DNA of 64,000 bases from Streptomyces lydicus (lineage in GTDB: Bacteria > Actinomycetota > Actinomycetes > Streptomycetales > Streptomycetaceae): NCBI RefSeq assembly GCF_004125265.1, contig NZ_RDTE01000003.1, forward strand, positions 496,001 to 560,000. The letters run 5' to 3'. The notes below the pieces were generated by a model. It searched no databases and was not told the DNA's origin. It saw only the letters and a program-made list of their open reading frames with translations. The translations under genes were made by a program, and so were the position numbers. Of the stretch, positions 1 to 64,000 are shown one piece after another (within the stretch, counting starts at the first letter, position 1; the number at the start of each line of letters is the position of its first letter).

Positions 1-949
1 GCCAGTCGCACTCGACGAGGGTGCGGTCGGGGGCCATCGGGAACATCCGGTGGACGATGACATGGTCGGGGACGAGGTTGACGAACACCTGCGGCCGGAC
101 GGTGATCGCGTAGTAGCGGCGGTCCTGGGTGTCCTCGATACCGGGGAGCCGGCCGAAGCCCTCGGTGCCGTCCACGGTGAATCCGGTGGCCTCCTCGGAG
201 AAGGCCGCGCCGTGGCCGACGTAGTACTGGGCGGCGAATCCGTCGGCGAACTCCGGGAGGACTTCGGTGAGTTCGGGGTGGATGGTGCCGCAGTGATAGC
301 ACTCCATGAAGTTCTCGATGATGAGCTTCCAGTTGGCGCGCACGTCATAGGTGAGGCGCTTGCCGAGGGCGAGCCCTTCGGTGCGGTAGCGGTCGAGGCA
401 GGCGGCGTCGCCCAGCCGCTCGACGGCCGCGCCGATCACGGTGTCCTCGAAGGACGGCGGCTCGTCGGCGAGGCACACCCAGGCGTAGCCGAGCCATTCG
501 CGGAGCGGGACGGTGACCAGAGAGCGTGCGCCGCGGTCGATGTCCGGCATCCGCTGCAGGTTGGGGGCGGCCACCAGACGGCCGTCGAGGTCGTAGGTCC
601 AGGCGTGGTAGGGGCATTGGAGGTTGCGGCGGACCTCGCCGGACTCCTCGGTGCACAGCTGCGCGCCGCGGTGCCGGCAGATGTTGAGGAAGGCGCGCAG
701 CTCTCCGGCGCGGTTACGGGTGATCAGCACGCTCTCCCGGCCGATCCGGACCGTACGGAAGGCGCCCGGCTTTCCCAGGTCGGCGCTGCGGACCGCGCAG
801 AACCACAGCCGCTCGAAGATCTTCTCCTGCTCCTGCCGGAAGATGCCGGGGTCGGTGTAGTAGTGGCCGGCGAGGGTGGCGATCAGGCTCGGGGAGGCCG
901 CGGGCACAGTGGCCGCGGCCGGGGCGGACTCGGTGTGGGTGGTCGTCAT
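1..949 (-). CDS. Rieske-type glycine betaine demethylase, oxygenase subunit (3' end off window)
   Basis: This is a ring-hydroxylating-type oxygenase alpha subunit, most like GbcA, which demethylates glycine betaine to dimethylglycine and formaldehyde. The reading frame starts at ATG 949 and leaves the window, so about 316 residues are visible. The Rieske [2Fe-2S] ligands are Cys91, His93, Cys112 and His115 (CRHRG and CPYHAW). The mononuclear-iron region follows as NFMECYHCGTIHPEL. It is the last visible gene of a minus-strand operon that also encodes dimethylglycine oxidase, sarcosine oxidase and formaldehyde dehydrogenase, and this context is the main reason to prefer betaine over choline, stachydrine or carnitine as substrate. 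Electrons probably come from the divergent ferredoxin and reductase at 6126-7609. The fold is certain; the exact substrate is inferred. Confidence 0.85.
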   Translation of the reverse strand, partial: MTTTHTESAPAAATVPAASPSLIATLAGHYYTDPGIFRQEQEKIFERLWFCAVRSADLGKPGAFRTVRIGRESVLITRNRAGELRAFLNICRHRGAQLCTEESGEVRRNLQCPYHAWTYDLDGRLVAAPNLQRMPDIDRGARSLVTVPLREWLGYAWVCLADEPPSFEDTVIGAAVERLGDAACLDRYRTEGLALGKRLTYDVRANWKLIIENFMECYHCGTIHPELTEVLPEFADGFAAQYYVGHGAAFSEEATGFTVDGTEGFGRLPGIEDTQDRRYYAITVRPQVFVNLVPDHVIVHRMFPMAPDRTLVECDW

Positions 950-959
950 GACGGTCTCC

Positions 960-2120
960 TCAAGCGGCCGCGGCGGCGGGCCTGCGGGGGTCGAACAGCT
1001 CGATGGGGTGCGCGGTGGCCCCGGTCAGCGCGAGGTCGGCGACGATCTCGCCGACCACGGGGACGAACTTGAAGCCGTGTCCGGAGAACCCGCAGGCGAC
1101 AGTCACGGTCTCCGGGTGGGCGGGGTGCCGGGTGATCACGAAGTGCTCGTCGGGGGTGTTGGAGTACATGCAGGTGGCGGCCTTGAGGAAGCGGCCGGGG
1201 AGGGCTGGGATGCGGGGGCGCATCTGGTCGGCCATGGCGCGCACCTCGTGGTCGTGCACGGTGCGTTCGATGGTCTCCGGGGTGCAGACGGTGCCCTTGC
1301 GGAAGAAGGCGACCTTGGCGCCGCCGTCCGGGCCGTCGATCGACGGGAAGCCGTAGACCTGCACGCCCCTGTCGTCCTCCCAGATGTAGATCGGGTGCCG
1401 CTCGGGGACGAAGGGCGCGGTGCCGCCGTCGGGGGCGAACCAGTACATGACCTGCCGTTCGATGGTGAACGGCACGCCCAGGTCGGTGAGCAGCTGGGGT
1501 GCCCAGGCTCCCGGGCAGATCACCAACTGGCCCGCGGTGTAGGTGTCTTCGGGGGTGTGGACGCGGACCCCCGCACCGCCGGGCAGCTCCTCCCAGCGGG
1601 TGACCGGTTCCTCGAAGTGCAGCTCGGCACCGTCCCGGCCGGCCAGCTGGAGCTGCGCGGCGACCGTGAACTCCGGCCGGACCAGGCCCGCCCGTGCCTC
1701 GTACAGCGCGACCTCGTCGTCGGCGGGGGTGAGGGTCGGGAAGCGGCGGCGGATCTCCTCGGGGCCGAGCATCTCGTGCGGAAGGTCCCACCGGCGGGCG
1801 GATTCCAGACTGCCGGCGACGGTGCGACTGTCCGGGCGGCCGATCATCACCCCGCCGCAGAGGGTGGCGATCTCGCGGCCGGTGTCCCGCTCCAGCTTCT
1901 CGTACAGCTCGTAGGAGCGCAGCAGCAGCGGTACGTAGGCGGGGTCCTCGAAGTAGGACTGCCGGGTGATACGGGAACCACCGTGGCTGGAGCCGCGGTG
2001 GTGCACCGGGCCGAACTTCTCCAGGCCCAGGACCCGGGCACCGCGGGCGGCGAGGTGGTGGGCGGCGGCGCTGCCCATGCCGCCGAGGCCGAGGACGATG
2101 ACGTCGTAGGTGGGAGCCAT
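960..2120 (-). CDS. Monomeric sarcosine oxidase / N-methyl amino acid oxidase (FAD)
   Basis: This 386-residue FAD enzyme belongs to the MSOX/MTOX family, which oxidises sarcosine or another N-methyl amino acid to the amine, formaldehyde and H2O2. The dinucleotide-binding motif GLGGMG lies at residues 11-16. [13 protein letters not shown] stretch near the C-terminus contains the cysteine that carries covalent FAD in [12 protein letters not shown] follows close to the end. The start at 2120 was chosen because AAGGAG lies upstream; an in-frame start at 2159 would add 13 atypical residues. Its place between dimethylglycine oxidase and the Rieske oxygenase suggests sarcosine as substrate, giving glycine. 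N-methyltryptophan remains possible from sequence alone. Confidence 0.88.
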
Positions 2121-2180
2121 GCGGTTGCTCCTTCTGCGTACGGGGGACGAGCGGATCACCGGTGGACCAACGGAGGGCGG

Positions 2181-5842
<3,662 letters not shown>

Positions 5843-6125
5843 GCCCCTACCCCTCAGTGTTGCGCAGTGCACGACTGGTTGCGCGATGAGAGACATAGTG
5901 GGAACGCCGGATCGGCAGCGTCAAGGGGTACACCCCGGGCTCTTGGCAAAGGACTTACCGCGCCCCAGCGCACAGCCGGGAAGGCCGAACTCCGTTGCTC
6001 CGGCCATCGTTCGGCGATTCCCGGATGCGCTTGACGCATCCGCCCACCATCGGGATTCTGTTGCGCATAGCGCTTCATCGTGCGCACCGCGAAACTCGAT
6101 GATTCCGAATGCACCAGGGGGTCCT
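5843..6125. promoter_or_regulatory. Divergent control region of the betaine locus
   Basis: This 283-nt gap separates the minus-strand mscR operon from the plus-strand ferredoxin/reductase operon, so it must carry both promoters. GTTGCGC occurs three times, beginning at 5859, 5878 and 6060. The first two lie within 20 nt of each other next to the mscR start, and the third is followed by a similar GCGCTTC stretch. A perfect inverted repeat, CGGATGCG-CTTGA-CGCATCCG, spans 6022-6042. These are candidate operators; I cannot say which regulator family binds them. Confidence 0.5.
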
Positions 6126-6446
6126 GTGATTCCTGTCTGCCCTCTCGCCGACCTGCCGACCGGCGAGTCCGTACGCATCGACACCGCACCGCCGATCGCC
6201 GTCTTCCACACCGACGGCCGGCTCTACGCCATCGACGACACCTGCACCCACCAGGACGCCTCGCTGTCCGACGGCTGGCTGGAAGGGTGCCTCGTCGAAT
6301 GCCCGCTGCACGCCGCCGCGTTCGACCTGCGCACCGGAGCGGCGACCTGCCTGCCCGCCCGCCGGGCCGTGCGCACCCATCCCGTGACCGTCCAGGACGG
6401 CATGATCTACGTCCACCACGCCGCCGAGGAGGGCACCGCCGCATGA
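6126..6446 (+). CDS. Rieske-type ferredoxin
   Basis: This 106-residue protein is a stand-alone Rieske ferredoxin of the dioxygenase electron-transfer type. The cluster ligands are visible as CTHQDASL and, about 18 residues on, CPLHAAAFDLRTG. The GTG at 6126 is preferred because CAGGGGG ends 4-5 nt before it; an in-frame ATG at 6099 would add nine residues and has no good ribosome site. The stop overlaps the next start (ATGA), so it is translationally coupled to the reductase. It most likely passes electrons from that reductase to the Rieske oxygenase at 1-949. Confidence 0.9.
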   Translation: MIPVCPLADLPTGESVRIDTAPPIAVFHTDGRLYAIDDTCTHQDASLSDGWLEGCLVECPLHAAAFDLRTGAATCLPARRAVRTHPVTVQDGMIYVHHAAEEGTAA

Positions 6447-7609
6447 AGTCGGTCGCTGTCATCGGGGCCTCGCTGGCCGGTCTGTACGCCGCGCGGGCCC
6501 TGCGTTCCCAAGGGTTCGAGGGCCGCCTGGTGATCGTCGGGGACGAGTGCCACCGCCCCTACGACAGGCCCCCGCTGTCCAAGGGCTTCCTCACCGGCGC
6601 CACCACCGACCAGGGCCAACTCGCCCTGGCCGACGCCGAGGAGATCGCCGAACTGGACGCCGAATGGCTGCTGGGCACCCGGGCCACCGGGCTGGACACC
6701 GGCGGGCGCACGGTACTGCTCGACGGCGGCCGCTCCCTGACCACCGACGGCGTGGTCCTCGCCACCGGCGCCACCCCGCGCCGGCTGCCCGGCCCGATGC
6801 CCGCCGGGGCCCACACCCTGCGCACCCTCGACGACGCCCAGGCGCTCCGTGCGGATCTGTCCTCGCCGCCGGTCCGGGTCGTGGTGATCGGCGGCGGCTT
6901 CATCGGCGCCGAGGTCGCCTCGTCCTGCGCCGCCCTCGGCCATGACGTCACCGTGGTCGAGGCCGCCCCGCTCCCCCTCGTCCCCCAACTCGGCCACGCC
7001 ATGGCCGAGATCTGCTCCGCCCTCCACGCGGACCACGGCGTCACCCTGCTCACCGAAACCGGTGTCGCCCGGCTGCACAGCGGCGGCGCCGGAAACCGCG
7101 TCACCGGGGTCGAGCTGAGCGACGGCCGAGTGCTCCCCGCCGAGGTGGTCGTCACCGGCATCGGGGTACGCCCCAACACCGACTGGCTCGCGGACTCCCC
7201 GCTGCCGCTCGACGACGGGGTGCTGTGCGACGCGGGCTGTGTCACCCCGCTGCCCGCCGTCGTGGCCGTCGGCGACGTCGCCCGGGTGAACGGCGTCCGC
7301 GCCGAGCACTGGACCAGCGCCACCGAACAGGCCGCCGTCGCCGCGCGGAACCTGCTGGCCGGCAGCACCGTCGCCACCCACCACGGCCTGCCGTACTTCT
7401 GGTCCGACCAGTACGGCGTACGCCTCCAGTTCGCCGGCCGCCGGCTCCCCACCGACACCCCGCGGATCCTCGAAGGATCCCCCGACGACCGCAGCTTCCT
7501 CGCCTGTTACGAACGCGACGGGCACACGAGCGCGATACTCGCGCTGAACCGCCCGCGTCCTTTCATGCGCCTGCGCCGTGAATTGGCCACTCAGGCGTTC
7601 GCCGCCTGA
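6443..7609 (+). CDS. FAD-dependent ferredoxin reductase
   Basis: The 388-residue protein is a class I-type NAD(P)H:ferredoxin reductase of the BphA4/rubredoxin-reductase family. The FAD-binding motif VAVIGASLAGLYAARALR is at the N-terminus. A second Rossmann motif, VVVIGGGFIGAEVASS, binds NAD(P)H near residue 150. The conserved GDVARV-type flavin motif and a C-terminal reductase domain containing FWSDQYGVRLQFAG follow. ATG 6443 overlaps the ferredoxin stop codon. It completes a three-component oxygenase system with the ferredoxin and the oxygenase on the other strand. Confidence 0.92.
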   Translation: MKSVAVIGASLAGLYAARALRSQGFEGRLVIVGDECHRPYDRPPLSKGFLTGATTDQGQLALADAEEIAELDAEWLLGTRATGLDTGGRTVLLDGGRSLTTDGVVLATGATPRRLPGPMPAGAHTLRTLDDAQALRADLSSPPVRVVVIGGGFIGAEVASSCAALGHDVTVVEAAPLPLVPQLGHAMAEICSALHADHGVTLLTETGVARLHSGGAGNRVTGVELSDGRVLPAEVVVTGIGVRPNTDWLADSPLPLDDGVLCDAGCVTPLPAVVAVGDVARVNGVRAEHWTSATEQAAVAARNLLAGSTVATHHGLPYFWSDQYGVRLQFAGRRLPTDTPRILEGSPDDRSFLACYERDGHTSAILALNRPRPFMRLRRELATQAFAA

Positions 7610-7615
7610 ACTCCT

Positions 7616-7789
7616 CCCACGTTTTTGGCTTTCCCGCCGTGGGGGTTGCTCGCCGTTTGTCGCCCGCTGGCGCGGTGCGCTCGCCGTTGCTCCCCCACTG
7701 CCTAAAGGGCGTGGGGGAGCAACGGCGGGAAAGCCAGAAACGGGCCGAGGCAAAGCGCAGCGGAACGGCGGGAAAGCCAAAAACGTGGG
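7616..7789. repeat. Nested long inverted repeat between convergent genes
   Basis: A perfect 25-nt inverted repeat has arms at 7616-7640 (begins CCCACGTTTTTGG) and 7765-7789. It encloses a second inverted repeat at 7684-7725. The word GGCGGGAAAGCC occurs twice on the right side. The whole element lies between the reductase stop and the convergent folD stop and contains no credible gene. It resembles a mobile intergenic palindrome more than a simple terminator. Confidence 0.75.
7684..7725. terminator. 15-bp stem hairpin, bidirectional terminator candidate
   Basis: CCGTTGCTCCCCCAC (7684-7698) pairs perfectly with 7711-7725 across a 12-nt loop. It sits between convergent genes and could end both transcripts, although no T-run follows. 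Confidence 0.6.
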
Positions 7790-7813
7790 CCAGAGACCAA
7801 GCGCAGCGGCCCG

Positions 7814-8668
7814 TCAACCCGCCGTCATCTGGACGGCAGCCGCCTCGACGGTCTGGGTGAGCAGGGTGGCGATGGTCATCGGGCCGACGCCGCCGGGGAC
7901 CGGGGTGATCAGGGAGGCGCGGGTGCGCGCCGAGTCGAAGTCCACGTCACCGACGTTGCCGGGGTTGGAGCCGGCGTCGATCACGACGGCACCGGGCTTG
8001 AGGTGTTCGCCGCGCAGGAACCGCGGCCGCCCCACAGCGGCGACCAGCACGTCGGCGTCCTGGGTGATCGACGCGAGGTCGGTGGTGCGGGAGTGGCAAT
8101 AGGTGACCGTGGCGTTGCGGGCGAGCAGCAGCATCCCGACGGGCTTGCCGAGGATCGCACTGCGCCCGACCACGACGGCACGCTTGCCGGCCAGGTCGAC
8201 GTCGTAGTGATCCAGGAGGCGGAGGATGCCGCCGGGCGTGCAGGAGGTGAAGCCGTCCAGGCCGAAGCTCATCGCGGCGAAGGAGTGGCAGGTGACGCCG
8301 TCGACGTCCTTCTCGGGGGCGATGGCCTCGAAGGCGGCGCGCTCGTCGATATGCGGTCCGGCCGGGTGCTGGAGCAGGATCCCGTGGACGTCGGGGTCGT
8401 TGGACAGTGCGGTGATCGTGTCGACCAGTTCGGCGGTCGTGGTGGCGGCGGGGAGCGCGACGTGCCGGGAGCGGATCCCGGCCTTCTCGCAACGGGCGCG
8501 CTTCATGCGGACGTACGTCACCGAGGCGGGGTCGTCGCCCACCAATACGGTGGCCAGACACGGGGACGTACCGGTCTGCCGGGTGAGGTCCGCCGCGCGT
8601 TCCGCGGCCTGTTCGACGATCCGGCGGGCCAGTGCGCTGCCGTCCATGAGCCGGGCGGTCGGGGTCAT
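7814..8668 (-). CDS. folD: Bifunctional methylene-THF dehydrogenase / methenyl-THF cyclohydrolase
   Basis: The 284-residue product is FolD, which interconverts 5,10-methylene-THF, 5,10-methenyl-THF and 10-formyl-THF. Landmarks are YVRMKRARCEKAGI with the catalytic lysine, GILLQHP, the CTPGGI motif and the nucleotide-binding segment VVVGRSAILGKPVGMLLL. The start at 8668 is supported by CTCAGGAG upstream; an extension to 8767 is unlikely to be coding. Streptomycetes usually keep another folD in the chromosome, so this copy beside methylene-THF-producing dimethylglycine oxidase is probably dedicated to methyl-group oxidation. Confidence 0.93.
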   Translation of the reverse strand: MTPTARLMDGSALARRIVEQAAERAADLTRQTGTSPCLATVLVGDDPASVTYVRMKRARCEKAGIRSRHVALPAATTTAELVDTITALSNDPDVHGILLQHPAGPHIDERAAFEAIAPEKDVDGVTCHSFAAMSFGLDGFTSCTPGGILRLLDHYDVDLAGKRAVVVGRSAILGKPVGMLLLARNATVTYCHSRTTDLASITQDADVLVAAVGRPRFLRGEHLKPGAVVIDAGSNPGNVGDVDFDSARTRASLITPVPGGVGPMTIATLLTQTVEAAAVQMTAG

Positions 8669-8832
8669 CGGTGCTCCTGAGCGTCGTGTCGGATCGCCCA
8701 GGCGCGCGGCACCGGCCAGGAGTGGCCGAGCCGCTCCCCGGTGGTACTCCACCCAAGCGCCAGTCACGGCCCGGCACCCACTCTAATCGACGTCCGGACG
8801 CCGCACGCCGGGCACCGGGAATACCGACCCCG

Positions 8833-9912
8833 TCACACACCTCCCTGGCCAGGGGCGGAGAGCGGCGGCGTGGGGGAGGTGGTGGCTTCCCACTGGCTGA
8901 GGATGCCGTCCCAGTCGTGCTGGGCGGCGGTGATGGCATTGGCGTCCCAGGTGGCCTGGGAGGCCTGTTGATACTGCTGATGCGGTGCGTGTTGCTGGCT
9001 CAGGTGCTGATGCGGTGCGTGTTGTTGGTCCTGGTGTAGCTGTTGCTGGTGCTGCTGCATGGGTGGCGGCTGCTGCTGTAGGTGTTGCGGGTGCTGCTGT
9101 GGATGCTCCTCGTACACCCGGTACTCCTGGTAGTCCTGGTACTCCTGCTGGTCCCGGTAGTTCTGGTACGGCTGTTGCTTCCAGGGCTCCTGCTCGTAGG
9201 GCTCGCGTGGGGGTTGCGGTGGTCGCTCGCGCCAGGTCGGGGAAGTGCTCTCGTGCTGCTGGGCGGGCGGGAGATGGGCCAGCCGGCGGTGTCGGCCCAT
9301 GCGGTCCGCTGGCGGCGACTGCACCGGACGGCTCTCGGCGGCGAGCTGTTGTGCGCGGGCCACAAGGAGCCGGACATCGAGCCCGAGTTCGGTGGCAAGG
9401 GCGGTGAGGTCAACTCCGCTGTGCCAGCTGCTCATCAGGACCGCGTCCAGGGCCGGCGCCCAGGCCGGCTCGTGCGGCTGGGGGGCGTGGGGAGCATGGG
9501 GAGCGTTGGGGGCGGCAGCGGGCGGCACCGTTGCCGGGCCCGCGGGCTGAGGCGCGGGGGGCGTCGGGGAAGGCGTCGTGGGGGGTGTCGCGAGAGGCGT
9601 GGCGGGAGGCGTGGCGGTCTGCTGGGCGGGGGGCTGCTCTCGCGTGGTCTGGGCGAGCAGGCTCTTGGCGACCGCGCGGGCGTCCTCCTTGCCCACCGTG
9701 CGGCGGGCCAGGCGTACTTCGCGCTCGTCCAGGCCGAGCAGCTCCGCCACCACCGCGTCGCTGCCCACGGTCACGGCGAAGGCGGCCAGGGTCCGCGAGC
9801 GGCGGGCCTCGGCCTCGTCGAGGAGTCCCTGCGTACGGCGGACCTCGTCATCGCTGCTGCAAAACGCCTGTGCGAGTACGGCATGGCGCTCCCACAACTC
9901 CCTCGGTTCCAT
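8833..9912 (-). CDS. Conserved hypothetical protein with Pro-rich and Gln/His-rich tail
   Basis: I do not recognise the function of this 359-residue protein. The N-terminal 75 residues are helical and contain a helix-turn-helix-like stretch (AVVAELLGLDEREVRLARR). A second, similar stretch (DLTALATELGLDVRLLVAR) follows a Pro/Ala/Thr-rich linker. The last 110 residues are extremely rich in Gln, His, Tyr and Pro and look disordered. A start at 9912 fits the conserved-looking MEPRELWERHAV, but no strong ribosome site is visible and the gene could begin slightly upstream. A nucleic-acid-binding role is possible but unproved. Confidence 0.7.
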   Translation of the reverse strand: MEPRELWERHAVLAQAFCSSDDEVRRTQGLLDEAEARRSRTLAAFAVTVGSDAVVAELLGLDEREVRLARRTVGKEDARAVAKSLLAQTTREQPPAQQTATPPATPLATPPTTPSPTPPAPQPAGPATVPPAAAPNAPHAPHAPQPHEPAWAPALDAVLMSSWHSGVDLTALATELGLDVRLLVARAQQLAAESRPVQSPPADRMGRHRRLAHLPPAQQHESTSPTWRERPPQPPREPYEQEPWKQQPYQNYRDQQEYQDYQEYRVYEEHPQQHPQHLQQQPPPMQQHQQQLHQDQQHAPHQHLSQQHAPHQQYQQASQATWDANAITAAQHDWDGILSQWEATTSPTPPLSAPGQGGV

Positions 9913-10074
9913 GACTGCGACAACGTTTTCTCGCCCGGATTGGACTGCTTCCCGGCTATAGATCACTGCATAAGGTGATATTCGAGAGAGATACGTCCTT
10001 GCCTCCACGCCAGACATACGGGCCGCGGTAAAAATACGCAGTGACCCCAGGGCGGAAGAATCGTTTCTACGGCC

Positions 10075-10452
10075 ATGAGCGACCCCTCTTCCGGCACCGT
10101 CGCAGGCCATGGACGAACCCCCCTCCCCCTCCCCCGCACCGGACAGATGCCGCGGTGGATCACCGCGGACATCCTCCGGCAGACACCGGTGTACGCAGGG
10201 CTGGTGAAGCAGTGGACGGACCGCGCCGCCACCGTGCCCGGGGTCGCCGATCCGGAGTGGCAGCGGCTGGTCTCCTACCGCGCCCTGATGGAGGAGACCG
10301 AGACCGCCCTCACGGCCCTGCGGCCCCATCGCGCGCCCGATGTGCTGCCGCCGAGGAAGCAGGTCCCCGCGGCCCGTTCCGCCCGCCTGGACGCGAACCC
10401 GGCGGTCCCGGCAACGCGGCCCCAAGCGCCGCCCCGGCCGGAGTACCGTTGA
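10075..10452 (+). CDS. Small hypothetical protein
   Basis: This is a 125-residue protein I cannot assign. The centre (PRWITADILRQTPVYAGLV) looks folded, and the last 35 residues are rich in Pro, Ala and Arg. Codon use fits the genome. It is divergent from the hypothetical gene at 8833-9912, sharing a 160-nt upstream region, and a strong hairpin follows 15 nt after its stop. The ribosome site before ATG 10075 is weak, so the exact start is uncertain. Confidence 0.6.
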   Translation: MSDPSSGTVAGHGRTPLPLPRTGQMPRWITADILRQTPVYAGLVKQWTDRAATVPGVADPEWQRLVSYRALMEETETALTALRPHRAPDVLPPRKQVPAARSARLDANPAVPATRPQAPPRPEYR

Positions 10453-10467
10453 GTTGTCGAGGATTTC

Positions 10468-10496
10468 CCGCTGCCGGGATGTTGCCCCGGCAGCGG
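10468..10496 (+). terminator. Rho-independent-type terminator
   Basis: CCGCTGCCGG (10468-10477) pairs perfectly with CCGGCAGCGG (10487-10496), and the stem is followed by CTTTG. It lies directly downstream of the gene ending at 10452 and ahead of the NfeD/flotillin pair. Confidence 0.75.
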
Positions 10497-10519
10497 CTTT
10501 GACCAGCGACGGAGCCCGG

Positions 10520-10741
10520 GTGAGCGCAACGGATGACACGGACTTCAGCCCGATCGGCGTGATCGGGCGGGTGACCGTCTCCATCCCGGCCGACGGCCCC
10601 GGCGAGGTGCTGCTGCCCCTGCGCGGCGGGACCGAGGCCTTCGCCGCCTGGTCCCGCGAGCCCATTGCCCGTCATACCCAGGTCATCGTGGTGGAGCACA
10701 CCTCGGCGCGGTCGGTGATCGTCGCGCCGCTGCCCGAGTGA
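10520..10741 (+). CDS. NfeD-like OB-fold protein
   Basis: The 73-residue product looks like the soluble OB-fold domain of NfeD (IGVIGRVTVSI ... QVIVVEHTSARSVIVAPL), without the membrane segments of full-length NfeD. GTG 10520 is preceded by GGAG at 10511-10514. NfeD domains usually occur next to SPFH/flotillin genes and are thought to act with them in membrane microdomain organisation. The flotillin gene follows 100 nt downstream on the same strand. Confidence 0.75.
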   Translation: MSATDDTDFSPIGVIGRVTVSIPADGPGEVLLPLRGGTEAFAAWSREPIARHTQVIVVEHTSARSVIVAPLPE

Positions 10742-10843
10742 CCGGGCCGTTCCGCAGACCACGGCCGGCCACCTGAGCACTCCCCTGCCGTGGCCGCCCC
10801 GTACACCGACCGAGGCCGGTCGCAACGGACCAGGAGCCTTCCG

Positions 10844-12136
<1,293 letters not shown>

Positions 12137-12313
12137 TCGTTCCCGTCGTCCCGCCTGCCGTACGGCGTCCCGCCTGCCGTGCGGTGGAGGAGCCCGGGCC
12201 TGCCGGGGGCGCGCGGGCTGCCGGATACGGAGGGTGTCCGGCAGCCGGTCGGCCCGTCGGCCTTGCGGCGCCCGGCCGGCGCGGCGCCGGACCTCGGTGA
12301 ACAGCGGCTCGGG

Positions 12314-13621
12314 TCAGGCGGCGGATTTCTCGGACGTACCGCGCCACCGGGCCAGGACGAGATGGGCGATGACCCCGAAGAGCAGTCCCCAGAAGGCGGA
12401 GCCGATGCCGAAGAGGGTGACCCCGGAGGCGGTGGCGAGGAAGGTGATCAGGGCTGCCTCACGGTCCTTCTCCTCCTTCACCGCACCGGTCAGTCCGCCG
12501 GCCAGGGCACCGAGCAGCGCGACTCCGGCGACCGCCGCCACGAGTTCCTTGGGCAGCCCCGCGAAGAGCACCACCAGCGTCGAGCCGAACGCCCCGATGA
12601 GGAGGTAGAACGCTCCGCAGGAGACCCCGGCCACGTAGCGGCGCCGGGGGTCGCGGTGGGACTCGGGGCCGGTGCAGATCGCGGCCGTGATCGCCGCGAG
12701 GTTGACGGCGTGCGAGCCGAACGGGGCCAGCAGTGTGGAGACCAGGCCCGTCGAACCGATCAGGAGACGGTCCTCGGGCCGGTAGCCGGACGCGGTGAGT
12801 ACCGCCATACCCGGTGCGTTCTGCGAGGCGAGCGTCGCCAGGATCATGGGCACCGCGATACCGATGAGCGAGGCGAGCGAGAACTCCGGGGTCGTCAGGA
12901 CCGGCTTGGCCAGCTCGATCCGGTCCAGGTGGATGTCCAGCCGGGAGCTTGCCGCACTGGCGAGGACGCCCGCCGCCAGGGCGACGAGTACGGCGTACCG
13001 GGGCAGCCACCGCTTCGCCAGGAGGTAGGCGAGCAGGACGGAACCGGCTATCAGGGGTGCGGTCTTGAGCGAGGTGAAGACGCCGGTGCCGAACGAGAAC
13101 AGGATGCCGGCGAGCATGGCGGAGACGACGGCGGTGGGCACCTGCCGCATCAGCCACCCGAACACCCCGGTCAGGCCGACCAGGGTGATCACCAGTCCGG
13201 TGATCAGGAAGGCGCCGATGGCTTCCGCGTAGGAGTACGCCCCCAGGCTGGTGACCAGCAGGGCCGCGCCCGGTGTCGACCATGCGGTGATCACCGGCAT
13301 CTTGGTGCGCAGACTCAGCGCGATGCAGGTCAGGCCGCTGCCGATGGAGATGGCCCATACCCAGGAGCCGGTCTGGGCGGTGTCGAGATGCCCGGCGGAG
13401 GCCGCCGCCAGCACGATGACGAGCGGGCCGGAGTACGACACGACGACGGCGACGAAGCCTGCCAGTACGGCGGAGAGTGAGGCGTCACGGAAGAGGCCGG
13501 GACGGCGTCCCGGCCCGGCGCCCGGGGGTGCGTCGGTACCTTCCGGGGCCGTGGCGCCGGTCTGCGAGGAGGAGTCCGGCGGTGCGGCATCGGGGTGGGG
13601 GGTGGGCGTCCTGGAACTCAA
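12314..13621 (-). CDS. benE: BenE-family benzoate/proton symporter-type permease
   Basis: The 435-residue membrane protein has about 12 hydrophobic segments and matches the BenE family of benzoate:H+ symporters (for example ASQNAPGMAVL and FGSHAVNLAAITAAICTG). The first 45 residues are Pro/Ser/Ala-rich and cytoplasmic. A TTG start at 13621 is supported by AAGGA six nt upstream. No benzoate-degradation genes are nearby, so the substrate is uncertain; many actinobacterial members are unassigned transporters. The TTG overlaps the stop of a possible 26-codon upstream frame, hinting at translational coupling. Confidence 0.9.
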   Translation of the reverse strand: MSSRTPTPHPDAAPPDSSSQTGATAPEGTDAPPGAGPGRRPGLFRDASLSAVLAGFVAVVVSYSGPLVIVLAAASAGHLDTAQTGSWVWAISIGSGLTCIALSLRTKMPVITAWSTPGAALLVTSLGAYSYAEAIGAFLITGLVITLVGLTGVFGWLMRQVPTAVVSAMLAGILFSFGTGVFTSLKTAPLIAGSVLLAYLLAKRWLPRYAVLVALAAGVLASAASSRLDIHLDRIELAKPVLTTPEFSLASLIGIAVPMILATLASQNAPGMAVLTASGYRPEDRLLIGSTGLVSTLLAPFGSHAVNLAAITAAICTGPESHRDPRRRYVAGVSCGAFYLLIGAFGSTLVVLFAGLPKELVAAVAGVALLGALAGGLTGAVKEEKDREAALITFLATASGVTLFGIGSAFWGLLFGVIAHLVLARWRGTSEKSAA

Positions 13622-13698
13622 CGATTGTCCTTAGCGGCCTTTTCACGGGCCTGTTCGAGGTCGGCGACGAGGTCTGCGGAGCTCTCCTGGCCGTTCAA
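13618..13698 (-). CDS. Possible 26-residue coupled ORF before benE
   Basis: A short frame starting at TTG 13698 encodes a charged amphipathic peptide (LVADLEQAREKAAKDNR at its end), and its TGA overlaps the TTG start of benE. Its own start overlaps the stop of the frame at 13695-13931. The sequence looks like a real helix rather than random translation. There is no independent ribosome site. It could instead be the tail of the upstream frame after a frameshift. Confidence 0.25.
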   Translation of the reverse strand: MNGQESSADLVADLEQAREKAAKDNR

Positions 13699-13931
13699 CG
13701 ACGTTTCCCGGAGAAGGAGTTGCGGACCTCGCCCGGGAATGCGGGCAGCGCAATGATCCGGGAGTCCGGTTTTTTTCCGGGGAGTGGAGGATGCAGCTGT
13801 CCGGAATGATGAAGTCTTTGGATTTCCGTGCCTGGCCTGGTCGGCGCTGCGCACCATTCCGGGAACGTCTCCCCGCTTGACGCGGAGATCTGACGGGCCG
13901 TTTCTCCGGCGACCGCCCCGAAGTTGAGCAT
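13695..13931 (-). CDS. Possible small ORF (78 aa), unknown function
   Basis: This frame begins with ATG 13931, eight nt after a strong GGAGGGGGAG ribosome site, and encodes 78 residues of no family I recognise (starts MLNFGAVAGETARQ). The first third has the genome's usual third-position GC, while the rest is weaker. The good ribosome site and its position upstream of benE are the only support. It may be a leader peptide, a decayed gene or chance. Confidence 0.3.
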   Translation of the reverse strand: MLNFGAVAGETARQISASSGETFPEWCAAPTRPGTEIQRLHHSGQLHPPLPGKKPDSRIIALPAFPGEVRNSFSGKRR

Positions 13932-14415
13932 AAGACAGACTCCCCCTCCTCAGGCAGGTTCCTGAGATACCTTGCGCCGGGGCATTCCGGGCCCGCGTTC
14001 GGCCACCCGTGCGTCGTGATGGACCAGAATCCAAACCGTGGAAAACGGGCAGCACAAAGCAAGTGCACTCGCAGTGGCGAGTTACCCATGGGCTTGGTGG
14101 CCGGCGCACGGGTCAGGTGCGCTCTCCGCAGAAGGGGCCGTTCCTCCCCCGTCCGCGTTGGTCGCAAATCCCCCATTCGCGATGTGACAGCGCAATCCTG
14201 CCACTCCACAAGCCTGGTGACAACGATTCACCGGAATCCCACAACGTTGAACGGTGAAATGTGGCGGGGTGGTTGGGCGGAATACATTCTTCCCGTTGGC
14301 CGGGCGTTCCCACCGGGCGTTCCCGCCGGTCGCACACCCGCCGTACCTGTCGGCACCTCGGCCCCGCTCGCACCACGGAAACCGGCGGAATCGGCAGGTG
14401 ACGCGGCATGCAGAA
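13932..14415. other. Intergenic stretch with no supported gene
   Basis: This roughly 480-nt stretch lies between the small frames upstream of benE and the terminator of the exported-protein gene. Base composition is lower in GC than the flanks, and stops occur in all frames except short uninformative ones. It probably contains the promoter for the leftward benE transcript. I see no RNA gene or repeat I can name. Confidence 0.5.
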
Positions 14416-14439
14416 GGCCCGGGATCACGATCCCGGGCC
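14416..14439 (-). terminator. Terminator hairpin for the exported His/Gly-rich protein
   Basis: GGCCCGGGAT (14416-14425) pairs perfectly with 14430-14439 around a CACG loop. A weaker hairpin, CCGCT-TG-AGCGG, lies between it and the stop at 14464. Confidence 0.75.
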
Positions 14440-14463
14440 CACCGCTTGAGCGGCCGACAGTTT

Positions 14464-14877
14464 CTAGATGAGGCCGAGCAGGCCGAGGCCGAGCAGCCCG
14501 TCCTTGCCCAGCCCGTCCCTGCCCGCATCCAATCCGTCGCGCCCGTTGGCGTCGCGCCCGCCGGCGTCCCGCCCGTAGCCTTCGCGGTCATAGCCGCTGT
14601 CACGGCCGAAGCCGTCGTCGCGGGCGCCGGCCTGGTCGTAGCCGTCGTGGCCACCGTGACCGAAGCGGCCGTGGCCGCGACCGTGGTGGCGATTGTGGTG
14701 CCGGTTGTGGTGCCGGTCGCCGTAGTGGCCCCTGTCGCAGTGGCGCGAGAAGCACTTGGCGCTCTGTGAGCTGCTGGGGACCGGGGTTGCGGCGGTGGCA
14801 GCGCCTGCCGTCGGCACCACCAGGGCAGCCGCGGCCAGGCCGGCCACGGCAAGGCCGCGAGGGATCGAAGGGTGCAT
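14464..14877 (-). CDS. Small exported His/Gly/Asp-rich protein
   Basis: The 137-residue protein has a clear Sec signal peptide (LAVAGLAAAALVVPTAGAATA) and then only two cysteines in the mature part, in CFSRHC. A histidine-rich block follows (about residues 48-75, repeating H-H-N-R), then Gly/Asp/Arg-rich repeats (GRDxxGRD) and a hydrophobic GLLGLGLLGLI end. AAGGTGGG precedes ATG 14877. The His cluster suggests metal binding outside the cell, but this is inference. A perfect palindrome AGAATATTCT lies in its upstream region at 14908-14917. Confidence 0.8.
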   Translation of the reverse strand: MHPSIPRGLAVAGLAAAALVVPTAGAATAATPVPSSSQSAKCFSRHCDRGHYGDRHHNRHHNRHHGRGHGRFGHGGHDGYDQAGARDDGFGRDSGYDREGYGRDAGGRDANGRDGLDAGRDGLGKDGLLGLGLLGLI

Positions 14878-15041
14878 GTTCCCACCTTCACTCGACTCTG
14901 CAGAAAAAGAATATTCTCTGCAAAAGTGACAATAAGGGTAGCTTTGCCTCTCGACCCGCGACCCGCCGCAGAGTCACCGGAACGCAGCACCCACCGGAAC
15001 GCGACACGCACCCCAACAGTCCACGCCGCGGCCCTCCTGGT

Positions 15042-15680
15042 TCACTCCGGCATCCGGCCGCTCTCCCCGGCCACCGCCGCGTCGGTCTGCGGCAGGCTCT
15101 CCAGCAGGCCACCCAGGGCACCCACCACGAGCCGGCACACCGTGTCGGGGTCGGCGCTAGCCAACGGCTCCTTGCCGACCACCACACGCATCAGGCCAAT
15201 TCCCAGCAGCCAGGACAGCGCCAAATCGCCCCGCAAGGTCCCGGTATCGGACTCGGAGAGCGTGGCGAGCACCGCCGCGTACTCCTCCCCCAGCCCCCGC
15301 AGCGCCTCCGCGATCTCGTCGCTGCCGCCGATGGAGCGCAGACACACCTCCAGCGCGCGGTCGGCGCCCTGCTCCCGGCCGCCGGCCAGCATGCCGCGCA
15401 GCGCGACCTCGAACAGCCGCTCGGCGGGGGTGGTGCGCAGCTGCTCATGGCCGCCACGTGCCATGACTTCCCCGAACAGGGCCCGTTTCGAGCCGAAGTA
15501 ACGGAACAGCAGGGCCTGATTGGCCCCGGCGCGGGCCGCGATATCGCGCACCGTCGCCCGTTCGTAGCCGCGCTCGGCGAACAGCTCCGACGCGGCATCG
15601 AGCAACCGCAGCCGGGTGCCCTCTGCACTGCGGCGGTATGCGCTCTCCGCGCCGTGCTGCGGGGACTTGGCCATCGCCAC
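15042..15680 (-). CDS. TetR-family transcriptional repressor
   Basis: This 212-residue protein carries a typical N-terminal TetR DNA-binding domain (TVRDIAARAGANQALLFRYFGSK, roughly residues 42-64) and a helical ligand-binding C-terminal domain. It is transcribed divergently from the P450/ferredoxin pair. The only strong palindrome between them lies over the P450 promoter, so it most likely represses the P450 until a ligand binds. The start could be either of two closely spaced ATGs. Confidence 0.9.
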   Translation of the reverse strand: MAMAKSPQHGAESAYRRSAEGTRLRLLDAASELFAERGYERATVRDIAARAGANQALLFRYFGSKRALFGEVMARGGHEQLRTTPAERLFEVALRGMLAGGREQGADRALEVCLRSIGGSDEIAEALRGLGEEYAAVLATLSESDTGTLRGDLALSWLLGIGLMRVVVGKEPLASADPDTVCRLVVGALGGLLESLPQTDAAVAGESGRMPE

Positions 15681-15724
15681 GCTCCTCTCCGTTGGCCCGT
15701 CAGGATGACGGCCACAATCGATCG

Positions 15725-15773
15725 TTGACCGGCCCGAGGGGGGCGTCCTACCTTATGTAAGCAGGTGCTTACA
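15725..15773 (+). promoter_or_regulatory. P450 promoter with overlapping TetR-type operator
   Basis: A -35-like TTGACC (15725-15730) and -10-like TACCTT (15749-15754) are separated by 18 nt. Immediately after lies an 18-bp palindrome at 15756-15773, TGTAAGCA-GG-TGCTTACA, with perfect 8-nt arms. It ends 14 nt before the TTG start of the P450, so bound repressor would block transcription initiation. Size and symmetry are typical of TetR operators. Confidence 0.75.
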
Positions 15774-15787
15774 CAAGGGAGGTCACC

Positions 15788-16978
15788 TTGACCACAGCCG
15801 ACACAGCACCCCTCTCCTACCCCTTCAATGTCCCCGAGAGCCTTGAGCTTTCCGAGGAGTACGAACACGCCCGCAACCGTCCGGGGCTGCTGAAAGTCCG
15901 GATGACGTACGGCGAGCCGGCCTGGCTCGTGACCCGGTACGCCGAGGCCCGGTTCGTCCTCGGCGATCAGCGCTTCAGCCGCGCCGAGGGCGTCCGGCAC
16001 GACGAGCCCCGGCAGTCCGAAGGACGCCGCGACAGCGGCATCCTGGGCATGGACCCGCCCGACCACACCCGGCTGCGCACCCTGGTGGCCAAGGCCTTCA
16101 CCGTCCGGCAGGTGGAAAAGCTCAGGCCGCAGGTCAAGCAACTGGCGCACGAACTGCTCGACGAGCTCGCGGCGGCCGGGCCGCCCGCCGACCTGGTCGA
16201 CCGTTACGCGCTGCCCATCCCCGTCGCGGTGATCTGCCGCCTGCTCGGCGTCCCGGCCGAGGACCGGCCGCGGTTCCGGGTCTGGAGTGACGCCGCGCTG
16301 TCGACAAGTTCTCTCACCGCGGCGGAATTCGACGCCAATCAAGAAGAACTCCGCTCCTATATGCGGCAGTTGATCGAGCAGCACCGGCGCGCGCCGCAGG
16401 ACGACCTGATGACGGCGCTCATCGACGCCCGCGACGTCAACGACCGGCTGACCGAACTCGAACTCGTCGACCTCTGCGTCGGCATCCTGGTCGCCGGGCA
16501 CGAGACCACCGCCACCCAGATTCCCAACTTCGTTCTGGCGCTGCTGGACCACCCGGGCCAGCTCGCCCTGTTGCGCGAAAAGCCGGAGCTGATCGGCCGG
16601 GCCGTGGAGGAACTCCTGCGCTTCGTACCGCTCGGCAGCGGTGCGAGCCAGCCCCGTTACGCGACGGAGGACGTCGAGGTCGGCGGGACGCTGGTGCAGG
16701 CCGGCACCCCCGTCCTGGTGGCGGTGGGTGCGGCCAACCGGGATGCCCTGCGTTTCGACTCACCGGGGACACTGGACATCTCGCGGGCCGGGACCCAGCA
16801 CCTCGGGTTCGGTCACGGGGTCCATCACTGTCTGGGCGCGCCGCTGGCCCGGCTGGAGCTCCAGGAGGCGCTGATCGCCCTGATCACCCGCTTCCCGGAT
16901 CTGCGGCTGGCGGGCGATGTGGTGTGGAAGAGCGAGATGCTGGTGCGCGGCCCCCGGGTCATGCCGGTGGGGTGGTGA
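15788..16978 (+). CDS. Cytochrome P450
   Basis: The 396-residue soluble bacterial P450 has the oxygen-activation motif AGHETT at 236-241, the ExxR motif in EELLR at 274-278 and the heme loop FGHGVHHCLG at 341-350 with Cys348 as ligand. The TTG start is supported by GGGAGGT four to five nt upstream. The [3Fe-4S] ferredoxin gene follows after 4 nt, a common Streptomyces redox pair. TetR control suggests inducible detoxification or xenobiotic/steroid hydroxylation rather than an antibiotic pathway. The substrate cannot be read from the sequence. Confidence 0.95.
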   Translation: MTTADTAPLSYPFNVPESLELSEEYEHARNRPGLLKVRMTYGEPAWLVTRYAEARFVLGDQRFSRAEGVRHDEPRQSEGRRDSGILGMDPPDHTRLRTLVAKAFTVRQVEKLRPQVKQLAHELLDELAAAGPPADLVDRYALPIPVAVICRLLGVPAEDRPRFRVWSDAALSTSSLTAAEFDANQEELRSYMRQLIEQHRRAPQDDLMTALIDARDVNDRLTELELVDLCVGILVAGHETTATQIPNFVLALLDHPGQLALLREKPELIGRAVEELLRFVPLGSGASQPRYATEDVEVGGTLVQAGTPVLVAVGAANRDALRFDSPGTLDISRAGTQHLGFGHGVHHCLGAPLARLELQEALIALITRFPDLRLAGDVVWKSEMLVRGPRVMPVGW

Positions 16979-16982
16979 ACGG

Positions 16983-17198
16983 ATGACCTGGAAGCTGGAG
17001 ATCGACCCCGGCCAGTGCATGGCCTCGGGGTCCTGCGCCGCCATCGCGCCGGACCTCTTCGCCCTGGACGGCGAGCACGCCCGTCCGCTCAAGGAGCGGA
17101 TCGACGAGGACGAACGTGCGCTGGACGCCGCCGATGTCTGTCCGGCCGTCGCGATCACCGTACGGGACGGGGAGAAGGTCGTCGGGCCCCGGCCCTAA
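16983..17198 (+). CDS. [3Fe-4S]-type ferredoxin
   Basis: The 71-residue protein is a small ferredoxin of the type paired with actinobacterial P450s. Cysteines appear as CMASGSC near the N-terminus and CPAVAI near the C-terminus, with Ala or Ser where a fourth ligand would be, consistent with a 3Fe-4S cluster. The start at 16983 lies four nt after the P450 stop. It should deliver electrons to the P450 immediately upstream; no dedicated reductase is in the operon. Confidence 0.92.
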   Translation: MTWKLEIDPGQCMASGSCAAIAPDLFALDGEHARPLKERIDEDERALDAADVCPAVAITVRDGEKVVGPRP

Positions 17199-17239
17199 GG
17201 AGAGAGAAGCGCTGTCGGCCTCCTGGGGCCGGCGACCGG

Positions 17240-17278
17240 GCTCCTCCGGGATGCGGATGCGCCGCATCCCGGAGGAGC
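17240..17278 (+). terminator. Strong 17-bp hairpin after the P450 operon
   Basis: GCTCCTCCGGGATGCGG (17240-17256) pairs perfectly with 17262-17278 around a five-nt loop, 42 nt after the ferredoxin stop. No T-run follows, as is usual in streptomycetes. Confidence 0.8.
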
Positions 17279-17754
17279 GGCCGGCTGCGTGGCCTGCGCG
17301 CCACCCTGCCCCGGCGGATGCTGCTGATCGTGGGCGCGAGCACGTTCTCCGGGCTGATCCTGCACGTTCTCCTCCGTGCAGATCCTGCGCGTCCCCCGTG
17401 CTGATCGGGCAGGCCCCGTGCTCCTTCTGGCGCCGCTTCCCGTACTGGCGGCGTGAACACGCGCTCCTGGAGACCCTGTTCGAGCTCGCCTCCACCGCCG
17501 TGCTGTGGCTCACCGGTCTGGATCTTCCGACGCATCCCTCCCGCGGTGAGCACTACCGACAGCAGCGCTACCGGCAGCAAGCTCTGCTGAGAGCAGCGCT
17601 ACTGACGGCAGCGCTACTGACGGCAGCACGGAGAGCGGCACTGCCCACCGCTTCGGTGCGCCGGTGGTCGAAGGTGAGTGAGATCGTCAGGTTGAGGGCC
17701 ACGTCGGGACCCTCCCGCTCCGCTGCGGGGTGGGGGTGCGACGATGGGCCTGTC
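17279..17754. other. Intergenic stretch, no supported gene
   Basis: Frames here are open but lack family similarity. One plus-strand stretch around 17305-17405 encodes a hydrophobic segment (MLLIVGASTFSGLILHVLL) that could be a gene remnant. GCGCTACTGACGGCA is tandemly duplicated near 17600. The promoter for the Met-rich membrane protein at 17755 should lie near the right end. Confidence 0.4.
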
Positions 17755-18588
17755 ATGGATGCGGGGCAGGTTCTCAGAGGGCTACGCGCCGCGGTGTTCG
17801 CGGTGGTGTGTGTGCTGCTCGCCGCGCTGGGACACATGGTGATGTCGGATGCCGTGATACCCGCGTGGATGCTGCTCGTCGCCGGAGTCGGGACCGCGGC
17901 CGGCGCCTGGTGCTGCGCGGGCCGGGAACGCGGGCCGCTGCTCGTGGGGTTGCTGACCGTCGGCACCCAGGCGGCGTTGCACAGTGCCTTCTCATTGGGC
18001 CAGGCGGTCGCCCGCTCCGGTGGGGGCGAGAGCTCACTCGCGCGCCGGTGGGCGGAGACCTGGCTGTGCGGGGCGGACGGGACGCGACTCTCCGGGCACG
18101 GCAGCGCCCGGCTGATCCAGCTGATGCATCAGCAGATGGCGGCCCTGCCCTCGACGGACCGCGCGAGCCGGCTGCGGGACATGGCCGGCATGGGACATAC
18201 CGAGCACATGGGCCACATGGGCTCCATGAGCGGCGGCATGGACGCCATGAGCGGTATGAGCGGCATGGGCGGCATGGACGGCATCGCTCACGCAGGTCAG
18301 ATGCCGGGGATGCACGGCAGTGCCACCGGCATGCTGGCGGCCCACCTGCTGGTCGCCCTGCTCAGCGCGGGGTGGCTGTGGGGTGGCGAACGGGCGGCGT
18401 ACCAGCTCGTACGGAGCCTGTCGGCCTGGTTGTTCGCGCCGTTGGTGCTCGTCCTGCGGATCCTGCTGCCCGATCCGCGGCCCGCCGTCCGCGCCGCCCG
18501 TCAGGAGCCGCGGCGTGCGGTGCGGCAGTTGCTACTGGCGCATACGAGGTCGTTGCGGGGTCCACCGCAGGAGCCGGCTGTCTGCTGA
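17755..18588 (+). CDS. Integral membrane protein with Met/His-rich loop, probably copper-linked
   Basis: This 277-residue membrane protein has about four hydrophobic segments, two before and two after a long loop. The loop (about residues 140-185) is dense in Met, His and Gly, as in GMGHTEHMGHMGSM, a pattern typical of periplasmic or extracellular copper-binding regions. I do not recognise a named family. The neighbouring sigma factor, PCu(A)C chaperone and copper ATPase support a role in copper sensing, storage or import. The ATG at 17755 begins the first membrane-like helix; the long open frame upstream has no coding character. Confidence 0.75.
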   Translation: MDAGQVLRGLRAAVFAVVCVLLAALGHMVMSDAVIPAWMLLVAGVGTAAGAWCCAGRERGPLLVGLLTVGTQAALHSAFSLGQAVARSGGGESSLARRWAETWLCGADGTRLSGHGSARLIQLMHQQMAALPSTDRASRLRDMAGMGHTEHMGHMGSMSGGMDAMSGMSGMGGMDGIAHAGQMPGMHGSATGMLAAHLLVALLSAGWLWGGERAAYQLVRSLSAWLFAPLVLVLRILLPDPRPAVRAARQEPRRAVRQLLLAHTRSLRGPPQEPAVC

Positions 18589-18802
18589 CAGCACGGTTGA
18601 ACTCCAGAGCCGGCGGACGACCGGGTGCCGAGCGCACCCGACGACGCCCCGGCTCCGACTTCACCGGTCCCCGCCGCGCGCGGTGACCGGGTCATGCGAA
18701 GGACTCCAGATGATGATTCCTGTCCGGATGCGCGTGGCACTGCCGCCCGCATCCCTTCCCGGCGTTCCGGCCGGCGGAGGCGGGCGCCCGCCGGCCACCA
18801 CA

Positions 18803-19183
18803 TCAACCGGCGGGTGTACGTGTACCGCCGGAATCCGCCGAGCCGGTGTCTCCCCTGCCGGTGTCTCCCCTGCCGGTGTTTCCCCTGCCGGTGTTTCCCT
18901 TTCCGGCGTCTGCCATGCCGGCGTCTGCGGTGCCGGAAATCGCCGGTACCGCGGAGACCGCACACAGTCGGGCGAGCAGCGTCCCGGCAACCGCCGGGTC
19001 GTCCGCCGGGTGCGCGGCGACGCGGTCGAGGCCGGTCGTCAGGGCCCGTACCTGTGCGTCCCACCGTCGGCAGTCCCGGCAGCCGGCCAGGTGGTCGTCG
19101 AGCCGGCCGGGGGTGAGCCCGGGAGGCAGTTCCTCGCCGTCGAGGCGGGCGGAGAGTGCCGTACGGATGCGCGAGCAGAGCAT
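18803..19183 (-). CDS. Zinc-finger (zf-HC2) anti-sigma factor
   Basis: The 126-residue protein starts with a zinc-binding anti-sigma domain: MLCSRIRTALSARLDGEE followed by LDDHLAGCRDCRRW, the H-x3-C-x2-C arrangement of ZAS proteins. There is no membrane segment, so it is cytoplasmic and could be redox- or metal-responsive. GGGGAGGA precedes ATG 19183. The C-terminal quarter is a low-complexity tail of Gly-Asn/Asp-Thr-Gly-Arg repeats. It is divergent from, and presumably controls, the ECF sigma factor starting 50 nt away. Confidence 0.85.
   Translation of the reverse strand: MLCSRIRTALSARLDGEELPPGLTPGRLDDHLAGCRDCRRWDAQVRALTTGLDRVAAHPADDPAVAGTLLARLCAVSAVPAISGTADAGMADAGKGNTGRGNTGRGDTGRGDTGSADSGGTRTPAG
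18842..18901. repeat. 15-nt tandem repeat in anti-sigma factor tail
   Basis: Four copies of a 15-nt unit (GCCGGTGTCTCCCCT with small changes) lie head to tail. On the minus strand they encode the (R/K)GNTG / RGDTG pentapeptide repeats at the end of the anti-sigma factor. Confidence 0.9.
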
Positions 19184-19232
19184 GCGTCCATCCTCCCCGA
19201 AGCGCGACGGCGCGGCGAGGGGCGGTCGCGGC

Positions 19233-19901
19233 ATGCGGGATGACGAGGCGGTGACGGGCTGGGCGCTGGCCGCCCGCACCGGGGACGAGCGGGCCGTCGA
19301 GCAGTTCGTGCGGGCCACGCAGCTCGATGTCCGGCGCTATGTGACGCATCTCAGCGGTGATCCGCAGGCGACCGACGATCTGATGCAGGACACCTATGTC
19401 CGGGCGCTGCGCAGTCTGCCGCGGTTCGAGGGCCGGTCGTCGGCGCGTACCTGGCTGCTGACGATTGCCCGGCGGGTCGTGGCGGACCGCATCCGGTCCA
19501 TCGCGGTGCGGCCCCGGCTGGCCGCGACGGACGACTGGCAGTCGGCCGCGGAGCGGATGCAGCCGCGGGGTCTGCCGGGGTTCGACGAGGGCATCGCGCT
19601 GGCCGAGCTGCTGGCGGCGCTGGCGCCCCAGCGGCGGGAGGCCTTTGTGCTCACGCAGTTGCTGGGGCTGCCGTACGCGGCGGCGGCCGGGGTGATGGGC
19701 TGTCCGGTGGGGACCGTGCGGTCCCGGGTGGCGCGTGCCCGGGAGACGCTGGTCGGGTTGCTGACGGATGCGGAGCGGCCGGAAGGGGAGCTCCTGGAAG
19801 GGGAGCTCCTGGAAAGCGAGTGCCCGGGAGCGAAGCGCCCGGAAGGGAAGCGCCCGGAGAGGGCCCACGAGCCGCGCGTCTACGCGGACGCCGTGGCCTG
19901 A
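19233..19901 (+). CDS. ECF RNA polymerase sigma factor
   Basis: The 222-residue protein has sigma-70 region 2 (DLMQDTYVRALRSLPRFEG, with TWLLTIARRVVADRIR) and region 4 (LAPQRREAFVLTQLLGLPY ... GTVRSRVARARETL). It resembles the SigC-like ECF group of actinobacteria, which has been tied to copper physiology in mycobacteria; that link here is inferred. The C-terminal 40 residues are a repetitive Glu/Leu/Pro/Lys tail (GELLEGELLE) unusual for sigma factors. The divergent gene encodes its likely zinc-finger anti-sigma partner. Confidence 0.9.
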   Translation: MRDDEAVTGWALAARTGDERAVEQFVRATQLDVRRYVTHLSGDPQATDDLMQDTYVRALRSLPRFEGRSSARTWLLTIARRVVADRIRSIAVRPRLAATDDWQSAAERMQPRGLPGFDEGIALAELLAALAPQRREAFVLTQLLGLPYAAAAGVMGCPVGTVRSRVARARETLVGLLTDAERPEGELLEGELLESECPGAKRPEGKRPERAHEPRVYADAVA

Positions 19902-19951
19902 CGCCGTGGCCTGACGCCGCGCCCAGGGCGCGGAGTGCACGGCAGAGCGAC

Positions 19952-19988
19952 GGGGCTCATGGGTGGCGAAGGCCGGTCCATGAGCCCC
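19952..19988. terminator. 11-bp hairpin between convergent sigma factor and copper operon
   Basis: GGGGCTCATGG (19952-19962) pairs perfectly with 19978-19988. A shorter GC hairpin, CCGCGCC-CAG-GGCGCGG, at 19917-19933 precedes it. Together they should end both converging transcripts. Confidence 0.7.
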
Positions 19989-20108
19989 GCGCCCGTGACG
20001 TGTGGGACCCGCGGCATGAGCACGTGGCGTGGGGCCCGTGGCAGCAGCCCCCTGACATGACATGGACCCGTGGTGTGAGGGCCCATGGCGTAGGGCCGGC
20101 GGTTCAGT

Positions 20109-20651
20109 TCAGCTGCCGGGACGTACCGCCCGTGCCCGTACCGTCTGTGCCGGGCTGTGGCGGAAGTGCAGCGTGAAGGTGAGCCGGTCGCCGGGCGCGA
20201 GCCGTGGCGGCGGGCTGACCATGATGTCCAGGGAGGTCGGCGTCATGGTCAGCGCGCCGCCCGCCGGGACGGTGGCGCCGCGGACCATCGCCATGCTCCG
20301 GGCGTTGTGCCCGATGTCGACGGTACGGCTGAGCATCGCGCGATGGCCGCTGGGGCCGGTGACGCCGGTCAGGACGTCATCGGCGCCACCGGTGTTGCGG
20401 AGCGTGAAGAACGCCGCGGTCGCCTCGGACCCCGAGGGGATCAGCACCCGGCCCTCGGGGATCGTCAGCTCCGCCGGCCTGCCCGCGTTGCCGCCGGCGG
20501 TCCACGCGGTGAGCGCGCCGAGGGTCACCAGACAGGTGAGCAGCGGCACAGCAACGGACGAGAGGGACGGGAGAGAAGGAAGAGGCGGGAGAGATGAGAG
20601 AGATGGGAAAGACGGGAGGGACGCGAAGGGTGGAAGGGACGGCCGTTTCAT
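20109..20651 (-). CDS. PCu(A)C-type copper chaperone, membrane-anchored
   Basis: This 180-residue protein matches the PCu(A)C (DUF461) family of extracytoplasmic Cu(I) chaperones that feed copper to cytochrome oxidase or other cuproenzymes. His and Met candidates for copper binding are visible as HRAML, GHNARSMAM and the Met residues of MTPTSLDIMV. The N-terminal 30 residues are an odd Leu-Pro-Ser-rich run encoded by a purine-rich stretch, before the hydrophobic export/anchor helix. Its ATG overlaps the stop of copA (ATGA), so the two are translationally coupled. Confidence 0.88.
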   Translation of the reverse strand: MKRPSLPPFASLPSFPSLSSLPPLPSLPSLSSVAVPLLTCLVTLGALTAWTAGGNAGRPAELTIPEGRVLIPSGSEATAAFFTLRNTGGADDVLTGVTGPSGHRAMLSRTVDIGHNARSMAMVRGATVPAGGALTMTPTSLDIMVSPPPRLAPGDRLTFTLHFRHSPAQTVRARAVRPGS

Positions 20652-23179
20652 GAGGTCTCCGCACGGGGTTGGGGCCGCCGGCCGTGGGGGCGGCGGGCCG
20701 GCCTGCCGGGCCGCCCGCCCGGGCGCCAGGCGCGCAGCCGGAGGCTGTTGCCCACGACGAGCAGTGAACTGGCGGACATGGCGGCGGCCGCCGGCATCGG
20801 ACTGAGCAGGCCGACGGCGGCGAGCGGCACGGTGACGAGGTTGTAGCCGAAGGCCCAGACGAGATTGCTGCGGATGGTGCCCAGGGTGCGCCGGGCCAGG
20901 CGTACCGCGTCGGGGATGGCCTGAAGGTCCTCGCGTACGAGGGTGACGTCGGCGGCACCGATCGCGGCATCGGTGCCGCTGCCCATCGCGATCCCGAGGT
21001 CGGCGAGGGCGAGGGCCGCCGCGTCGTTGACGCCGTCGCCGACGACGGCAACCCGGCCGCCCTGCTCCTTGAGGGTGGTGACGAGGGCTGCCTTGTCCTC
21101 GGGACGGGCCCCGGCGTGGATTTCGGTGATGGCCAGATGGCCGGCCACGGCTCGGGCGGTGGCATCCCGGTCGCCGGTGGCCAGGACCGGCCGCAGTCCC
21201 AGGCGGCGCAGATGGTCGACGGCGCGGTAGCTGTCGGGGCGGAGGGCGTCGCCGACCGCGATGACGGCCTCCGGGGTGCCGTCGACGGTGACCAGGACGG
21301 CGGTGTGGCCGGCCACCTCCGCGGTGTGCACCGCGTCCGGCAGCGGAGCGGGCAGGCCGGTGAGGTCGCCGGGCCGGGTGACCTCCACCCGGTGCCCGTC
21401 GGCCGTTCCGTGGACGCCGTATCCGGGGGTGGCGCCGAAGTCCTTCACCGGCGGCAGAGGGTGTCCCGGGGGCAGTAGTAGTCCCGGGGGCAGTAGTTGT
21501 CCCGACGAAAGCGGGTGTCCCGACGAAAGCGGGTGTCCCGACGGAAGCGGGTGTCCCGACGTCAGTGAGTCGCCAGGCAGCCGGGCATCGGCGGCCGCGC
21601 CGATCGCGCGGGCCAGCGGGTGTTCGGAGCCCTGCTCGACGATGGCAGCCAGCCGTAGCGCCTCCGGGGCGTCCAGACCGCCGGTACGCGCGGTGACGGC
21701 GGTGACGCTCATCCGGCCCGTGGTGAGGGTGCCGGTCTTGTCGAGGACGACGGTGTCGATGCGGCGCAGTCGCTCCAGCGCCTCCGGGCCGCGGACCAGG
21801 ATCCCGAGCTGGGCACCGCGGCCGGTGGCGGCCAGCAGCGCGGTCGGGGTGGCCAGCCCCAGCGCACAGGGGCAGGCGACGACGAGGACGGCCACCGCCG
21901 CGGTGATCGCGGACTGCGGGTCGGCTCCGGCACCGAGCCAGAAGCCCAGGACGGTGACCGAAACGGACAGGACGGCGGGGACGAAAACGGCCGCCACCGC
22001 GTCGGCGAGCCGCTGGACCTTGGTCTTGCCGGCCTGGGCGTCCTCGACGAGGCGGGTGATCCGGGCGAGTTGGGTTTCGGCGCCCACCGCGTCAGCCCGT
22101 ACCTCCAGCAGGCCTCCGGAGTTGACCGCGCCGCCGACGACCACCGCGCCCGGACCGACCTCGACGGGGCGGCTCTCGCCGCTGATCAGGGACAGGTCCA
22201 GGGCGGAGTTGCCGTCGACGACGGTGCCGTCGGTGGCGACCCGTTCCCCGGGCCGGACCAGGAAGTGGTCACCGGCCCGCAGGCGGTCCACGGGGATGCG
22301 CCTCCCCCACTCCCGGCCCGGTTCGCCGGTGAGACGGTCCTGATCGCCGTCGCTGCGCACCTCGACGTCCTTGGCGGCGAGTTCGGCCAGCGCGCGCAGC
22401 GCGGCTCCGGTGCCGCGCCGGGCCCTGGACTCCATCCGCCGCCCGGCCAGCACGAACAGCGGTACCCCGACGGCGGCTTCCAGGTAGAGGTGCGCGGCCC
22501 CGTCACCGGCCGCGGGCAGCAGGCTGAACGGCATCGTCATTCCGGGCGCACCGGCCCCGCCGAGGAAGAGCGCATACGCCGACCAGCTGAAGGAGGCGGC
22601 GACGCCCAGCGAGACCAGGGTATCCATGGTGGCGGCGCCGTGCCGCAGACCGCGCAGCGCACGGGCGTGGAAGGGGGCGGCGCCCCACACGGCGACGGGC
22701 GCGGCGAGCACGAAACACAGCCACTGCCAGTTACGGAACTGCCAGCCGGGCACCATCGACAGCACCAGGACGGGGAGCGAGAGCACCGCGGTCAGCAACA
22801 GCCGGTGCCGCTCGGCGCGGCCGCCATCGGCCTGGTCGCCCTCGGCGCGGTCGTCCGGGCGGGCGGCGGACGACGGGTCGTCCGCGTCCGGTGCCGGGGC
22901 GGGCTCGTGGAGCCGGGCGGTGAACCCGGCCGCCTCGACGGTGGTGACGAGGTCGGTGACGGACACCGCCGCCGGGTGGCTGACCGTTGCCCGGCCGGTG
23001 GCGAGGTTCACCGAGGCGGCGACGCCGTCGAGCCGGCCGAGCTTCTTCTCGACCCGGCCCACACAGGCGGCACAGGTCATCCCGCCGATGGTGAGGGTGG
23101 TGGTGTGGATGGTGGTGTGGGGCGGGGCCGATGCCGCGCCGGGGTGCGACGGCGGGCCGGGCCGGGGCTGCGGCGTCAT
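20648..23179 (-). CDS. copA: Copper-translocating P1B-type ATPase
   Basis: The 843-residue pump has one N-terminal heavy-metal-associated domain with MTCAAC (Cys36, Cys39), about eight membrane helices and the transmembrane metal site CPC (in CPCALGLATPTALL). The phosphorylation motif is DKTGTLTTG, and GDGVNDAAAL lies in the hinge. The actuator motif reads SGES instead of the usual TGES. CPC plus one CxxC domain points to Cu(I) export. A repetitive Ser/Gly/His/Pro/Leu insertion (about residues 540-577) interrupts the nucleotide-binding domain just after the conserved HPLA motif. The start overlaps the stop of the Met-rich gene upstream. Confidence 0.93.
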   Translation of the reverse strand: MTPQPRPGPPSHPGAASAPPHTTIHTTTLTIGGMTCAACVGRVEKKLGRLDGVAASVNLATGRATVSHPAAVSVTDLVTTVEAAGFTARLHEPAPAPDADDPSSAARPDDRAEGDQADGGRAERHRLLLTAVLSLPVLVLSMVPGWQFRNWQWLCFVLAAPVAVWGAAPFHARALRGLRHGAATMDTLVSLGVAASFSWSAYALFLGGAGAPGMTMPFSLLPAAGDGAAHLYLEAAVGVPLFVLAGRRMESRARRGTGAALRALAELAAKDVEVRSDGDQDRLTGEPGREWGRRIPVDRLRAGDHFLVRPGERVATDGTVVDGNSALDLSLISGESRPVEVGPGAVVVGGAVNSGGLLEVRADAVGAETQLARITRLVEDAQAGKTKVQRLADAVAAVFVPAVLSVSVTVLGFWLGAGADPQSAITAAVAVLVVACPCALGLATPTALLAATGRGAQLGILVRGPEALERLRRIDTVVLDKTGTLTTGRMSVTAVTARTGGLDAPEALRLAAIVEQGSEHPLARAIGAAADARLPGDSLTSGHPLPSGHPLSSGHPLSSGQLLPPGLLLPPGHPLPPVKDFGATPGYGVHGTADGHRVEVTRPGDLTGLPAPLPDAVHTAEVAGHTAVLVTVDGTPEAVIAVGDALRPDSYRAVDHLRRLGLRPVLATGDRDATARAVAGHLAITEIHAGARPEDKAALVTTLKEQGGRVAVVGDGVNDAAALALADLGIAMGSGTDAAIGAADVTLVREDLQAIPDAVRLARRTLGTIRSNLVWAFGYNLVTVPLAAVGLLSPMPAAAAMSASSLLVVGNSLRLRAWRPGGRPGRPARRPHGRRPQPRAETS
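21461..21562. repeat. 18-nt tandem repeat inside copA
   Basis: Three near-identical 18-nt units (GTCCCGACGAAAGCGGGT) at 21499-21552 are followed by a partial copy and flanked by diverged GGGGGCAGTAGT-containing units. On the minus strand they encode repeated Ser-Gly-His-Pro-Leu in the ATPase nucleotide-binding domain, with reading frame kept. Confidence 0.9.
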
Positions 23180-23544
23180 CGTGGTGCTCCCCCCTGCACG
23201 GGGCGAGGCGCCGCGCCGCCCATTCCATGCGTCCCGCCCATGCCGTGCATCCCGCCCATGTCACCGTCATCGGCGGGCGTGCCGCCTCCCGTACGGGTGC
23301 CGCCGGCCGGATGCAGATCCGGCGCCACCGGACCGGCGGCGGCACCGGCCGCGTACGACAGGGTGCCGAGCAGCGCCAGCAGCAGGAGGAAACCGAGGAC
23401 CGGCCGGGCGGGCAGCAACCGTGCGACGGCCTGGCGGAGAGGGGGCCGACTGCGGTCGGCCGAAGAGCGGGGCATCGCGTCATGGTGGCAGGTGGAGGCG
23501 GCGCCGAGCGGCGGATCGGGGGCTCGTCGGAGGGTGAGGTTCAT
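23176..23544 (-). CDS. Small membrane protein with Met/His/Gly-rich tail
   Basis: The frame encodes up to 122 residues with one membrane helix (PVLGFLLLLALLGTLSYAAGA) and a C-terminal DMGGMHGMGGTHGMGG segment likely to bind copper outside the cell. It is first in an operon with copA and the PCu(A)C gene, and its TGA overlaps copA's ATG. The start is uncertain: ATG 23544 and ATG 23475 both lack a clear ribosome site. The domain and context suggest a metallochaperone or copper buffer handing Cu to or from CopA. Confidence 0.75.
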   Translation of the reverse strand: MNLTLRRAPDPPLGAASTCHHDAMPRSSADRSRPPLRQAVARLLPARPVLGFLLLLALLGTLSYAAGAAAGPVAPDLHPAGGTRTGGGTPADDGDMGGMHGMGGTHGMGGAAPRPVQGGAPR

Positions 23545-23896
23545 CCCGTTCCCGCGCCGGAACTCACCGGCGTCCGGACCCGACTAACTGGGTTTGCACG
23601 GTGCGCTCTTCGGCCTCGGCCCGGCCGCCTCCCGGTCTCCGCTCCGGCCCCCTCCCGGTCTCCGCTCCCCCCTTCCGGACCGCCCTCTTCGCCGTGCCGA
23701 TGCCGCCTCGGTGCCGCGCCCAACTCACCACCTCGGTACCGCCCCGCGCCGCCGGGCTCGCCGCCGTGCCGAAGGCCGCCCTGCCGAAATCCGCGGCACC
23801 CGGCGGGAACTCGGCGTGCCCCGCGTACGACCTCTCCAACGCCGCGCCGTGCAGGCGCGGTTCGTCATCACCCGACGCCTGCCGAGGAGGACCCCC
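23545..23896. other. Divergent gap between copper operon and P450/isonitrile operon
   Basis: This 352-nt region contains no supported gene. It should hold the leftward promoter of the copper operon and the rightward promoter of the P450/isonitrile pair, so a shared copper-responsive regulator is possible. CCTCCCGGTCTCCGCTC is directly repeated near 23630 and 23653. I could not recognise a CsoR- or CopY-type operator by eye. Confidence 0.45.
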
Positions 23897-25327
23897 ATGT
23901 CCGCGTCGCCCGATCCCATCGCCCCCATCAACCCCGTCAACGCCATCGCCCCCGTCGACCCCGTAGAGCTGTACGGACCGGAGTACACCCGCGACCCCTA
24001 TCCCCTGTACGCCGAGCTGCGGGCCCGCGGACCGGTCCACCGCGTGCGCTTCCCCAGCGGCGTGTGCGCCTGGCTCGTCACCGGCTACGAAGCCGCCCAC
24101 CAGGCGCTGACCGACGTCCGGTTGGGCAAACACCACTCACGTGGCAACGCGGCCTGGCGGGCGCGCGCCTCGATCATGCCCGAGCCCCAGCACTCCCAGC
24201 TCCAGGTGCATCTGCTCCACCAGGACCCGCCGCGGCACACCGCGCTGCGCCGCCTGATCACCGACGCCTTCGCGCCGCAGCGCGTCGAAGGTCTCCGCCC
24301 CCGGTTCCAGGAGATGGCCGATGCCCTGCTCGACGGCCTCCCGGACGCCGGCGAGGCCGATCTGGTCGAGGTGTTCGCCGGGCGTTTCCCGTTCCGGGTG
24401 CTTGCCGAAGTCATCGGACTGCCACCGGAGTTCGAGAAGCGCTTCGACCGGGACTGGGGCAAGGTGGTCCAGCCCGTCGGCCCGTCGGACCCGGGGCGTC
24501 CGGCGTACGAGACACGGCTGCGCGCGTTGCAGCAGTACATCGCCGATCTCGTCGTCCACAAACGCGCCGCGCAGGGCGAGGATCTGCTCTCCCGGCTGGT
24601 GGCCGCCCGCGACGACGGCCGGCTCGGGCAGGAGGAGCTGGATTCGATGATTTTCCAGCTGCTGGTCGCCGGGCAGGAACCGGTGACGCACCAGATCACC
24701 ACCGCCCTGGTGACCCTGCTGCGCCACCCCGCCCACCTGGCGGAGCTGGCCGGCCGGCCGGAGCTGCTGCCCCGCGCCGTCGAGGAACTCCTGCGCTATG
24801 ACAGCGCCTTCGAGCTGACGACCTGGCGGTTCTTCGCCAAGGACGCCGATCTGCACGGGACCCGGATTCCGGCGGGCGACTCCGTCATCGTGTCGCTGTG
24901 TGCGGCGAACCGCGACACACGCCGGTTTCCCGACGCCGACGCCCTGCACTTCGACCGCACCCCCAACCCGCATCTCGCCTTCGGCCACGGCATCCACTTC
25001 TGCCCCGGCGCCACGCTCGCCCGTATCGAACTCCAGATCGCCCTGGGCACCCTGCTGAGACGGCTGCCGGACCTGCGGCTCACCGTCCCGGACGGCGAGC
25101 TGGGCTGGATCCCGGCGGTACTGGCACGCGGAGTCGACCGGCTGCCGGTGACCTACGGCGCGCCGCCCGCCTATCCGGTCACGGAGGGGCCGGATGTCCC
25201 CCACCGGGTCGCGGACGGGCCGGGTGCCACCTGCCCGGTCACGGACCGACCGGATGTCCCCCGTCCGGTCGCGGAGGGACCGCATGGCACCCGCCCGGTC
25301 ACGAACGGACCGGATGCCACGTGCTGA
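23897..25327 (+). CDS. Cytochrome P450 with atypical I-helix, partner of isonitrile synthase
   Basis: The 476-residue P450 has the ExxR motif in EELLR (296-300) and the heme loop FGHGIHFCPG (362-371, Cys369). The I-helix reads AGQEPV at 258-263 where most P450s have AGxET, so the oxygen-activating Thr is missing. That is often seen in P450s doing coupling or other unusual chemistry. GAGGAGGA precedes ATG 23897. The last 50 residues are five degenerate decapeptide repeats beyond the normal P450 end. Its stop overlaps the start of the PvcA-type gene, implying joint action on an isonitrile intermediate. Confidence 0.92.
   Translation: MSASPDPIAPINPVNAIAPVDPVELYGPEYTRDPYPLYAELRARGPVHRVRFPSGVCAWLVTGYEAAHQALTDVRLGKHHSRGNAAWRARASIMPEPQHSQLQVHLLHQDPPRHTALRRLITDAFAPQRVEGLRPRFQEMADALLDGLPDAGEADLVEVFAGRFPFRVLAEVIGLPPEFEKRFDRDWGKVVQPVGPSDPGRPAYETRLRALQQYIADLVVHKRAAQGEDLLSRLVAARDDGRLGQEELDSMIFQLLVAGQEPVTHQITTALVTLLRHPAHLAELAGRPELLPRAVEELLRYDSAFELTTWRFFAKDADLHGTRIPAGDSVIVSLCAANRDTRRFPDADALHFDRTPNPHLAFGHGIHFCPGATLARIELQIALGTLLRRLPDLRLTVPDGELGWIPAVLARGVDRLPVTYGAPPAYPVTEGPDVPHRVADGPGATCPVTDRPDVPRPVAEGPHGTRPVTNGPDATC
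25175..25324 (+). repeat. Five 30-nt repeats forming a P450 C-terminal tail
   Basis: Five consecutive 30-nt units encode decapeptides of pattern P/R-V-T/A-x-G/R-P-x-x-x-x (PVTEGPDVPH, RVADGPGATC, PVTDRPDVPR, PVAEGPHGTR, PVTNGPDATC), ending exactly at the stop codon. Units diverge mainly in their last four codons. Confidence 0.92.
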
Positions 25328-26316
25328 CCAGCCCGGCCCGACCGCGTCCCGGTGTGCCCGCCGGTCACCCGACCGGCCACCCGGCCGGCTGCGCGGCGGT
25401 GCTCGCCGAGCTGCTGCCCTACCGCCGCACCCTGGACTCCGGCCACAGGGACGGGGACAGGGACGGGAACGGGAACATGGACACCCCCGATGCCTTCCCC
25501 GCCCAACTGCGCCAGCTCGCCGCTCCGGTGGCGGCGGGCGCGCCCCTCGTCTTCACCCTTCCGGGTTTCCCCTGCAAGTCACCCCATCCGGCCAAGGTGC
25601 TCGGCCACCTCCCCGACGAGGGCGAACGGCTGGCGCTGCGCTTCCTGGACGCCCTGTGTGCCCGGATCGAGGCCGTCCACCCTCCCGGGGCGCGGGTGGT
25701 CATCTGCTCGGACGGGCATGTCTTCAGCGATCTCATCCACGTGCCGGACCGGGACATCGATGCTTACGCCGACGCCCTGCGCGCACTGATCCACGACGAG
25801 GGCCTGACCCGGCTGGACGTCTTCGACCTGCGCCAGGTCTACGGGCAGCGGCTGTCGCACGACGCCAAGCGGGCCCTGGTTCACGACCGCTACGCGCCGG
25901 CCCTGGAGGACCTGCGGTCCCTGACGCGCAGCGACGAACCGACGCGCCGGCTCTACCAGGGCATCACCCGCTTCCTCGCCGAGGACTCGGTCTCGTTCGC
26001 GGGTACTCGTTCGGCGTGGCAGCGCGACTGCCGCCGCCGTGCCTACGGCGTGATGCAGCGCAGCCGCGCCTGGGGCGAGCTGATCGGCGAGCACCACCCG
26101 GACGCCATCCGGCTCTCCATTCATCCGCAGCCGCGGGGCTCGGCCAAGTTCGGGATACGGCTGCTCGATGCGCCCGATGTGTGGATGACGCCCTGGCACT
26201 CCTGTCTGCTCGAACACCGCGACGGACGGCGGGAGTTGCTGCACCGGGCGGATGCCGAACGGCTCGGCCGGCTGGTGTTCCGCCAGGGCCGGCCGAGCCA
26301 CTTCGTGGCCGACTGA
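25321..26316 (+). CDS. PvcA/DIT1-family isonitrile (isocyanide) synthase
   Basis: The 331-residue protein belongs to the DIT1/PvcA/IsnA family, which turns the amino group of Tyr or Trp into an isonitrile using ribulose-5-phosphate as carbon donor. Family blocks seen include TLPGFPCKSPHPAKVLG, a CSDGHVFSDL motif, RLSIHPQP and TPWHSCL. GTG 25321 overlaps the P450 stop by 7 nt, and the resulting length is normal for the family. No PvcB-type Fe/2-oxoglutarate oxygenase is next to it; the P450 takes that position. A PucR-type regulator follows. The amino-acid substrate is not evident. Confidence 0.93.
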   Translation: MLTSPARPRPGVPAGHPTGHPAGCAAVLAELLPYRRTLDSGHRDGDRDGNGNMDTPDAFPAQLRQLAAPVAAGAPLVFTLPGFPCKSPHPAKVLGHLPDEGERLALRFLDALCARIEAVHPPGARVVICSDGHVFSDLIHVPDRDIDAYADALRALIHDEGLTRLDVFDLRQVYGQRLSHDAKRALVHDRYAPALEDLRSLTRSDEPTRRLYQGITRFLAEDSVSFAGTRSAWQRDCRRRAYGVMQRSRAWGELIGEHHPDAIRLSIHPQPRGSAKFGIRLLDAPDVWMTPWHSCLLEHRDGRRELLHRADAERLGRLVFRQGRPSHFVAD

Positions 26317-26430
26317 GGGGCGGGGCGCGGCGAGCGGTGGCGCCCTTCCCGGCGGAGGCCCGGGCGGAAACCCGGGCAAAGGCCCGCTCGGGCTAAGGTG
26401 GCGCGTCACAGCGGCACCGGGAGGCAGTTG

Positions 26431-27708
26431 ATGACGACGGGTGGGCCCGGAGCGTCCGCAGAGACAGGGATGACGGATCCGGACTCCGCGCTCCCGGCGC
26501 TGTCCGGCACCGCGCGGTCGCTGGCGGCGCGCTGTGCGCCCCGGGTGAACGCCCTCGCCCGGCAGATGTCCCGGGGCGCCTTCGAGCAGCTGCACGGCTA
26601 TGCCGAACTCCCCGCCGACGTCAAGGACGTGGAGATCGCGGCGACCGCGCGGCACGGACTGCGGCTGTTCCTGGACCGGGTGGCGCACGATCCCGACCCC
26701 CGGACCACGCCCGGCGACTTCGACGTCTTCCGCGAGCGCGCCGCCCAGCGGGCCGAGGAGGGCATGCCGTTGCCTCTGCTGCTGACCACGCACAGCGTGG
26801 GGGTGCGGGTGCTGTGGCAGGCGCTGCGGGACGCCGCCCGGCCGGGCGAGGAGGCCGCGCTGGTCGAGCTGGCGGGCTATCTGTTCGGGGCCGGGCAGCG
26901 GATCGTGCGGGCGGTCACCGAGACCTACCTCGACGAGCAGGCCGCGCTCGCCGCCGAACGGCATAAGGAGCACCCCTCCTTGGTACGCGGGCTGCTGGAA
27001 GGCACCACGCCTCCTCCGCCCGGCAGCGGTCTCGACGGGCCGTCGCTGGTCCTCTTCGTCCAGTTGCCGGGCGGCCCCCGCGCCACGGTCGCCGCCCGGC
27101 GCACGGGGCGACGGCTTCAGGCGGCGCTGGACCGCGCCTTCGGCAGGGAGGTGCCCGCTCTGCTCGACGGCACCGGGGGCCGGGCGATCGTGCCCGGCGG
27201 GACGGATCCGACGCCGCCCGCACTGGCCGGACTGCTCGACGAGGTCTGCGGTCCGGGCGTCCGGCTCGCCGCCGTGCCGGCGGAAACGGCCGCTGGGATC
27301 CCGGAGGCGGCACGTACCGCCGCACGGATCGTCCGGGTGGCCCGTGCCTGCGGACACCCCGCCGGGCTGCACCGCCTCGATGACGTCCTGCTCGAATACC
27401 AGCTGTCCCGTCCCAGCGCCGGCAGCGACCGGATCGCCGCCCTGCTCGCCCCGGTCGCCGGCCGGCCCGAACTCATCGAAACCCTCCGCACCCATCTGGA
27501 ACAGGCGCGGGACCGCCGCGCCACGGCCCGGCTGCTCACCCTCCACCCCAACACCGTCGACAACCGCCTCGCCCGCTTCTCCACGCTGACCGGGCTCGAC
27601 CTCTCCACACCACGGGGCGCGGCGCTGGCGCTGGCCGCCCTCCTGCTCCGCGACGCCGAGGAGGAGCCGGGCCGGCCGGCCTCCGTCGGCGCGGATGACG
27701 GCGCCTGA
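26431..27708 (+). CDS. PucR/CdaR-type transcriptional regulator
   Basis: The 425-residue protein ends in the PucR-family helix-turn-helix (RLLTLHPNTVDNRLARFSTLTGLDL) preceded by a GGDEF-like/sensor region and a helical N-terminal domain. ATG 26431 is supported by GGGAGG; a GTG at 26398 is a less likely start. It lies 114 nt after the isonitrile synthase on the same strand and is a plausible local regulator of the P450/isonitrile operon, though this is inferred only from position. Confidence 0.88.
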   Translation: MTTGGPGASAETGMTDPDSALPALSGTARSLAARCAPRVNALARQMSRGAFEQLHGYAELPADVKDVEIAATARHGLRLFLDRVAHDPDPRTTPGDFDVFRERAAQRAEEGMPLPLLLTTHSVGVRVLWQALRDAARPGEEAALVELAGYLFGAGQRIVRAVTETYLDEQAALAAERHKEHPSLVRGLLEGTTPPPPGSGLDGPSLVLFVQLPGGPRATVAARRTGRRLQAALDRAFGREVPALLDGTGGRAIVPGGTDPTPPALAGLLDEVCGPGVRLAAVPAETAAGIPEAARTAARIVRVARACGHPAGLHRLDDVLLEYQLSRPSAGSDRIAALLAPVAGRPELIETLRTHLEQARDRRATARLLTLHPNTVDNRLARFSTLTGLDLSTPRGAALALAALLLRDAEEEPGRPASVGADDGA

Positions 27709-27912
27709 GCGGAGCCAACAGGAATGTCTTGGCGCGCCCATGCTGCCGCCGCCTGCCAGGGAAGCGCGGCATCAAACCTGTCATCGCGCGGCGCGGTGTC
27801 GTTTGGCGGCCCCGCCCTTCCCGCAGCAATCGGCGAGCAAGTGCCCTTCCTTTGCAAGTCCCTGACGTCACATCAGGGAAATCCGTAGGGGAATCCGGCT
27901 ACGTCATCGTTC

Positions 27913-27932
27913 TTGATCGTGATCACAATCAA
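27913..27932. promoter_or_regulatory. 20-bp palindrome, operator candidate
   Basis: TTGATCGTGATCACAATCAA is a palindrome with two mismatches around a perfect GTGATCAC centre. It lies just upstream of the decayed beta-lactamase-family gene and probably once regulated it or still serves a neighbouring gene. Confidence 0.45.
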
Positions 27933-27937
27933 GACCC

Positions 27938-28470
27938 GCCGGTGAGCCCACGGCGGACGCGGGGGCTGCGCGTGCATCCGGCAAGGGTGCCGTGCTGCAG
28001 AAAGCCCTGAACCGCATCGTCGCCGAGGATGCCCCGGCGCGATAGCCGAAGTACGGGAGAGCAACCGTGTCCGGCGGGTGAGCAGCGGTGTCGCCGCCCT
28101 CCAGGACAGACGGCCGGCCAAGCCCGGCGACCGGTTCCGGGCCGGGAGCGTGACCAAGACCTTCGTCGCCACGGTCGTGCTGCAACTGATCGACGAGGGG
28201 CGGATCGGACGGGACGACCCCATCGGACGCCACTTACCCGGCCTTGTCCCCGACGGGGACCACGGCAGGCCCGTCACCGTACGCCAACTGCTCCGCCACA
28301 CCAGCGGGATCCCCAACCACACCAACGTGCTCCGGCGCGGCCACGACGCCTTGCACAAGCTCCAGCGTTCCCACTACACCGCCCGCGAGCTGGTGGGGAT
28401 CGCGCTGAAAGAGCCCCGCCTGTTCAACCCCGGTCAGCCCGGGAAGTGGGCGTACTCCAACACCAACTAG
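27938..28470 (+). pseudogene. Truncated, frameshifted serine hydrolase (beta-lactamase / DD-peptidase family)
   Basis: This is the N-terminal part of a class C beta-lactamase-like serine hydrolase. The nucleophile motif SVTK (in AGSVTKTFVATVVLQL) and the region up to YSNTN, which should continue as YxN-Y, are present. The frame then meets TAG, and no further homology follows before the 3' end of the convergent alkylsulfatase. Upstream homology (KGAVLQKALNRIVAEDAP) is one frame off, consistent with loss of a single G near 28040. The signal peptide is not identifiable and about 250 C-terminal residues are missing, so it cannot be functional. Confidence 0.85.
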
Positions 28471-28481
28471 CGCTCATTTCG

Positions 28482-30539
28482 TCAGGGGTTCTCAGGCGTG
28501 ACGATCGCGAAGGCGGGGTCGGGCCGGTCCAGGAGGGTGCTGAAGGTGAGGAGGGCCTGGGGGTCGCCGTCGAGGGTGACGGTGCCGGCTGCGATCTCGT
28601 CGGGGAAGGTGGTGGCACCGCTGAGGACGGCGTTGAGCGTGCTGCGTGCCAGGCGCAGGGTGGCGTGCGGCTTCTCGCCGCGCGGGGCGTCACCGGGCAT
28701 GGGGGTGAGTGCCCCGTGGGAGAGGAGGAGGGTCCAGGTCTCGGTGGTGGCGGATCCGCCTGCCGCGTCGGTGCCGGTCGGCGGGGCGGTGAGGTCCCAG
28801 CGCAGCAGGAGGCGTTGGTCTCCGGCACGGGGGCCGTTGATGCGAACGGCCATCGACTGGAAGATCTGCTCGGGGGTGAGGGCGGCGAGGAGGTCGGGCG
28901 GTATGCGGGTGCGCCCCTCTTGGGCAGCGGGTGCAGCCTCGGCGGAGTGACCGCCGGGGATGCGGCCACCGGGGGCGCTGCCACCGGCAGTCTGGTCGCG
29001 CAGTTCGGCGGCTCCCGTCAGGTAGAAGTTCCGCCAGGGGCCGGATTCGGCGGCGTGGCCGAGCCGTTCGAGGGCGTCGGCCTGGAGCGCGCGGGCCTCG
29101 GCGTTGTCCGGTTCGGCGAAGATGACGTGGTGGACGACCTCGGCCACCCAGCGCAGGTCGCCGGCCTCGTATGCCGTACGGGCCTTGGCCAATACGGCGT
29201 CGGCGCCGCCCATGAACTCGACGTAGCGCCGGGCGGCGGCCACCGGCGGATGCTGCCACAGATGGGCCGGATTGCCGTCGAACCAGCCCATGTAACGCTG
29301 GTACACCGCCTTGGCGTTGTGGCTGAGGGTGCCGTAGTAGCCGCGGGTGTGCCAGGCGCGTTCCAGCGCGGGCGGGAAGCGCAACTCCTCGGCTATCTCG
29401 GAGCCGGTGAGGCCGGCGTTGATCAGCCGTACGGACTGGTCGTGCAGGTAGGTGTAGGCGTCGCGCTGTTCCTCCAGGAAGCGGACCGCACGCTCCTGAC
29501 CCCAGGTGGGCCAGTGGTGGGAGGCGAAGACGGTGTCCGTGGTGTCGGCGAACAGGCGCAGCGTCTCGGTGAGGTAGCGGGCCCAGGCACTGGGGTCGCG
29601 AACCAGCGCACCGCGCAGGGTGAGGACGTTGTGCAGGGTGTGGCAGGCGTTCTCGGCGACGCACAGGACCCGCAGGTCGGGGAGGTGGAAGTTCATTTCG
29701 GCGGGGGCTTCGGTGCCGGGGGTCAGCTGGAAGACCAGCCGGATGCCGTCGATCACCTCCTGCTGGCCGGTCTCGGTGATGTCCAGCGTGGGGGCGATCA
29801 GGCCGACGGAACCGCGCGAGGTGGTCTGGCCCAGGCCGCAGCCGATCTGGCCGGCCGGGCCCTTGGGCAGCGTCGTGCCGTACATGTAGTCGGCCCGGCG
29901 GGACATCGCGGGGCCGGTGAAGACGTTCTCGCTCACCGCGTGGGCGAGGAAGCCGGCCGGTGCGATCACGGGAATCCGGCCGCCGGCCACGTCCGCCTCG
30001 TCGACCACGCCCCGTACGCCGCCGAAGTGGTCGATGTGCGAATGGGTGTAGAGGACGGCGGTGACCGGGCGCCCTCCCCGGTGCTCGCGGTACAGGGCCA
30101 GGGCGGCGGCCGCGACCTCGGCGCTGATCAGCGGGTCGACGACGAGGACGCCGCGGTCGCCCTCGACGAAGGTGATGTGGGACAGGTCCAGGCCGCGTAC
30201 CTGGTAGACCCCCGGTACGACTTCGTAGAGGCCCTGCCGGGCGACGAGCCGGCTCTGGCGCCAGAGTGAGGGGTGCGCGGTGGGCGGGCAGTCACCGGCC
30301 AGGAAGGCGTAGGCGTCGTTGTCCCAGACGACCCGGCCGTCGGCGTCCTTGATGACACAGGGGTCGAGGCGGGCGAGGAAGCCGCGATCGGCGTCGGCGA
30401 GGTCCTGGGTGTCGTCCCAGGCGAGCGGCTGGTCGGTCCGGGCGGTCGGCTCGCTGTCATCCGCAGTGCTCATGGGGGCCGATTGTGGTGCGGCCCGGGG
30501 CGCGGGGGCACGGTGAGGGGGCACAGTGTCGGCAGTCAT
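28482..30539 (-). CDS. Linear alkylsulfatase, metallo-beta-lactamase fold
   Basis: The 685-residue protein is an SdsA1/BDS1-type alkylsulfatase that hydrolyses primary alkyl sulfates such as dodecyl sulfate. The binuclear zinc motif THSHIDHFGG sits near residue 160, followed by the AENACHTLHN and FASHHWPTWG blocks of the family, a helical dimerisation domain and a C-terminal SCP2-like lipid-binding domain (LLRWDL ... ATLRLARSTLNAVLSG). No signal peptide is seen. The start may be ATG 30539 or 30473; neither has a strong ribosome site. Its convergent neighbour is a broken gene. Confidence 0.92.
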   Translation of the reverse strand: MTADTVPPHRAPAPRAAPQSAPMSTADDSEPTARTDQPLAWDDTQDLADADRGFLARLDPCVIKDADGRVVWDNDAYAFLAGDCPPTAHPSLWRQSRLVARQGLYEVVPGVYQVRGLDLSHITFVEGDRGVLVVDPLISAEVAAAALALYREHRGGRPVTAVLYTHSHIDHFGGVRGVVDEADVAGGRIPVIAPAGFLAHAVSENVFTGPAMSRRADYMYGTTLPKGPAGQIGCGLGQTTSRGSVGLIAPTLDITETGQQEVIDGIRLVFQLTPGTEAPAEMNFHLPDLRVLCVAENACHTLHNVLTLRGALVRDPSAWARYLTETLRLFADTTDTVFASHHWPTWGQERAVRFLEEQRDAYTYLHDQSVRLINAGLTGSEIAEELRFPPALERAWHTRGYYGTLSHNAKAVYQRYMGWFDGNPAHLWQHPPVAAARRYVEFMGGADAVLAKARTAYEAGDLRWVAEVVHHVIFAEPDNAEARALQADALERLGHAAESGPWRNFYLTGAAELRDQTAGGSAPGGRIPGGHSAEAAPAAQEGRTRIPPDLLAALTPEQIFQSMAVRINGPRAGDQRLLLRWDLTAPPTGTDAAGGSATTETWTLLLSHGALTPMPGDAPRGEKPHATLRLARSTLNAVLSGATTFPDEIAAGTVTLDGDPQALLTFSTLLDRPDPAFAIVTPENP

Positions 30540-30543
30540 CCGT

Positions 30544-30640
30544 CACAAGCCGGCGACCTCACAAGCCGGCGACCTCACAAGCGGGCGACCTCGCGTCGGT
30601 CAGCGGTCACTTCCGTCAGCGGTCGCGTCCGTCAGCGGTC
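30544..30640. repeat. Two triplicated 16-nt-period repeats
   Basis: CACAAGCCGGCGACCT is repeated three times at 30544-30591. Immediately after, GTCAGCGGTC recurs at 30599, 30615 and 30631, the same 16-nt spacing. The array fills the gap between the alkylsulfatase start and the end of the peptide-export operon. Confidence 0.9.
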
Positions 30641-30647
30641 ACACCGG

Positions 30648-31106
30648 TCAGGGATCCAGACCGCTCCCCTGCGGCCCGTACAGATCCAGCAGCCGGACCC
30701 GGGTGCCGTGCAGTCGGTCGGCCACCGTTTCGGCGACGTAGCGGTACATCGCACGGCCGAGGACGGGGTCGGACTCGCACAGGGCGCGGACCACCTTGGC
30801 GTCGAACTCCACGGCCTCGACCGGGCCCACGGTCTGTGCTCCGAAGTGCCACAGATAGGGCGGGAACAGCCAGGACCAGCCGAGCAGTTCGTCCCTGCCG
30901 AGTGTTTCGACGACCGCGGCGCGGCGGCCGGGGACCCGCTGATCGAGCGCCACCTGTCCGCTGCGGATGATCCAGAAGTGGTCCGCCCGCCGGCCCTCCT
31001 CGAAGAGGCGGGTGGCGCGCGGCAGCGACACCTCGACGGCGATATCGGTCAGCCGCCGGCGCCGGTCGGGCGGCATCCCGTGGAACAGGTCTCTGCTGCT
31101 GGCCAT
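30648..31106 (-). CDS. Stand-alone cyclic-nucleotide-binding-domain protein (Crp-like, no HTH)
   Basis: The 152-residue protein is a cyclic-nucleotide-binding-type beta-roll (LPRATRLFEEGRRADHFWII ... GQVALDQRVPG) followed by a short helix and end, without the DNA-binding domain of Crp/Fnr regulators. GGAGGATGCG precedes ATG 31106. Such proteins accompany NHLM peptide-export systems, and the adjacent transporter has a related N-terminal domain, so it probably binds the transporter or a ligand instead of DNA. It is last in the export operon. Confidence 0.82.
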   Translation of the reverse strand: MASSRDLFHGMPPDRRRRLTDIAVEVSLPRATRLFEEGRRADHFWIIRSGQVALDQRVPGRRAAVVETLGRDELLGWSWLFPPYLWHFGAQTVGPVEAVEFDAKVVRALCESDPVLGRAMYRYVAETVADRLHGTRVRLLDLYGPQGSGLDP

Positions 31107-31202
31107 CGCATCCTCCGCTCGCTCCCTGCACGATATGGGGTGCTTTGCCGGTATTCCGGGAAGGCTCGACCGGGCGGAGCGGCGGCGGGGTTCCACCGGG
31201 GC

Positions 31203-31298
31203 GGGTCAGGGCAGCCGACGCCGTACGGGTCAGGTCAGCCGACACCGTACGGCTCAGGGCAGCCGGCGCCGTACGACTCAGGTCAGCTGGCGCCGCAC
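31203..31298. repeat. Four 24-nt repeats derived from the end of the ABC transporter gene
   Basis: Four 24-nt units (first: GGGTCAGGGCAGCCGACGCC plus GTAC) run from 31203 to 31298. The rightmost copy includes the stop and last codons of the transporter gene, so the array seems to have expanded from the gene's 3' end. Confidence 0.85.
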
Positions 31299-34172
31299 CA
31301 GATCGTGCAGCCGGCCGCCGGTGTCGGCCAGCAGCTCGGCCGGGGCGCCCTGCTCGACTATCCGGCCGTCCGCCATGACGATCACACGGTCGGCGTCCAT
31401 GACCGTGGACAGCCGGTGGGCGATCACCATGCGGCTGGCGCTGAGCTTGCGGGTGCTGTCGATGACGATGCGCTGGGTCTCGTTGTCCAGGGCGCTGGTG
31501 GCCTCGTCGAAGAACAGGATCCGCGGGCGGCGTACCAGCGCCTGGGCGATCATCAGCCGCTGGCGCTGGCCGCCGGAGATGGCGCCGCCGCCGGAGATCA
31601 TGGTGTGCAGGCCCATCGGCATCCGCTTGATGTCCTCGGCCAGACCCGCCATCTCGGCGGCCGCCCAGGCCTCTTCCTGGGTGAAGGACTCGGCGCCGCA
31701 GATGCAGTCCAGGATCGAGCCGGTGAGGGGCTGGGCGTTCTGCAGCACGACGCCGCACTGGCGGCGCACCGCCGCCTGGTCCAGGGCGGTCAGGTCCTGC
31801 CCGTCGTAGAGCACATGGCCCGAGGTCGGCTTGTCGAAGCCGATGAGCAGCCGGAGCAGGGTCGACTTGCCGCAGCCGCTGGGGCCGACGACGGCCACGA
31901 ACTCGCCGGGCCGGACCTGGAACGAGACGTCGTCGAGGACGAGCGGGCCGTCCTCGGTGTAGCGGAACGACAGCTTCTTGGCCTCGATGCCGCCGGACAG
32001 GGCACCGGGCTGGGCGCTGGCGCCGCGTACTTCGGGCTTTTCGTCCAGGACCGGCTTGATCTGCTCGAACATCGGCATCGCGGCGGCCGCCGAGATGAAG
32101 GCGCCGGTGATCTGGGTGACCGAGGTCAGCAGCATGGTCACCGAGGTGTTGAAGGTGAGGAACGAGGCGGCCGACATGCTGCCCCGGGCCGGCCCGGCCA
32201 GCAGCATGAACATGGTGAGCGAACAGACCGGCAGGTAGACGGCGTTGAGGACGGTGGTCAGGTTCTTGATCCGGCCGGCCTTCTGCTGGAGCTCGCGGGA
32301 GCGGGCGAACTCCCGGGCCCAGGCCGCGTACGCAAAGCTCTCGGCCGCGGCGACCCGCAGCTTGGGCAGGCCGCGCAGGGTCTGGAACGCCTGATTGTTG
32401 AGCTTGTTGCCGAGGGTGACCAGCCGGCGCTGCCAGCGCAGTTCCCACAGGCCCATGGCGAGGAACACGACACCGATGACGAGCAGCATGGCGAGCGCCG
32501 TTATCGCCAGCGGCACGCTGTACAGCAGCAGCATCACCAGGTTCATCGCGCCGACCGTGGAGGCCTGCACGGCCACCGGGCCGAGGCCGGACAGCACCCG
32601 CCGGATGGCGCTGATGCCCATCGCGGCGCTGGCCAGCTCTCCGGTGGAGCGTTCGGTGAAGAACTTCGTCGGCAGTCGCAGCAGCCGGTCCCACACGGCC
32701 GGCTGCAACGCGCTCTCGATCCGGCCCTCCATCCGCAGCACGGTGAGGTTCTGCAGCAGCATGAAGGCGGCGGAGACCACGCTGGTGATGATGACGGCCA
32801 GCGAGACCTGGACGATCAGGCTCTTGTCGGCGCTCGGGACGTACTCCCCGAGCACCTTGCCGGTCGCGAGCGGGACGAGGGCCCCGAGTCCGACCGTCAC
32901 CAGCCCGGCCAGGGCCAGGTTCCGCAGATCCAGCCGGGAGCCGCGCAGGCTGAAGAGCATCAGCCGCCACAGGCTCATGGGCCGCTCCGGCAGCGGGCGG
33001 TAGAACATCACGGCGCGCGGCTCGAAGTCGTCGGCGTTGTCCTTGTCGATGCGCATCCGCAGCCCGGAGGCCGGGTTGACCGCCTCGTAGCGGCCCCGGC
33101 GCCACAGCAGCGCCACAGGTGCCCCGGACTTGGCGCGGTGGCCCACCAGGGGGCCGGTGTCGGTCCGCCACCAGCGACCCTGGAGGCGGACCGCGCGAGT
33201 GCGGATCCGCGAGCTGACGGCGATGCGTTCGACGGGGGTGATGCGGTCGTTGGCGGCGGCGCCCTTCGGCGGCTCGGTCAGCGTGATCCGGGCCGCCTCG
33301 GCGACCGTGCGGCAGACCGCGAAGGTGGCGTCGTCGCCGGCCCGGTCCGTCGCGGCGCCGCCCCGTCCGGAGCGGTCCTGGCGGCCGATGGACGCGATCA
33401 GCGCCTGGTCGGCCCGTTCGCGGACGGCTTCGCCCGCCTTGATGCCGGCTGCCGTGCGGTCCTCGTGGGCGCGCTCCAGCTGTTCGATCCAGCGGTCGAC
33501 GGCGGACAGCAGCCGGTATTGCTGATTGACCATCTGCTGCCACAGCTCGGGGTCGACCAGCAGATCGCCGGCCGCCTCCGCGCTGTAGGAGGCGCCGTAC
33601 TGCACGCTGCCGGGCGGGACGGGCATCCACAGGATGTCGTCGTCGGCCACCGCTTCATCGGCGGGACGGCCGTCGAGCGGTGCCTCGAACAGCACGCCCA
33701 GGCTGCGGGCGGTGCCCAGCGCGAAGGCGTGTTCCAGTGCGGAGAGCGCCTCGCCCCGGCCGCCGTGGGCGGTGTCGTAGCCGTAGCCGTCCTGCGTGCC
33801 GTACTGCGGGATGGATCCGGTGTCGCCGTACTCCCCGTACTCGTACCGGGGCAGTTCGCGCAGCTCGATCCGGCGCAGCAGGCAGTCCTGGGACGGCCGG
33901 CCGAGCAGGGTGTGGTGCGGGCCCGCGACCGGTCCGAGCAGGAGGGTGCCCGCTTCGAGACGGCCGAGGAAGTGCCAGTGCCCTTCCTCGACGGCGTCGA
34001 CCGCGAAGAGGTCGAGCGATCCGCCGGTGACGAGCCACAGCACATGCGGGCCCTCCAGGGGGACGCTGCGCAGGCCGGTGCAGTCGACGGCCGTACCGAG
34101 GCCGCCCAGTGCCTGGGTCACCGCGTCGGTGTCGCCCGGTCCCACGACCGCGGGCGGGTGCATCGATGACAC
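31278..34172 (-). CDS. NHLM-type bacteriocin export ABC transporter, permease/ATPase (non-peptidase)
   Basis: The 964-residue protein has a 300-residue N-terminal region resembling the cyclic-nucleotide-binding-like domain of NHLP exporters. Six membrane helices (about residues 410-700) and an ATPase domain with Walker A GPSGCGKST, signature SGGQRQRL and Walker B ILFFDEATSALD follow. It lacks a peptidase domain and probably pairs with the C39 transporter. GTG 34172 follows the upstream stop after one base, with AAGGAG inside the upstream gene. Assignment rests on domain layout and operon partners. Confidence 0.9.
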   Translation of the reverse strand: MSSMHPPAVVGPGDTDAVTQALGGLGTAVDCTGLRSVPLEGPHVLWLVTGGSLDLFAVDAVEEGHWHFLGRLEAGTLLLGPVAGPHHTLLGRPSQDCLLRRIELRELPRYEYGEYGDTGSIPQYGTQDGYGYDTAHGGRGEALSALEHAFALGTARSLGVLFEAPLDGRPADEAVADDDILWMPVPPGSVQYGASYSAEAAGDLLVDPELWQQMVNQQYRLLSAVDRWIEQLERAHEDRTAAGIKAGEAVRERADQALIASIGRQDRSGRGGAATDRAGDDATFAVCRTVAEAARITLTEPPKGAAANDRITPVERIAVSSRIRTRAVRLQGRWWRTDTGPLVGHRAKSGAPVALLWRRGRYEAVNPASGLRMRIDKDNADDFEPRAVMFYRPLPERPMSLWRLMLFSLRGSRLDLRNLALAGLVTVGLGALVPLATGKVLGEYVPSADKSLIVQVSLAVIITSVVSAAFMLLQNLTVLRMEGRIESALQPAVWDRLLRLPTKFFTERSTGELASAAMGISAIRRVLSGLGPVAVQASTVGAMNLVMLLLYSVPLAITALAMLLVIGVVFLAMGLWELRWQRRLVTLGNKLNNQAFQTLRGLPKLRVAAAESFAYAAWAREFARSRELQQKAGRIKNLTTVLNAVYLPVCSLTMFMLLAGPARGSMSAASFLTFNTSVTMLLTSVTQITGAFISAAAAMPMFEQIKPVLDEKPEVRGASAQPGALSGGIEAKKLSFRYTEDGPLVLDDVSFQVRPGEFVAVVGPSGCGKSTLLRLLIGFDKPTSGHVLYDGQDLTALDQAAVRRQCGVVLQNAQPLTGSILDCICGAESFTQEEAWAAAEMAGLAEDIKRMPMGLHTMISGGGAISGGQRQRLMIAQALVRRPRILFFDEATSALDNETQRIVIDSTRKLSASRMVIAHRLSTVMDADRVIVMADGRIVEQGAPAELLADTGGRLHDLVRRQLT

Positions 34173-34173
34173 G

Positions 34174-36462
34174 TCAGTGCTCCTTGACCAGCTCGGCGTA
34201 CGGGCCCCCGGCGGCGACCAGGTCCTCGTGCCGGCCGCGTTCGACGACCACGCCGTGGTCGAGGACCACGATCTCGTCGCTGTCGCGGACCGTGCTCAGC
34301 CGGTGGGCGATGACGACGCAGGCACAGCCGCGCCGCCGCAGGTTGTCCATGATGGTCTGCTCGGTCTGCGCGTCCAGGGCACTGGTGACCTCGTCGAGGA
34401 CCAGGATGCTGGGGCGCCGGACCAGTGCGCGGGCGATCTCCAGCCGCTGGCGCTGGCCGCCGGAGAAGTTGCGGCCGTCCTGTTCGACGCGGCTGTGGAT
34501 GCCGTCGGGGCGGCGGGCGATCACATCGTCGTAGAGCGCGGCGTCCTGGAGGGCGGTGATGACCGCGTCGTCCGGGATGGAGGGGTCCCACAGCGCCACG
34601 TTGTCCCTGACCGTGCCCTCGAAGAGGAAGATGTCCTGGTCGACGAAGGACACGGAGGCGGCCAGCGCGCTGCGGGAGAGGTCCTCCAGGCGCTGTCCGT
34701 CGATGCGGATGGTGCCTTCCCAGGGGCTGTAGAGGCCGGAGATCAGCCGGGAGACGGTGGACTTGCCGCTGCCCGAGCCGCCGACGAGGGCGACCTGCCG
34801 GCCGGGGCCGACGGCCAGGGAGAAGCCGGTGAGCAGCGGTTTGTCCAGCGGGCTGTAACCGAAGGTGATGCCCTCCAGCGTCACATGGCCCTTGAGGCGG
34901 CGGGTGTCGGCATCCGGCTCGGGGCGCGAGTAGAGGGTGTCGACGGGGAAGCTCTCGACGTCCTTGAGGCGGGCCACGTCGGCGGCGAAGTCCTGGATGC
35001 GGCCGGCCACGCCGTTGAGCCGGGTGATGGGCGCGGTGAAGCGGGTCACCAGCGCCTGGAAGGCGACCAGCAGACCGATGGAGATATGGCCCTCGACCGC
35101 CCGCAGCCCGCCGATCCACAGGATCAGTGCGCTGTTGAGCGTGGCCAGGGTGGGGGCGACGACGGCCAGCGCGGCGCTCGGCACACCGAGGCGCTGCTGT
35201 ACCTCCAGCGTGGTGGCGTGCTGGCCGGCCCAGCGGCGGAAGTAGCCGTTCTCCCCGCCGGTGGCCTTCATCGTCTCGATGAGCTGCAGGCCGGTGTAGG
35301 AGGTGTTGGTCAGCCGGGCGGTGTCCGCCCGCAGCTTCTGGGTGTGGGTGGCCCGCAGCCGGATCACGATCCGCATGGCGACCACGTTGAGCAGCGCGAT
35401 GCCCACGCCGATGACCGTCAGCTGGGGGTCGTAGGTCCACAGCAGGAAGGCGTAGAGGATGACCACGATCCCGTCCACGCCCGCGGCGGCGAGGTCGCGC
35501 GCCAGGGTTTCGGCGACCGCGTCGTTGGACTGCAGCCGCTGGACCAGGTCGGCCGGGCTGCGCTGGGCGAAGAAGGTGACCGGGAGTCTGAGCAGGTGGC
35601 GCAGGAAGCGGGCACTGGTCAGGGTGGAGGAGATGATGCGGCCGCGCAGCAGGTTCGCCTGTTGCAGGCCGGTCAGGACGGCGGTCAGCGCGACCATCGC
35701 GGCCATCGACGCGAAGAGCGGCCCCAGCAGCGAGGTCTGGTTGCCGATCAGGAACATGTCGATGTACGTACGGCTCAGCGCGGGCACCGCCGCGCCGACC
35801 GCGACCAGCAGCAGGCTGGCGAGGAGGGCGGCCAGCAGGGTGCCGGTGGTGCCGCGCATCCGGGCGGGCACGGCGCCGAGCACGCCGGGCTTGCGGCCGC
35901 CCTTGCGGAAGTCCTCGCCGGGCTCGAAGACCAGGGCGACACCGGTGAAGCTGGTGTCGAAGTCCTCGGTCGGCACGAAGCGGCGGCCCTTGTCGGGGTC
36001 GTTGATGCGGACGCCCCGGCGGCCGAAGCGGCGGCTGGTGCCGTCGTAGACGACGTAGTGGTTGAACTCCCAGAACAGGATGGCCGGCGCCTGCACCTCG
36101 GCGAGCGCGGACGGTTCCATCTGCATGCCCTTGGCCTGCAGGCCGTAGCTGCGGGCGGCCTTGAGCAGATTGCTGGCGCGCGAGCCGTCGCGGGAGACGC
36201 CGCAGGCGATCCGCAGCTCCTCCAGCGGTACGTGCCGCCCGAAGTGGGCGAGCACCATGGCCAGCGAGGCGGCGCCGCACTCCACGGCCTCCATCTGGAG
36301 GACGGTGGGGGTGCGTACGGTCTTCGTCTTCTTGGGCTTCGGGGCGGGCGGTGCGGCCCGGCGGGTGCGGCGGGCGCCGGATGCGGGCTCGGCACGGCGC
36401 CGGCCGCGGCCGGGAGGCGGCAGCTGCTGCTGTGGGGCCGGGGAGTCTTCGGTGGCGGTCAT
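34174..36462 (-). CDS. NHLM peptide maturation/export ABC transporter with C39 peptidase
   Basis: The 762-residue transporter begins with a 50-residue basic extension, then a C39 peptidase domain with Cys62 (MEAVECGAAS), His135 (EFNHYVVYDG) and Asp155 (INDPDKG). Membrane helices follow, and then an ATPase with GGSGSGKST and SGGQRQRL. It should cleave the leader of the 75-residue precursor after its Gly-Gly and export the core. Its ATG overlaps the stop of the HlyD gene. All catalytic residues are present. Confidence 0.94.
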   Translation of the reverse strand: MTATEDSPAPQQQLPPPGRGRRRAEPASGARRTRRAAPPAPKPKKTKTVRTPTVLQMEAVECGAASLAMVLAHFGRHVPLEELRIACGVSRDGSRASNLLKAARSYGLQAKGMQMEPSALAEVQAPAILFWEFNHYVVYDGTSRRFGRRGVRINDPDKGRRFVPTEDFDTSFTGVALVFEPGEDFRKGGRKPGVLGAVPARMRGTTGTLLAALLASLLLVAVGAAVPALSRTYIDMFLIGNQTSLLGPLFASMAAMVALTAVLTGLQQANLLRGRIISSTLTSARFLRHLLRLPVTFFAQRSPADLVQRLQSNDAVAETLARDLAAAGVDGIVVILYAFLLWTYDPQLTVIGVGIALLNVVAMRIVIRLRATHTQKLRADTARLTNTSYTGLQLIETMKATGGENGYFRRWAGQHATTLEVQQRLGVPSAALAVVAPTLATLNSALILWIGGLRAVEGHISIGLLVAFQALVTRFTAPITRLNGVAGRIQDFAADVARLKDVESFPVDTLYSRPEPDADTRRLKGHVTLEGITFGYSPLDKPLLTGFSLAVGPGRQVALVGGSGSGKSTVSRLISGLYSPWEGTIRIDGQRLEDLSRSALAASVSFVDQDIFLFEGTVRDNVALWDPSIPDDAVITALQDAALYDDVIARRPDGIHSRVEQDGRNFSGGQRQRLEIARALVRRPSILVLDEVTSALDAQTEQTIMDNLRRRGCACVVIAHRLSTVRDSDEIVVLDHGVVVERGRHEDLVAAGGPYAELVKEH

Positions 36463-37265
36463 GGCAGCAGCCAATCGATCGGGTGCTGCGCGGCCAGGTG
36501 GACGGCGCCGGTGACCGGCGTCATCGAATCGAGGGCGTACGGCGGGCCGCCGGAGGCCGACCAGGTGTAGCCGGACGCGTGGTGCGGGGCGGCATCGAGC
36601 TGTACCAGGACCGCGAGGGGCTGGCCGTGCTGCGAGAACTGCTCGCCGAGCTGGCTGTTGCCCAGGTAGGCGCCGATCCGCTGGCGGGTCTGGGCGGTCC
36701 TGCCGACGGCCTTGACCCGCCCGCGCAGGACGCCGTACTGCTGGCTCGGCACGGACTGGACGGTGAGGTCGACGGCAGCGCCGACGGGGACGGTGGCGCC
36801 ACTCTGGGCCGGGACGTACAGCGTGGCCGTCAGGGGGTCGCGGGCATGGGCGACGCGCTCCACGGAGGCGACATCGGCGCCGGTGGTGACGACGGAGCCG
36901 ATGGTGGCGACCATCGTGGTCAGCCGGCCGGCGTCGAGCGTGCGGACGACGGCGGTGCCCCGGGCGGTGCGGACCTTCAGCACCGGGGTGTTGGCGGCCA
37001 CCCGCTTGCCCTCTTGGGCGAGCACGGCGGTGACCTGGCCCGAGACGGGACTCTGCAGGATGTAGCTGCCCTGCCCGTGGGTGAGGATTCCGGGCGCGCC
37101 GAGGGTGGACGACACGGTTCCGGTCACCGCCCATACGGACGCGGCGATCACGAAGAGGACCGTGACGGTGAGCACCAGCCAGCCCTGGGGGCGGGCGAAG
37201 CGCACCGGAAGGTCGATTTCCTCGGGCGACTGCAGCTTGGAAAGGGCCTGTTGGCGGAACTGCAC
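36459..37265 (-). CDS. HlyD-like NHLM secretion adaptor
   Basis: The 268-residue protein has one N-terminal membrane helix (GWLVLTVTVLFVIAASVWAV) and a biotinyl-lipoyl-like barrel segment (ILQSPVSGQVTAVLAQEGKRV), as in NHLM bacteriocin-system secretion proteins. It is short and lacks the long coiled-coil hairpin of Gram-negative HlyD, which fits a monoderm. The start is GTG 37265 after GGGAAGAG. It is coupled to the C39 transporter by a stop/start overlap and lies 175 nt downstream of the precursor. Confidence 0.88.
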   Translation of the reverse strand: MQFRQQALSKLQSPEEIDLPVRFARPQGWLVLTVTVLFVIAASVWAVTGTVSSTLGAPGILTHGQGSYILQSPVSGQVTAVLAQEGKRVAANTPVLKVRTARGTAVVRTLDAGRLTTMVATIGSVVTTGADVASVERVAHARDPLTATLYVPAQSGATVPVGAAVDLTVQSVPSQQYGVLRGRVKAVGRTAQTRQRIGAYLGNSQLGEQFSQHGQPLAVLVQLDAAPHHASGYTWSASGGPPYALDSMTPVTGAVHLAAQHPIDWLLP

Positions 37266-37412
37266 GACACTCTTCCCTCAACTGCAATGGTCTGTCAGAC
37301 GGGTGGCGGCCGTGCGCCCCGGTCCCGGGCACAGCCAGGGATCCGGGGCACGCGGCCCGGCATGTCGGCAAGGAGGGGGCGCCGACCTGCCGTTGTCACC
37401 GTTCAAAGCCGG

Positions 37413-37433
37413 CTGTGCCGCTCAGCGGCACAG
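37413..37433 (-). terminator. Hairpin between peptide precursor and export genes (attenuator candidate)
   Basis: CTGTGCCGC (37413-37421) pairs perfectly with GCGGCACAG (37425-37433) around TCA, starting 7 nt after the precursor stop. Partial termination here would give more precursor mRNA than transporter mRNA. Confidence 0.65.
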
Positions 37434-37440
37434 AAGCGAC

Positions 37441-37668
37441 TCAGAGACCGGAGACCAGGCCCGTGGCGGTGCCGACGACGCCCGAGGTGTTGACGCCGGT
37501 GGCGCCGTCGACCAGGCCGGTGGCGGTGCCCACGGCGCCCGAGACCGGGGCGATGGAGTCAACGGTGTTGGTGGCGGTGCCGACCACGCCGTTGAGGAGG
37601 CCACCGGACACGTTGTCCAGGTCGGCGTCGGAGATTTCCTGGGTCTGAACCTGGGGGATGGAGTTCAT
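37441..37668 (-). CDS. Double-glycine leader peptide precursor with three-repeat core
   Basis: The 75-residue peptide starts at ATG 37668, with AAGGGA seven nt upstream. Residues 1-23 form a leader ending EISDADLDNVSGG, a classic C39 cleavage site. The 52-residue core contains three copies of G(V/A)VGTAT(N/G)xV in a Gly/Val/Thr/Ala-rich sequence with no Cys, Lys, His or aromatic residue. No LanM, radical-SAM, YcaO or other modifying enzyme is nearby, so the product may be an unmodified hydrophobic peptide. Export genes follow on the same strand. Antibiotic, signalling or surface-active functions are all possible. Confidence 0.85.
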   Translation of the reverse strand: MNSIPQVQTQEISDADLDNVSGGLLNGVVGTATNTVDSIAPVSGAVGTATGLVDGATGVNTSGVVGTATGLVSGL

Positions 37669-38425
37669 GATGTTTCCCTTCGATGAATAACTCGAAAAAA
37701 GCTGCGCCCGAACCGTCCGGTGGGGTGGTCCGGCCGCGGCTGCGGCAGTCGGGTACCCGAAATCGGGAACCGATGGTGTGACTCCCGCGATGCGAAGGAT
37801 CAAAGCATGCGGGCGCGTTGCGCTGCTAATCGGAGAACCGCCGATCCGGATCTCAACGCCCCACTGAATTACCGGAAGTGCACGTGTATCCATGACTTGG
37901 TGGCAGCTTCTTCACAGGTTCTCCAGTTTCACTTTCAACTGATCGGTAACCGCTCGTTCGGCGAACTGGACATTCCCGCATCAAACCGTTGATGCGCAGG
38001 TCAGCGTGGGGATGTGTCACGGGAGACGATGTGCCGACTGCGCTTTCGGTGTGCAGATTCCTTGAAGGACGCCAATTTTTACGGCACCTGGGCACAGCAA
38101 GATCACGAAACTCCGGAGCACGCCTCGGCGGGGCCGCTCCGAATGTTGCAGAGGCATGAAATGTGCCCGATTCGCCCGGAGTTCATGGGCGGCATCGGGT
38201 GAGTTGCACGCATGGAACGGAATCATCGGAACTATACGTGCCCCATTCCCTGGAAACGGATCGAGTGGCCGGAGAACGGACATACCCGCATAACGCCGCG
38301 CCTTCGGAACCGTCGGTAATGGGCGATTGTGGAGGGCGCCGCCGACAGCCCGGTGGCAGCCGCCCGGCGCGTACGGCACCGTGAAAGGACACCGCGGGGC
38401 CGGCGCCCCGGGGAAGGAGCCGTCC
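37669..38425. other. Long control region upstream of the precursor peptide; no supported gene
   Basis: This 757-nt stretch is less GC-rich than the rest of the window and short frames in it lack coding character. It must contain the leftward promoter of the precursor/export operon and the rightward promoter of the PHP gene. A perfect inverted repeat CGCATCAA-ACCG-TTGATGCG spans 37977-37996. The reduced GC fits acquired or regulatory DNA. Confidence 0.5.
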
Positions 38426-39472
38426 GTGGACCCCGTCGAGGCGCTGGAGCGGATCGCGTTCCTGCTGGAGCGGCAGGGGGCGGTGAGTTACCGCGTCCAG
38501 GCGTTCCGTACGGCCGCGACGGTGGTCGGCGCGCTGTCCCCCGACGAGGTAGAGCGGCGCGCCCTGGACGGTTCGCTGGGGCGGGTCAAGGGGCTGGGCC
38601 CGAAGACCACCCGGGTGGTCGAGGAAGCACTCGCGGGGGTGCGGCCCGCCTATCTGACACACCTGGAGGAGGAAGCGGGCGGACCGCTGGTCGAGGGCGA
38701 GCGGGGGCAGCGGCTCCTGCGGGCGCTGCGCGGTGACTGCCATCTGCACTCGGACTGGTCGGACGGCGGCAGCCCGGTCGAGGCCATGGCCCGCGCCGCC
38801 CGCGACCTCGGGCACGCCTGGTGTGTGCTGACCGACCACTCCCCCAGGCTCACGGTGGCCCGCGGGCTGACCGCCGAACGGCTGCGCCGGCAGCTGGAGC
38901 TGGTGGCGGAGGTCAACCGGCGGCTGGCACCGTTCCGGCTGCTGACCGGGATCGAGTGCGACATCCTCGACGACGGCACCCTCGACCAGGAGCCGGAGCT
39001 GCTGGACCGGTTGGACGTGGTGGTCGCCTCGGTGCACTCCAAGCTGCGGATGGACAAGGCACCGATGACCCGGCGGCTGCTGGCCGCGGTCCGCAACCCG
39101 CTGGTGGACGTGCTCGGGCACTGCACCGGACGGCAGATCACCGGCAAGCTGCGGCCCGAGTCGCAGTTCGACGCCGGGGAGGTGTTCGCGGCCTGCGCCG
39201 AGCACCGTACGGCCGTCGAGATCAACTGCCGCCCCGACCGTTTCGACCCTCCGCGCCGGCTGCTTGGCCAGGCGCTCGCGGCGGGCACGCTCTTCGCCAT
39301 CGACAGCGACGCCCATGCGCCGGGCCAGCTGGACTGGCAGATCTACGGCTGTGCCCGCGCCGAGGAGTGCGGCGTACCCGCCGACCGGGTCATCAACACC
39401 TGGACGCAGCGCCAATTGGCCACCTGGACCCGGACCGGCAGGACCCCGCGGCGCGCCTTGGGGCCGGCCTGA
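38426..39472 (+). CDS. PHP-domain phosphoesterase (PolX-like)
   Basis: The 348-residue protein has an N-terminal helix-hairpin-helix region (RVKGLGPKTTRVVEEAL) and a PHP metal-dependent phosphoesterase domain, with CHLHSDWSDGG, TDHSPR, GIECDI and DSDAHAPGQ supplying metal ligands. It resembles the C-terminal half of bacterial PolX plus a truncated HhH segment, lacking the polymerase palm. It may be a nuclease or phosphatase acting on DNA ends or small phosphoesters. AAGGAG precedes GTG 38426. Its end lies 8 nt from the convergent channel gene. Confidence 0.85.
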   Translation: MDPVEALERIAFLLERQGAVSYRVQAFRTAATVVGALSPDEVERRALDGSLGRVKGLGPKTTRVVEEALAGVRPAYLTHLEEEAGGPLVEGERGQRLLRALRGDCHLHSDWSDGGSPVEAMARAARDLGHAWCVLTDHSPRLTVARGLTAERLRRQLELVAEVNRRLAPFRLLTGIECDILDDGTLDQEPELLDRLDVVVASVHSKLRMDKAPMTRRLLAAVRNPLVDVLGHCTGRQITGKLRPESQFDAGEVFAACAEHRTAVEINCRPDRFDPPRRLLGQALAAGTLFAIDSDAHAPGQLDWQIYGCARAEECGVPADRVINTWTQRQLATWTRTGRTPRRALGPA

Positions 39473-39480
39473 GCGGGCCG

Positions 39481-40863
39481 TCAGGCGGGGTGCGGCGCGG
39501 GCTCGGGAGCGCCGGCGGCGGGAGTGCCGCCGGCCGGAGCGCCGGTGGCGGGCGTGAGCCGCAGCGCCACCACATAGGCGACGACCACGGCGACGATCAC
39601 CAGCGGCATCACCGTCAGACCGCTCTTCCCCAGCAGCAGGGTGGCCAGCAGCACCGATGTCATCGGCAGCCGGAGCATCGCCACGCACATGGCGCCCACG
39701 CCCATCGCGAAGGCCGGGGTGAGCGAGAGGCCGGGCAGGTGGGACAGGACGACACCGCCGGCCGCGCCGAGGAACAGCGCGGGGAAGATGGGCCCGCCCC
39801 GGAAGGCGCTCAGCGAGGCGCAGTACGCCAGGCCCTTGCACACGAGGAGCAGCAGCAGCGCCGCCACCGAGTAGCCCGCGCTGTCCCGGAACAGCGACCC
39901 CAGCGCCGACTGCCCCGAATAGAGCATTTCGGTGGCGGGCTTGCCGGTGATCCCGGCGAACGCCACCGCCAGCGCGCCCACCACCAGGCCCATCAGCATC
40001 GTGGCCGGGACCCGGTGGCGGACCACCCGCCCCTTGAGGAACAGCGAGAGCCGCCGTACGCCGGTCGCGGCGAAGGCCGCGGCCACGCCGATGACCAGGG
40101 CCCAGCCGAACTCCGGCACCGTCGGCCCGGCGGCCTGGGGGACGTCGTGCAGCGCGAGGGAGTACGTACCGAGTCCGGTCCAGTCCCCCAGCCCGGTGAA
40201 GACCAGCGCGCCGATCCCCGCCGCCAGCAGGCCGGGCACCAGCAGCATCACCGGCATCGGGCCGCCCAGCCCCGCCACCTCCATCAGGAGGAACGCGCCC
40301 AGCAGCGGGGAGCCGAGCAGTGCGCTCACCGCCGCGAAACTGCCCGCGGCGCCCACCGCGGCGACGCTCTGCGCGTTCAGGCCCCGGCCCAGCAGCCGCG
40401 CGGCGCCCGCGGCCAGCCCGCCGCCGAGCGCGATGAGCGGCGCCTCGGGGCCGAGCACCGCGCCGAAGCTGAGGGAGGCCAGCGCCGCGAACACGATGCC
40501 GGGGAGTGCGGAGAGCGGGGGCGCACCGCTGAGCGCCAGCCCGTCGGCCGGCTCATGGCCGCCGTTGCCCGGCAGGTGACGGATGGCCAGGCCGACCAGC
40601 AGGCCGGCGACCACGAGCATCGGGACCGGCCACCACAGGGGTGTCCCGGCCAGGCCCAGCGCCCGCGGCAGGTCCGTGTAGATCAGTGGTTCCAGCTCGT
40701 GGACCAGCGCGAGAAAGCCGAACGCGACGGCACAGACCGGGAAGCCGACCACCGCCGCCACCAGCAGGAGTTTCAGATATCCGCGGGTGCGCACCAGTGC
40801 GTAGGGGTCCCGGTACACGGTGGCGGACGTCTCGCCCGCCGGGCCGGTGGAGCCGGCTGACAT
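39481..40863 (-). CDS. ClC-family chloride channel/transporter
   Basis: The 460-residue membrane protein contains ClC selectivity-filter motifs: GAVLGPEAPL near residue 135 and FRGGPIFPALFLG near residue 350, with about 10-12 membrane segments. GGGAGGCGAGG precedes ATG 40863. The GxxGPEAP form differs slightly from the canonical GREGP and is common in actinobacterial voltage-gated-channel-like proteins. The C-terminus is Pro/Ala/Gly-rich. It could be a channel or an H+/Cl- antiporter. Confidence 0.9.
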   Translation of the reverse strand: MSAGSTGPAGETSATVYRDPYALVRTRGYLKLLLVAAVVGFPVCAVAFGFLALVHELEPLIYTDLPRALGLAGTPLWWPVPMLVVAGLLVGLAIRHLPGNGGHEPADGLALSGAPPLSALPGIVFAALASLSFGAVLGPEAPLIALGGGLAAGAARLLGRGLNAQSVAAVGAAGSFAAVSALLGSPLLGAFLLMEVAGLGGPMPVMLLVPGLLAAGIGALVFTGLGDWTGLGTYSLALHDVPQAAGPTVPEFGWALVIGVAAAFAATGVRRLSLFLKGRVVRHRVPATMLMGLVVGALAVAFAGITGKPATEMLYSGQSALGSLFRDSAGYSVAALLLLLVCKGLAYCASLSAFRGGPIFPALFLGAAGGVVLSHLPGLSLTPAFAMGVGAMCVAMLRLPMTSVLLATLLLGKSGLTVMPLVIVAVVVAYVVALRLTPATGAPAGGTPAAGAPEPAPHPA

Positions 40864-40956
40864 CGCCTCGCCTCCCTCGCCGCCGCCGCCGTGCCGAGCC
40901 TGTCACGACCGGTCCGCCACGGCATGCCGGACGCGTCCTCGCAGGCATGGCCATCC

Positions 40957-41010
40957 GGGTGAACCGGGCCGTGCGGGTGAACCGGGCCGTGCGGGTGAAC
41001 CGGGCCGTGC
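40957..41010. repeat. Three perfect 18-nt tandem repeats
   Basis: GGGTGAACCGGGCCGTGC is repeated three times without change between the ClC start and the LysR stop. Confidence 0.95.
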
Positions 41011-41017
41011 GGTGGCC

Positions 41018-41926
41018 TCACCCCTGCGGCGCCGCAGTCTCCTTGAGGGCGGCCAGCACCGGGCGGAGCAAGGGGTGTTCCTCGGCGCCGCGGCGTACGG
41101 CGGCGAAGACCCGGCGGGTGGGGGCGACATCGTCGACGGGGCGGACCACCACCCCCGTGAGGTCCATGTCGCGCAGGGCCGAGCGGGGGACGAGGGCCAC
41201 CCCCGCGGCGGCCGAGGCGAGCGCGACCACGGCCCGGAAGTCGTCGGAGGAGTGCTCCAGCCGGGGCTCGAAACCGGCGTATTCACAGGCCAGGACGACC
41301 ACATCGTGGCAGGGGTTGCCGGGGTAGGGGCCGATCCAGGGGTCCTCGGCGAGATCGGCCAGGGCCACCTGCGGCAGGCCGGCCAGGCGGTGGCCGGGCG
41401 GCAGTACGGCGTCGAACGGTTCGGCGTAGAGCGGGACCCGGGTCAGCCGCGGGTCGTCGGCGCGGGGCGCGCCCCGGTATTCGACGGCGACCGCCACATC
41501 CACCTGCCGGTCCAGGACCATCAGCAGGCTGGCGTCGCCCTCGGCGTCCTGGACGCGGACCCGGATGCCGGGCGCGGTGCGGGTGAGCGCGGTGAGCGCG
41601 GGCGCGACGACCAGGCCGATACCGGTGGCGAAGGCCGCGACGGTGACCGTGCCGGCCTCGCCCGAGCCGTAGGCGGCGAGCTCGGACTCGGCGCGCTCCA
41701 GCTGGGCGAGGACGGCATTGGCGTGGGCGAGCAGGATGTCGCCCGCGGCGGTCAGCCGGACGCCGCGGGCGCTGCGTTCCACCAGACGGTGGCCGGTCTC
41801 CGCTTCCAGGGCGGCGAGCTGCTGGGAGACCGCCGAGGGCGTGAGATAGAGCGCGGCGGCCGCGGCGGTGACCGTGCGGTGGTCGGCCACCGCACGGAGA
41901 ATGTGCAGCCGTCGTGCTTCGATCAT
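41018..41926 (-). CDS. LysR-family transcriptional regulator
   Basis: The 302-residue protein has a standard N-terminal LysR winged helix (HRTVTAAAAALYLTPSAVSQQLAALE, about residues 15-40) and a periplasmic-binding-protein-like effector domain. It lies 56 nt downstream of kbl in the same direction, so it may be cotranscribed with the threonine-degradation genes and respond to an amino acid. Unlike many LysR genes it is not divergent from its likely targets. Confidence 0.9.
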   Translation of the reverse strand: MIEARRLHILRAVADHRTVTAAAAALYLTPSAVSQQLAALEAETGHRLVERSARGVRLTAAGDILLAHANAVLAQLERAESELAAYGSGEAGTVTVAAFATGIGLVVAPALTALTRTAPGIRVRVQDAEGDASLLMVLDRQVDVAVAVEYRGAPRADDPRLTRVPLYAEPFDAVLPPGHRLAGLPQVALADLAEDPWIGPYPGNPCHDVVVLACEYAGFEPRLEHSSDDFRAVVALASAAAGVALVPRSALRDMDLTGVVVRPVDDVAPTRRVFAAVRRGAEEHPLLRPVLAALKETAAPQG

Positions 41927-41982
41927 GCTCCCAGTTTCGCAGGCCCCGCCGGTGCCCGGCGTCGGGCGCCCGGCCCGGGGCG

Positions 41983-43176
41983 TCAGGCGCCCAGCGCGGA
42001 CCGCGCGTCGACGAAGGCGTCGACCGCGCGGTGGACGTCCGCGGTGGAGTGGGCGGCGGACAGCTGCACCCGGATCCGCGCCTGGCCCTGCGGGACCACC
42101 GGGTAGGAGAAGCCGATGACGTAGACGCCGCGCTCCAGCAGCAGCTCCGCCATCCGGGCCGCCTCGGCCGCGTCGCCGATCATGACGGGGGCGATGGCGT
42201 GGTCGCCCGGGAGGACGTCGAAGCCCTCCTCGGTCATCCGCGAACGGAACAGCGCGGTGTTGGCGTGCAACTGGTCGCGCAGGTCACCGGCCGACTCCAG
42301 CAGGTCGAGCACCTTCAGCGAGGCGGCGGCGATCACCGGGGCGAGCGAGTTGGAGAAGAGGTACGGGCGCGAGCGCTGGCGCAGCAGGGCCACGATCTCG
42401 GCGCGGGCCGCGACATAGCCGCCGGAGGCGCCGCCGAGGGCCTTGCCGAGGGTGCCGGTGATGATGTCGACCCGGTCCATCACGTCGTGGAGTTCGGGGG
42501 TGCCGCGGCCGCCGGGGCCGACGAAGCCGACGGCGTGCGAGTCGTCGACCATCACCATGGCGCCGTACTGCTCGGCCAGGTCGCAGATCTCGCGCAGCGG
42601 GGCCACATAGCCGTCCATGGAGAAGACGCCGTCGGTGACGACCAGCTTGCGGCCGGCGCTGCCGGCCTCCTTCAGCTGACGCTCCAGATCGGCCATGTCG
42701 CGGTTGGCGTAGCGGAAGCGGCGGGCCTTGGACAGGCGGATGCCGTCGATGATGGAGGCGTGGTTGAGGGCGTCGGAGATGACCGCGTCGTCCGGGCCGA
42801 GCAGGGTCTCGAAGACACCGCCGTTGGCGTCGAAGCAGGAGGAGTAGAGGATGGTGTCCTCCTGGCCGAGGAAGCCGGAGATCCGCTGTTCCAGCTCCTT
42901 GTGGACCTCCTGGGTGCCGCAGATGAAGCGGACCGAGGCGAGGCCGTAGCCCCAGCGGTCGAGCGCTTCGTGGGCGGCCGCGACGACCTCGGGGTGGTCG
43001 GCGAGGCCGAGGTAGTTGTTGGCGCAGAAGTTGAGCACTTCACCAGGGTTGCCCCCCGCGGTCACCGCCACGGTGGCGGACTGCGGGGTGCCGATGACCC
43101 GCTCGGGCTTGTGCAGGCCGGCGGCGCGGATCTCGTCGAGGGTGCCGCGCAGTTCATCGCGTACGGAGTCGAACAT
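41983..43176 (-). CDS. kbl: 2-amino-3-ketobutyrate CoA ligase (glycine C-acetyltransferase)
   Basis: The 397-residue PLP enzyme cleaves 2-amino-3-ketobutyrate with CoA to glycine and acetyl-CoA. Recognisable blocks are [32 protein letters not shown] and GTLGKALGG with the PLP lysine. The start at 43176 begins MFDSVRDEL, with GGAG upstream. It follows tdh by 76 nt on the same strand, giving the two-step threonine-to-glycine pathway. Confidence 0.95.
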
Positions 43177-43252
43177 CAGGGTGTCTCCAGGAGTCGGGGG
43201 AAGCGGGCGCGCGGTGCGAAGGGGCGCGCAGGAGGGAGGCGGAGCCGGGGGT

Positions 43253-44281
43253 TCAGGCGGTCCAGTCGAGGATGATCTTGCCGCTCTGGCCGCTGGCGGC
43301 GTCGTCGAAGGCGGCGTCGAAGTCCTGGTACGCATAGCGGCCGGTGATCACCGGCGCGAGGTCGAGACCGCCTTCGAGCAGTACGGACATCGCGTACCAG
43401 GTCTCGAACATCTCCCGGCCGTAGATGCCCTTGATCGTGATCATGGAGGTGACGATCCGGGACCAGTCCACGGGGAACTGCTCTGCGGGCAGGCCGAGGA
43501 CGGCGATCCGGCCGCCGTGCGTCATGTTGGCGATCATGTCCTGCATCGCCTCGGGCCGGCCGGACATCTCCAGTCCGATGTCGAAGCCCTCGCGCAGCCC
43601 GAGTTCGCGCTGGCCCTCGGCGATGGTCGACTCGGCGACGTTGAGGGCGAGGCTGACCCCGACCTTGCGGGCCAGTGCCAGGCGCGCCTCGCTGACGTCC
43701 GTGATCATGACATTGCGGGCCCCGGCATGCCGGGCGACGGCCGCGGCCATGATGCCGATCGGCCCGGCGCCGGTGATCAGCACATCCTCGCCGACCAGCG
43801 GGAACGACAGCGCGGTGTGCACGGCGTTGCCGAAGGGGTCGAAGACGGCGGCGATATCGAGGTCGACGGGGACGCGGTGCACCCACACATTGCTTGCGGG
43901 CAGCGCCACGTACTCGGCGAACGCGCCGTCCCGGCCGACGCCGAGACCGACGGTGGCACGGCACAGATGGCGGCGGCCGGCCAGACAGTTGCGGCACTTG
44001 CCGCAGACGAGATGCCCCTCGCCGCTCACCAGATCGCCGGTCTTGACCTCGGCCACATCGCGGCCGGTGGCCACCACCTCGCCGACGAATTCATGACCGA
44101 TCGTCAGCGGGGTGCCGATGGACTGCTGGGCCCAGCCGTCCCATGCGCGGATGTGCAGGTCGGTGCCGCAGATGCCGGTGCGCAGCACCTTGATCAGGAC
44201 ATCGCCCGGGCCGACGGCCGGTTCCGGCACGTCCATGAGCCAGAGACCCGGCTCCGCCTTCTGCTTGACCAGTGCCTTCAC
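43253..44281 (-). CDS. tdh: L-threonine 3-dehydrogenase
   Basis: The 342-residue zinc alcohol dehydrogenase oxidises L-threonine to 2-amino-3-ketobutyrate with NAD+. It carries the catalytic zinc motif GICGTDLHI, the GHEFVG segment, structural-zinc cysteines in [15 protein letters not shown] and the nucleotide loop GAGPIG. GTG 44281 preceded by GGGAG gives the same length as E. coli Tdh. It is the first gene of the tdh-kbl pair. Confidence 0.95.
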
Positions 44282-44756
44282 CGCAACGGCTCCCGTACCT
44301 GAGTGTGACCCTGCCGGGTGCCCGTACCCGGCCACCCGATCTTCGTCAGGAAATCTTCCCTACGACGGCCGCCGGGTCCATCGAGGATTTCTTAAGCACG
44401 GTCACAGTTGCCCTTTACGCCCCATGGGCACCGGGGTGCACGGCCCCGGACGTGAGGGCGGTCACGCGCCGCTCCAGGCCGGCTGTGCCGACGAATGCGC
44501 AGCTCGGGGGCGGTGCCGGTGGTCCGGGTGAGGTGATCGGGCAGATCGCCCGGAAGGGTGCACCCGGCCGCGCGGCCGGTGCGGGAGTGTAAACGTTCGC
44601 CACCGCAAGCGTCGGAATTCATCACAGCTTGAGTGGCCGTGAGACCCGGATGCACGGGGCTACGTAGGACTGGGTGGCAGCAACACACAGGTGCTGACGC
44701 GACGCACCGCGGTCGCCTGTGTGCCCCGTTCCTGTGCGTCCCTGGAGGTCAGTGAA
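44282..44756. other. Divergent gap between tdh and the secreted protease
   Basis: No gene is supported in these 475 nt. They contain promoters for both neighbours. A perfect 16-bp GC palindrome (CCGGCCGCGCGGCCGG) lies at 44564-44579 and is followed by a more AT-rich segment (GTGTAAACGTTCG) that could belong to a promoter. Confidence 0.5.
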
Positions 44757-46442
44757 TTGAGCCACCGACATGTGAACAAGCGGACCGGCGTGGTCGTCGG
44801 CGCCGCTGCGGCTGCCATCGCGGCCGCAGCGATCCTGCTCCCCAACGCCAACGCGAGCACGGACCAGCCGGCGGCCCCGAAGACACTCAGCGCCCACTCG
44901 GCCACGCAGCTGGCAGCGTCCCTGAAGGCGGACCTGGGGGACAAGGGCGCCGGCTGGTACCTGGACGGCGCGAACGGCCACCTGGTCATGAACGTGCTCT
45001 CGGAGGACGACGCCAAGAGCGTCACGGCCAAGGGCGCCGTCGCCAAGGTCGTGCACAACAGCATGACCGCGCTGAAGGCCGGTGCGAAGACCCTGCGGGA
45101 CTCCGCCTCGGTGCCCGGCACCGCGTGGTCGATCGACCCGAAGACCAACAAGATCGTGGTGCTCGCCGACAGAACCGTTACCGGCGCAAAGATGGCCACG
45201 CTCAACAAGGCCACGAGTGGCATGGGCGCAGGCATGGTCACCGTGAAGCGGTCTCAGGGCGAGTTCAAGCGGTACGACGGCGGGGACGCGGGGAGTGCGG
45301 CGGGGGGCGCGGCCGGCAGCGGGCAGGCGGCGGGCGGTGCCGGTGATGCCGGCGCGGCGGGCGGTGGTGACGCGGGCGCGGCAGGCGGTGGTGACGCCGG
45401 AGCGGCCGGCGGCGGCGGTCAGGCCGCGGGCGGTGCCGGCGGTGACGGTGGAGCCGGTGGGGCCGGTGGCGGGCAGGCCGCGGGGCCGGTCGGCGGCAGC
45501 GCCATCTTCGGCGGCAATGCCCGCTGCTCGCTGGGTTTCAATGTCACAGTCAAGGGCGCACCGGCGTTCCTGACGGCCGGTCACTGCGGCAACGACTCCA
45601 AGACCTGGACGGCCGACCAGGGCGGCAGCCAGCCGCTGGGCACGGTGTCCGACTCCAAGTTCCCCAAGACGGACTTCGCGCTGGTCACCTACGACGACAA
45701 GGGCGCCAAGCCGGAGAGCGCCGTCGACAAGGGGGACGGCACCACCCAGAAGATCACCAAGGCCGCGGAGGCCGCCGTCGGGATGAAGGTGCAGCGCTCG
45801 GGCAGCACCACCGGCCTGCACGACGGCACGGTCACCGGCCTCGATGCCACGGTGAACTACGGCAACGGCGACATCGTCAACGGCCTCATACAGACCGATG
45901 TCTGCGCGGAGCCCGGCGACAGCGGCGGCTCGATGTTCTCCGGCGACTCGGCGGTCGGGCTGACCTCCGGCGGCAGCGGCGACTGCACCGCGGGCGGCGA
46001 GACCTTCTTCCAGCCGGTCACCGACGCACTCAAGGCCACGGGAGCCGAGATCGGCGCCGGAGGCGGCGGCGCGGGCGGCGGTGACGCGGCAGCGGGCGGC
46101 GGCGGTGCCGCAGGTGGCGGCGGTGCCGCAGCCGGTGGCGGTGGCGCGGCAGCAGGTGGCGGTGACGCCGCAGCGGGTGGCGGTGACGCCGCAGCGGGTG
46201 GCGGTGACGCCGCAGCGGGTGGCGGTGACGCCGCAGCGGGTGGCGGTGACGCCGCAGCGGGTGGCGCCGGAGCCGGCGACGCCGGTGCCGGAAGTGCCGG
46301 AGCCGGCGACGCCGGTGCCGGAAGCGCCGGAGCCGGGGATGCCGGAAGCGCGGGCGCGGGAGACGCCGGTGCCGGTGCCCAGGACCCCGGTACGGGTGCC
46401 CAGGACCCGGGAGCCGGCGGCAGCGGTGACGGGATGAACTGA
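44757..46442 (+). CDS. Secreted streptogrisin-like serine protease with Gly/Ala-rich linkers
   Basis: The 561-residue preproprotein has a signal peptide ending near NANAS, a propeptide similar to the alpha-lytic protease pro-region (about residues 35-170) and a Gly/Ala-rich linker. The S1 protease domain follows, with His in LTAGHCGN, Asp in KTDFALVTY and Ser in EPGDSGGSMF, and then a 120-residue Gly/Ala/Asp repeat tail. TTG 44757 follows GGAGG by eight nt; GTG 44772 is an alternative. A low-complexity region between prodomain and protease, plus a long tail, is unusual in this family. Confidence 0.93.
   Translation: MSHRHVNKRTGVVVGAAAAAIAAAAILLPNANASTDQPAAPKTLSAHSATQLAASLKADLGDKGAGWYLDGANGHLVMNVLSEDDAKSVTAKGAVAKVVHNSMTALKAGAKTLRDSASVPGTAWSIDPKTNKIVVLADRTVTGAKMATLNKATSGMGAGMVTVKRSQGEFKRYDGGDAGSAAGGAAGSGQAAGGAGDAGAAGGGDAGAAGGGDAGAAGGGGQAAGGAGGDGGAGGAGGGQAAGPVGGSAIFGGNARCSLGFNVTVKGAPAFLTAGHCGNDSKTWTADQGGSQPLGTVSDSKFPKTDFALVTYDDKGAKPESAVDKGDGTTQKITKAAEAAVGMKVQRSGSTTGLHDGTVTGLDATVNYGNGDIVNGLIQTDVCAEPGDSGGSMFSGDSAVGLTSGGSGDCTAGGETFFQPVTDALKATGAEIGAGGGGAGGGDAAAGGGGAAGGGGAAAGGGGAAAGGGDAAAGGGDAAAGGGDAAAGGGDAAAGGGDAAAGGAGAGDAGAGSAGAGDAGAGSAGAGDAGSAGAGDAGAGAQDPGTGAQDPGAGGSGDGMN
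46155..46259 (+). repeat. Five 21-nt repeats in protease tail
   Basis: GGTGGCGGTGACGCCGCAGC plus G is repeated five times without change, encoding GGGDAAA units. Less regular Gly/Ala repeats continue on both sides. Confidence 0.95.
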
Positions 46443-46488
46443 CCTCCGGGCCCTTGATCCCCTGATCCCCGGGATCCCTCTGTGCCCT

Positions 46489-46527
46489 CGGCCCCGTCCC
46501 CTGCAACTACGCAGGCGGGCGGGGCCG
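46489..46527. terminator. Terminator hairpin between convergent protease and VOC genes
   Basis: CGGCCCCG (46489-46496) pairs with CGGGGCCG (46520-46527), and inner CTGC/GCAG arms extend the stem with small bulges. It lies between the protease stop (46442) and the VOC stop (46608). Confidence 0.7.
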
Positions 46528-46607
46528 TTGAGCGTGGAAGCCACCAACCGGAACAGGCCTCGGGCCTCAGGCCTCAGGCCGGAGGAGACCTCAAGCGGGA
46601 CCAGACC

Positions 46608-47387
46608 TCAGTAAGAAACGACGGTGAAAAGGCCGCCGTCGGGGTCACGGATCACGGCCTGTTGGCCCTTCCCGTCCGGCGTCGGCGTCACCGGGGTGAC
46701 GGTTCCGCCGGCGGACACCGCGGCGGCCGTCACCTTCTCGATCTCGCGGACCGGGAAATGGACGTGCCAGCGGGGGCGCACCCGCGGGTCCGGGGCGGAC
46801 TCCACCGCGCCGCCCCGCAGGGTCGCGACGGTGTGCCGACCGTCCCGCACCAGGACCTGGTCGTGTTCATAGGTCACATCGCAGCCGCCCGGCTCCCCGG
46901 AGGCCCAGCCGAAGACCTCCGCATAGAAGATGGCGGCCGCGAACCCGTCCCGGGTGCGCAGTTCGAGCAGGGCGGGTGCGGCACCCCGTCCCACCGACCA
47001 CGCCAGGGTCTGGCCCTCCCAGAAGCCGAAGGTGGCGCCGTCGGGATCGGCGGCGAGGGCGGCGCGGCCGGGGCCGATCTTGAGCGGGCCGACGGCGACG
47101 GTCGCCCCTCGCTCGCGGATCCGGTCGGCGGTGTCGTCGGCGTTCTCCACCGCGAAGTAGGAGGTCCAGGCCACGGCGACCTGAAAGCTCTGGGCGAGGG
47201 CACCGATGCCGGCGACCGGCTGTCCGTCGGACACCGCGACGGAGAACTCCTCACCGAGGCTGGCCGGGCGGAACCGCCAGCCCAGGACGGCGGAGTAGAA
47301 ATCCTGCGCGGATTCCAGGTCGCGCGCCATCAGACTGACCCAGCACGGAGCGCCACGTACCGGAGTGGCCGGGCCATGGGCCGACAT
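46608..47387 (-). CDS. VOC-superfamily (glyoxalase/bleomycin-resistance-like) protein
   Basis: The 259-residue protein consists of two VOC modules: CWVSLMARDLESAQDFYSAV at the start of the first and LLELRTRDGFAAAIFYAEVF in the second, each ending in a DPDG motif (ADPDGATFGFW, RDPDGGLFTVV). AGGAGG precedes ATG 47387. VOC proteins include glyoxalases, ring-cleaving dioxygenases and drug-binding proteins; metal ligands are incomplete, so I cannot choose between them. It is divergent from the SpoIIE phosphatase. Confidence 0.85.
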   Translation of the reverse strand: MSAHGPATPVRGAPCWVSLMARDLESAQDFYSAVLGWRFRPASLGEEFSVAVSDGQPVAGIGALAQSFQVAVAWTSYFAVENADDTADRIRERGATVAVGPLKIGPGRAALAADPDGATFGFWEGQTLAWSVGRGAAPALLELRTRDGFAAAIFYAEVFGWASGEPGGCDVTYEHDQVLVRDGRHTVATLRGGAVESAPDPRVRPRWHVHFPVREIEKVTAAAVSAGGTVTPVTPTPDGKGQQAVIRDPDGGLFTVVSY

Positions 47388-47538
47388 GACATCTGCCTCC
47401 TGTTGCTCAGCGCCCCTTCCCACTCTGCCAGCGACGGGGCAGGGCCGCACCAAGGGCGCGTCCCCGGGCGGCAGCGCAGTTGTGCCGCTCTTGATCAGGC
47501 TCGATGCTGTAAATACTGAACCGGGCTGGGTTGATGCC

Positions 47539-49974
47539 ATGAACGCATGGAACGCGGTGGAGAGCGCCGATTTCCGTGGTCCCCTCGACGTCACCAGGGC
47601 GGCCACAGCGGTTCTGGACGCCCAGGACCGCATCATCGGGTGGAGCCCGGCGGCCCAGCGGCTCCTCGGGTACACCCCGGAGGAGATCATCGGGCGCCCC
47701 GTGGAGACGCTGATGCCGGCCGGTCCGGGACCGGCCTCCCCCGCGTCCGAGGCCTCACCGAGCGGCAGTCAGGCACACACGCTGCGGCACCGTGACGGCC
47801 GGCTGCTGCGGATGGCCGTCACGAGCTGCCCGCTCGCCGACGTCCGCGAGGCCGCCGAGGTGTCCGGGACCGCGGATGCGCAGCCGGCTCGTGTCCTGGT
47901 GGCGGCCGAGCTGGACGAGCACCGGATGTGGGAGTCCCGCCAGGCGATGTTGCACGGCCTGGCCACCCAGTCTCCGGTGGGCCTGGGCATCTACGACACC
48001 GAACTGCGGCTGATCTGGGCGAACGGTGCGTACACCCGGGAGATCGGGCTGCCGGTGGACGAATTCCTCGGCGCCCGGGCCGATGAGCTGTACCCGGACG
48101 GCGAGTTTGTGACCGAGGGGTATCCGCGCACTCTCGACGCGGTGATGCGTCAGGTCCTCGACACCGGCGAACCGGTCCTCGATCTGCACTTCGTCGGCCA
48201 GCAGCCCTCGGACCCGGGGTCCGATCACGTCTGGTCCTGCTCCTACTACCGGCTGCAGGACGCCCAGGGCCGGGTGCTCGGGGTGTGCGAGGACGCCTTC
48301 GACATCAGCGGCCGCTACCAGGCGCAGCGCCGGCTGAACCTGCTGGTGGAGGCCGGCACCCGGATCGGCACCACGCTCGATATGACCGTCACCGCGCGGG
48401 AGATCACCAAGGTGGCGGTGCCGGCCTTCGCCTCCATGGTCATCGTCGACCTGATGCGGTCCGTGCTGAACGGCGGGGAGCCGGAAGCCGTCGACGGCAC
48501 CCTGCCGGCCCTGGTGCGGGTGGCCACCCGCACCGCCGATCACACACCGGACGGTCCCGTGCAGGGCCCGCACCACATCGAGTACCCGCCCGGCTCGCCG
48601 CAGTACCGCAGCCTGTCCTCCGGCGGCACGGTGCGCGAAGAGAGCACCATGGTGGTGCCCCTGCGGGCCGGCGGCGCCCTGATGGGGCTGGTCACCTTCC
48701 TCCGCACCGCCCCGTCGGTCTTCGACAGAGGGGAGATCGAGCTCGCCGACGAGCTGGTCATCCGGACGGCGGTGTGCCTGGACAACGCCCGCCGCTTCAC
48801 CCGGGAGCACACCGCCGCGCTGACCCTGCAGCGCAATCTGCTGCCGCAGCATCTGCCGGCCCAGTCCGCCGTCGATCTGGCCTACCGCTACCTGCCGAGC
48901 GACGAACGGACCGGAGTCGGCGGCGACTGGTTCGACGTCATCGGTCTGTCGGGCACCCGGGTCGGCCTGGTCGTCGGTGACGTGGTCGGCCACGGCCTCC
49001 AGGCGGCGGTGACGATGGGGCGGCTGCGGACGACCGTACGCGCCCTGGCCCGGCTGGACCTGTCCCCCGACGAGCTGCTGAGCCGGCTGGACGACCTGGT
49101 GGAACAGACCACGGAAGAGCGGGCCGCCACGGTCGGCCCCGACGCCGGCCCGGACGATGTGGCCACCGGCGTGACCTGCCTCTACGCGGTCTACGACCCG
49201 GTGTCGCGGCGGTGCACCATGGCGCGGGCCGGGCATCTGCCGCCGGCCGTCGTCGATGCGGAGGACGGTCTGTACTTCCCGGACCTGCCGGTCGGTCCGC
49301 CACTGGGCCTCGGCGGCCTGCCGTTCGAATCCCTGGAGATCGAGCTGCCGGCCGGCAGCCTGATCGCGCTGTTCACCAACGGATTGGTCGAGGGCCGCGA
49401 CCGGGACGTCGACGAGGGGCTGGCCATCCTGGGCCGGGTGCTGAGCGATCACCGCCGGCCGCTGGACGAGCTGTGCATCCACACGCTGGCGGAGCTGCTG
49501 CCGGACGGTCCTGCCGTCGATGACTCGGCCCTGCTGCTGGTGCGCACCCGTGAGCTGGACGCCCGGCAGGTGGCGGCCTGGGAACTGCCCGCCGAGCCCG
49601 CCGCGGTGGGCAAGGCCCGCGAGCGGGCCACCGGACAGCTGCTGGAGTGGGGCCTGGAGGAACTGTCCTACACGACGGAACTGGTGGTCAGCGAGCTGGT
49701 CACCAACGCCGTACGGCATGCGTCGGGGCCGCTGCACCTGCGGCTGCTGCGCGACCGGACCCTGCTGACCGAGGTGTCGGACACCGGTCACACCTCGCCC
49801 CATCTGCGGCACAGCGCCAGCGACGACGAGGGCGGGCGGGGGCTGTTCATCGTCGCGCAACTGGTGCAGCGCTGGGGCACGCGCTACACGCCGTACGGCA
49901 AGACGATCTGGACGGAACAGGCTTTTCCGCCGCACTATCCCGGGGCCCCGCGCCCGGCCGGACGACGGGCCTGA
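47539..49974 (+). CDS. PAS-PAS-GAF-SpoIIE phosphatase with HATPase domain
   Basis: The 811-residue protein carries two PAS sensor domains (residues ~15-150 and ~155-270), a GAF domain, a PP2C/SpoIIE phosphatase domain (GVGGDWFDVIGL, VGDVVGHGLQAA) and a C-terminal GHKL kinase-like ATPase (SELVTNAVRHA, GGRGLFIVAQL). This layout is typical of streptomycete regulators that control anti-sigma-factor antagonists. The ATPase part probably acts as an anti-sigma kinase. ATG 47539 is my best start; GTG 47482 is possible. Signals sensed by the PAS/GAF parts are unknown. Confidence 0.92.
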   Translation: MNAWNAVESADFRGPLDVTRAATAVLDAQDRIIGWSPAAQRLLGYTPEEIIGRPVETLMPAGPGPASPASEASPSGSQAHTLRHRDGRLLRMAVTSCPLADVREAAEVSGTADAQPARVLVAAELDEHRMWESRQAMLHGLATQSPVGLGIYDTELRLIWANGAYTREIGLPVDEFLGARADELYPDGEFVTEGYPRTLDAVMRQVLDTGEPVLDLHFVGQQPSDPGSDHVWSCSYYRLQDAQGRVLGVCEDAFDISGRYQAQRRLNLLVEAGTRIGTTLDMTVTAREITKVAVPAFASMVIVDLMRSVLNGGEPEAVDGTLPALVRVATRTADHTPDGPVQGPHHIEYPPGSPQYRSLSSGGTVREESTMVVPLRAGGALMGLVTFLRTAPSVFDRGEIELADELVIRTAVCLDNARRFTREHTAALTLQRNLLPQHLPAQSAVDLAYRYLPSDERTGVGGDWFDVIGLSGTRVGLVVGDVVGHGLQAAVTMGRLRTTVRALARLDLSPDELLSRLDDLVEQTTEERAATVGPDAGPDDVATGVTCLYAVYDPVSRRCTMARAGHLPPAVVDAEDGLYFPDLPVGPPLGLGGLPFESLEIELPAGSLIALFTNGLVEGRDRDVDEGLAILGRVLSDHRRPLDELCIHTLAELLPDGPAVDDSALLLVRTRELDARQVAAWELPAEPAAVGKARERATGQLLEWGLEELSYTTELVVSELVTNAVRHASGPLHLRLLRDRTLLTEVSDTGHTSPHLRHSASDDEGGRGLFIVAQLVQRWGTRYTPYGKTIWTEQAFPPHYPGAPRPAGRRA

Positions 49975-50031
49975 GGAGGTCCGGCCGGGATCGGCCGGGC
50001 GCATGGCGTGCGGGTGCTGGGAGGCGGTCCC

Positions 50032-50091
50032 ATGATGGAACCAAGCGAGGTCCCGGCGACCCGGCGGGCGCGGACAGAGGAGGACCTGTGA
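50032..50091 (+). CDS. Possible 19-residue leader ORF
   Basis: ATG 50032 follows GGAGG and opens a 19-codon frame (MMEPSEVPATRRARTEEDL) whose TGA overlaps the GTG start of the next small gene. It may simply couple translation of that gene. Confidence 0.25.
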   Translation: MMEPSEVPATRRARTEEDL

Positions 50092-50279
50092 CGTCCAATG
50101 GCAGTGACACGTCGGCCGAGCGGCGCCCGGTCGAGCTGTACACCGGTAGCGAGCGGCCCTACGACCCGGAGGACCTGGTGAAGGCCTCCGGGCGCGAACC
50201 CACCCCGTCGAGCCTGGAATGGGCCAGGCGCCTGATGGCCGAGGAGGGACCCGGCGCCATCGAGCGGTATCTGCCGTGA
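50088..50279 (+). CDS. Small conserved-looking hypothetical protein
   Basis: This 63-residue acidic/charged protein has no family I can name. It starts at GTG 50088 after GAGGAGG and contains VELYTGSERPYDPEDLVKAS and a helical end (LEWARRLMAEEGPGAIERYLP). Codon use is typical. It follows the SpoIIE phosphatase by 113 nt and might be cotranscribed. CTGACGG-type short repeats follow its stop. Confidence 0.65.
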   Translation: MTSNGSDTSAERRPVELYTGSERPYDPEDLVKASGREPTPSSLEWARRLMAEEGPGAIERYLP

Positions 50280-50546
50280 CGGCTGAGGGCTGAGGGCTGG
50301 TGGTTGACGGCTCACGGTCGGCGGCTGACGGCTGACGGCTGACCGAGCGGGCCGGGCAGGGAGGAGTGCCCGGCCCGCGAGCGGTGCCGTGGCCCGCTGC
50401 CACCGCGCCGTCCGGTAAACCGCTTGCGGCGGCTTCCGGCGCCCGGGAAGATCCCCTTCGACCGCGGCCGCCCGTGACATCACCCGGCCCTGCCGCCCCG
50501 CCCACCCGCCGAGTCCCCGGGGACTCGGTGCGGAAAGGAATCCACC

Positions 50547-51053
50547 GTGACCACCGAACGCCTCTCGCCGCCCGTCCGCGCGGGCGAGCGGGAGACTCTG
50601 CGGTCCTACCTCGACTTCCACCGCGCCACGCTCGCCATGAAGACCGACGGCCTCTCCGACGAGGACCTCCGGCGCCGGTCGAGCCCGCCGTCCACACTCT
50701 CCCTGCTCGGCCTGGTACGGCACATGGCAGAGGTGGAGCGCACCTGGTTCCGCCGGGTGATCGCCGGTGAGGACATTCCGCTCGTCTGGTCGGCCGAGGG
50801 CGACTACCAGGTGGCGTACGACGCGAGCACGGCAACCCGCGAGGAAGCCTTCGACGCCTGGCAGACCGAGGTGGCACACGCCCGCCGCATCGAGCGGGAG
50901 GCGGCATCGCTCGATGTCACGGGCTACCAGCCCCGTTGGGGTGAAGATGTCTCCCTGCGCCTGGTGATGCTGCACCTGATCCATGAATACGCCCGCCACA
51001 ACGGCCATGCGGACTTCCTCCGCGAGGCCATCGACGGCACGGTCGGCCCCTGA
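50547..51053 (+). CDS. DinB-family (DUF664) metal-binding protein
   Basis: The 168-residue protein is a DinB/YfiT-like four-helix bundle. Candidate metal ligands are the histidines in LLGLVRHMAEVERTWF and in LIHEYARHNGHADFLRE, the classic spacing of this family. Many actinobacterial members are mycothiol-dependent enzymes such as maleylpyruvate isomerase or mycothiol S-transferases; which reaction applies here is unclear. The start is GTG 50547 after AAAGGAA. Confidence 0.88.
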   Translation: MTTERLSPPVRAGERETLRSYLDFHRATLAMKTDGLSDEDLRRRSSPPSTLSLLGLVRHMAEVERTWFRRVIAGEDIPLVWSAEGDYQVAYDASTATREEAFDAWQTEVAHARRIEREAASLDVTGYQPRWGEDVSLRLVMLHLIHEYARHNGHADFLREAIDGTVGP

Positions 51054-51060
51054 GGCCCCT

Positions 51061-51115
51061 GAGGGAGCCCCGACTGAGGGAGCCCCGACTGAGGGAGCCC
51101 CGACTGAGGGAGCCC
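51061..51115. repeat. 15-nt tandem repeat after the DinB gene
   Basis: GAGGGAGCCCCGACT is repeated three times with a fourth partial copy, beginning 8 nt after the DinB stop and running into the arm of the terminator hairpin. Confidence 0.92.
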
Positions 51116-51148
51116 GCCGCCACCGGTGGCCGGTGGCGGCGGGCTCCC
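51108..51148. terminator. 17-bp perfect hairpin, bidirectional terminator
   Basis: GGGAGCCCGCCGCCACC (51108-51124) pairs perfectly with 51132-51148 around a seven-nt loop. It separates the DinB gene from the convergent permease. Confidence 0.85.
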
Positions 51149-51176
51149 TGACGTTCCAGGGATGTGGTCGCCGTCC

Positions 51177-52715
51177 TTAGATCAGGTCCATCGCGGCAAC
51201 CTCGTCGGGACGGCCGTAGCTCACGGGACCCTGGAAGCGCCGTCGGGCGGTGGCGAACCACCAGACGGTGGCGATGACCAGGACCACCGCCAGGGCGATG
51301 GGCGCGTAGTTGAACGAGGCGGGGGTGATCGGGGACGCCTGGGGCAGCATGAACAGCACATTGCTGATCAGGATCCAGGCCACGGCGACCGCCGCGACGG
51401 GCTTGCCGTAGCGGCCGAGGTTCCACGGTCCGGCCTGGAAGTCGTCGAGCCGCAACCGCAGGAAGATGGGTACGGCGTAGGCGAGGAACAGGCCGACGAC
51501 ATTGACGCTCACCACGGCGGTGAAGGCGGTGTGGGACCACCAGCCGGGCAGCACCAGCACCAGGGGGCAGGCCGCGGCGAGCCAGACGGCCTTCACGGGC
51601 GTACGGGTGCGCGCGGACACCGAATGCCACCAACGGGAGCCGGGCATCGCCCCGTCCCGGGAGAAGGCGAAGATCTGCCGGGTATTGCTGGTCATGTTGG
51701 CGAGACCACAGAAGAGCATGGCGCCGATAACGATCAACAGCAGGAACTCGGCGGTGCTTTGGCCGAGCGCGTCGACGAGAATCTGTACCGGCGGCGCCTC
51801 GGCGCTCGCGGCATGGCCGTAGTCACGGATCGCGTACACCAGGGCGAGCATGAGGATCAGTCCGGTGATCGCGGAGTAACTGATCGCCCGCATGATGCCC
51901 CGGGGGGCATTGACGGTGGCCTTCACCGTTTCTTCAGACATGTGGAAACTGCCGTCGAACCCGGTGAAGGTCCAGCTGGTGACGAGCAGCCCCAGCATTC
52001 CGCCGTACCACGCATGGGTGAAGCCGGTGTTGTTGACGAAGTGCAGGGCGAACGAAGGCGGTTGGTGATGACCGGGGATCAGCGCCAGCGCTCCGACGAT
52101 CACCACCATGCCGATCAGCAGCCACCACACGGAAATACGGTTCACCACGGCAACCAGCCGCACCGTATAGGTGTTGGCCAGTGCCTGGACGAGAAGGATG
52201 GCCGCGGTGATACCGACCGTCTGCTGGGGTGTCGGCTCGTAGGACGGCCACTGCATGGAGACGAACGCCTGGATGAAGGTGGCGGCGGCGAAGTTGGTGG
52301 CGGCGGTGCCGCCGACCTGGCCCACGAAGTTCAGCCAGCCCGTGTACCAGGACCAGGCGCCTTGATGCCGCTTGGCCAGCTTGCCGGCCGAGAAGTAGAG
52401 CGCGCCGCTGGTCGGGTAGGCGGAGGCGATCTCGCCCATCGCGGCACCGACGAACAGCACCATGACCGATACGCCGACCCAGCCGAAGATCAGAACCCGC
52501 GGACCGCCGGCGTTCATACCGAAGCCGAAAGAGGAGAAGATCCCGGAGATGATGTTGATGATGGTGAAGGAAATGGCGAAATTGTCGAACGCGCGGAATC
52601 GGCGGGTGAGTTTCCGCGGATAGCCCATGGCATGGAGCGTGGCGTCATCGTCGAGGGTGAAGGGGTCTGCCGCGTGGGGGGTTTTCGAGCGAGCTGGGGA
52701 CGTACGCTCGGACAC
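51177..52715 (-). CDS. APC-superfamily amino acid/amine permease
   Basis: The 512-residue protein has about 12 membrane helices. The N-terminal LTRRFRAFDNFAISFTIINI and EIASAYPTSGALYFSAG blocks are typical of the GABA/choline-type amino acid permeases of the APC family. It starts at GTG 52715, with AAAGG upstream. Substrate could be GABA, another amino acid or a polyamine. No catabolic partner is adjacent. Confidence 0.9.
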   Translation of the reverse strand: MSERTSPARSKTPHAADPFTLDDDATLHAMGYPRKLTRRFRAFDNFAISFTIINIISGIFSSFGFGMNAGGPRVLIFGWVGVSVMVLFVGAAMGEIASAYPTSGALYFSAGKLAKRHQGAWSWYTGWLNFVGQVGGTAATNFAAATFIQAFVSMQWPSYEPTPQQTVGITAAILLVQALANTYTVRLVAVVNRISVWWLLIGMVVIVGALALIPGHHQPPSFALHFVNNTGFTHAWYGGMLGLLVTSWTFTGFDGSFHMSEETVKATVNAPRGIMRAISYSAITGLILMLALVYAIRDYGHAASAEAPPVQILVDALGQSTAEFLLLIVIGAMLFCGLANMTSNTRQIFAFSRDGAMPGSRWWHSVSARTRTPVKAVWLAAACPLVLVLPGWWSHTAFTAVVSVNVVGLFLAYAVPIFLRLRLDDFQAGPWNLGRYGKPVAAVAVAWILISNVLFMLPQASPITPASFNYAPIALAVVLVIATVWWFATARRRFQGPVSYGRPDEVAAMDLI

Positions 52716-52834
52716 AACCGCAACCTTTCTGGGGGGAACCGAAGGGAGATGGGACCGGGTCGATCCCGAAGGGTGGAGCGGAAGGGGCGGGCCTTTTGCG
52801 GTGCCATTCGGTACGACTCGGGCCTCCTCAGGAA

Positions 52835-53791
52835 TCAGCCGCCATGGGGAACGGGGAGTCCGCAGGAGCGTCTGGCCCTGGTCAATTGCTCTTCGGGATC
52901 ACCGAATGCGCTCCAGGGCATGCGTGAGGCATACGGGCCCATGGCCGTAAAGACTTCCCGTGCCTCGAATTCGCGTTTCGCCATGTACAGCGCGTGGGCC
53001 AGATACGCCAGATCCAGCACCGGCGTGAAGCGGTAACCGGCCACCTGCGGCAACCAGTTGCGGTGGACGCCCAGGGCCGCCGAGATCCACTGGGGCCGCT
53101 CCCAGGTGTGGTCCGCGAGCAGTTCGGACGGGTTGTAGTCCTCGACCAGCGCCACCAGCGGCAGCAGCCGCAGCGGTGAGACGGCGGGGGCCCGCTGGCT
53201 CAGGAACGCGGCAACGTCCCAGCTCGCGCTGGACGAACCGCCGTAGCGGGTGAAGAAGAAGGACAGGAAGCGGTGGTGCGCCTCGCGGTGCCAGGGGTCC
53301 AGCCGGAGGATGTGGGCGAAGAGGTACCAGGGCCCGGCCGGAGCGGTCAGCAGCCCCTGCGGCGCCGGGTCCTGCGGGCGGTCGAGGCGCGTCAGCGCGA
53401 GGTGCGCCACCCAGGGCGTGGGGTCCTCGGGAAGCAGCTTCGCGGCCCGCTCACACGCCGACCGCGCTATCCGGGCCAGGGCGCCCTGCCGCCGGTCACC
53501 GGCGTCGGCCATCCGCAGCGCACGGAGCATCGCCACCCGGGCCCAGAACAGCGCCGCCTCCGGTCCCGGCTCCTCGGCGAGCCAGCGCTCGGCCAGATCC
53601 GAGTCGGCCGCCACGGACGCCAGCACCAGGGAGCGGTGGGCGCGTACCTCGAAATCCTCGCGGGCTTCCCGCAGAACTTCGTGCGCGCTCAAGTACCGTC
53701 CGGCCCGCACATCCATACACGCGTGCGCCAGCGCCCGGTCATTGGCAGCCGGACTCCACACGTACTGTCCCTCGAAAGAGCCGGCCGCCAT
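52835..53791 (-). CDS. Conserved hypothetical protein, TPR-like helical repeats
   Basis: The 318-residue protein is mostly alpha-helical, with repeated helix pairs (LAHACMDVRAGRYLSAHEVL, LVLASVAADSDLAERWLA) that resemble tetratricopeptide repeats. I cannot name a function. GGGAGGGG precedes ATG 53791. It is similar in character to streptomycete proteins of unknown function that are conserved in the genus. It lies 120 nt upstream of the permease on the same strand. Confidence 0.75.
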   Translation of the reverse strand: MAAGSFEGQYVWSPAANDRALAHACMDVRAGRYLSAHEVLREAREDFEVRAHRSLVLASVAADSDLAERWLAEEPGPEAALFWARVAMLRALRMADAGDRRQGALARIARSACERAAKLLPEDPTPWVAHLALTRLDRPQDPAPQGLLTAPAGPWYLFAHILRLDPWHREAHHRFLSFFFTRYGGSSSASWDVAAFLSQRAPAVSPLRLLPLVALVEDYNPSELLADHTWERPQWISAALGVHRNWLPQVAGYRFTPVLDLAYLAHALYMAKREFEAREVFTAMGPYASRMPWSAFGDPEEQLTRARRSCGLPVPHGG

Positions 53792-54755
53792 GGTCCCCTC
53801 CCGGTCACGAAGGCGTCATCCCCCACACCGCATTCCGGCTGCGCCGAATTCAGCCGGACCCTGCCACCGGTCAAGTGACAGCGAGCCACACCTTACTCAC
53901 CCCAACTCTCCGCGAAAACAAGCCGCCTGGAATATCTGGTTCCGCACCTTTTAGTCTCGGTGAGATTGAAAAGGAAACAACTTCTCGGCCAACCTTCCGA
54001 ACCTCCTTGCTTTGCACTCCTGTTCATCACCGTGCATTTATTTGGCATATTCACATGCCCACAGCACCTTCACAAACGGACATCACGGTCGGCTACCCCT
54101 CCGTATCCGCTACTTCCCTGAACACCGAACACCCCCCTCGACTCTCGGCCAGTTCAAGGAGGTTTTCCGGCCATGCGGGTCAGGGCGGCCCGGGAGCCGG
54201 GATCAACGGGCATGCGCCCGGCCCGGCGAGCGCACCCCTCACCCCTGAGAGGGTGCGACCCGCTCCGCACCCACCCCGCACCGTCACCGCGGCGGCGGTC
54301 ACCCGGCCCGCGCGGCGCCACGAGCGCCCCCGAATCATCAACGGTCGGTGAACTCCCGACGTGCTTGCGCACCGGAACAGCGGGCACCCGGAAGCCACGG
54401 GCCGGCCCGCCGTCCGGGCGGGCGCCGCCCCAACACGAAGTCGGCTCAAGAGCAACCGAATTAGCGGACGCTACTTTCCGGAAGCACGCGATTACATGTA
54501 GCGTTCGACTGGACCGGAGGCCGTGACTTCACACCACGTCACGGCTGGGTACGGGCATGGGAGCGAGCGTTCTTGCGGTACGAGCGGAGCGATCGCCCCC
54601 GATGGGCGCACCTGCACCACAAGTGTCTGGCCACCGCCCCGCACGACCACCGGACCGCCTCGCGATCGCTGCGTAGCACCTCAGCATCCCTGAACGTCGA
54701 GCACCGCCATGTCTGTCCGTACACGCCTGCTTTGCAAGAGGAATGGGCCCAGATC
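53792..54755. other. Long AT-richer intergenic region, no supported gene
   Basis: In nearly 1 kb, no frame shows a recognisable family or convincing codon bias. The part from about 53880 to 54140 is markedly AT-rich for this genome. It borders the putative peptide cluster and likely includes the promoter of the winged-helix regulator. The low GC could mark a boundary of acquired DNA or a regulatory RNA I cannot identify. Confidence 0.45.
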
Positions 54756-55313
54756 ATGTTAATGAACTCCTCGACGACCCCGCTTGCGTTGCGTCCGGAC
54801 GCCGACGTCGTCCGACCGCGCACAGCCGGGCCCGGCGAAGAGCCACCCCTGGCGGTCGACCGGCTACCCGACGGAAAGTGGCAATTGACCCTGCACGACC
54901 TGGAACCCGTATCGGTGCACCGGCTGCCGTCCGACGAGGTCCACATCATTCTCGCGCCGCCGGGCGAGGAACCGCCCCACCCCGAGGAGTCCCCGGCCGG
55001 CCGGACCCTGGCGGACCCGGTCCACATCGACACCGCGGCCCGGACGGTCTTCATCAGAGGGCGCCAACTCGATCTGCCACGGCTGGAATTCGATCTGCTC
55101 GCCCATCTGGTGCTGCACCCCCGGCGCGCCTTCACCCGGGAACAGCTGATGGAGGCCGTCTGGCCCAACTGCCAGTCCAGCACCCGCACCGTCGATGTCC
55201 ACATCGCCCGTCTGCGCCGGCGCCTGGGGCCGGGCCTGCGCAACACCATCAGCACGGTCTTCGGCATCGGCTACAAGTACCTGCCGGCCGCACAGGCCGA
55301 CGGCTGCGACTGA
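54756..55313 (+). CDS. Orphan OmpR/PhoB-type winged-helix regulator
   Basis: The 185-residue protein has a C-terminal OmpR-type winged helix (LEFDLLAHLVLHPRRAFTRE, then TVDVHIARLRRRL and GIGYKYLP) but no receiver domain. The first 95 residues are Pro/Glu-rich and of no known family. It therefore is not a phosphorylation-dependent response regulator and may be controlled by ligand, partner or expression level. ATG 54756 or 54762 is the start. It opens a group of genes with a peptide precursor and modifying enzymes, so it is their probable activator. Confidence 0.85.
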   Translation: MLMNSSTTPLALRPDADVVRPRTAGPGEEPPLAVDRLPDGKWQLTLHDLEPVSVHRLPSDEVHIILAPPGEEPPHPEESPAGRTLADPVHIDTAARTVFIRGRQLDLPRLEFDLLAHLVLHPRRAFTREQLMEAVWPNCQSSTRTVDVHIARLRRRLGPGLRNTISTVFGIGYKYLPAAQADGCD

Positions 55314-55451
55314 CGCACCGCCGCAACCGCCACCGGCCCGGCCGGGAGGTCCGGCCCGCAGCCGGCCCGCAGACCCGGCCCGTCCGCCGTTCCCGCGGCA
55401 CTCACGCGGCGCTCACGGCACGGGCCGGGAGCGACGATCCGGGAGGAACGG

Positions 55452-57164
55452 TCAGCCCCCGGCCGGTGAGGTGTTCAGGTGGGCGAGGGCTCCGGCCGCG
55501 GGCTCCTTGCGTACGAAGGCCCGGCGCAGGGCGTGGTACGGCTCGTCCGGGTCGAAGAAGGTGCGGTGCATACGGGCCAGTTCCTCCTCCCGGTAGGCGG
55601 CGAGCGGCCGCTCGGCCTCGTCGCGTTCCCGGGACGCCTTCTTCGTGGCGATACGGGCCTGGGTGGCGGGCGCCGAGGCCAGCCGGAGAGCGAGGCGGGC
55701 GGTCCGTGCGGCGAAATCCTGCGCGGTGCAGTCGAGGATCCGGTCGACCAGGCCCAGCCGCGCACCGGCCGCCGCGGTCATCGGCAGGGCGCGGGCCATC
55801 AGCTGCCCGGCCGCCTCGGGGCCTGCCCGGCCGGGCAGCGTATAGGTCCAGTACTCCGAACCGTAGAGCCCCATCAGCCGGTAGTGCGGGTTGAGCACCA
55901 CGGCCGAGCGGCACCACACCTCGTCGGCGGCGAGGGCCAGCATCGCCCCGCCCGCCGCGGCATTGCCGCCGAGCGCGGCGACCACCAGCCGGTCCGTGGT
56001 GGTCAGGACGGCGTGCACCAGGTCGTCCATGGCGTTGATATTGGCCCAGGACTCCTCGGCGGGATCGTCGGCGGCCTCGATGACATGGAGATGGATGCCG
56101 TTGGAGAAGAAGTCCCGGCGGCCGCCGAGGACCAGCACGGAGGTCGGCCGGGCGCAGGCGTGGCGGTAGGCGGCGAGCAGGCGCCAGCAGTGGTCGGTGC
56201 TCATCGCACCGCCGGGAAAGGAGAACTCCAGGAAGCCGGCCGGACCGTCCTCGCGGTAGCGGATGTCGCTCCAGGTGCGGGGCCCGTCGGCGCCGGGGCC
56301 GAGCGGGGCCGGGAGCTCCGGGAGCCGCGGGAGGCGGTCCCCCAGCGCCAGCGTGGCGGGCAGCTTGGGAGTGCGGGGCTCCCCCGGCGCGCGGGGCGCC
56401 CGCAGTTCCGGGATCCATACCGCGCCGTCGGCCGTCGCCCGGCAGATCGCGCCGCCCCGGGTGGCGAGCAGTTCACCGGGCCGGCCGGTCAGGGTGTCCT
56501 CGGGGTGGCCGCCGTGCAAGTACCAGCGCTCGCCGAGGAGTTCATCGCGGACGCCGGGCTGCGAATCGGCGGCACGCAGCGTGCGTACGACGGCGTCGGT
56601 GGGGTCGGACCGCCAGTCGATGCGGCGCAGCTCCTGATGGAAGGGCGGCCGGGGGCGGCCGGGTTGCGCGGCGTCGGCCAGGGCGGCCTGCGGCTGCGGC
56701 CGGTGGGTCCCGGAGGCCACACGGGCGACGGCCGTCAGGACCGCCTCGACCGCACCATCGGCGATCTCGTTGCGGTACAGGTCGCTCTTGCCCACCCCGG
56801 GTACGGGGAAGTCGGCCGTGGCCCAGATGTCGCCGGCGTCCATCTCGTCGTTGGCCTGGAGGACCGTGACTCCCCACGTGGTGGCGCGCAGGTGTACCGC
56901 CCAGTCCACCGATGACGGGCCGCGGTCGCCGACGGGTCCGGGATGCACGATCAGGCAGGTGTACGCCGACCACACCTCGCGGGGCACGGGCGTCTTGAGC
57001 ATCGGTGCCACGATCAGGTCCGGGGCGTGCCGGCGTACGGCCTCCAGGAGCGGTGTCTCACGCGTCACCAGCTCGACGCCCACGTGGTGTCCGCGCTCTC
57101 CGAGTTCCGCGTGGACGCGCTGCGTCAGGCTGTTGAACGCGCCGGCGATGAGCAGAATGCGCAC
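55452..57164 (-). CDS. hoxX: HoxX-like formyltransferase/crotonase fusion
   Basis: The 570-residue protein joins an N-terminal formyl-THF-dependent transferase domain (HPGPVGDRGPSSVDWA, DAGDIWATADFP) to a C-terminal crotonase domain (LGGNAAAGGAMLALAADEVW, PHYRLMGLYGSEYWTYTLPG). This is the architecture of HoxX, which makes CO from formyl-THF for the active site of [NiFe]-hydrogenase. No hydrogenase genes are in the window. GTG 57164 follows GGGGAG. It is divergent from the Gly-Cys-Ile-Ser peptide gene. It may serve a hydrogenase elsewhere or supply a formyl/CO unit to a local pathway. Confidence 0.9.
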   Translation of the reverse strand: MRILLIAGAFNSLTQRVHAELGERGHHVGVELVTRETPLLEAVRRHAPDLIVAPMLKTPVPREVWSAYTCLIVHPGPVGDRGPSSVDWAVHLRATTWGVTVLQANDEMDAGDIWATADFPVPGVGKSDLYRNEIADGAVEAVLTAVARVASGTHRPQPQAALADAAQPGRPRPPFHQELRRIDWRSDPTDAVVRTLRAADSQPGVRDELLGERWYLHGGHPEDTLTGRPGELLATRGGAICRATADGAVWIPELRAPRAPGEPRTPKLPATLALGDRLPRLPELPAPLGPGADGPRTWSDIRYREDGPAGFLEFSFPGGAMSTDHCWRLLAAYRHACARPTSVLVLGGRRDFFSNGIHLHVIEAADDPAEESWANINAMDDLVHAVLTTTDRLVVAALGGNAAAGGAMLALAADEVWCRSAVVLNPHYRLMGLYGSEYWTYTLPGRAGPEAAGQLMARALPMTAAAGARLGLVDRILDCTAQDFAARTARLALRLASAPATQARIATKKASRERDEAERPLAAYREEELARMHRTFFDPDEPYHALRRAFVRKEPAAGALAHLNTSPAGG

Positions 57165-57511
57165 AGCGGACTCCCCTGGGGCTGGAACCGGTCAGCGGGT
57201 GATTGATCGTGATCGTTCCCCACGAGCGGCCGTGCGCCGACCGAGCCGCGCCAGGGTCACCCGATCGACGGCGGCCGTGCGGCCCAATGTCCGGGCCGGG
57301 AGATCACCTGACGAATCGTCAGTTAGTTCCGTCCGCGTCCCATCTCAACGGAATCTCGCCAAAGTTGGCGCACTCCACGCGCTTCCACAGACCGCGACAT
57401 TGCCTTTAATTGACATTCACTTGGTCATACTTTTACCTTCTGTCGTGCGGCATCAGCGCAGGTCAGCGCCGTATGCCCGGTTCGTCTTCCGCATTCTCAC
57501 CGGAGGTTCCC
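57165..57511. promoter_or_regulatory. Divergent control region, HoxX-like gene / repeat peptide
   Basis: This 347-nt gap drives the HoxX-like gene leftward and the peptide operon rightward. The stretch 57330-57470 is AT-richer and includes TTGACATTCAC (57410-57420), a good -35-like TTGACA, then TACTTTT within about 18 nt (from 57428) as a possible -10 region. GGAGG at 57502-57506 is the ribosome site of the peptide. Confidence 0.5.
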
Positions 57512-57667
57512 ATGGAGCAGCTCATCAAGAAGATGGCCCAGGACCAGGTCTGGCAGAGCTGGCTGGCCGCCAACTCCGCACAGCAGGCGGCGAAGAACGG
57601 CTGCATCAGCGCGGTGCCGAAGGCGGGCTGCATCAGCGCGGCACCCAAGGCCGGCTGCATCTCCTGA
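57512..57667 (+). CDS. Putative RiPP precursor with three Gly-Cys-Ile-Ser repeats
   Basis: The 51-residue peptide begins at ATG 57512, five nt after GGAGG. Residues 1-28 look like a helical leader (MEQLIKKMAQDQVWQSWLAA at its start). Residues 29-51 are three repeats, NGCISAVPK, AGCISAAPK and AGCIS, placing one Cys and one Ser in each unit at a fixed nine-residue period. A multi-core RiPP precursor fits best, and adenylating, unknown and exporter genes follow on the same strand. I know no described class with this core and enzyme set. A metal-binding peptide is the main alternative. Confidence 0.8.
   Translation: MEQLIKKMAQDQVWQSWLAANSAQQAAKNGCISAVPKAGCISAAPKAGCIS
57596..57664 (+). repeat. 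27-nt repeats encoding the peptide cores
   Basis: Two full 27-nt units and one 15-nt partial unit encode NGCISAVPK, AGCISAAPK and AGCIS. GGCTGCATC is identical in all three; third positions elsewhere have begun to diverge. Confidence 0.92.
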
Positions 57668-57807
57668 CCCTCGCGCCTCAGGTGCCCGGAGCGGACCGGC
57701 GATCACCGCGAGCGGGCCACCCCCCGCTCACGGCCGCCGGACCGCTCCGGGCACCACCCCCTGCCTTCCCGTGTGGGCACCGCCTCCCGACCAAGGACGA
57801 GGAATCC

Positions 57808-59046
57808 ATGGATGGTCAGCCGACCGCCGAGGTCATCGAGCAGATCCGCGACATACCGATCTACCGTGCGTCGCTGGCGAAAGGCCACTTCCCCCTGCTC
57901 GACAAGCCGGAGATCGCGCGCGGCTTCCCCGACAACTGGATGACCCCCCGTCTGGCCGCCGCCCTGGAGTCCGGGGAAGCGGAGTTCGTCCTCTCCACCG
58001 GCACCCACCACGCCCGGATGCAGATCATCCGGCCTCCGTATTTCCTGCTGCACTCCTACTACCGGCTGTGGAGCGAGCATCCCGATATCGCCGACACCTG
58101 GGAATCGGGCTGCCGACGGGTCTCCCTGACCACGGTGCTGGCCACGGAGCATGTGGCGCGGGTCAATGCCGCACGGCGCGGCACTCCGCCGGACCCGGTG
58201 CCCGCCCCCGCCGACCGGCAGCTCGACGCGCGTACCTGCTACCTCAATCTGCGGCTCGATCCGGCGCTGTGGGAGCGCGACGACGTCGTGCGGATGCTCC
58301 GGGAAATCCGGGCCGCCGCGCGAGCGCACCCGCGCGGCTGGTACCACCTCGACTGCTCCGGATATCACCTGGCGCATCTGCTGCGAAAGGTCGCCGAATG
58401 GGGGCTGTGGGATGAATTCCCGCCGCCCGCCAGCATCATCCACGCCTACGAATACACCCCGGTGAACGTCCGGCGTTTTCTGCACCAGCACTTCGCCTGC
58501 CCGGTCATCGACCTGTTCGGCAGCACCGAGCTCGGATATCTCTACTTCAGCGACCGCCACGGCACCTATCGGCCGCATCTCGACAAAATGAGCGTCGAAC
58601 TCCATCCGGTCGCCGACGGCAGCACGATCCACCAGCTCATCGTCACCAGTGTGCGCAACCCCTTCATGCCGCTGGTCCGGTACCGCTCGGGCGACTGCGT
58701 ACGCACCGTGGACGGAACGCCGGACCCGGGAAAGATCTCCCAATTCTGCGGTCGCGAAAAGGAATTGCTCGACACTCCGCACGGCCCCGTCGCACAGGGC
58801 GACCTCGACCGGTGCATCGGCGAGACGTCCCCACAGGTCTTCGTGTACCAGTTGCGGCTGACCGGCGAGGCGACGGCAGAGCTGGTGTACACGACGTTCG
58901 ACGGCACACCCGTCGAGCCGGAACGGACCGCGGCGCTGGAGGAAGCCGTCGGTGAACTGACCGGGCGGCGCTGCCGGCTCGACCACCGCCCGCACCTCCC
59001 CGTCGGGAAGTCGGGAAAGTACGCCTGGCTCGGCACCGGCCACTGA
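57808..59046 (+). CDS. PaaK/CapK-like AMP-forming adenylating enzyme
   Basis: The 412-residue protein resembles phenylacetate-CoA ligase and coenzyme F390 synthetase-type adenylate-forming enzymes. DLFGSTELGYLYFS (the A5-like core), PLVRYRSGDCV and a C-terminal GKSGKYAWLG lysine motif are visible. The N-terminal P-loop-like region is diverged. Substrate is unknown; in a peptide cluster it may activate a carboxylate, either a small acid to be attached to the peptide or the peptide C-terminus. ATG 57808 follows GACGAGGA. It lies 140 nt after the precursor. Confidence 0.82.
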   Translation: MDGQPTAEVIEQIRDIPIYRASLAKGHFPLLDKPEIARGFPDNWMTPRLAAALESGEAEFVLSTGTHHARMQIIRPPYFLLHSYYRLWSEHPDIADTWESGCRRVSLTTVLATEHVARVNAARRGTPPDPVPAPADRQLDARTCYLNLRLDPALWERDDVVRMLREIRAAARAHPRGWYHLDCSGYHLAHLLRKVAEWGLWDEFPPPASIIHAYEYTPVNVRRFLHQHFACPVIDLFGSTELGYLYFSDRHGTYRPHLDKMSVELHPVADGSTIHQLIVTSVRNPFMPLVRYRSGDCVRTVDGTPDPGKISQFCGREKELLDTPHGPVAQGDLDRCIGETSPQVFVYQLRLTGEATAELVYTTFDGTPVEPERTAALEEAVGELTGRRCRLDHRPHLPVGKSGKYAWLGTGH

Positions 59047-59133
59047 CCCACCCGACGTCCTGCACCCCCGGACGCCTTCCGCACTCCGACGTCATCCGCA
59101 CCCCGACGTCTTCCGCACCCGGACAGGAGAAGC

Positions 59134-59658
59134 ATGACCACCCCGCCGCGGCTGTCCCCCGACGCTCTCGCAGAACTGCTCGGCACGGCGCTGCACACCG
59201 AGGTCGTGACGCATTTCGACGGCAAGAGCGCCGCCCCGCGGGAGTTCGTGGAGCGCCAGGTCACCGAGTGCCTGCGCTATCTCTACCTCGTCTCCCGGTA
59301 CCGCGACCGGCTCAGCGGTCTCTTCCTGCCCGTCGAACAGGACATCGACGAAATCTGGCACTACCTCATCCTGCAGACCCGCGAATACCGTGTGCTGTGC
59401 GAGGAACGGCTGCCGGGTCGCTTCTTCATCGAACACCGCAGCATCGCCTACGAGGACTACCAGCAGGAGCCGGGCCGCGAGCAGGCCCTCGAAGAGGCGC
59501 TGCGCTGGATTCCGCTGTACTGCCGGGAATTCGGGCCGTTCGACGAGGGCGCACTGCCGCACTGGACCATGGTGCGCTTCCTCCATGAGCAGCTGGGGCT
59601 GTCGCTCGCGGACATCGCGGCGCTGGAACCGGTGGAGCCGGCAACGGCGACGGCGTGA
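59134..59658 (+). CDS. Protein of unknown function, glycine-rich-domain-protein (GRDP)-like fold
   Basis: The 174-residue protein carries a DIDEIWHYLILQTREYRVLC segment followed by FIEHRSIAYEDY. These resemble the conserved D-x3-WH ... Y ... C ... H core of the glycine-rich domain-containing (DUF1399-like) family; function there is unknown. CAGGAGAAGC precedes ATG 59134. Its place between the adenylating enzyme and the MFS exporter suggests a tailoring or scaffold role in the same pathway. Four imperfect repeats of CCGACGTCTTCCGCAC precede it (59052-59120). Confidence 0.75.
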   Translation: MTTPPRLSPDALAELLGTALHTEVVTHFDGKSAAPREFVERQVTECLRYLYLVSRYRDRLSGLFLPVEQDIDEIWHYLILQTREYRVLCEERLPGRFFIEHRSIAYEDYQQEPGREQALEEALRWIPLYCREFGPFDEGALPHWTMVRFLHEQLGLSLADIAALEPVEPATATA

Positions 59659-59704
59659 AGCCCGTCGTCACCGGTCCCCCGTCCGGCCCGAACCGAAGGG
59701 AATC

Positions 59705-61012
59705 ATGAGGGCTCGCCACGCTCACCCCGCCGAGGGCGAAGTACCGCAGCAGCGGCGGATTCTGGCCGTCCTGGTCTTCTCCCAGATCCTCAGCGGCGCG
59801 GGTCTCGCCGCGGGGATCACCGTCGGCGCGCTGCTCGCCGAAGAGATGCTCGGCTCGACCGGGCTGGCGGGCGTGCCCAGTGCGCTGTTCACCGCCGGAG
59901 CCGCGCTCGGCGCCGTCGGCATCGGCCAGGTCTGCCGGCGCCGCGGCCGGCGTCCCGGTCTTGCGCTCGGGTACGCCGTCGGGGCGCTGGGCAGCCTCGG
60001 GGTCGTGGTGGCGGCCGCCCTCGGCAACGCGGTGCTGCTGTTCGCGTCCCTGTTCGTCTACGGAGCGGGCACCGCGACAAATCTGATGGCGCGCTACGCG
60101 GGTGCGGATCTGGCCTCACCCGCCCGGCGCGGACGGGCCGTGAGCACCGTGCTCTTCGCCACCACGCTCGGTGCGGTGATCGGTCCCAACCTGGTGACGC
60201 TGACGGGCCGTATCGCACACTCCTGGGGCATCCCCCGGCTCGCCGGGCCGTTCCTGCTCGCCGTCGCCGCGTTCGGGGCGGCCGCGGTGGTGCTGGCCGT
60301 GCTGCTGCGGCCCGATCCCCTGCGGCTGGCCGAGAAGCTGGCCGCGGCGCAGGCCGGGACGGCGGCCCAGAGCCCCGCGGACGAGGCCGGCGGCGGGCCG
60401 GATGCCAGGACGGACCGGCGCAGGGTGGTCACCGGCACCGGGATCATGGTCCTCACCCAGCTCGTGATGATCGCCGTCATGACGATGACCCCGGTACACA
60501 TGCAGGCACACGGCCACGGCACTCAGGCGGCCGGCTGGGTCATCGCCCTCCATGTCGGAGCGATGTTCCTGCCCTCCCCGCTCACCGGTCTGCTGGTCGA
60601 CCGGGTCGGCCGACGGTGGATCGCCGGAGCGTCCGGTCCGGTCCTGCTGGCCGCCGGGGTGGTGGCCGCCGCGGCACCGGACTCCGTGCCCGCGCTCGCC
60701 ACGGCACTGGTCCTGCTCGGCCTCGGCTGGAACCTCGGGCTGGTCAGCGGCACCGCGCTGGTCACCGACGCGCTGCCGCCCGCCCGTCGCGCGTCGGCGC
60801 AGGGACTGGTGGACGTCGGCATCGCCCTCGCGGGCGCCACCGGGGGAATGCTCTCGGGCCCGGTCGTCGTGCTGGGCGGCTACCCGACGCTGGCGCTGGC
60901 CGGCGGCATCCTCGCGATGGCGCTCGTACCCGTCCTCGCGTGGGCGGCCGGCCGGCCGCCGCGCACCGTCACCGCGCCCGCCGCTCGCCCTACGGAAACG
61001 GAACAGGCGTGA
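59705..61012 (+). CDS. MFS exporter
   Basis: The 435-residue transporter of the major facilitator superfamily has 12 predicted helices and a cytoplasmic loop around residue 230 (Ala/Gly/Asp-rich). QVCRRRGRRPGLALG resembles the loop 2-3 MFS signature, and DRVGRRW is its second-half counterpart. GAAGGG precedes ATG 59705. It closes the peptide gene group and probably exports its product or provides self-protection. A drug-efflux role independent of the cluster cannot be ruled out. Confidence 0.88.
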   Translation: MRARHAHPAEGEVPQQRRILAVLVFSQILSGAGLAAGITVGALLAEEMLGSTGLAGVPSALFTAGAALGAVGIGQVCRRRGRRPGLALGYAVGALGSLGVVVAAALGNAVLLFASLFVYGAGTATNLMARYAGADLASPARRGRAVSTVLFATTLGAVIGPNLVTLTGRIAHSWGIPRLAGPFLLAVAAFGAAAVVLAVLLRPDPLRLAEKLAAAQAGTAAQSPADEAGGGPDARTDRRRVVTGTGIMVLTQLVMIAVMTMTPVHMQAHGHGTQAAGWVIALHVGAMFLPSPLTGLLVDRVGRRWIAGASGPVLLAAGVVAAAAPDSVPALATALVLLGLGWNLGLVSGTALVTDALPPARRASAQGLVDVGIALAGATGGMLSGPVVVLGGYPTLALAGGILAMALVPVLAWAAGRPPRTVTAPAARPTETEQA

Positions 61013-61154
61013 ACACCCTTTCACGGAACGGATGTTCCCGGCTGTTCTGCGGGGGATTCCGGAAACTTGGCGTCATTTCTCGTTATCCCGCCCGAAACCT
61101 GGATGCTGCACTGTGAAGGCAGAGTGGAACCGTGCGGACGAACCACGGGGGGCG

Positions 61155-61580
61155 ATGATGCGGAAGGACGCCTGCATAGCGGGCATACCCGTGCTGCGCC
61201 TGTGCCGTATGTCGCTGACCGCCCTGCTGGTGGTCGCGGCCTTCCTGCTGGGTGGTGGTGCGGCGGCGCCCGGTGCGGCGAAGGCCGCGTTCTCCGCCCC
61301 GTCCGCCGCGAAGTCCGCGAGCACATCGGCCGTCAAGCCCGGCTATGAGAACGAAGAGGAAAAGGCGAAGCGCGAGGCCGAGCGCGGCCAACCCCGGCGC
61401 ACCGCCCGGACCTCCGTCGGCGTTCCCCGGCACACCGGCCGGCCGCTGCCGCCGTTCAGCGCGGGCGCCATGACGTCCGTCGCCACGACGGCTTCCGGTG
61501 CCCCGGCGGCCGGCAGCTCCACCAAGGCCGTGTCCCAAGGGGCCGGGTTCAGCGTCCTGCACTGCGTCTTCCGCTGCTGA
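61155..61580 (+). CDS. Small exported or membrane-anchored hypothetical protein
   Basis: The 141-residue protein has a hydrophobic segment (LTALLVVAAFLLGGGAAAPG) after a basic N-terminus, consistent with a signal peptide or anchor. A charged middle (YENEEEKAKREAER) and a Cys-containing end (FSVLHCVFRC) follow. Two ATGs at 61155 and 61158 follow a G-rich ribosome site. No family is recognised. The two C-terminal cysteines with a hydrophobic end suggest surface attachment or disulfide formation. Confidence 0.65.
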   Translation: MMRKDACIAGIPVLRLCRMSLTALLVVAAFLLGGGAAAPGAAKAAFSAPSAAKSASTSAVKPGYENEEEKAKREAERGQPRRTARTSVGVPRHTGRPLPPFSAGAMTSVATTASGAPAAGSSTKAVSQGAGFSVLHCVFRC

Positions 61581-61670
61581 GAGCGGTGTGGTGGCCTGCA
61601 CCACCCCCGCACCATGCACCGTTCCGCCACCACCCCACAGTGGCACCACTCATCAGCAGGAGACCTCCTC

Positions 61671-62273
61671 GTGGAGACCTTCATTCAGCATGCCCGGGGC
61701 CTGACGGCCCGTATCGCCGACCGGCGGGACGAACAGGAGACCTACGGCCGGCTCGCGGCCGGACAGTCCCCCCTCGCCCTGTTCATCACCTGTTCCGACT
61801 CGCGGGTCGTCCCCGCCCTGATCACCGGGGCGCGGCCCGGTGAACTCTTCGAGCTGCGGACGGCCGGCAACGCCGTACCCGCCTACCGCGAGGACATGGC
61901 GGCCTGCGCGGAAGCGGCCACCATCGAGTACGCGATGCGCGTCCTCGGCGTCGCCGACATCGTGGTGTGCGGCCATTCGCACTGCGGCGCGGTCGGCGCC
62001 AAGGCCCGCGGTGAGGACCTGACCGGCGCACCCGCCGTACGGGACTGGCTGGCGCAGCAGCTGTCCGACCACCTGCCCGCCGACGCGGAACCGACGGTCG
62101 CCGCCGCGGTCCAGCACCATGTGCGCGAACAGCTCGACCGGCTGCGCGGCTACCCCTGTGTCCAGGAGCGGCTGGACGCCGGCGAGGTGAAGCTGCACGG
62201 GTGGTTCTACGAGGTGCACACCGGCCTGGTGGCCGCGCATCATCCGGCCTCCGACCTGTTCCTCCCACTGTGA
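61671..62273 (+). CDS. Beta-class carbonic anhydrase
   Basis: The 200-residue enzyme interconverts CO2 and bicarbonate. Zinc ligands are visible in the family motifs CSDSR (with D/R pair) and HSHCGA. CAGGAGA lies before GTG 61671. It precedes a SulP transporter by 17 nt, a common pairing for bicarbonate uptake/conversion. Length is normal for the beta class. Confidence 0.95.
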   Translation: METFIQHARGLTARIADRRDEQETYGRLAAGQSPLALFITCSDSRVVPALITGARPGELFELRTAGNAVPAYREDMAACAEAATIEYAMRVLGVADIVVCGHSHCGAVGAKARGEDLTGAPAVRDWLAQQLSDHLPADAEPTVAAAVQHHVREQLDRLRGYPCVQERLDAGEVKLHGWFYEVHTGLVAAHHPASDLFLPL

Positions 62274-62290
62274 AGGCGGGTGGGCACCTC

Positions 62291-63745
62291 ATGAAGCGCT
62301 TCACCTCCTTCCGGGCGGACTTCACCGCCTCCCTCGTCGTCTTCCTCGTGGCCGTCCCGCTGTGTGTCGGGGTGGCCGTCGCCTCCGGAGTGCCGGCCGA
62401 GCTGGGGCTCGTCACCGGCGTGGTCGGCGGACTGCTCACCGGCTTGCTCCCGGGCAGCAGCCTCCAGGTCAGCGGTCCCGCCGCCGGTCTGACGGTGCTG
62501 GTCTTCGAGGCCGTCAAGGAGTACGGCATCGGGGCGCTCGGCGCGCTGGTACTGGCGGCCGGTGTACTGCAACTGGCCATGGGCGCCCTGAAGTTGGGGC
62601 GCTGGTTCCGGGCGATCTCGGTCGCCGTGGTCCAGGGCATGCTGGCCGGCATCGGGCTGGTCCTGATCGCCGGACAGCTCTACGCCCTCGCGGACGCCAA
62701 GGCGCCGGGCAGCGGACTCGCCAATATCGGCGGCATGCCCGGCCTGGTCACCGCCACCGCGGGGTCGGCCACGGCGCTGTCCGCGCTCGCCATCGGCGCC
62801 GGCACCATCGCCGTCCTGGTGCTGTGGCCGCGCTGGCGGCGCGCCGCGCGGATCCTGCCCGCACCGCTGGCCGCGGTGGCGCTCGCCACCAGCGCCGTGT
62901 GGGCGCTGGATCTGCCCGTCGCGCGCGTCGAGGTCAGCGGGCTGCTGGACGCGATCCAGCCGCCCGGCCTCACCGACCTCGGCCGGCTCACCGAGATCGG
63001 GGTGCTCGGCACGGTCCTCGCCTTCGCGCTGATCGCGTCCGCCGAGTCCCTGTTCAGCGCCGCCGCCGTCGACCGGCTGCACGACGGGCCGCGCACGGAC
63101 TACGACAAGGAGCTGATGGCCCAGGGCGCGGGCAACACCGTCTGCGGGCTGCTCGGTGCGCTGCCGATGACCGCCGTCATCGTCCGCAGCGCGGCCAATG
63201 TCCAGGCGGGTGCGAAGACCAAGGCCTCGCGGGTGCTGCACGGTGTCTGGCTGCTGGTGTTCGCCGCGGCGTTCCCGGCCGCGCTGGGTGTGGTGCCGGT
63301 GGCCGCGCTGGCGGGTGTGCTGGTCCATGCGGGCGGCAAGCTGATCCCGCTGCGCGAACTGCGGCCGCTGTGGCGCGAACACCGCGGTGAGGCGGTAGTA
63401 CTCCTGGTCACGGCCCTCGCGATCGTGACGGTCAACATGTTCGAGGGTGTCCTGATCGGTCTGCTGCTGGCGGTCGCGAAGACGGCGTGGGAGACCTCCC
63501 ATGTGCACCTCGAGGTCGACACCCCCGAGGACGAGGACGAGCCGGTGCGGGTCCGTGCCGTCGGCAACGCCACGTTCCTGCGGCTGCCCAAGATCCTCGA
63601 TCAGCTCGACGCGCTGCCCGCCGAGCGGGGAGTGGAACTCGATCTGAGCGGGCTGCGTCATCTCGACCACGCCTGCGGTGCCGCGCTGACGAACTGGGCC
63701 GAGCAGCACCGTCGTACCCGGCGGACCGTGGAGCTGGTGTCCTGA
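62291..63745 (+). CDS. SulP-family anion (bicarbonate/sulfate) transporter
   Basis: The 484-residue protein has about 10-12 membrane helices (ADFTASLVVFLVAVPLCVGV at the start, NTVCGLLGALPMTAVIVRSA in the middle) and a C-terminal STAS-like domain (GVELDLSGLRHLDHACGAAL). Next to carbonic anhydrase it is most likely a Na+-bicarbonate or bicarbonate transporter of the BicA type. ATG 62291 is the chosen start; the GTG at 62276 is an alternative. Confidence 0.92.
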   Translation: MKRFTSFRADFTASLVVFLVAVPLCVGVAVASGVPAELGLVTGVVGGLLTGLLPGSSLQVSGPAAGLTVLVFEAVKEYGIGALGALVLAAGVLQLAMGALKLGRWFRAISVAVVQGMLAGIGLVLIAGQLYALADAKAPGSGLANIGGMPGLVTATAGSATALSALAIGAGTIAVLVLWPRWRRAARILPAPLAAVALATSAVWALDLPVARVEVSGLLDAIQPPGLTDLGRLTEIGVLGTVLAFALIASAESLFSAAAVDRLHDGPRTDYDKELMAQGAGNTVCGLLGALPMTAVIVRSAANVQAGAKTKASRVLHGVWLLVFAAAFPAALGVVPVAALAGVLVHAGGKLIPLRELRPLWREHRGEAVVLLVTALAIVTVNMFEGVLIGLLLAVAKTAWETSHVHLEVDTPEDEDEPVRVRAVGNATFLRLPKILDQLDALPAERGVELDLSGLRHLDHACGAALTNWAEQHRRTRRTVELVS

Positions 63746-63820
63746 CGACCGGCCGCCCGGCCGTGCGGTCACCTCTCCGTACGGTCGGGCGGTGCCGGTA
63801 AGTTTCCCTTCGTTTACGGT

Positions 63821-63841
63821 AGTTGATCTAAAGTTGATCTA
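63821..63841. promoter_or_regulatory. Direct repeat AGTTGATCTA x 2, operator candidate
   Basis: AGTTGATCTA occurs at 63821-63830 and again at 63832-63841, an 11-bp period that places both copies on the same helix face. It lies about 70 nt upstream of the nitroreductase-like gene, in an AT-rich pocket, so it may be a regulator-binding site. Confidence 0.5.
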
Positions 63842-63909
63842 AGGCCAGGCCGGTCGCGGTGGACGCGGCGGCCGGCGCCACGATTGTCGTCGTCGAGGGG
63901 ATGGACGGT

Positions 63910-64000
63910 ATGCCTCTTCAGGGTGAGTACGAGCCGAGCCCGGAGCAGTGGGTACGCGATCAGGTCGAGGAGTACGAAGGCTCGGGCGGTACGAAAGGCA
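63910..64000 (+). CDS. Deazaflavin (F420)-dependent nitroreductase family, 5' end
   Basis: The first 30 codons (MPLQGEYEPSPEQWVRDQVE and on to GTKG) match the N-terminus of Ddn-like F420-dependent nitroreductases of actinobacteria, which continue with a TRGRKTG cofactor motif beyond this window. ATG 63910 follows GAGGGG by nine nt; ATG 63901 is possible. The rest lies outside the window. Confidence 0.75.
   Translation, partial: MPLQGEYEPSPEQWVRDQVEEYEGSGGTKG

Follow-up and report, generated by a model that had tools for sequence, protein, structure and literature searches.

Which product could be made by a locus in which a 51-residue reading frame ending in three Gly-Cys-Ile-Ser units is followed by an adenylating enzyme, a GRDP-like protein and an exporter? 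The initial annotation of the window, the whole 64,000-nucleotide stretch of Streptomyces lydicus DNA analyzed here, had proposed a multi-core ribosomal peptide (RiPP) pathway. We find that the cluster is real and widespread in bacteria, and its sequences indicate that the product is very probably a modified small peptide derived from the repeated Gly-Cys-Ile-Ser unit.

A Precursor Peptide With a Conserved Leader and a Repeated Core

The precursor gene (57,512–57,667, + strand; start ATG at 57,512, stop codon at 57,665–57,667) encodes the 51-residue peptide MEQLIKKMAQDQVWQSWLAANSAQQAAKNGCISAVPKAGCISAAPKAGCIS, and the strong ribosome site and three GCIS units that had been described are present, with a Shine-Dalgarno sequence, GGAGG (57,502–57,506, + strand), five bases 5′ of the ATG. 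GGAGG-type sites also precede most of the precursor homologues displayed. Alignment of 75 distinct precursors delimits a leader region of residues 1–23, MEQLIKKMAQDxVWxxWxAANSA (57,512–57,580, + strand), within which L4, W14, W17, N21, and S22 are invariant. Sequence and repeat register place three cores downstream on the same strand, K-N-GCIS at 57,593–57,610, K-A-GCIS at 57,620–57,637, and K-A-GCIS at 57,647–57,664, the last forming the C-terminus of the peptide; at the DNA level they correspond to three direct repeats of 27 nt, exactly in register. The 75 precursors carry 2, 3, 4, or 6 core copies each and together hold 219 core units, which read GCIS (214) or GCVS (5) and have a lysine at position -2 in all but two cases (217/219). 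Single cores have decayed in some multi-copy precursors (core 2 of L095 to GYIS, core 1 of L096 to GCIC, and core 3 of L101 to GRAS), as expected if every core yields its own product. In 68 of the 75, GC[IV]S forms the exact terminus; six of the remaining seven have extra residues past the last core, and in one the last core is decayed, so that translation does not fix a C-terminal serine everywhere.

Selection on the peptide is evident from the alignments. The median pN/pS is 0.16 for residues 29–51 and 0.49 for residues 1–28, serine is encoded by both the AGY and TCN codon families, and cysteine by TGC (72) and TGT (35), a pattern from which we judge the precursor protein to be under purifying selection.

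Upstream sequences likewise indicate a promoter. The precursor operon is preceded by a promoter-like element, TTGACA-N16-TTTACCTTC (57,410–57,442, + strand), that a generic sigma-70 consensus scanner does not report. The pattern TTGAC-N17..20-TTTAC occurs in 61 of 77 upstream regions, with identical spacing in 59 of the 61, against a chance mean of 0.02 per 77 regions in 50 mononucleotide shuffles. An inverted repeat, CGCCAAAGTTGGCG (57,357–57,370), lies 155 bp 5′ of the precursor ATG and may serve as an operator; it or a close variant is found at -145 to -192 in 19 of the 77 regions.

The Peptide Gene Is Conserved Together With Two Protein Genes

A clear precursor homologue is present in 48 of 392 genomes of the genus. 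Fifty genomes reach E ≤ 0.01, but G367 and G387 were discounted (E = 7.5e-4 and 0.007; identity 31–37%), and among the 48 the match in G181 is interrupted by a stop. This distribution, the purifying selection, and the promoter at fixed spacing together indicate that the 51-residue frame is not a chance ORF. Of the 49 genomes of the genus with the precursor or the GRDP-like gene, 47 contain both, and precursor, adenylating enzyme, and GRDP-like gene are clustered in 76 of 80 database loci, which include Amycolatopsis, Kutzneria, and Sorangium; the triad also occurs in the outside genome G816. Linkage of the peptide gene to its putative modifying enzymes, the loss of which would have spoken against the initial annotation, is therefore kept across genomes, and the multi-core, RiPP-type precursor with a leader-like N-terminus that it proposed is borne out by a conserved leader, a repeated core, and protein-level constraint. 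Co-conservation, core constraint, and the kept promoter together point to a RiPP-type family composed of a conserved triad and an MFS exporter.

One precursor-less locus, L137, has GRDP, MFS, and monooxygenase genes, with neither the adenylating enzyme nor the precursor within 8 kb upstream. The other precursor-less loci, L126, L132, and L138, are interrupted by contig ends.

The Adenylating Enzyme, the GRDP-Like Protein and the Exporter

Three further genes follow the precursor on the same strand, as first described. The first (57,808–59,046) encodes a stand-alone adenylating enzyme of 412 residues whose best match to PDB profiles, to PaaK-type ligases, has E = 1.2e-7. Its model (pLDDT 91.8) is predicted to adopt the ANL/PaaK fold, with VIA Z scores of 24.1 (4rvn), 23.6 (PaaK1, 2y27), 22.5 (ClxA, 9s45), and 20.6 (PaaK-family AMP-ligase, 6six). 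Residues T64-G65-T66, G238-S-T-E241, R291-Y292, G295-D296, G315-R316, and G403-K404, which we take to represent the P-loop, GSTE, YRxGD, GR hinge, and C-terminal GK lysine motifs, are invariant among 51 sequences, and the adenylation motifs of ANL/PaaK enzymes are intact in all 51. The enzyme shares these motifs with PaaK and the benzoxazole-forming PaaK-type ligases NatL2 (6tm4), AjiA1 (6wuq), and ClxA, and its model matches PaaK1 and these three over nearly the full length of the fold (Z 20.2–23.6), PaaK-type structures aligning over 332–350 residues of the model at an rmsd of 3.6–4.2 Å. It differs from them in sequence, with an identity of 14–20% and scores that fall well short of the NCBIfam cut-offs for PaaK and its related ligases (TIGR02155, 13.9 of 646 bits; NF045666, 32.9 of 300 bits), and in being genetically tied to a ribosomal peptide. 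The enzyme itself has no Pfam match at E ≤ 5, and PF00501 is matched by three of its 51 homologues (best E = 0.025). From the gene linkage we infer that it acts on the peptide; it might instead activate a small acid without connection to the peptide.

The next gene (59,134–59,658, + strand) encodes a protein of 174 residues that scores 12.5 bits against PF07173, below the curated cut-off of 22.7, and the GRDP name is thus a weak lead; five of 54 homologues match this family at E ≤ 5 (best 0.19). Residues D72, W75, H76, T82, C89, G95, F98, and H101 are invariant, and the signature D-x-x-W-H…C…G..F..H is common to 10 of 16 distant actinobacterial homologues; the protein also has sub-threshold matches to PF07173. 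The predicted model (pLDDT 84.8) has no notable match in the PDB (best Foldseek E = 4.3; VIA Z ≥ 2 in 0 of 39 chains), a result that does not establish a new fold. Plant GRDP members have been studied in growth and stress; a biochemical function of the GRDP-like family is not known to us.

The third gene (59,705–61,012, + strand) encodes an MFS exporter of 435 residues (PF07690). MFS homologues occur in 58 of 80 loci (tblastn, E ≤ 1e-3, counting weak, partial, and distant matches), and a different MFS protein lies close to the triad in five of 81.

Flanking Genes

Two proteins that had been included in the pathway, a HoxX-like enzyme and an orphan winged-helix regulator, are encoded as described, and neither appears to belong to it; both are conserved with the peptide in a single clade only. 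The former, HypX (55,452–57,164, - strand; Formyl_trans_N/C and ECH_1), is divergent from the precursor and complete in 14 of 80 loci. It is the sole full-length HypX match in its genome, which encodes HypD and a [NiFe]-hydrogenase at a distance of 7.7 Mb, and the equivalents (H74, D80, D109, Y428, and E437) of the residues His74, Asp80, Asp109, Tyr416, and Glu426 given in PMC6802093 are all present. HypX probably serves hydrogenase maturation, and we set it aside as a pathway enzyme because of its occurrence in 14 of 80 loci and the hydrogenase and HypD genes elsewhere. The regulator (54,756–55,313, + strand; PF00486), an OmpR-type winged-helix protein without a receiver domain, has matches in 27 of 80 loci and was likewise rejected as a core component. 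Thirteen of the 27 are on the opposite strand (34–38% identity) and look by eye like response regulators of a two-component pair.

Downstream, beyond the interval first noted (54,756–61,012), lie two genes that we class as accessory, for a β-carbonic anhydrase (61,671–62,273, + strand; PF00484), with CSDSR and HSHC motifs that we take to hold its zinc ligands, and a SulP-family anion transporter (62,291–63,745, + strand; PF00916) whose scores for sulP and BicA stay under the respective NCBIfam cut-offs. One or both adjoin the triad in 53 of 81 loci; four arrangements occur, and they require at least 12 changes on a quick tree with 18 of its 75 inner branches open, and neither is found in 27 of 80 loci, some of which have truncated flanks. 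The carbonic anhydrase of the Sorangium locus L127 is only 34% identical. Homologues occur in 80 of 121 genomes of the genus at E ≤ 1e-40, so that it is the adjacency, and not the gene as such, that is specific to the cluster; rearranged ancestral synteny could account for part of that adjacency. A flavin monooxygenase lies near the triad in 12 of 81 loci.

Proposed Pathway and Alternatives

We regard a RiPP-type pathway run by a three-gene machinery as moderately probable when taken as a whole. The conserved promoter would drive synthesis of the 51-residue precursor, whose leader, LxxxxxxxxxWxxWxxxNSA, may be bound by the adenylating enzyme, the GRDP-like protein, or both. The adenylating enzyme would use ATP to form an adenylated carboxylate that it and the GRDP-like protein could couple onto the K-x-Gly-Cys-Ile-Ser units, the likeliest acceptors being the side chains of Cys and Ser, which the cores strictly retain. 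Cleavage by a protease behind the linker Lys (or Lys/Arg) would then release the same short modified peptide several times over from one precursor for export by the MFS protein. Pfam and NCBIfam revealed neither a PqqD-like RRE domain nor a protease nor any known RiPP enzyme within the triad, and no PqqD-type Pfam match at E ≤ 1 was obtained among the six proteins from the winged-helix regulator to the exporter, a search that divergent RREs may escape.

Other readings place the carboxylate or the peptide differently. It is rather unlikely that the enzyme adenylates the peptide's own carboxylate, the Ser of released cores, and so yields a peptidyl-AMP, as in microcin C, or a thiolactone or lactone to Cys. 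Microcin C (mccA-mccB-mccC) combines a short peptide, an ATP-using adenylating enzyme, and an MFS exporter, and the gene layout here is similar; the exact GC[IV]S terminus of 68 precursors suits such chemistry too. Microcin C ends in Asn, however, whereas the core of the present cluster is repeated and ends in Ser, and internal cores and the seven precursors without a GC[IV]S end offer no free Ser carboxylate before proteolysis. The enzyme is moreover a PaaK-type match and not an MccB-type one, there being no ThiF Pfam match at E ≤ 1 among the same six proteins. We consider it unlikely that an unmodified or oxidized thiol peptide with a metal-binding, redox, or signaling role is made while the two proteins independently produce a derivative of a small acid. 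The invariant motif has no reactive side chains other than Cys and Ser, and the carbonic anhydrase and SulP neighbors could point to a zinc or bicarbonate theme, but the near-perfect co-occurrence of the peptide and both proteins in operon-like order favors direct dependence over independent products.

The pearlin/3-thiaglutamate pathway provides the idea of a scaffold peptide, and a small molecule assembled on the GCIS cysteine and then released would agree with a very short invariant motif in variable surroundings and with the optional monooxygenase. This too is unlikely, as no distinct precursor has fewer than two copies of the motif, most of which are thus internal and not at the C-terminus where a carrier would grow, and a LanB-type domain is absent from the 11 window proteins scanned. 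A short Cys-containing ORF immediately 5′ of operon genes could also be a cysteine-sensing attenuator leader, which we reject as extremely improbable given strong amino-acid constraint with synonymous freedom, invariant leader residues distant from the cysteines, and the lack of any Rfam gathering-score match over 54,000–64,000.

A bolder form of the RiPP-type pathway appears quite improbable: a new class in which an ANL ligase and a GRDP-like protein take the place of known RiPP chemistries and install, for example, an acyl group or an azoline at Gly-Cys/Ile-Ser, giving a thiol product that hits carbonic anhydrase or bicarbonate supply, with the carbonic anhydrase and SulP neighbors as self-protection. 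If true, it would offer a biochemical handle on the GRDP-like family, and the recurrent carbonic anhydrase-SulP neighbors supply a concrete target hypothesis.

Relation to Known Systems and Distant Homologues

Several copies of one core within a single precursor follow a cyanobactin-type logic, and the cluster resembles multi-core RiPPs in several respects: the leader is conserved, the short core is repeated, the linkers contain possible protease sites, and enzyme and exporter genes lie adjacent. It differs in pairing a PaaK-type ligase with a GRDP-like protein, no ATP-grasp, YcaO, lanthipeptide, radical SAM, or lasso enzyme being among the 11 window proteins scanned. The initial annotation's view that the enzymes match no established class agrees with Pfam scans of 11 window proteins (51,180–63,745), which revealed no lanthipeptide, YcaO/azole, radical SAM, lasso, or graspetide enzyme. 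Among the matches listed in an open-access literature search, none described such a peptide/enzyme pathway, and the exact peptide strings returned no paper. If the two proteins modify the peptide, they would define a RiPP family whose chemistry falls outside the established classes, in which a ribosomal peptide is the substrate of an ANL enzyme and which would open GRDP-like proteins to biochemical study. Such a family would extend across many Streptomyces and into several further actinomycete genera as well as Sorangium.

On plasmids, three weak matches to the adenylating enzyme and none to the GRDP-like protein were obtained, and a viral contig scan gave none. Distant GRDP homologues were considered as hidden pathway members and rejected, since tblastn with the precursor (E < 0.05) and the adenylating enzyme (best E = 0.36) found no convincing copy of either in 16 loci (L171–L186). 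By eye, L171 has ORFs resembling an ATP-grasp protein, an aminotransferase, an ABC exporter, and a PhyH-like oxygenase, and L196 (genome G915) has another PaaK-like gene, apparently amid polysaccharide genes.

A probable multi-core precursor peptide under selection

Sequence comparison makes it highly probable that the precursor peptide and its neighbours represent a RiPP-type family, a reading we consider well supported; the full mechanism of the proposed pathway can be drawn in outline only, and there our confidence is moderate. All genes named in the initial annotation lie at the positions it gave. The 51-residue precursor (57512-57667) carries three Lys-x-Gly-Cys-Ile-Ser units at a spacing of nine residues, its DNA contains three 27-nt direct repeats in register, and its ATG follows a GGAGG ribosome site after five bases.

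Precursors were compared across 78 full-length sequences (76 from the loci described below, that of the window and that of locus L195), 75 of them distinct. Counting each distinct precursor once gave 219 GC[IV]S units, 214 GCIS and five GCVS, with Lys two residues before the core Gly in 217. Most distinct precursors have three core copies (59), with two copies in 12, four in three and six in one, from Sorangium (L127), and the C-terminal end is exactly GC[IV]S in 68 of the 75. Individual cores have decayed in the precursors of L095, L096 and L101. Leader residues L4, W14, W17, N21 and S22 are invariant across the distinct precursors. For 36 precursors that share one length, the median pN/pS was 0.32 for the whole peptide, 0.49 for residues 1-28 and 0.16 for residues 29-51, these medians being pairwise and thus not independent of phylogeny. 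The invariant Ser is encoded by both AGC/AGT and TCC/TCG codons and the Cys by both TGC and TGT, which together with the pN/pS values points to selection on the peptide rather than the RNA.

Upstream of the precursor, a promoter-like TTGAC-N(17-20)-TTTAC element (57410-57442 in the window) was present in 61 of 77 regions, with identical spacing in 59 of the 61, against a mean of 0.02 expected from mononucleotide shuffles. An inverted repeat, CGCCAAAGTTGGCG (57357-57370), recurs identically or as a close variant in 19 of the 77 regions, mostly those of the nearest relatives. Also upstream of the precursor, the window holds a perfect palindrome, CTGACGAATCGTCAG (57308-57322), which was not found among the palindromes listed (up to five per region) for the other 76 regions.

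Co-occurrence and spread of the triad

The peptide, the adenylating enzyme ADE (57808-59046, forward strand) and the GRDP-like protein (59134-59658, forward strand) form a triad that travels together. Peptide matches (E<=0.01) occurred in 50 of 392 genomes of the genus, or 48 after two weak ones were discounted; in one of these 48 (G181) a stop interrupts the match. GRDP-like matches (E<=0.001) occurred in 64 of the 392, 48 of them strong (E<=1e-60) and the others distant homologues. Both genes were found together in 47 genomes, the peptide without a GRDP-like match in one draft of 700 contigs (G081), and a GRDP-like match, in two pieces, without the peptide in one (G303).

A contig search with the GRDP-like protein yielded 90 relatives, of which the best 80 loci were analyzed. 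The GRDP-like protein is present in all 80 by construction, being the query; the peptide is present in 76, at least part of ADE in 77 and an MFS exporter match (59705-61012, forward strand, in the window) in 58, and the same 76 loci that have the peptide have the full triad. Three of the four loci without it end at a contig break, and L137 is a real exception in its available DNA. Hosts beyond Streptomyces among these 80 loci include Kutzneria, Amycolatopsis, Sciscionella, Saccharopolyspora and Sorangium. At class level, ADE matches (E<=1e-10) occurred in eight of 394 genomes: six of the genus, G816, a member from another family of the class, and G915, whose match is weak and falls on another PaaK-like gene.

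Among the matches listed from the open-access literature (most preprints aside), none describes the precursor or the enzyme pair, and the same was true of matches concerning GRDP and carbonic anhydrase self-resistance.

Predicted functions of ADE and the GRDP-like protein

No Pfam domain was reported in ADE. A PDB profile search retrieved PaaK-type ligases (best E 1.2e-7), and the predicted model (pLDDT 91.8) matched the putative acyl-CoA ligase BT_0428 (4rvn; Z 24.1, 350 residues, 3.5 A), PaaK1 (2y27; Z 23.6), ClxA (9s45; Z 22.5), the PaaK-family AMP-ligase 6six (Z 20.6), NatL2 (6tm4; 20.3) and AjiA1 (6wuq; 20.2). The residues of its adenylation motifs do not vary across 51 sequences and, with these matches, make it likely that ADE is an active adenylating enzyme. 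The benzoxazole-forming PaaK-type members NatL2, AjiA1 and ClxA are among its nearest structures, a lead towards ring or ester chemistry rather than a test of it.

Five of 54 GRDP-like homologues gave a below-threshold match to PF07173. Residues D72, W75, H76, T82, C89, G95, F98 and H101 are invariant in all 54 sequences and may form a metal or catalytic site. A strict-spacing form of this signature matches just 20 of the 54 family rows, and a loose form is matched by 10 of 16 fetched distant loci. Small proteins with the signature stand in other contexts in L171, L172, L173, L175, L176, L177, L180, L182, L185 and L186; by eye, that of L171 lies in an ATP-grasp/aminotransferase-like cluster, and those of L173 and L176 adjoin XRE-type regulators and kinase-like genes.

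Neighbouring genes

Downstream in the window (61671-63745) lie a beta-carbonic anhydrase (61671-62273, forward strand), with its zinc-ligand motifs present, and a SulP transporter (62291-63745, forward strand). Of the best 80 of 90 loci, 50 have the carbonic anhydrase, 47 SulP, 44 both and 27 neither; with L195 added, one or both adjoin the cluster in 53 of 81. Their position and strand relative to the triad fall into four arrangements, which, with absence as a fifth state, require a minimum of 12 changes on a quick ADE and GRDP tree of 78 rows, presence or absence alone requiring a minimum of 10. Carbonic anhydrase homologues are generally common in the genus (80 of 121 genomes). The source genome (9.24 Mb) has four Pro_CA matches, counting the cluster-linked one; by a simple estimate, roughly 0.7% of loci would then have one within 8 kb by chance. 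Neither gene was detected (E<=1e-8) in 16 control loci (L171-L186). Within the 121-genome sample, a carbonic anhydrase and the peptide or GRDP gene are no more than ~6 kb apart in 14 of 19 peptide-bearing genomes (for G017, whose contig is split, the distance was taken from GRDP), and none lies so near in G018, G031, G069, G094 or G102.

In several lineages, a Baeyer-Villiger type flavin monooxygenase stands near the triad, in 12 of 81 loci in all (L115, L121, L123, L127, L128, L129, L131, L132, L133, L135, L137 and L195), among them the two from Sorangium and the two from Amycolatopsis. Its best NCBIfam match, at 298.6 bits against 1100, is pentalenolactone D synthase, its presence requires at least five changes on the tree, and it is a possible tailoring enzyme.

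P0002, the HypX-like protein of the window (55452-57164, reverse strand), matches the solved HypX 6j1f along its length (E 4e-143) and retains all five catalytic residues named in PMC6802093. No other full-length HypX match occurs in the genome, whose [NiFe]-hydrogenase match and HypD lie around 8.28-8.29 Mb, 7.7 Mb away. HypX stands beside the cluster in 14 of the best 80 loci, and we infer that P0002 is encoded by a hydrogenase gene adjoining the cluster in a single clade.

Among S. griseus-like members, which form a clade, a gene that by eye resembles a sensor kinase (L071, L075, L077, L080, L084, L085, L090, L091, L093, L103, L104, L108 and L134) lies upstream, where the winged-helix gene (54756-55313, forward strand) and HypX would stand, and a response regulator was called by eye beside it in part of these loci. 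Between the MFS and carbonic anhydrase genes of the window, 61158-61580 encodes a small protein, secreted-looking by eye, that ends in LHCVFRC and has homologues in 15 of 81 loci.
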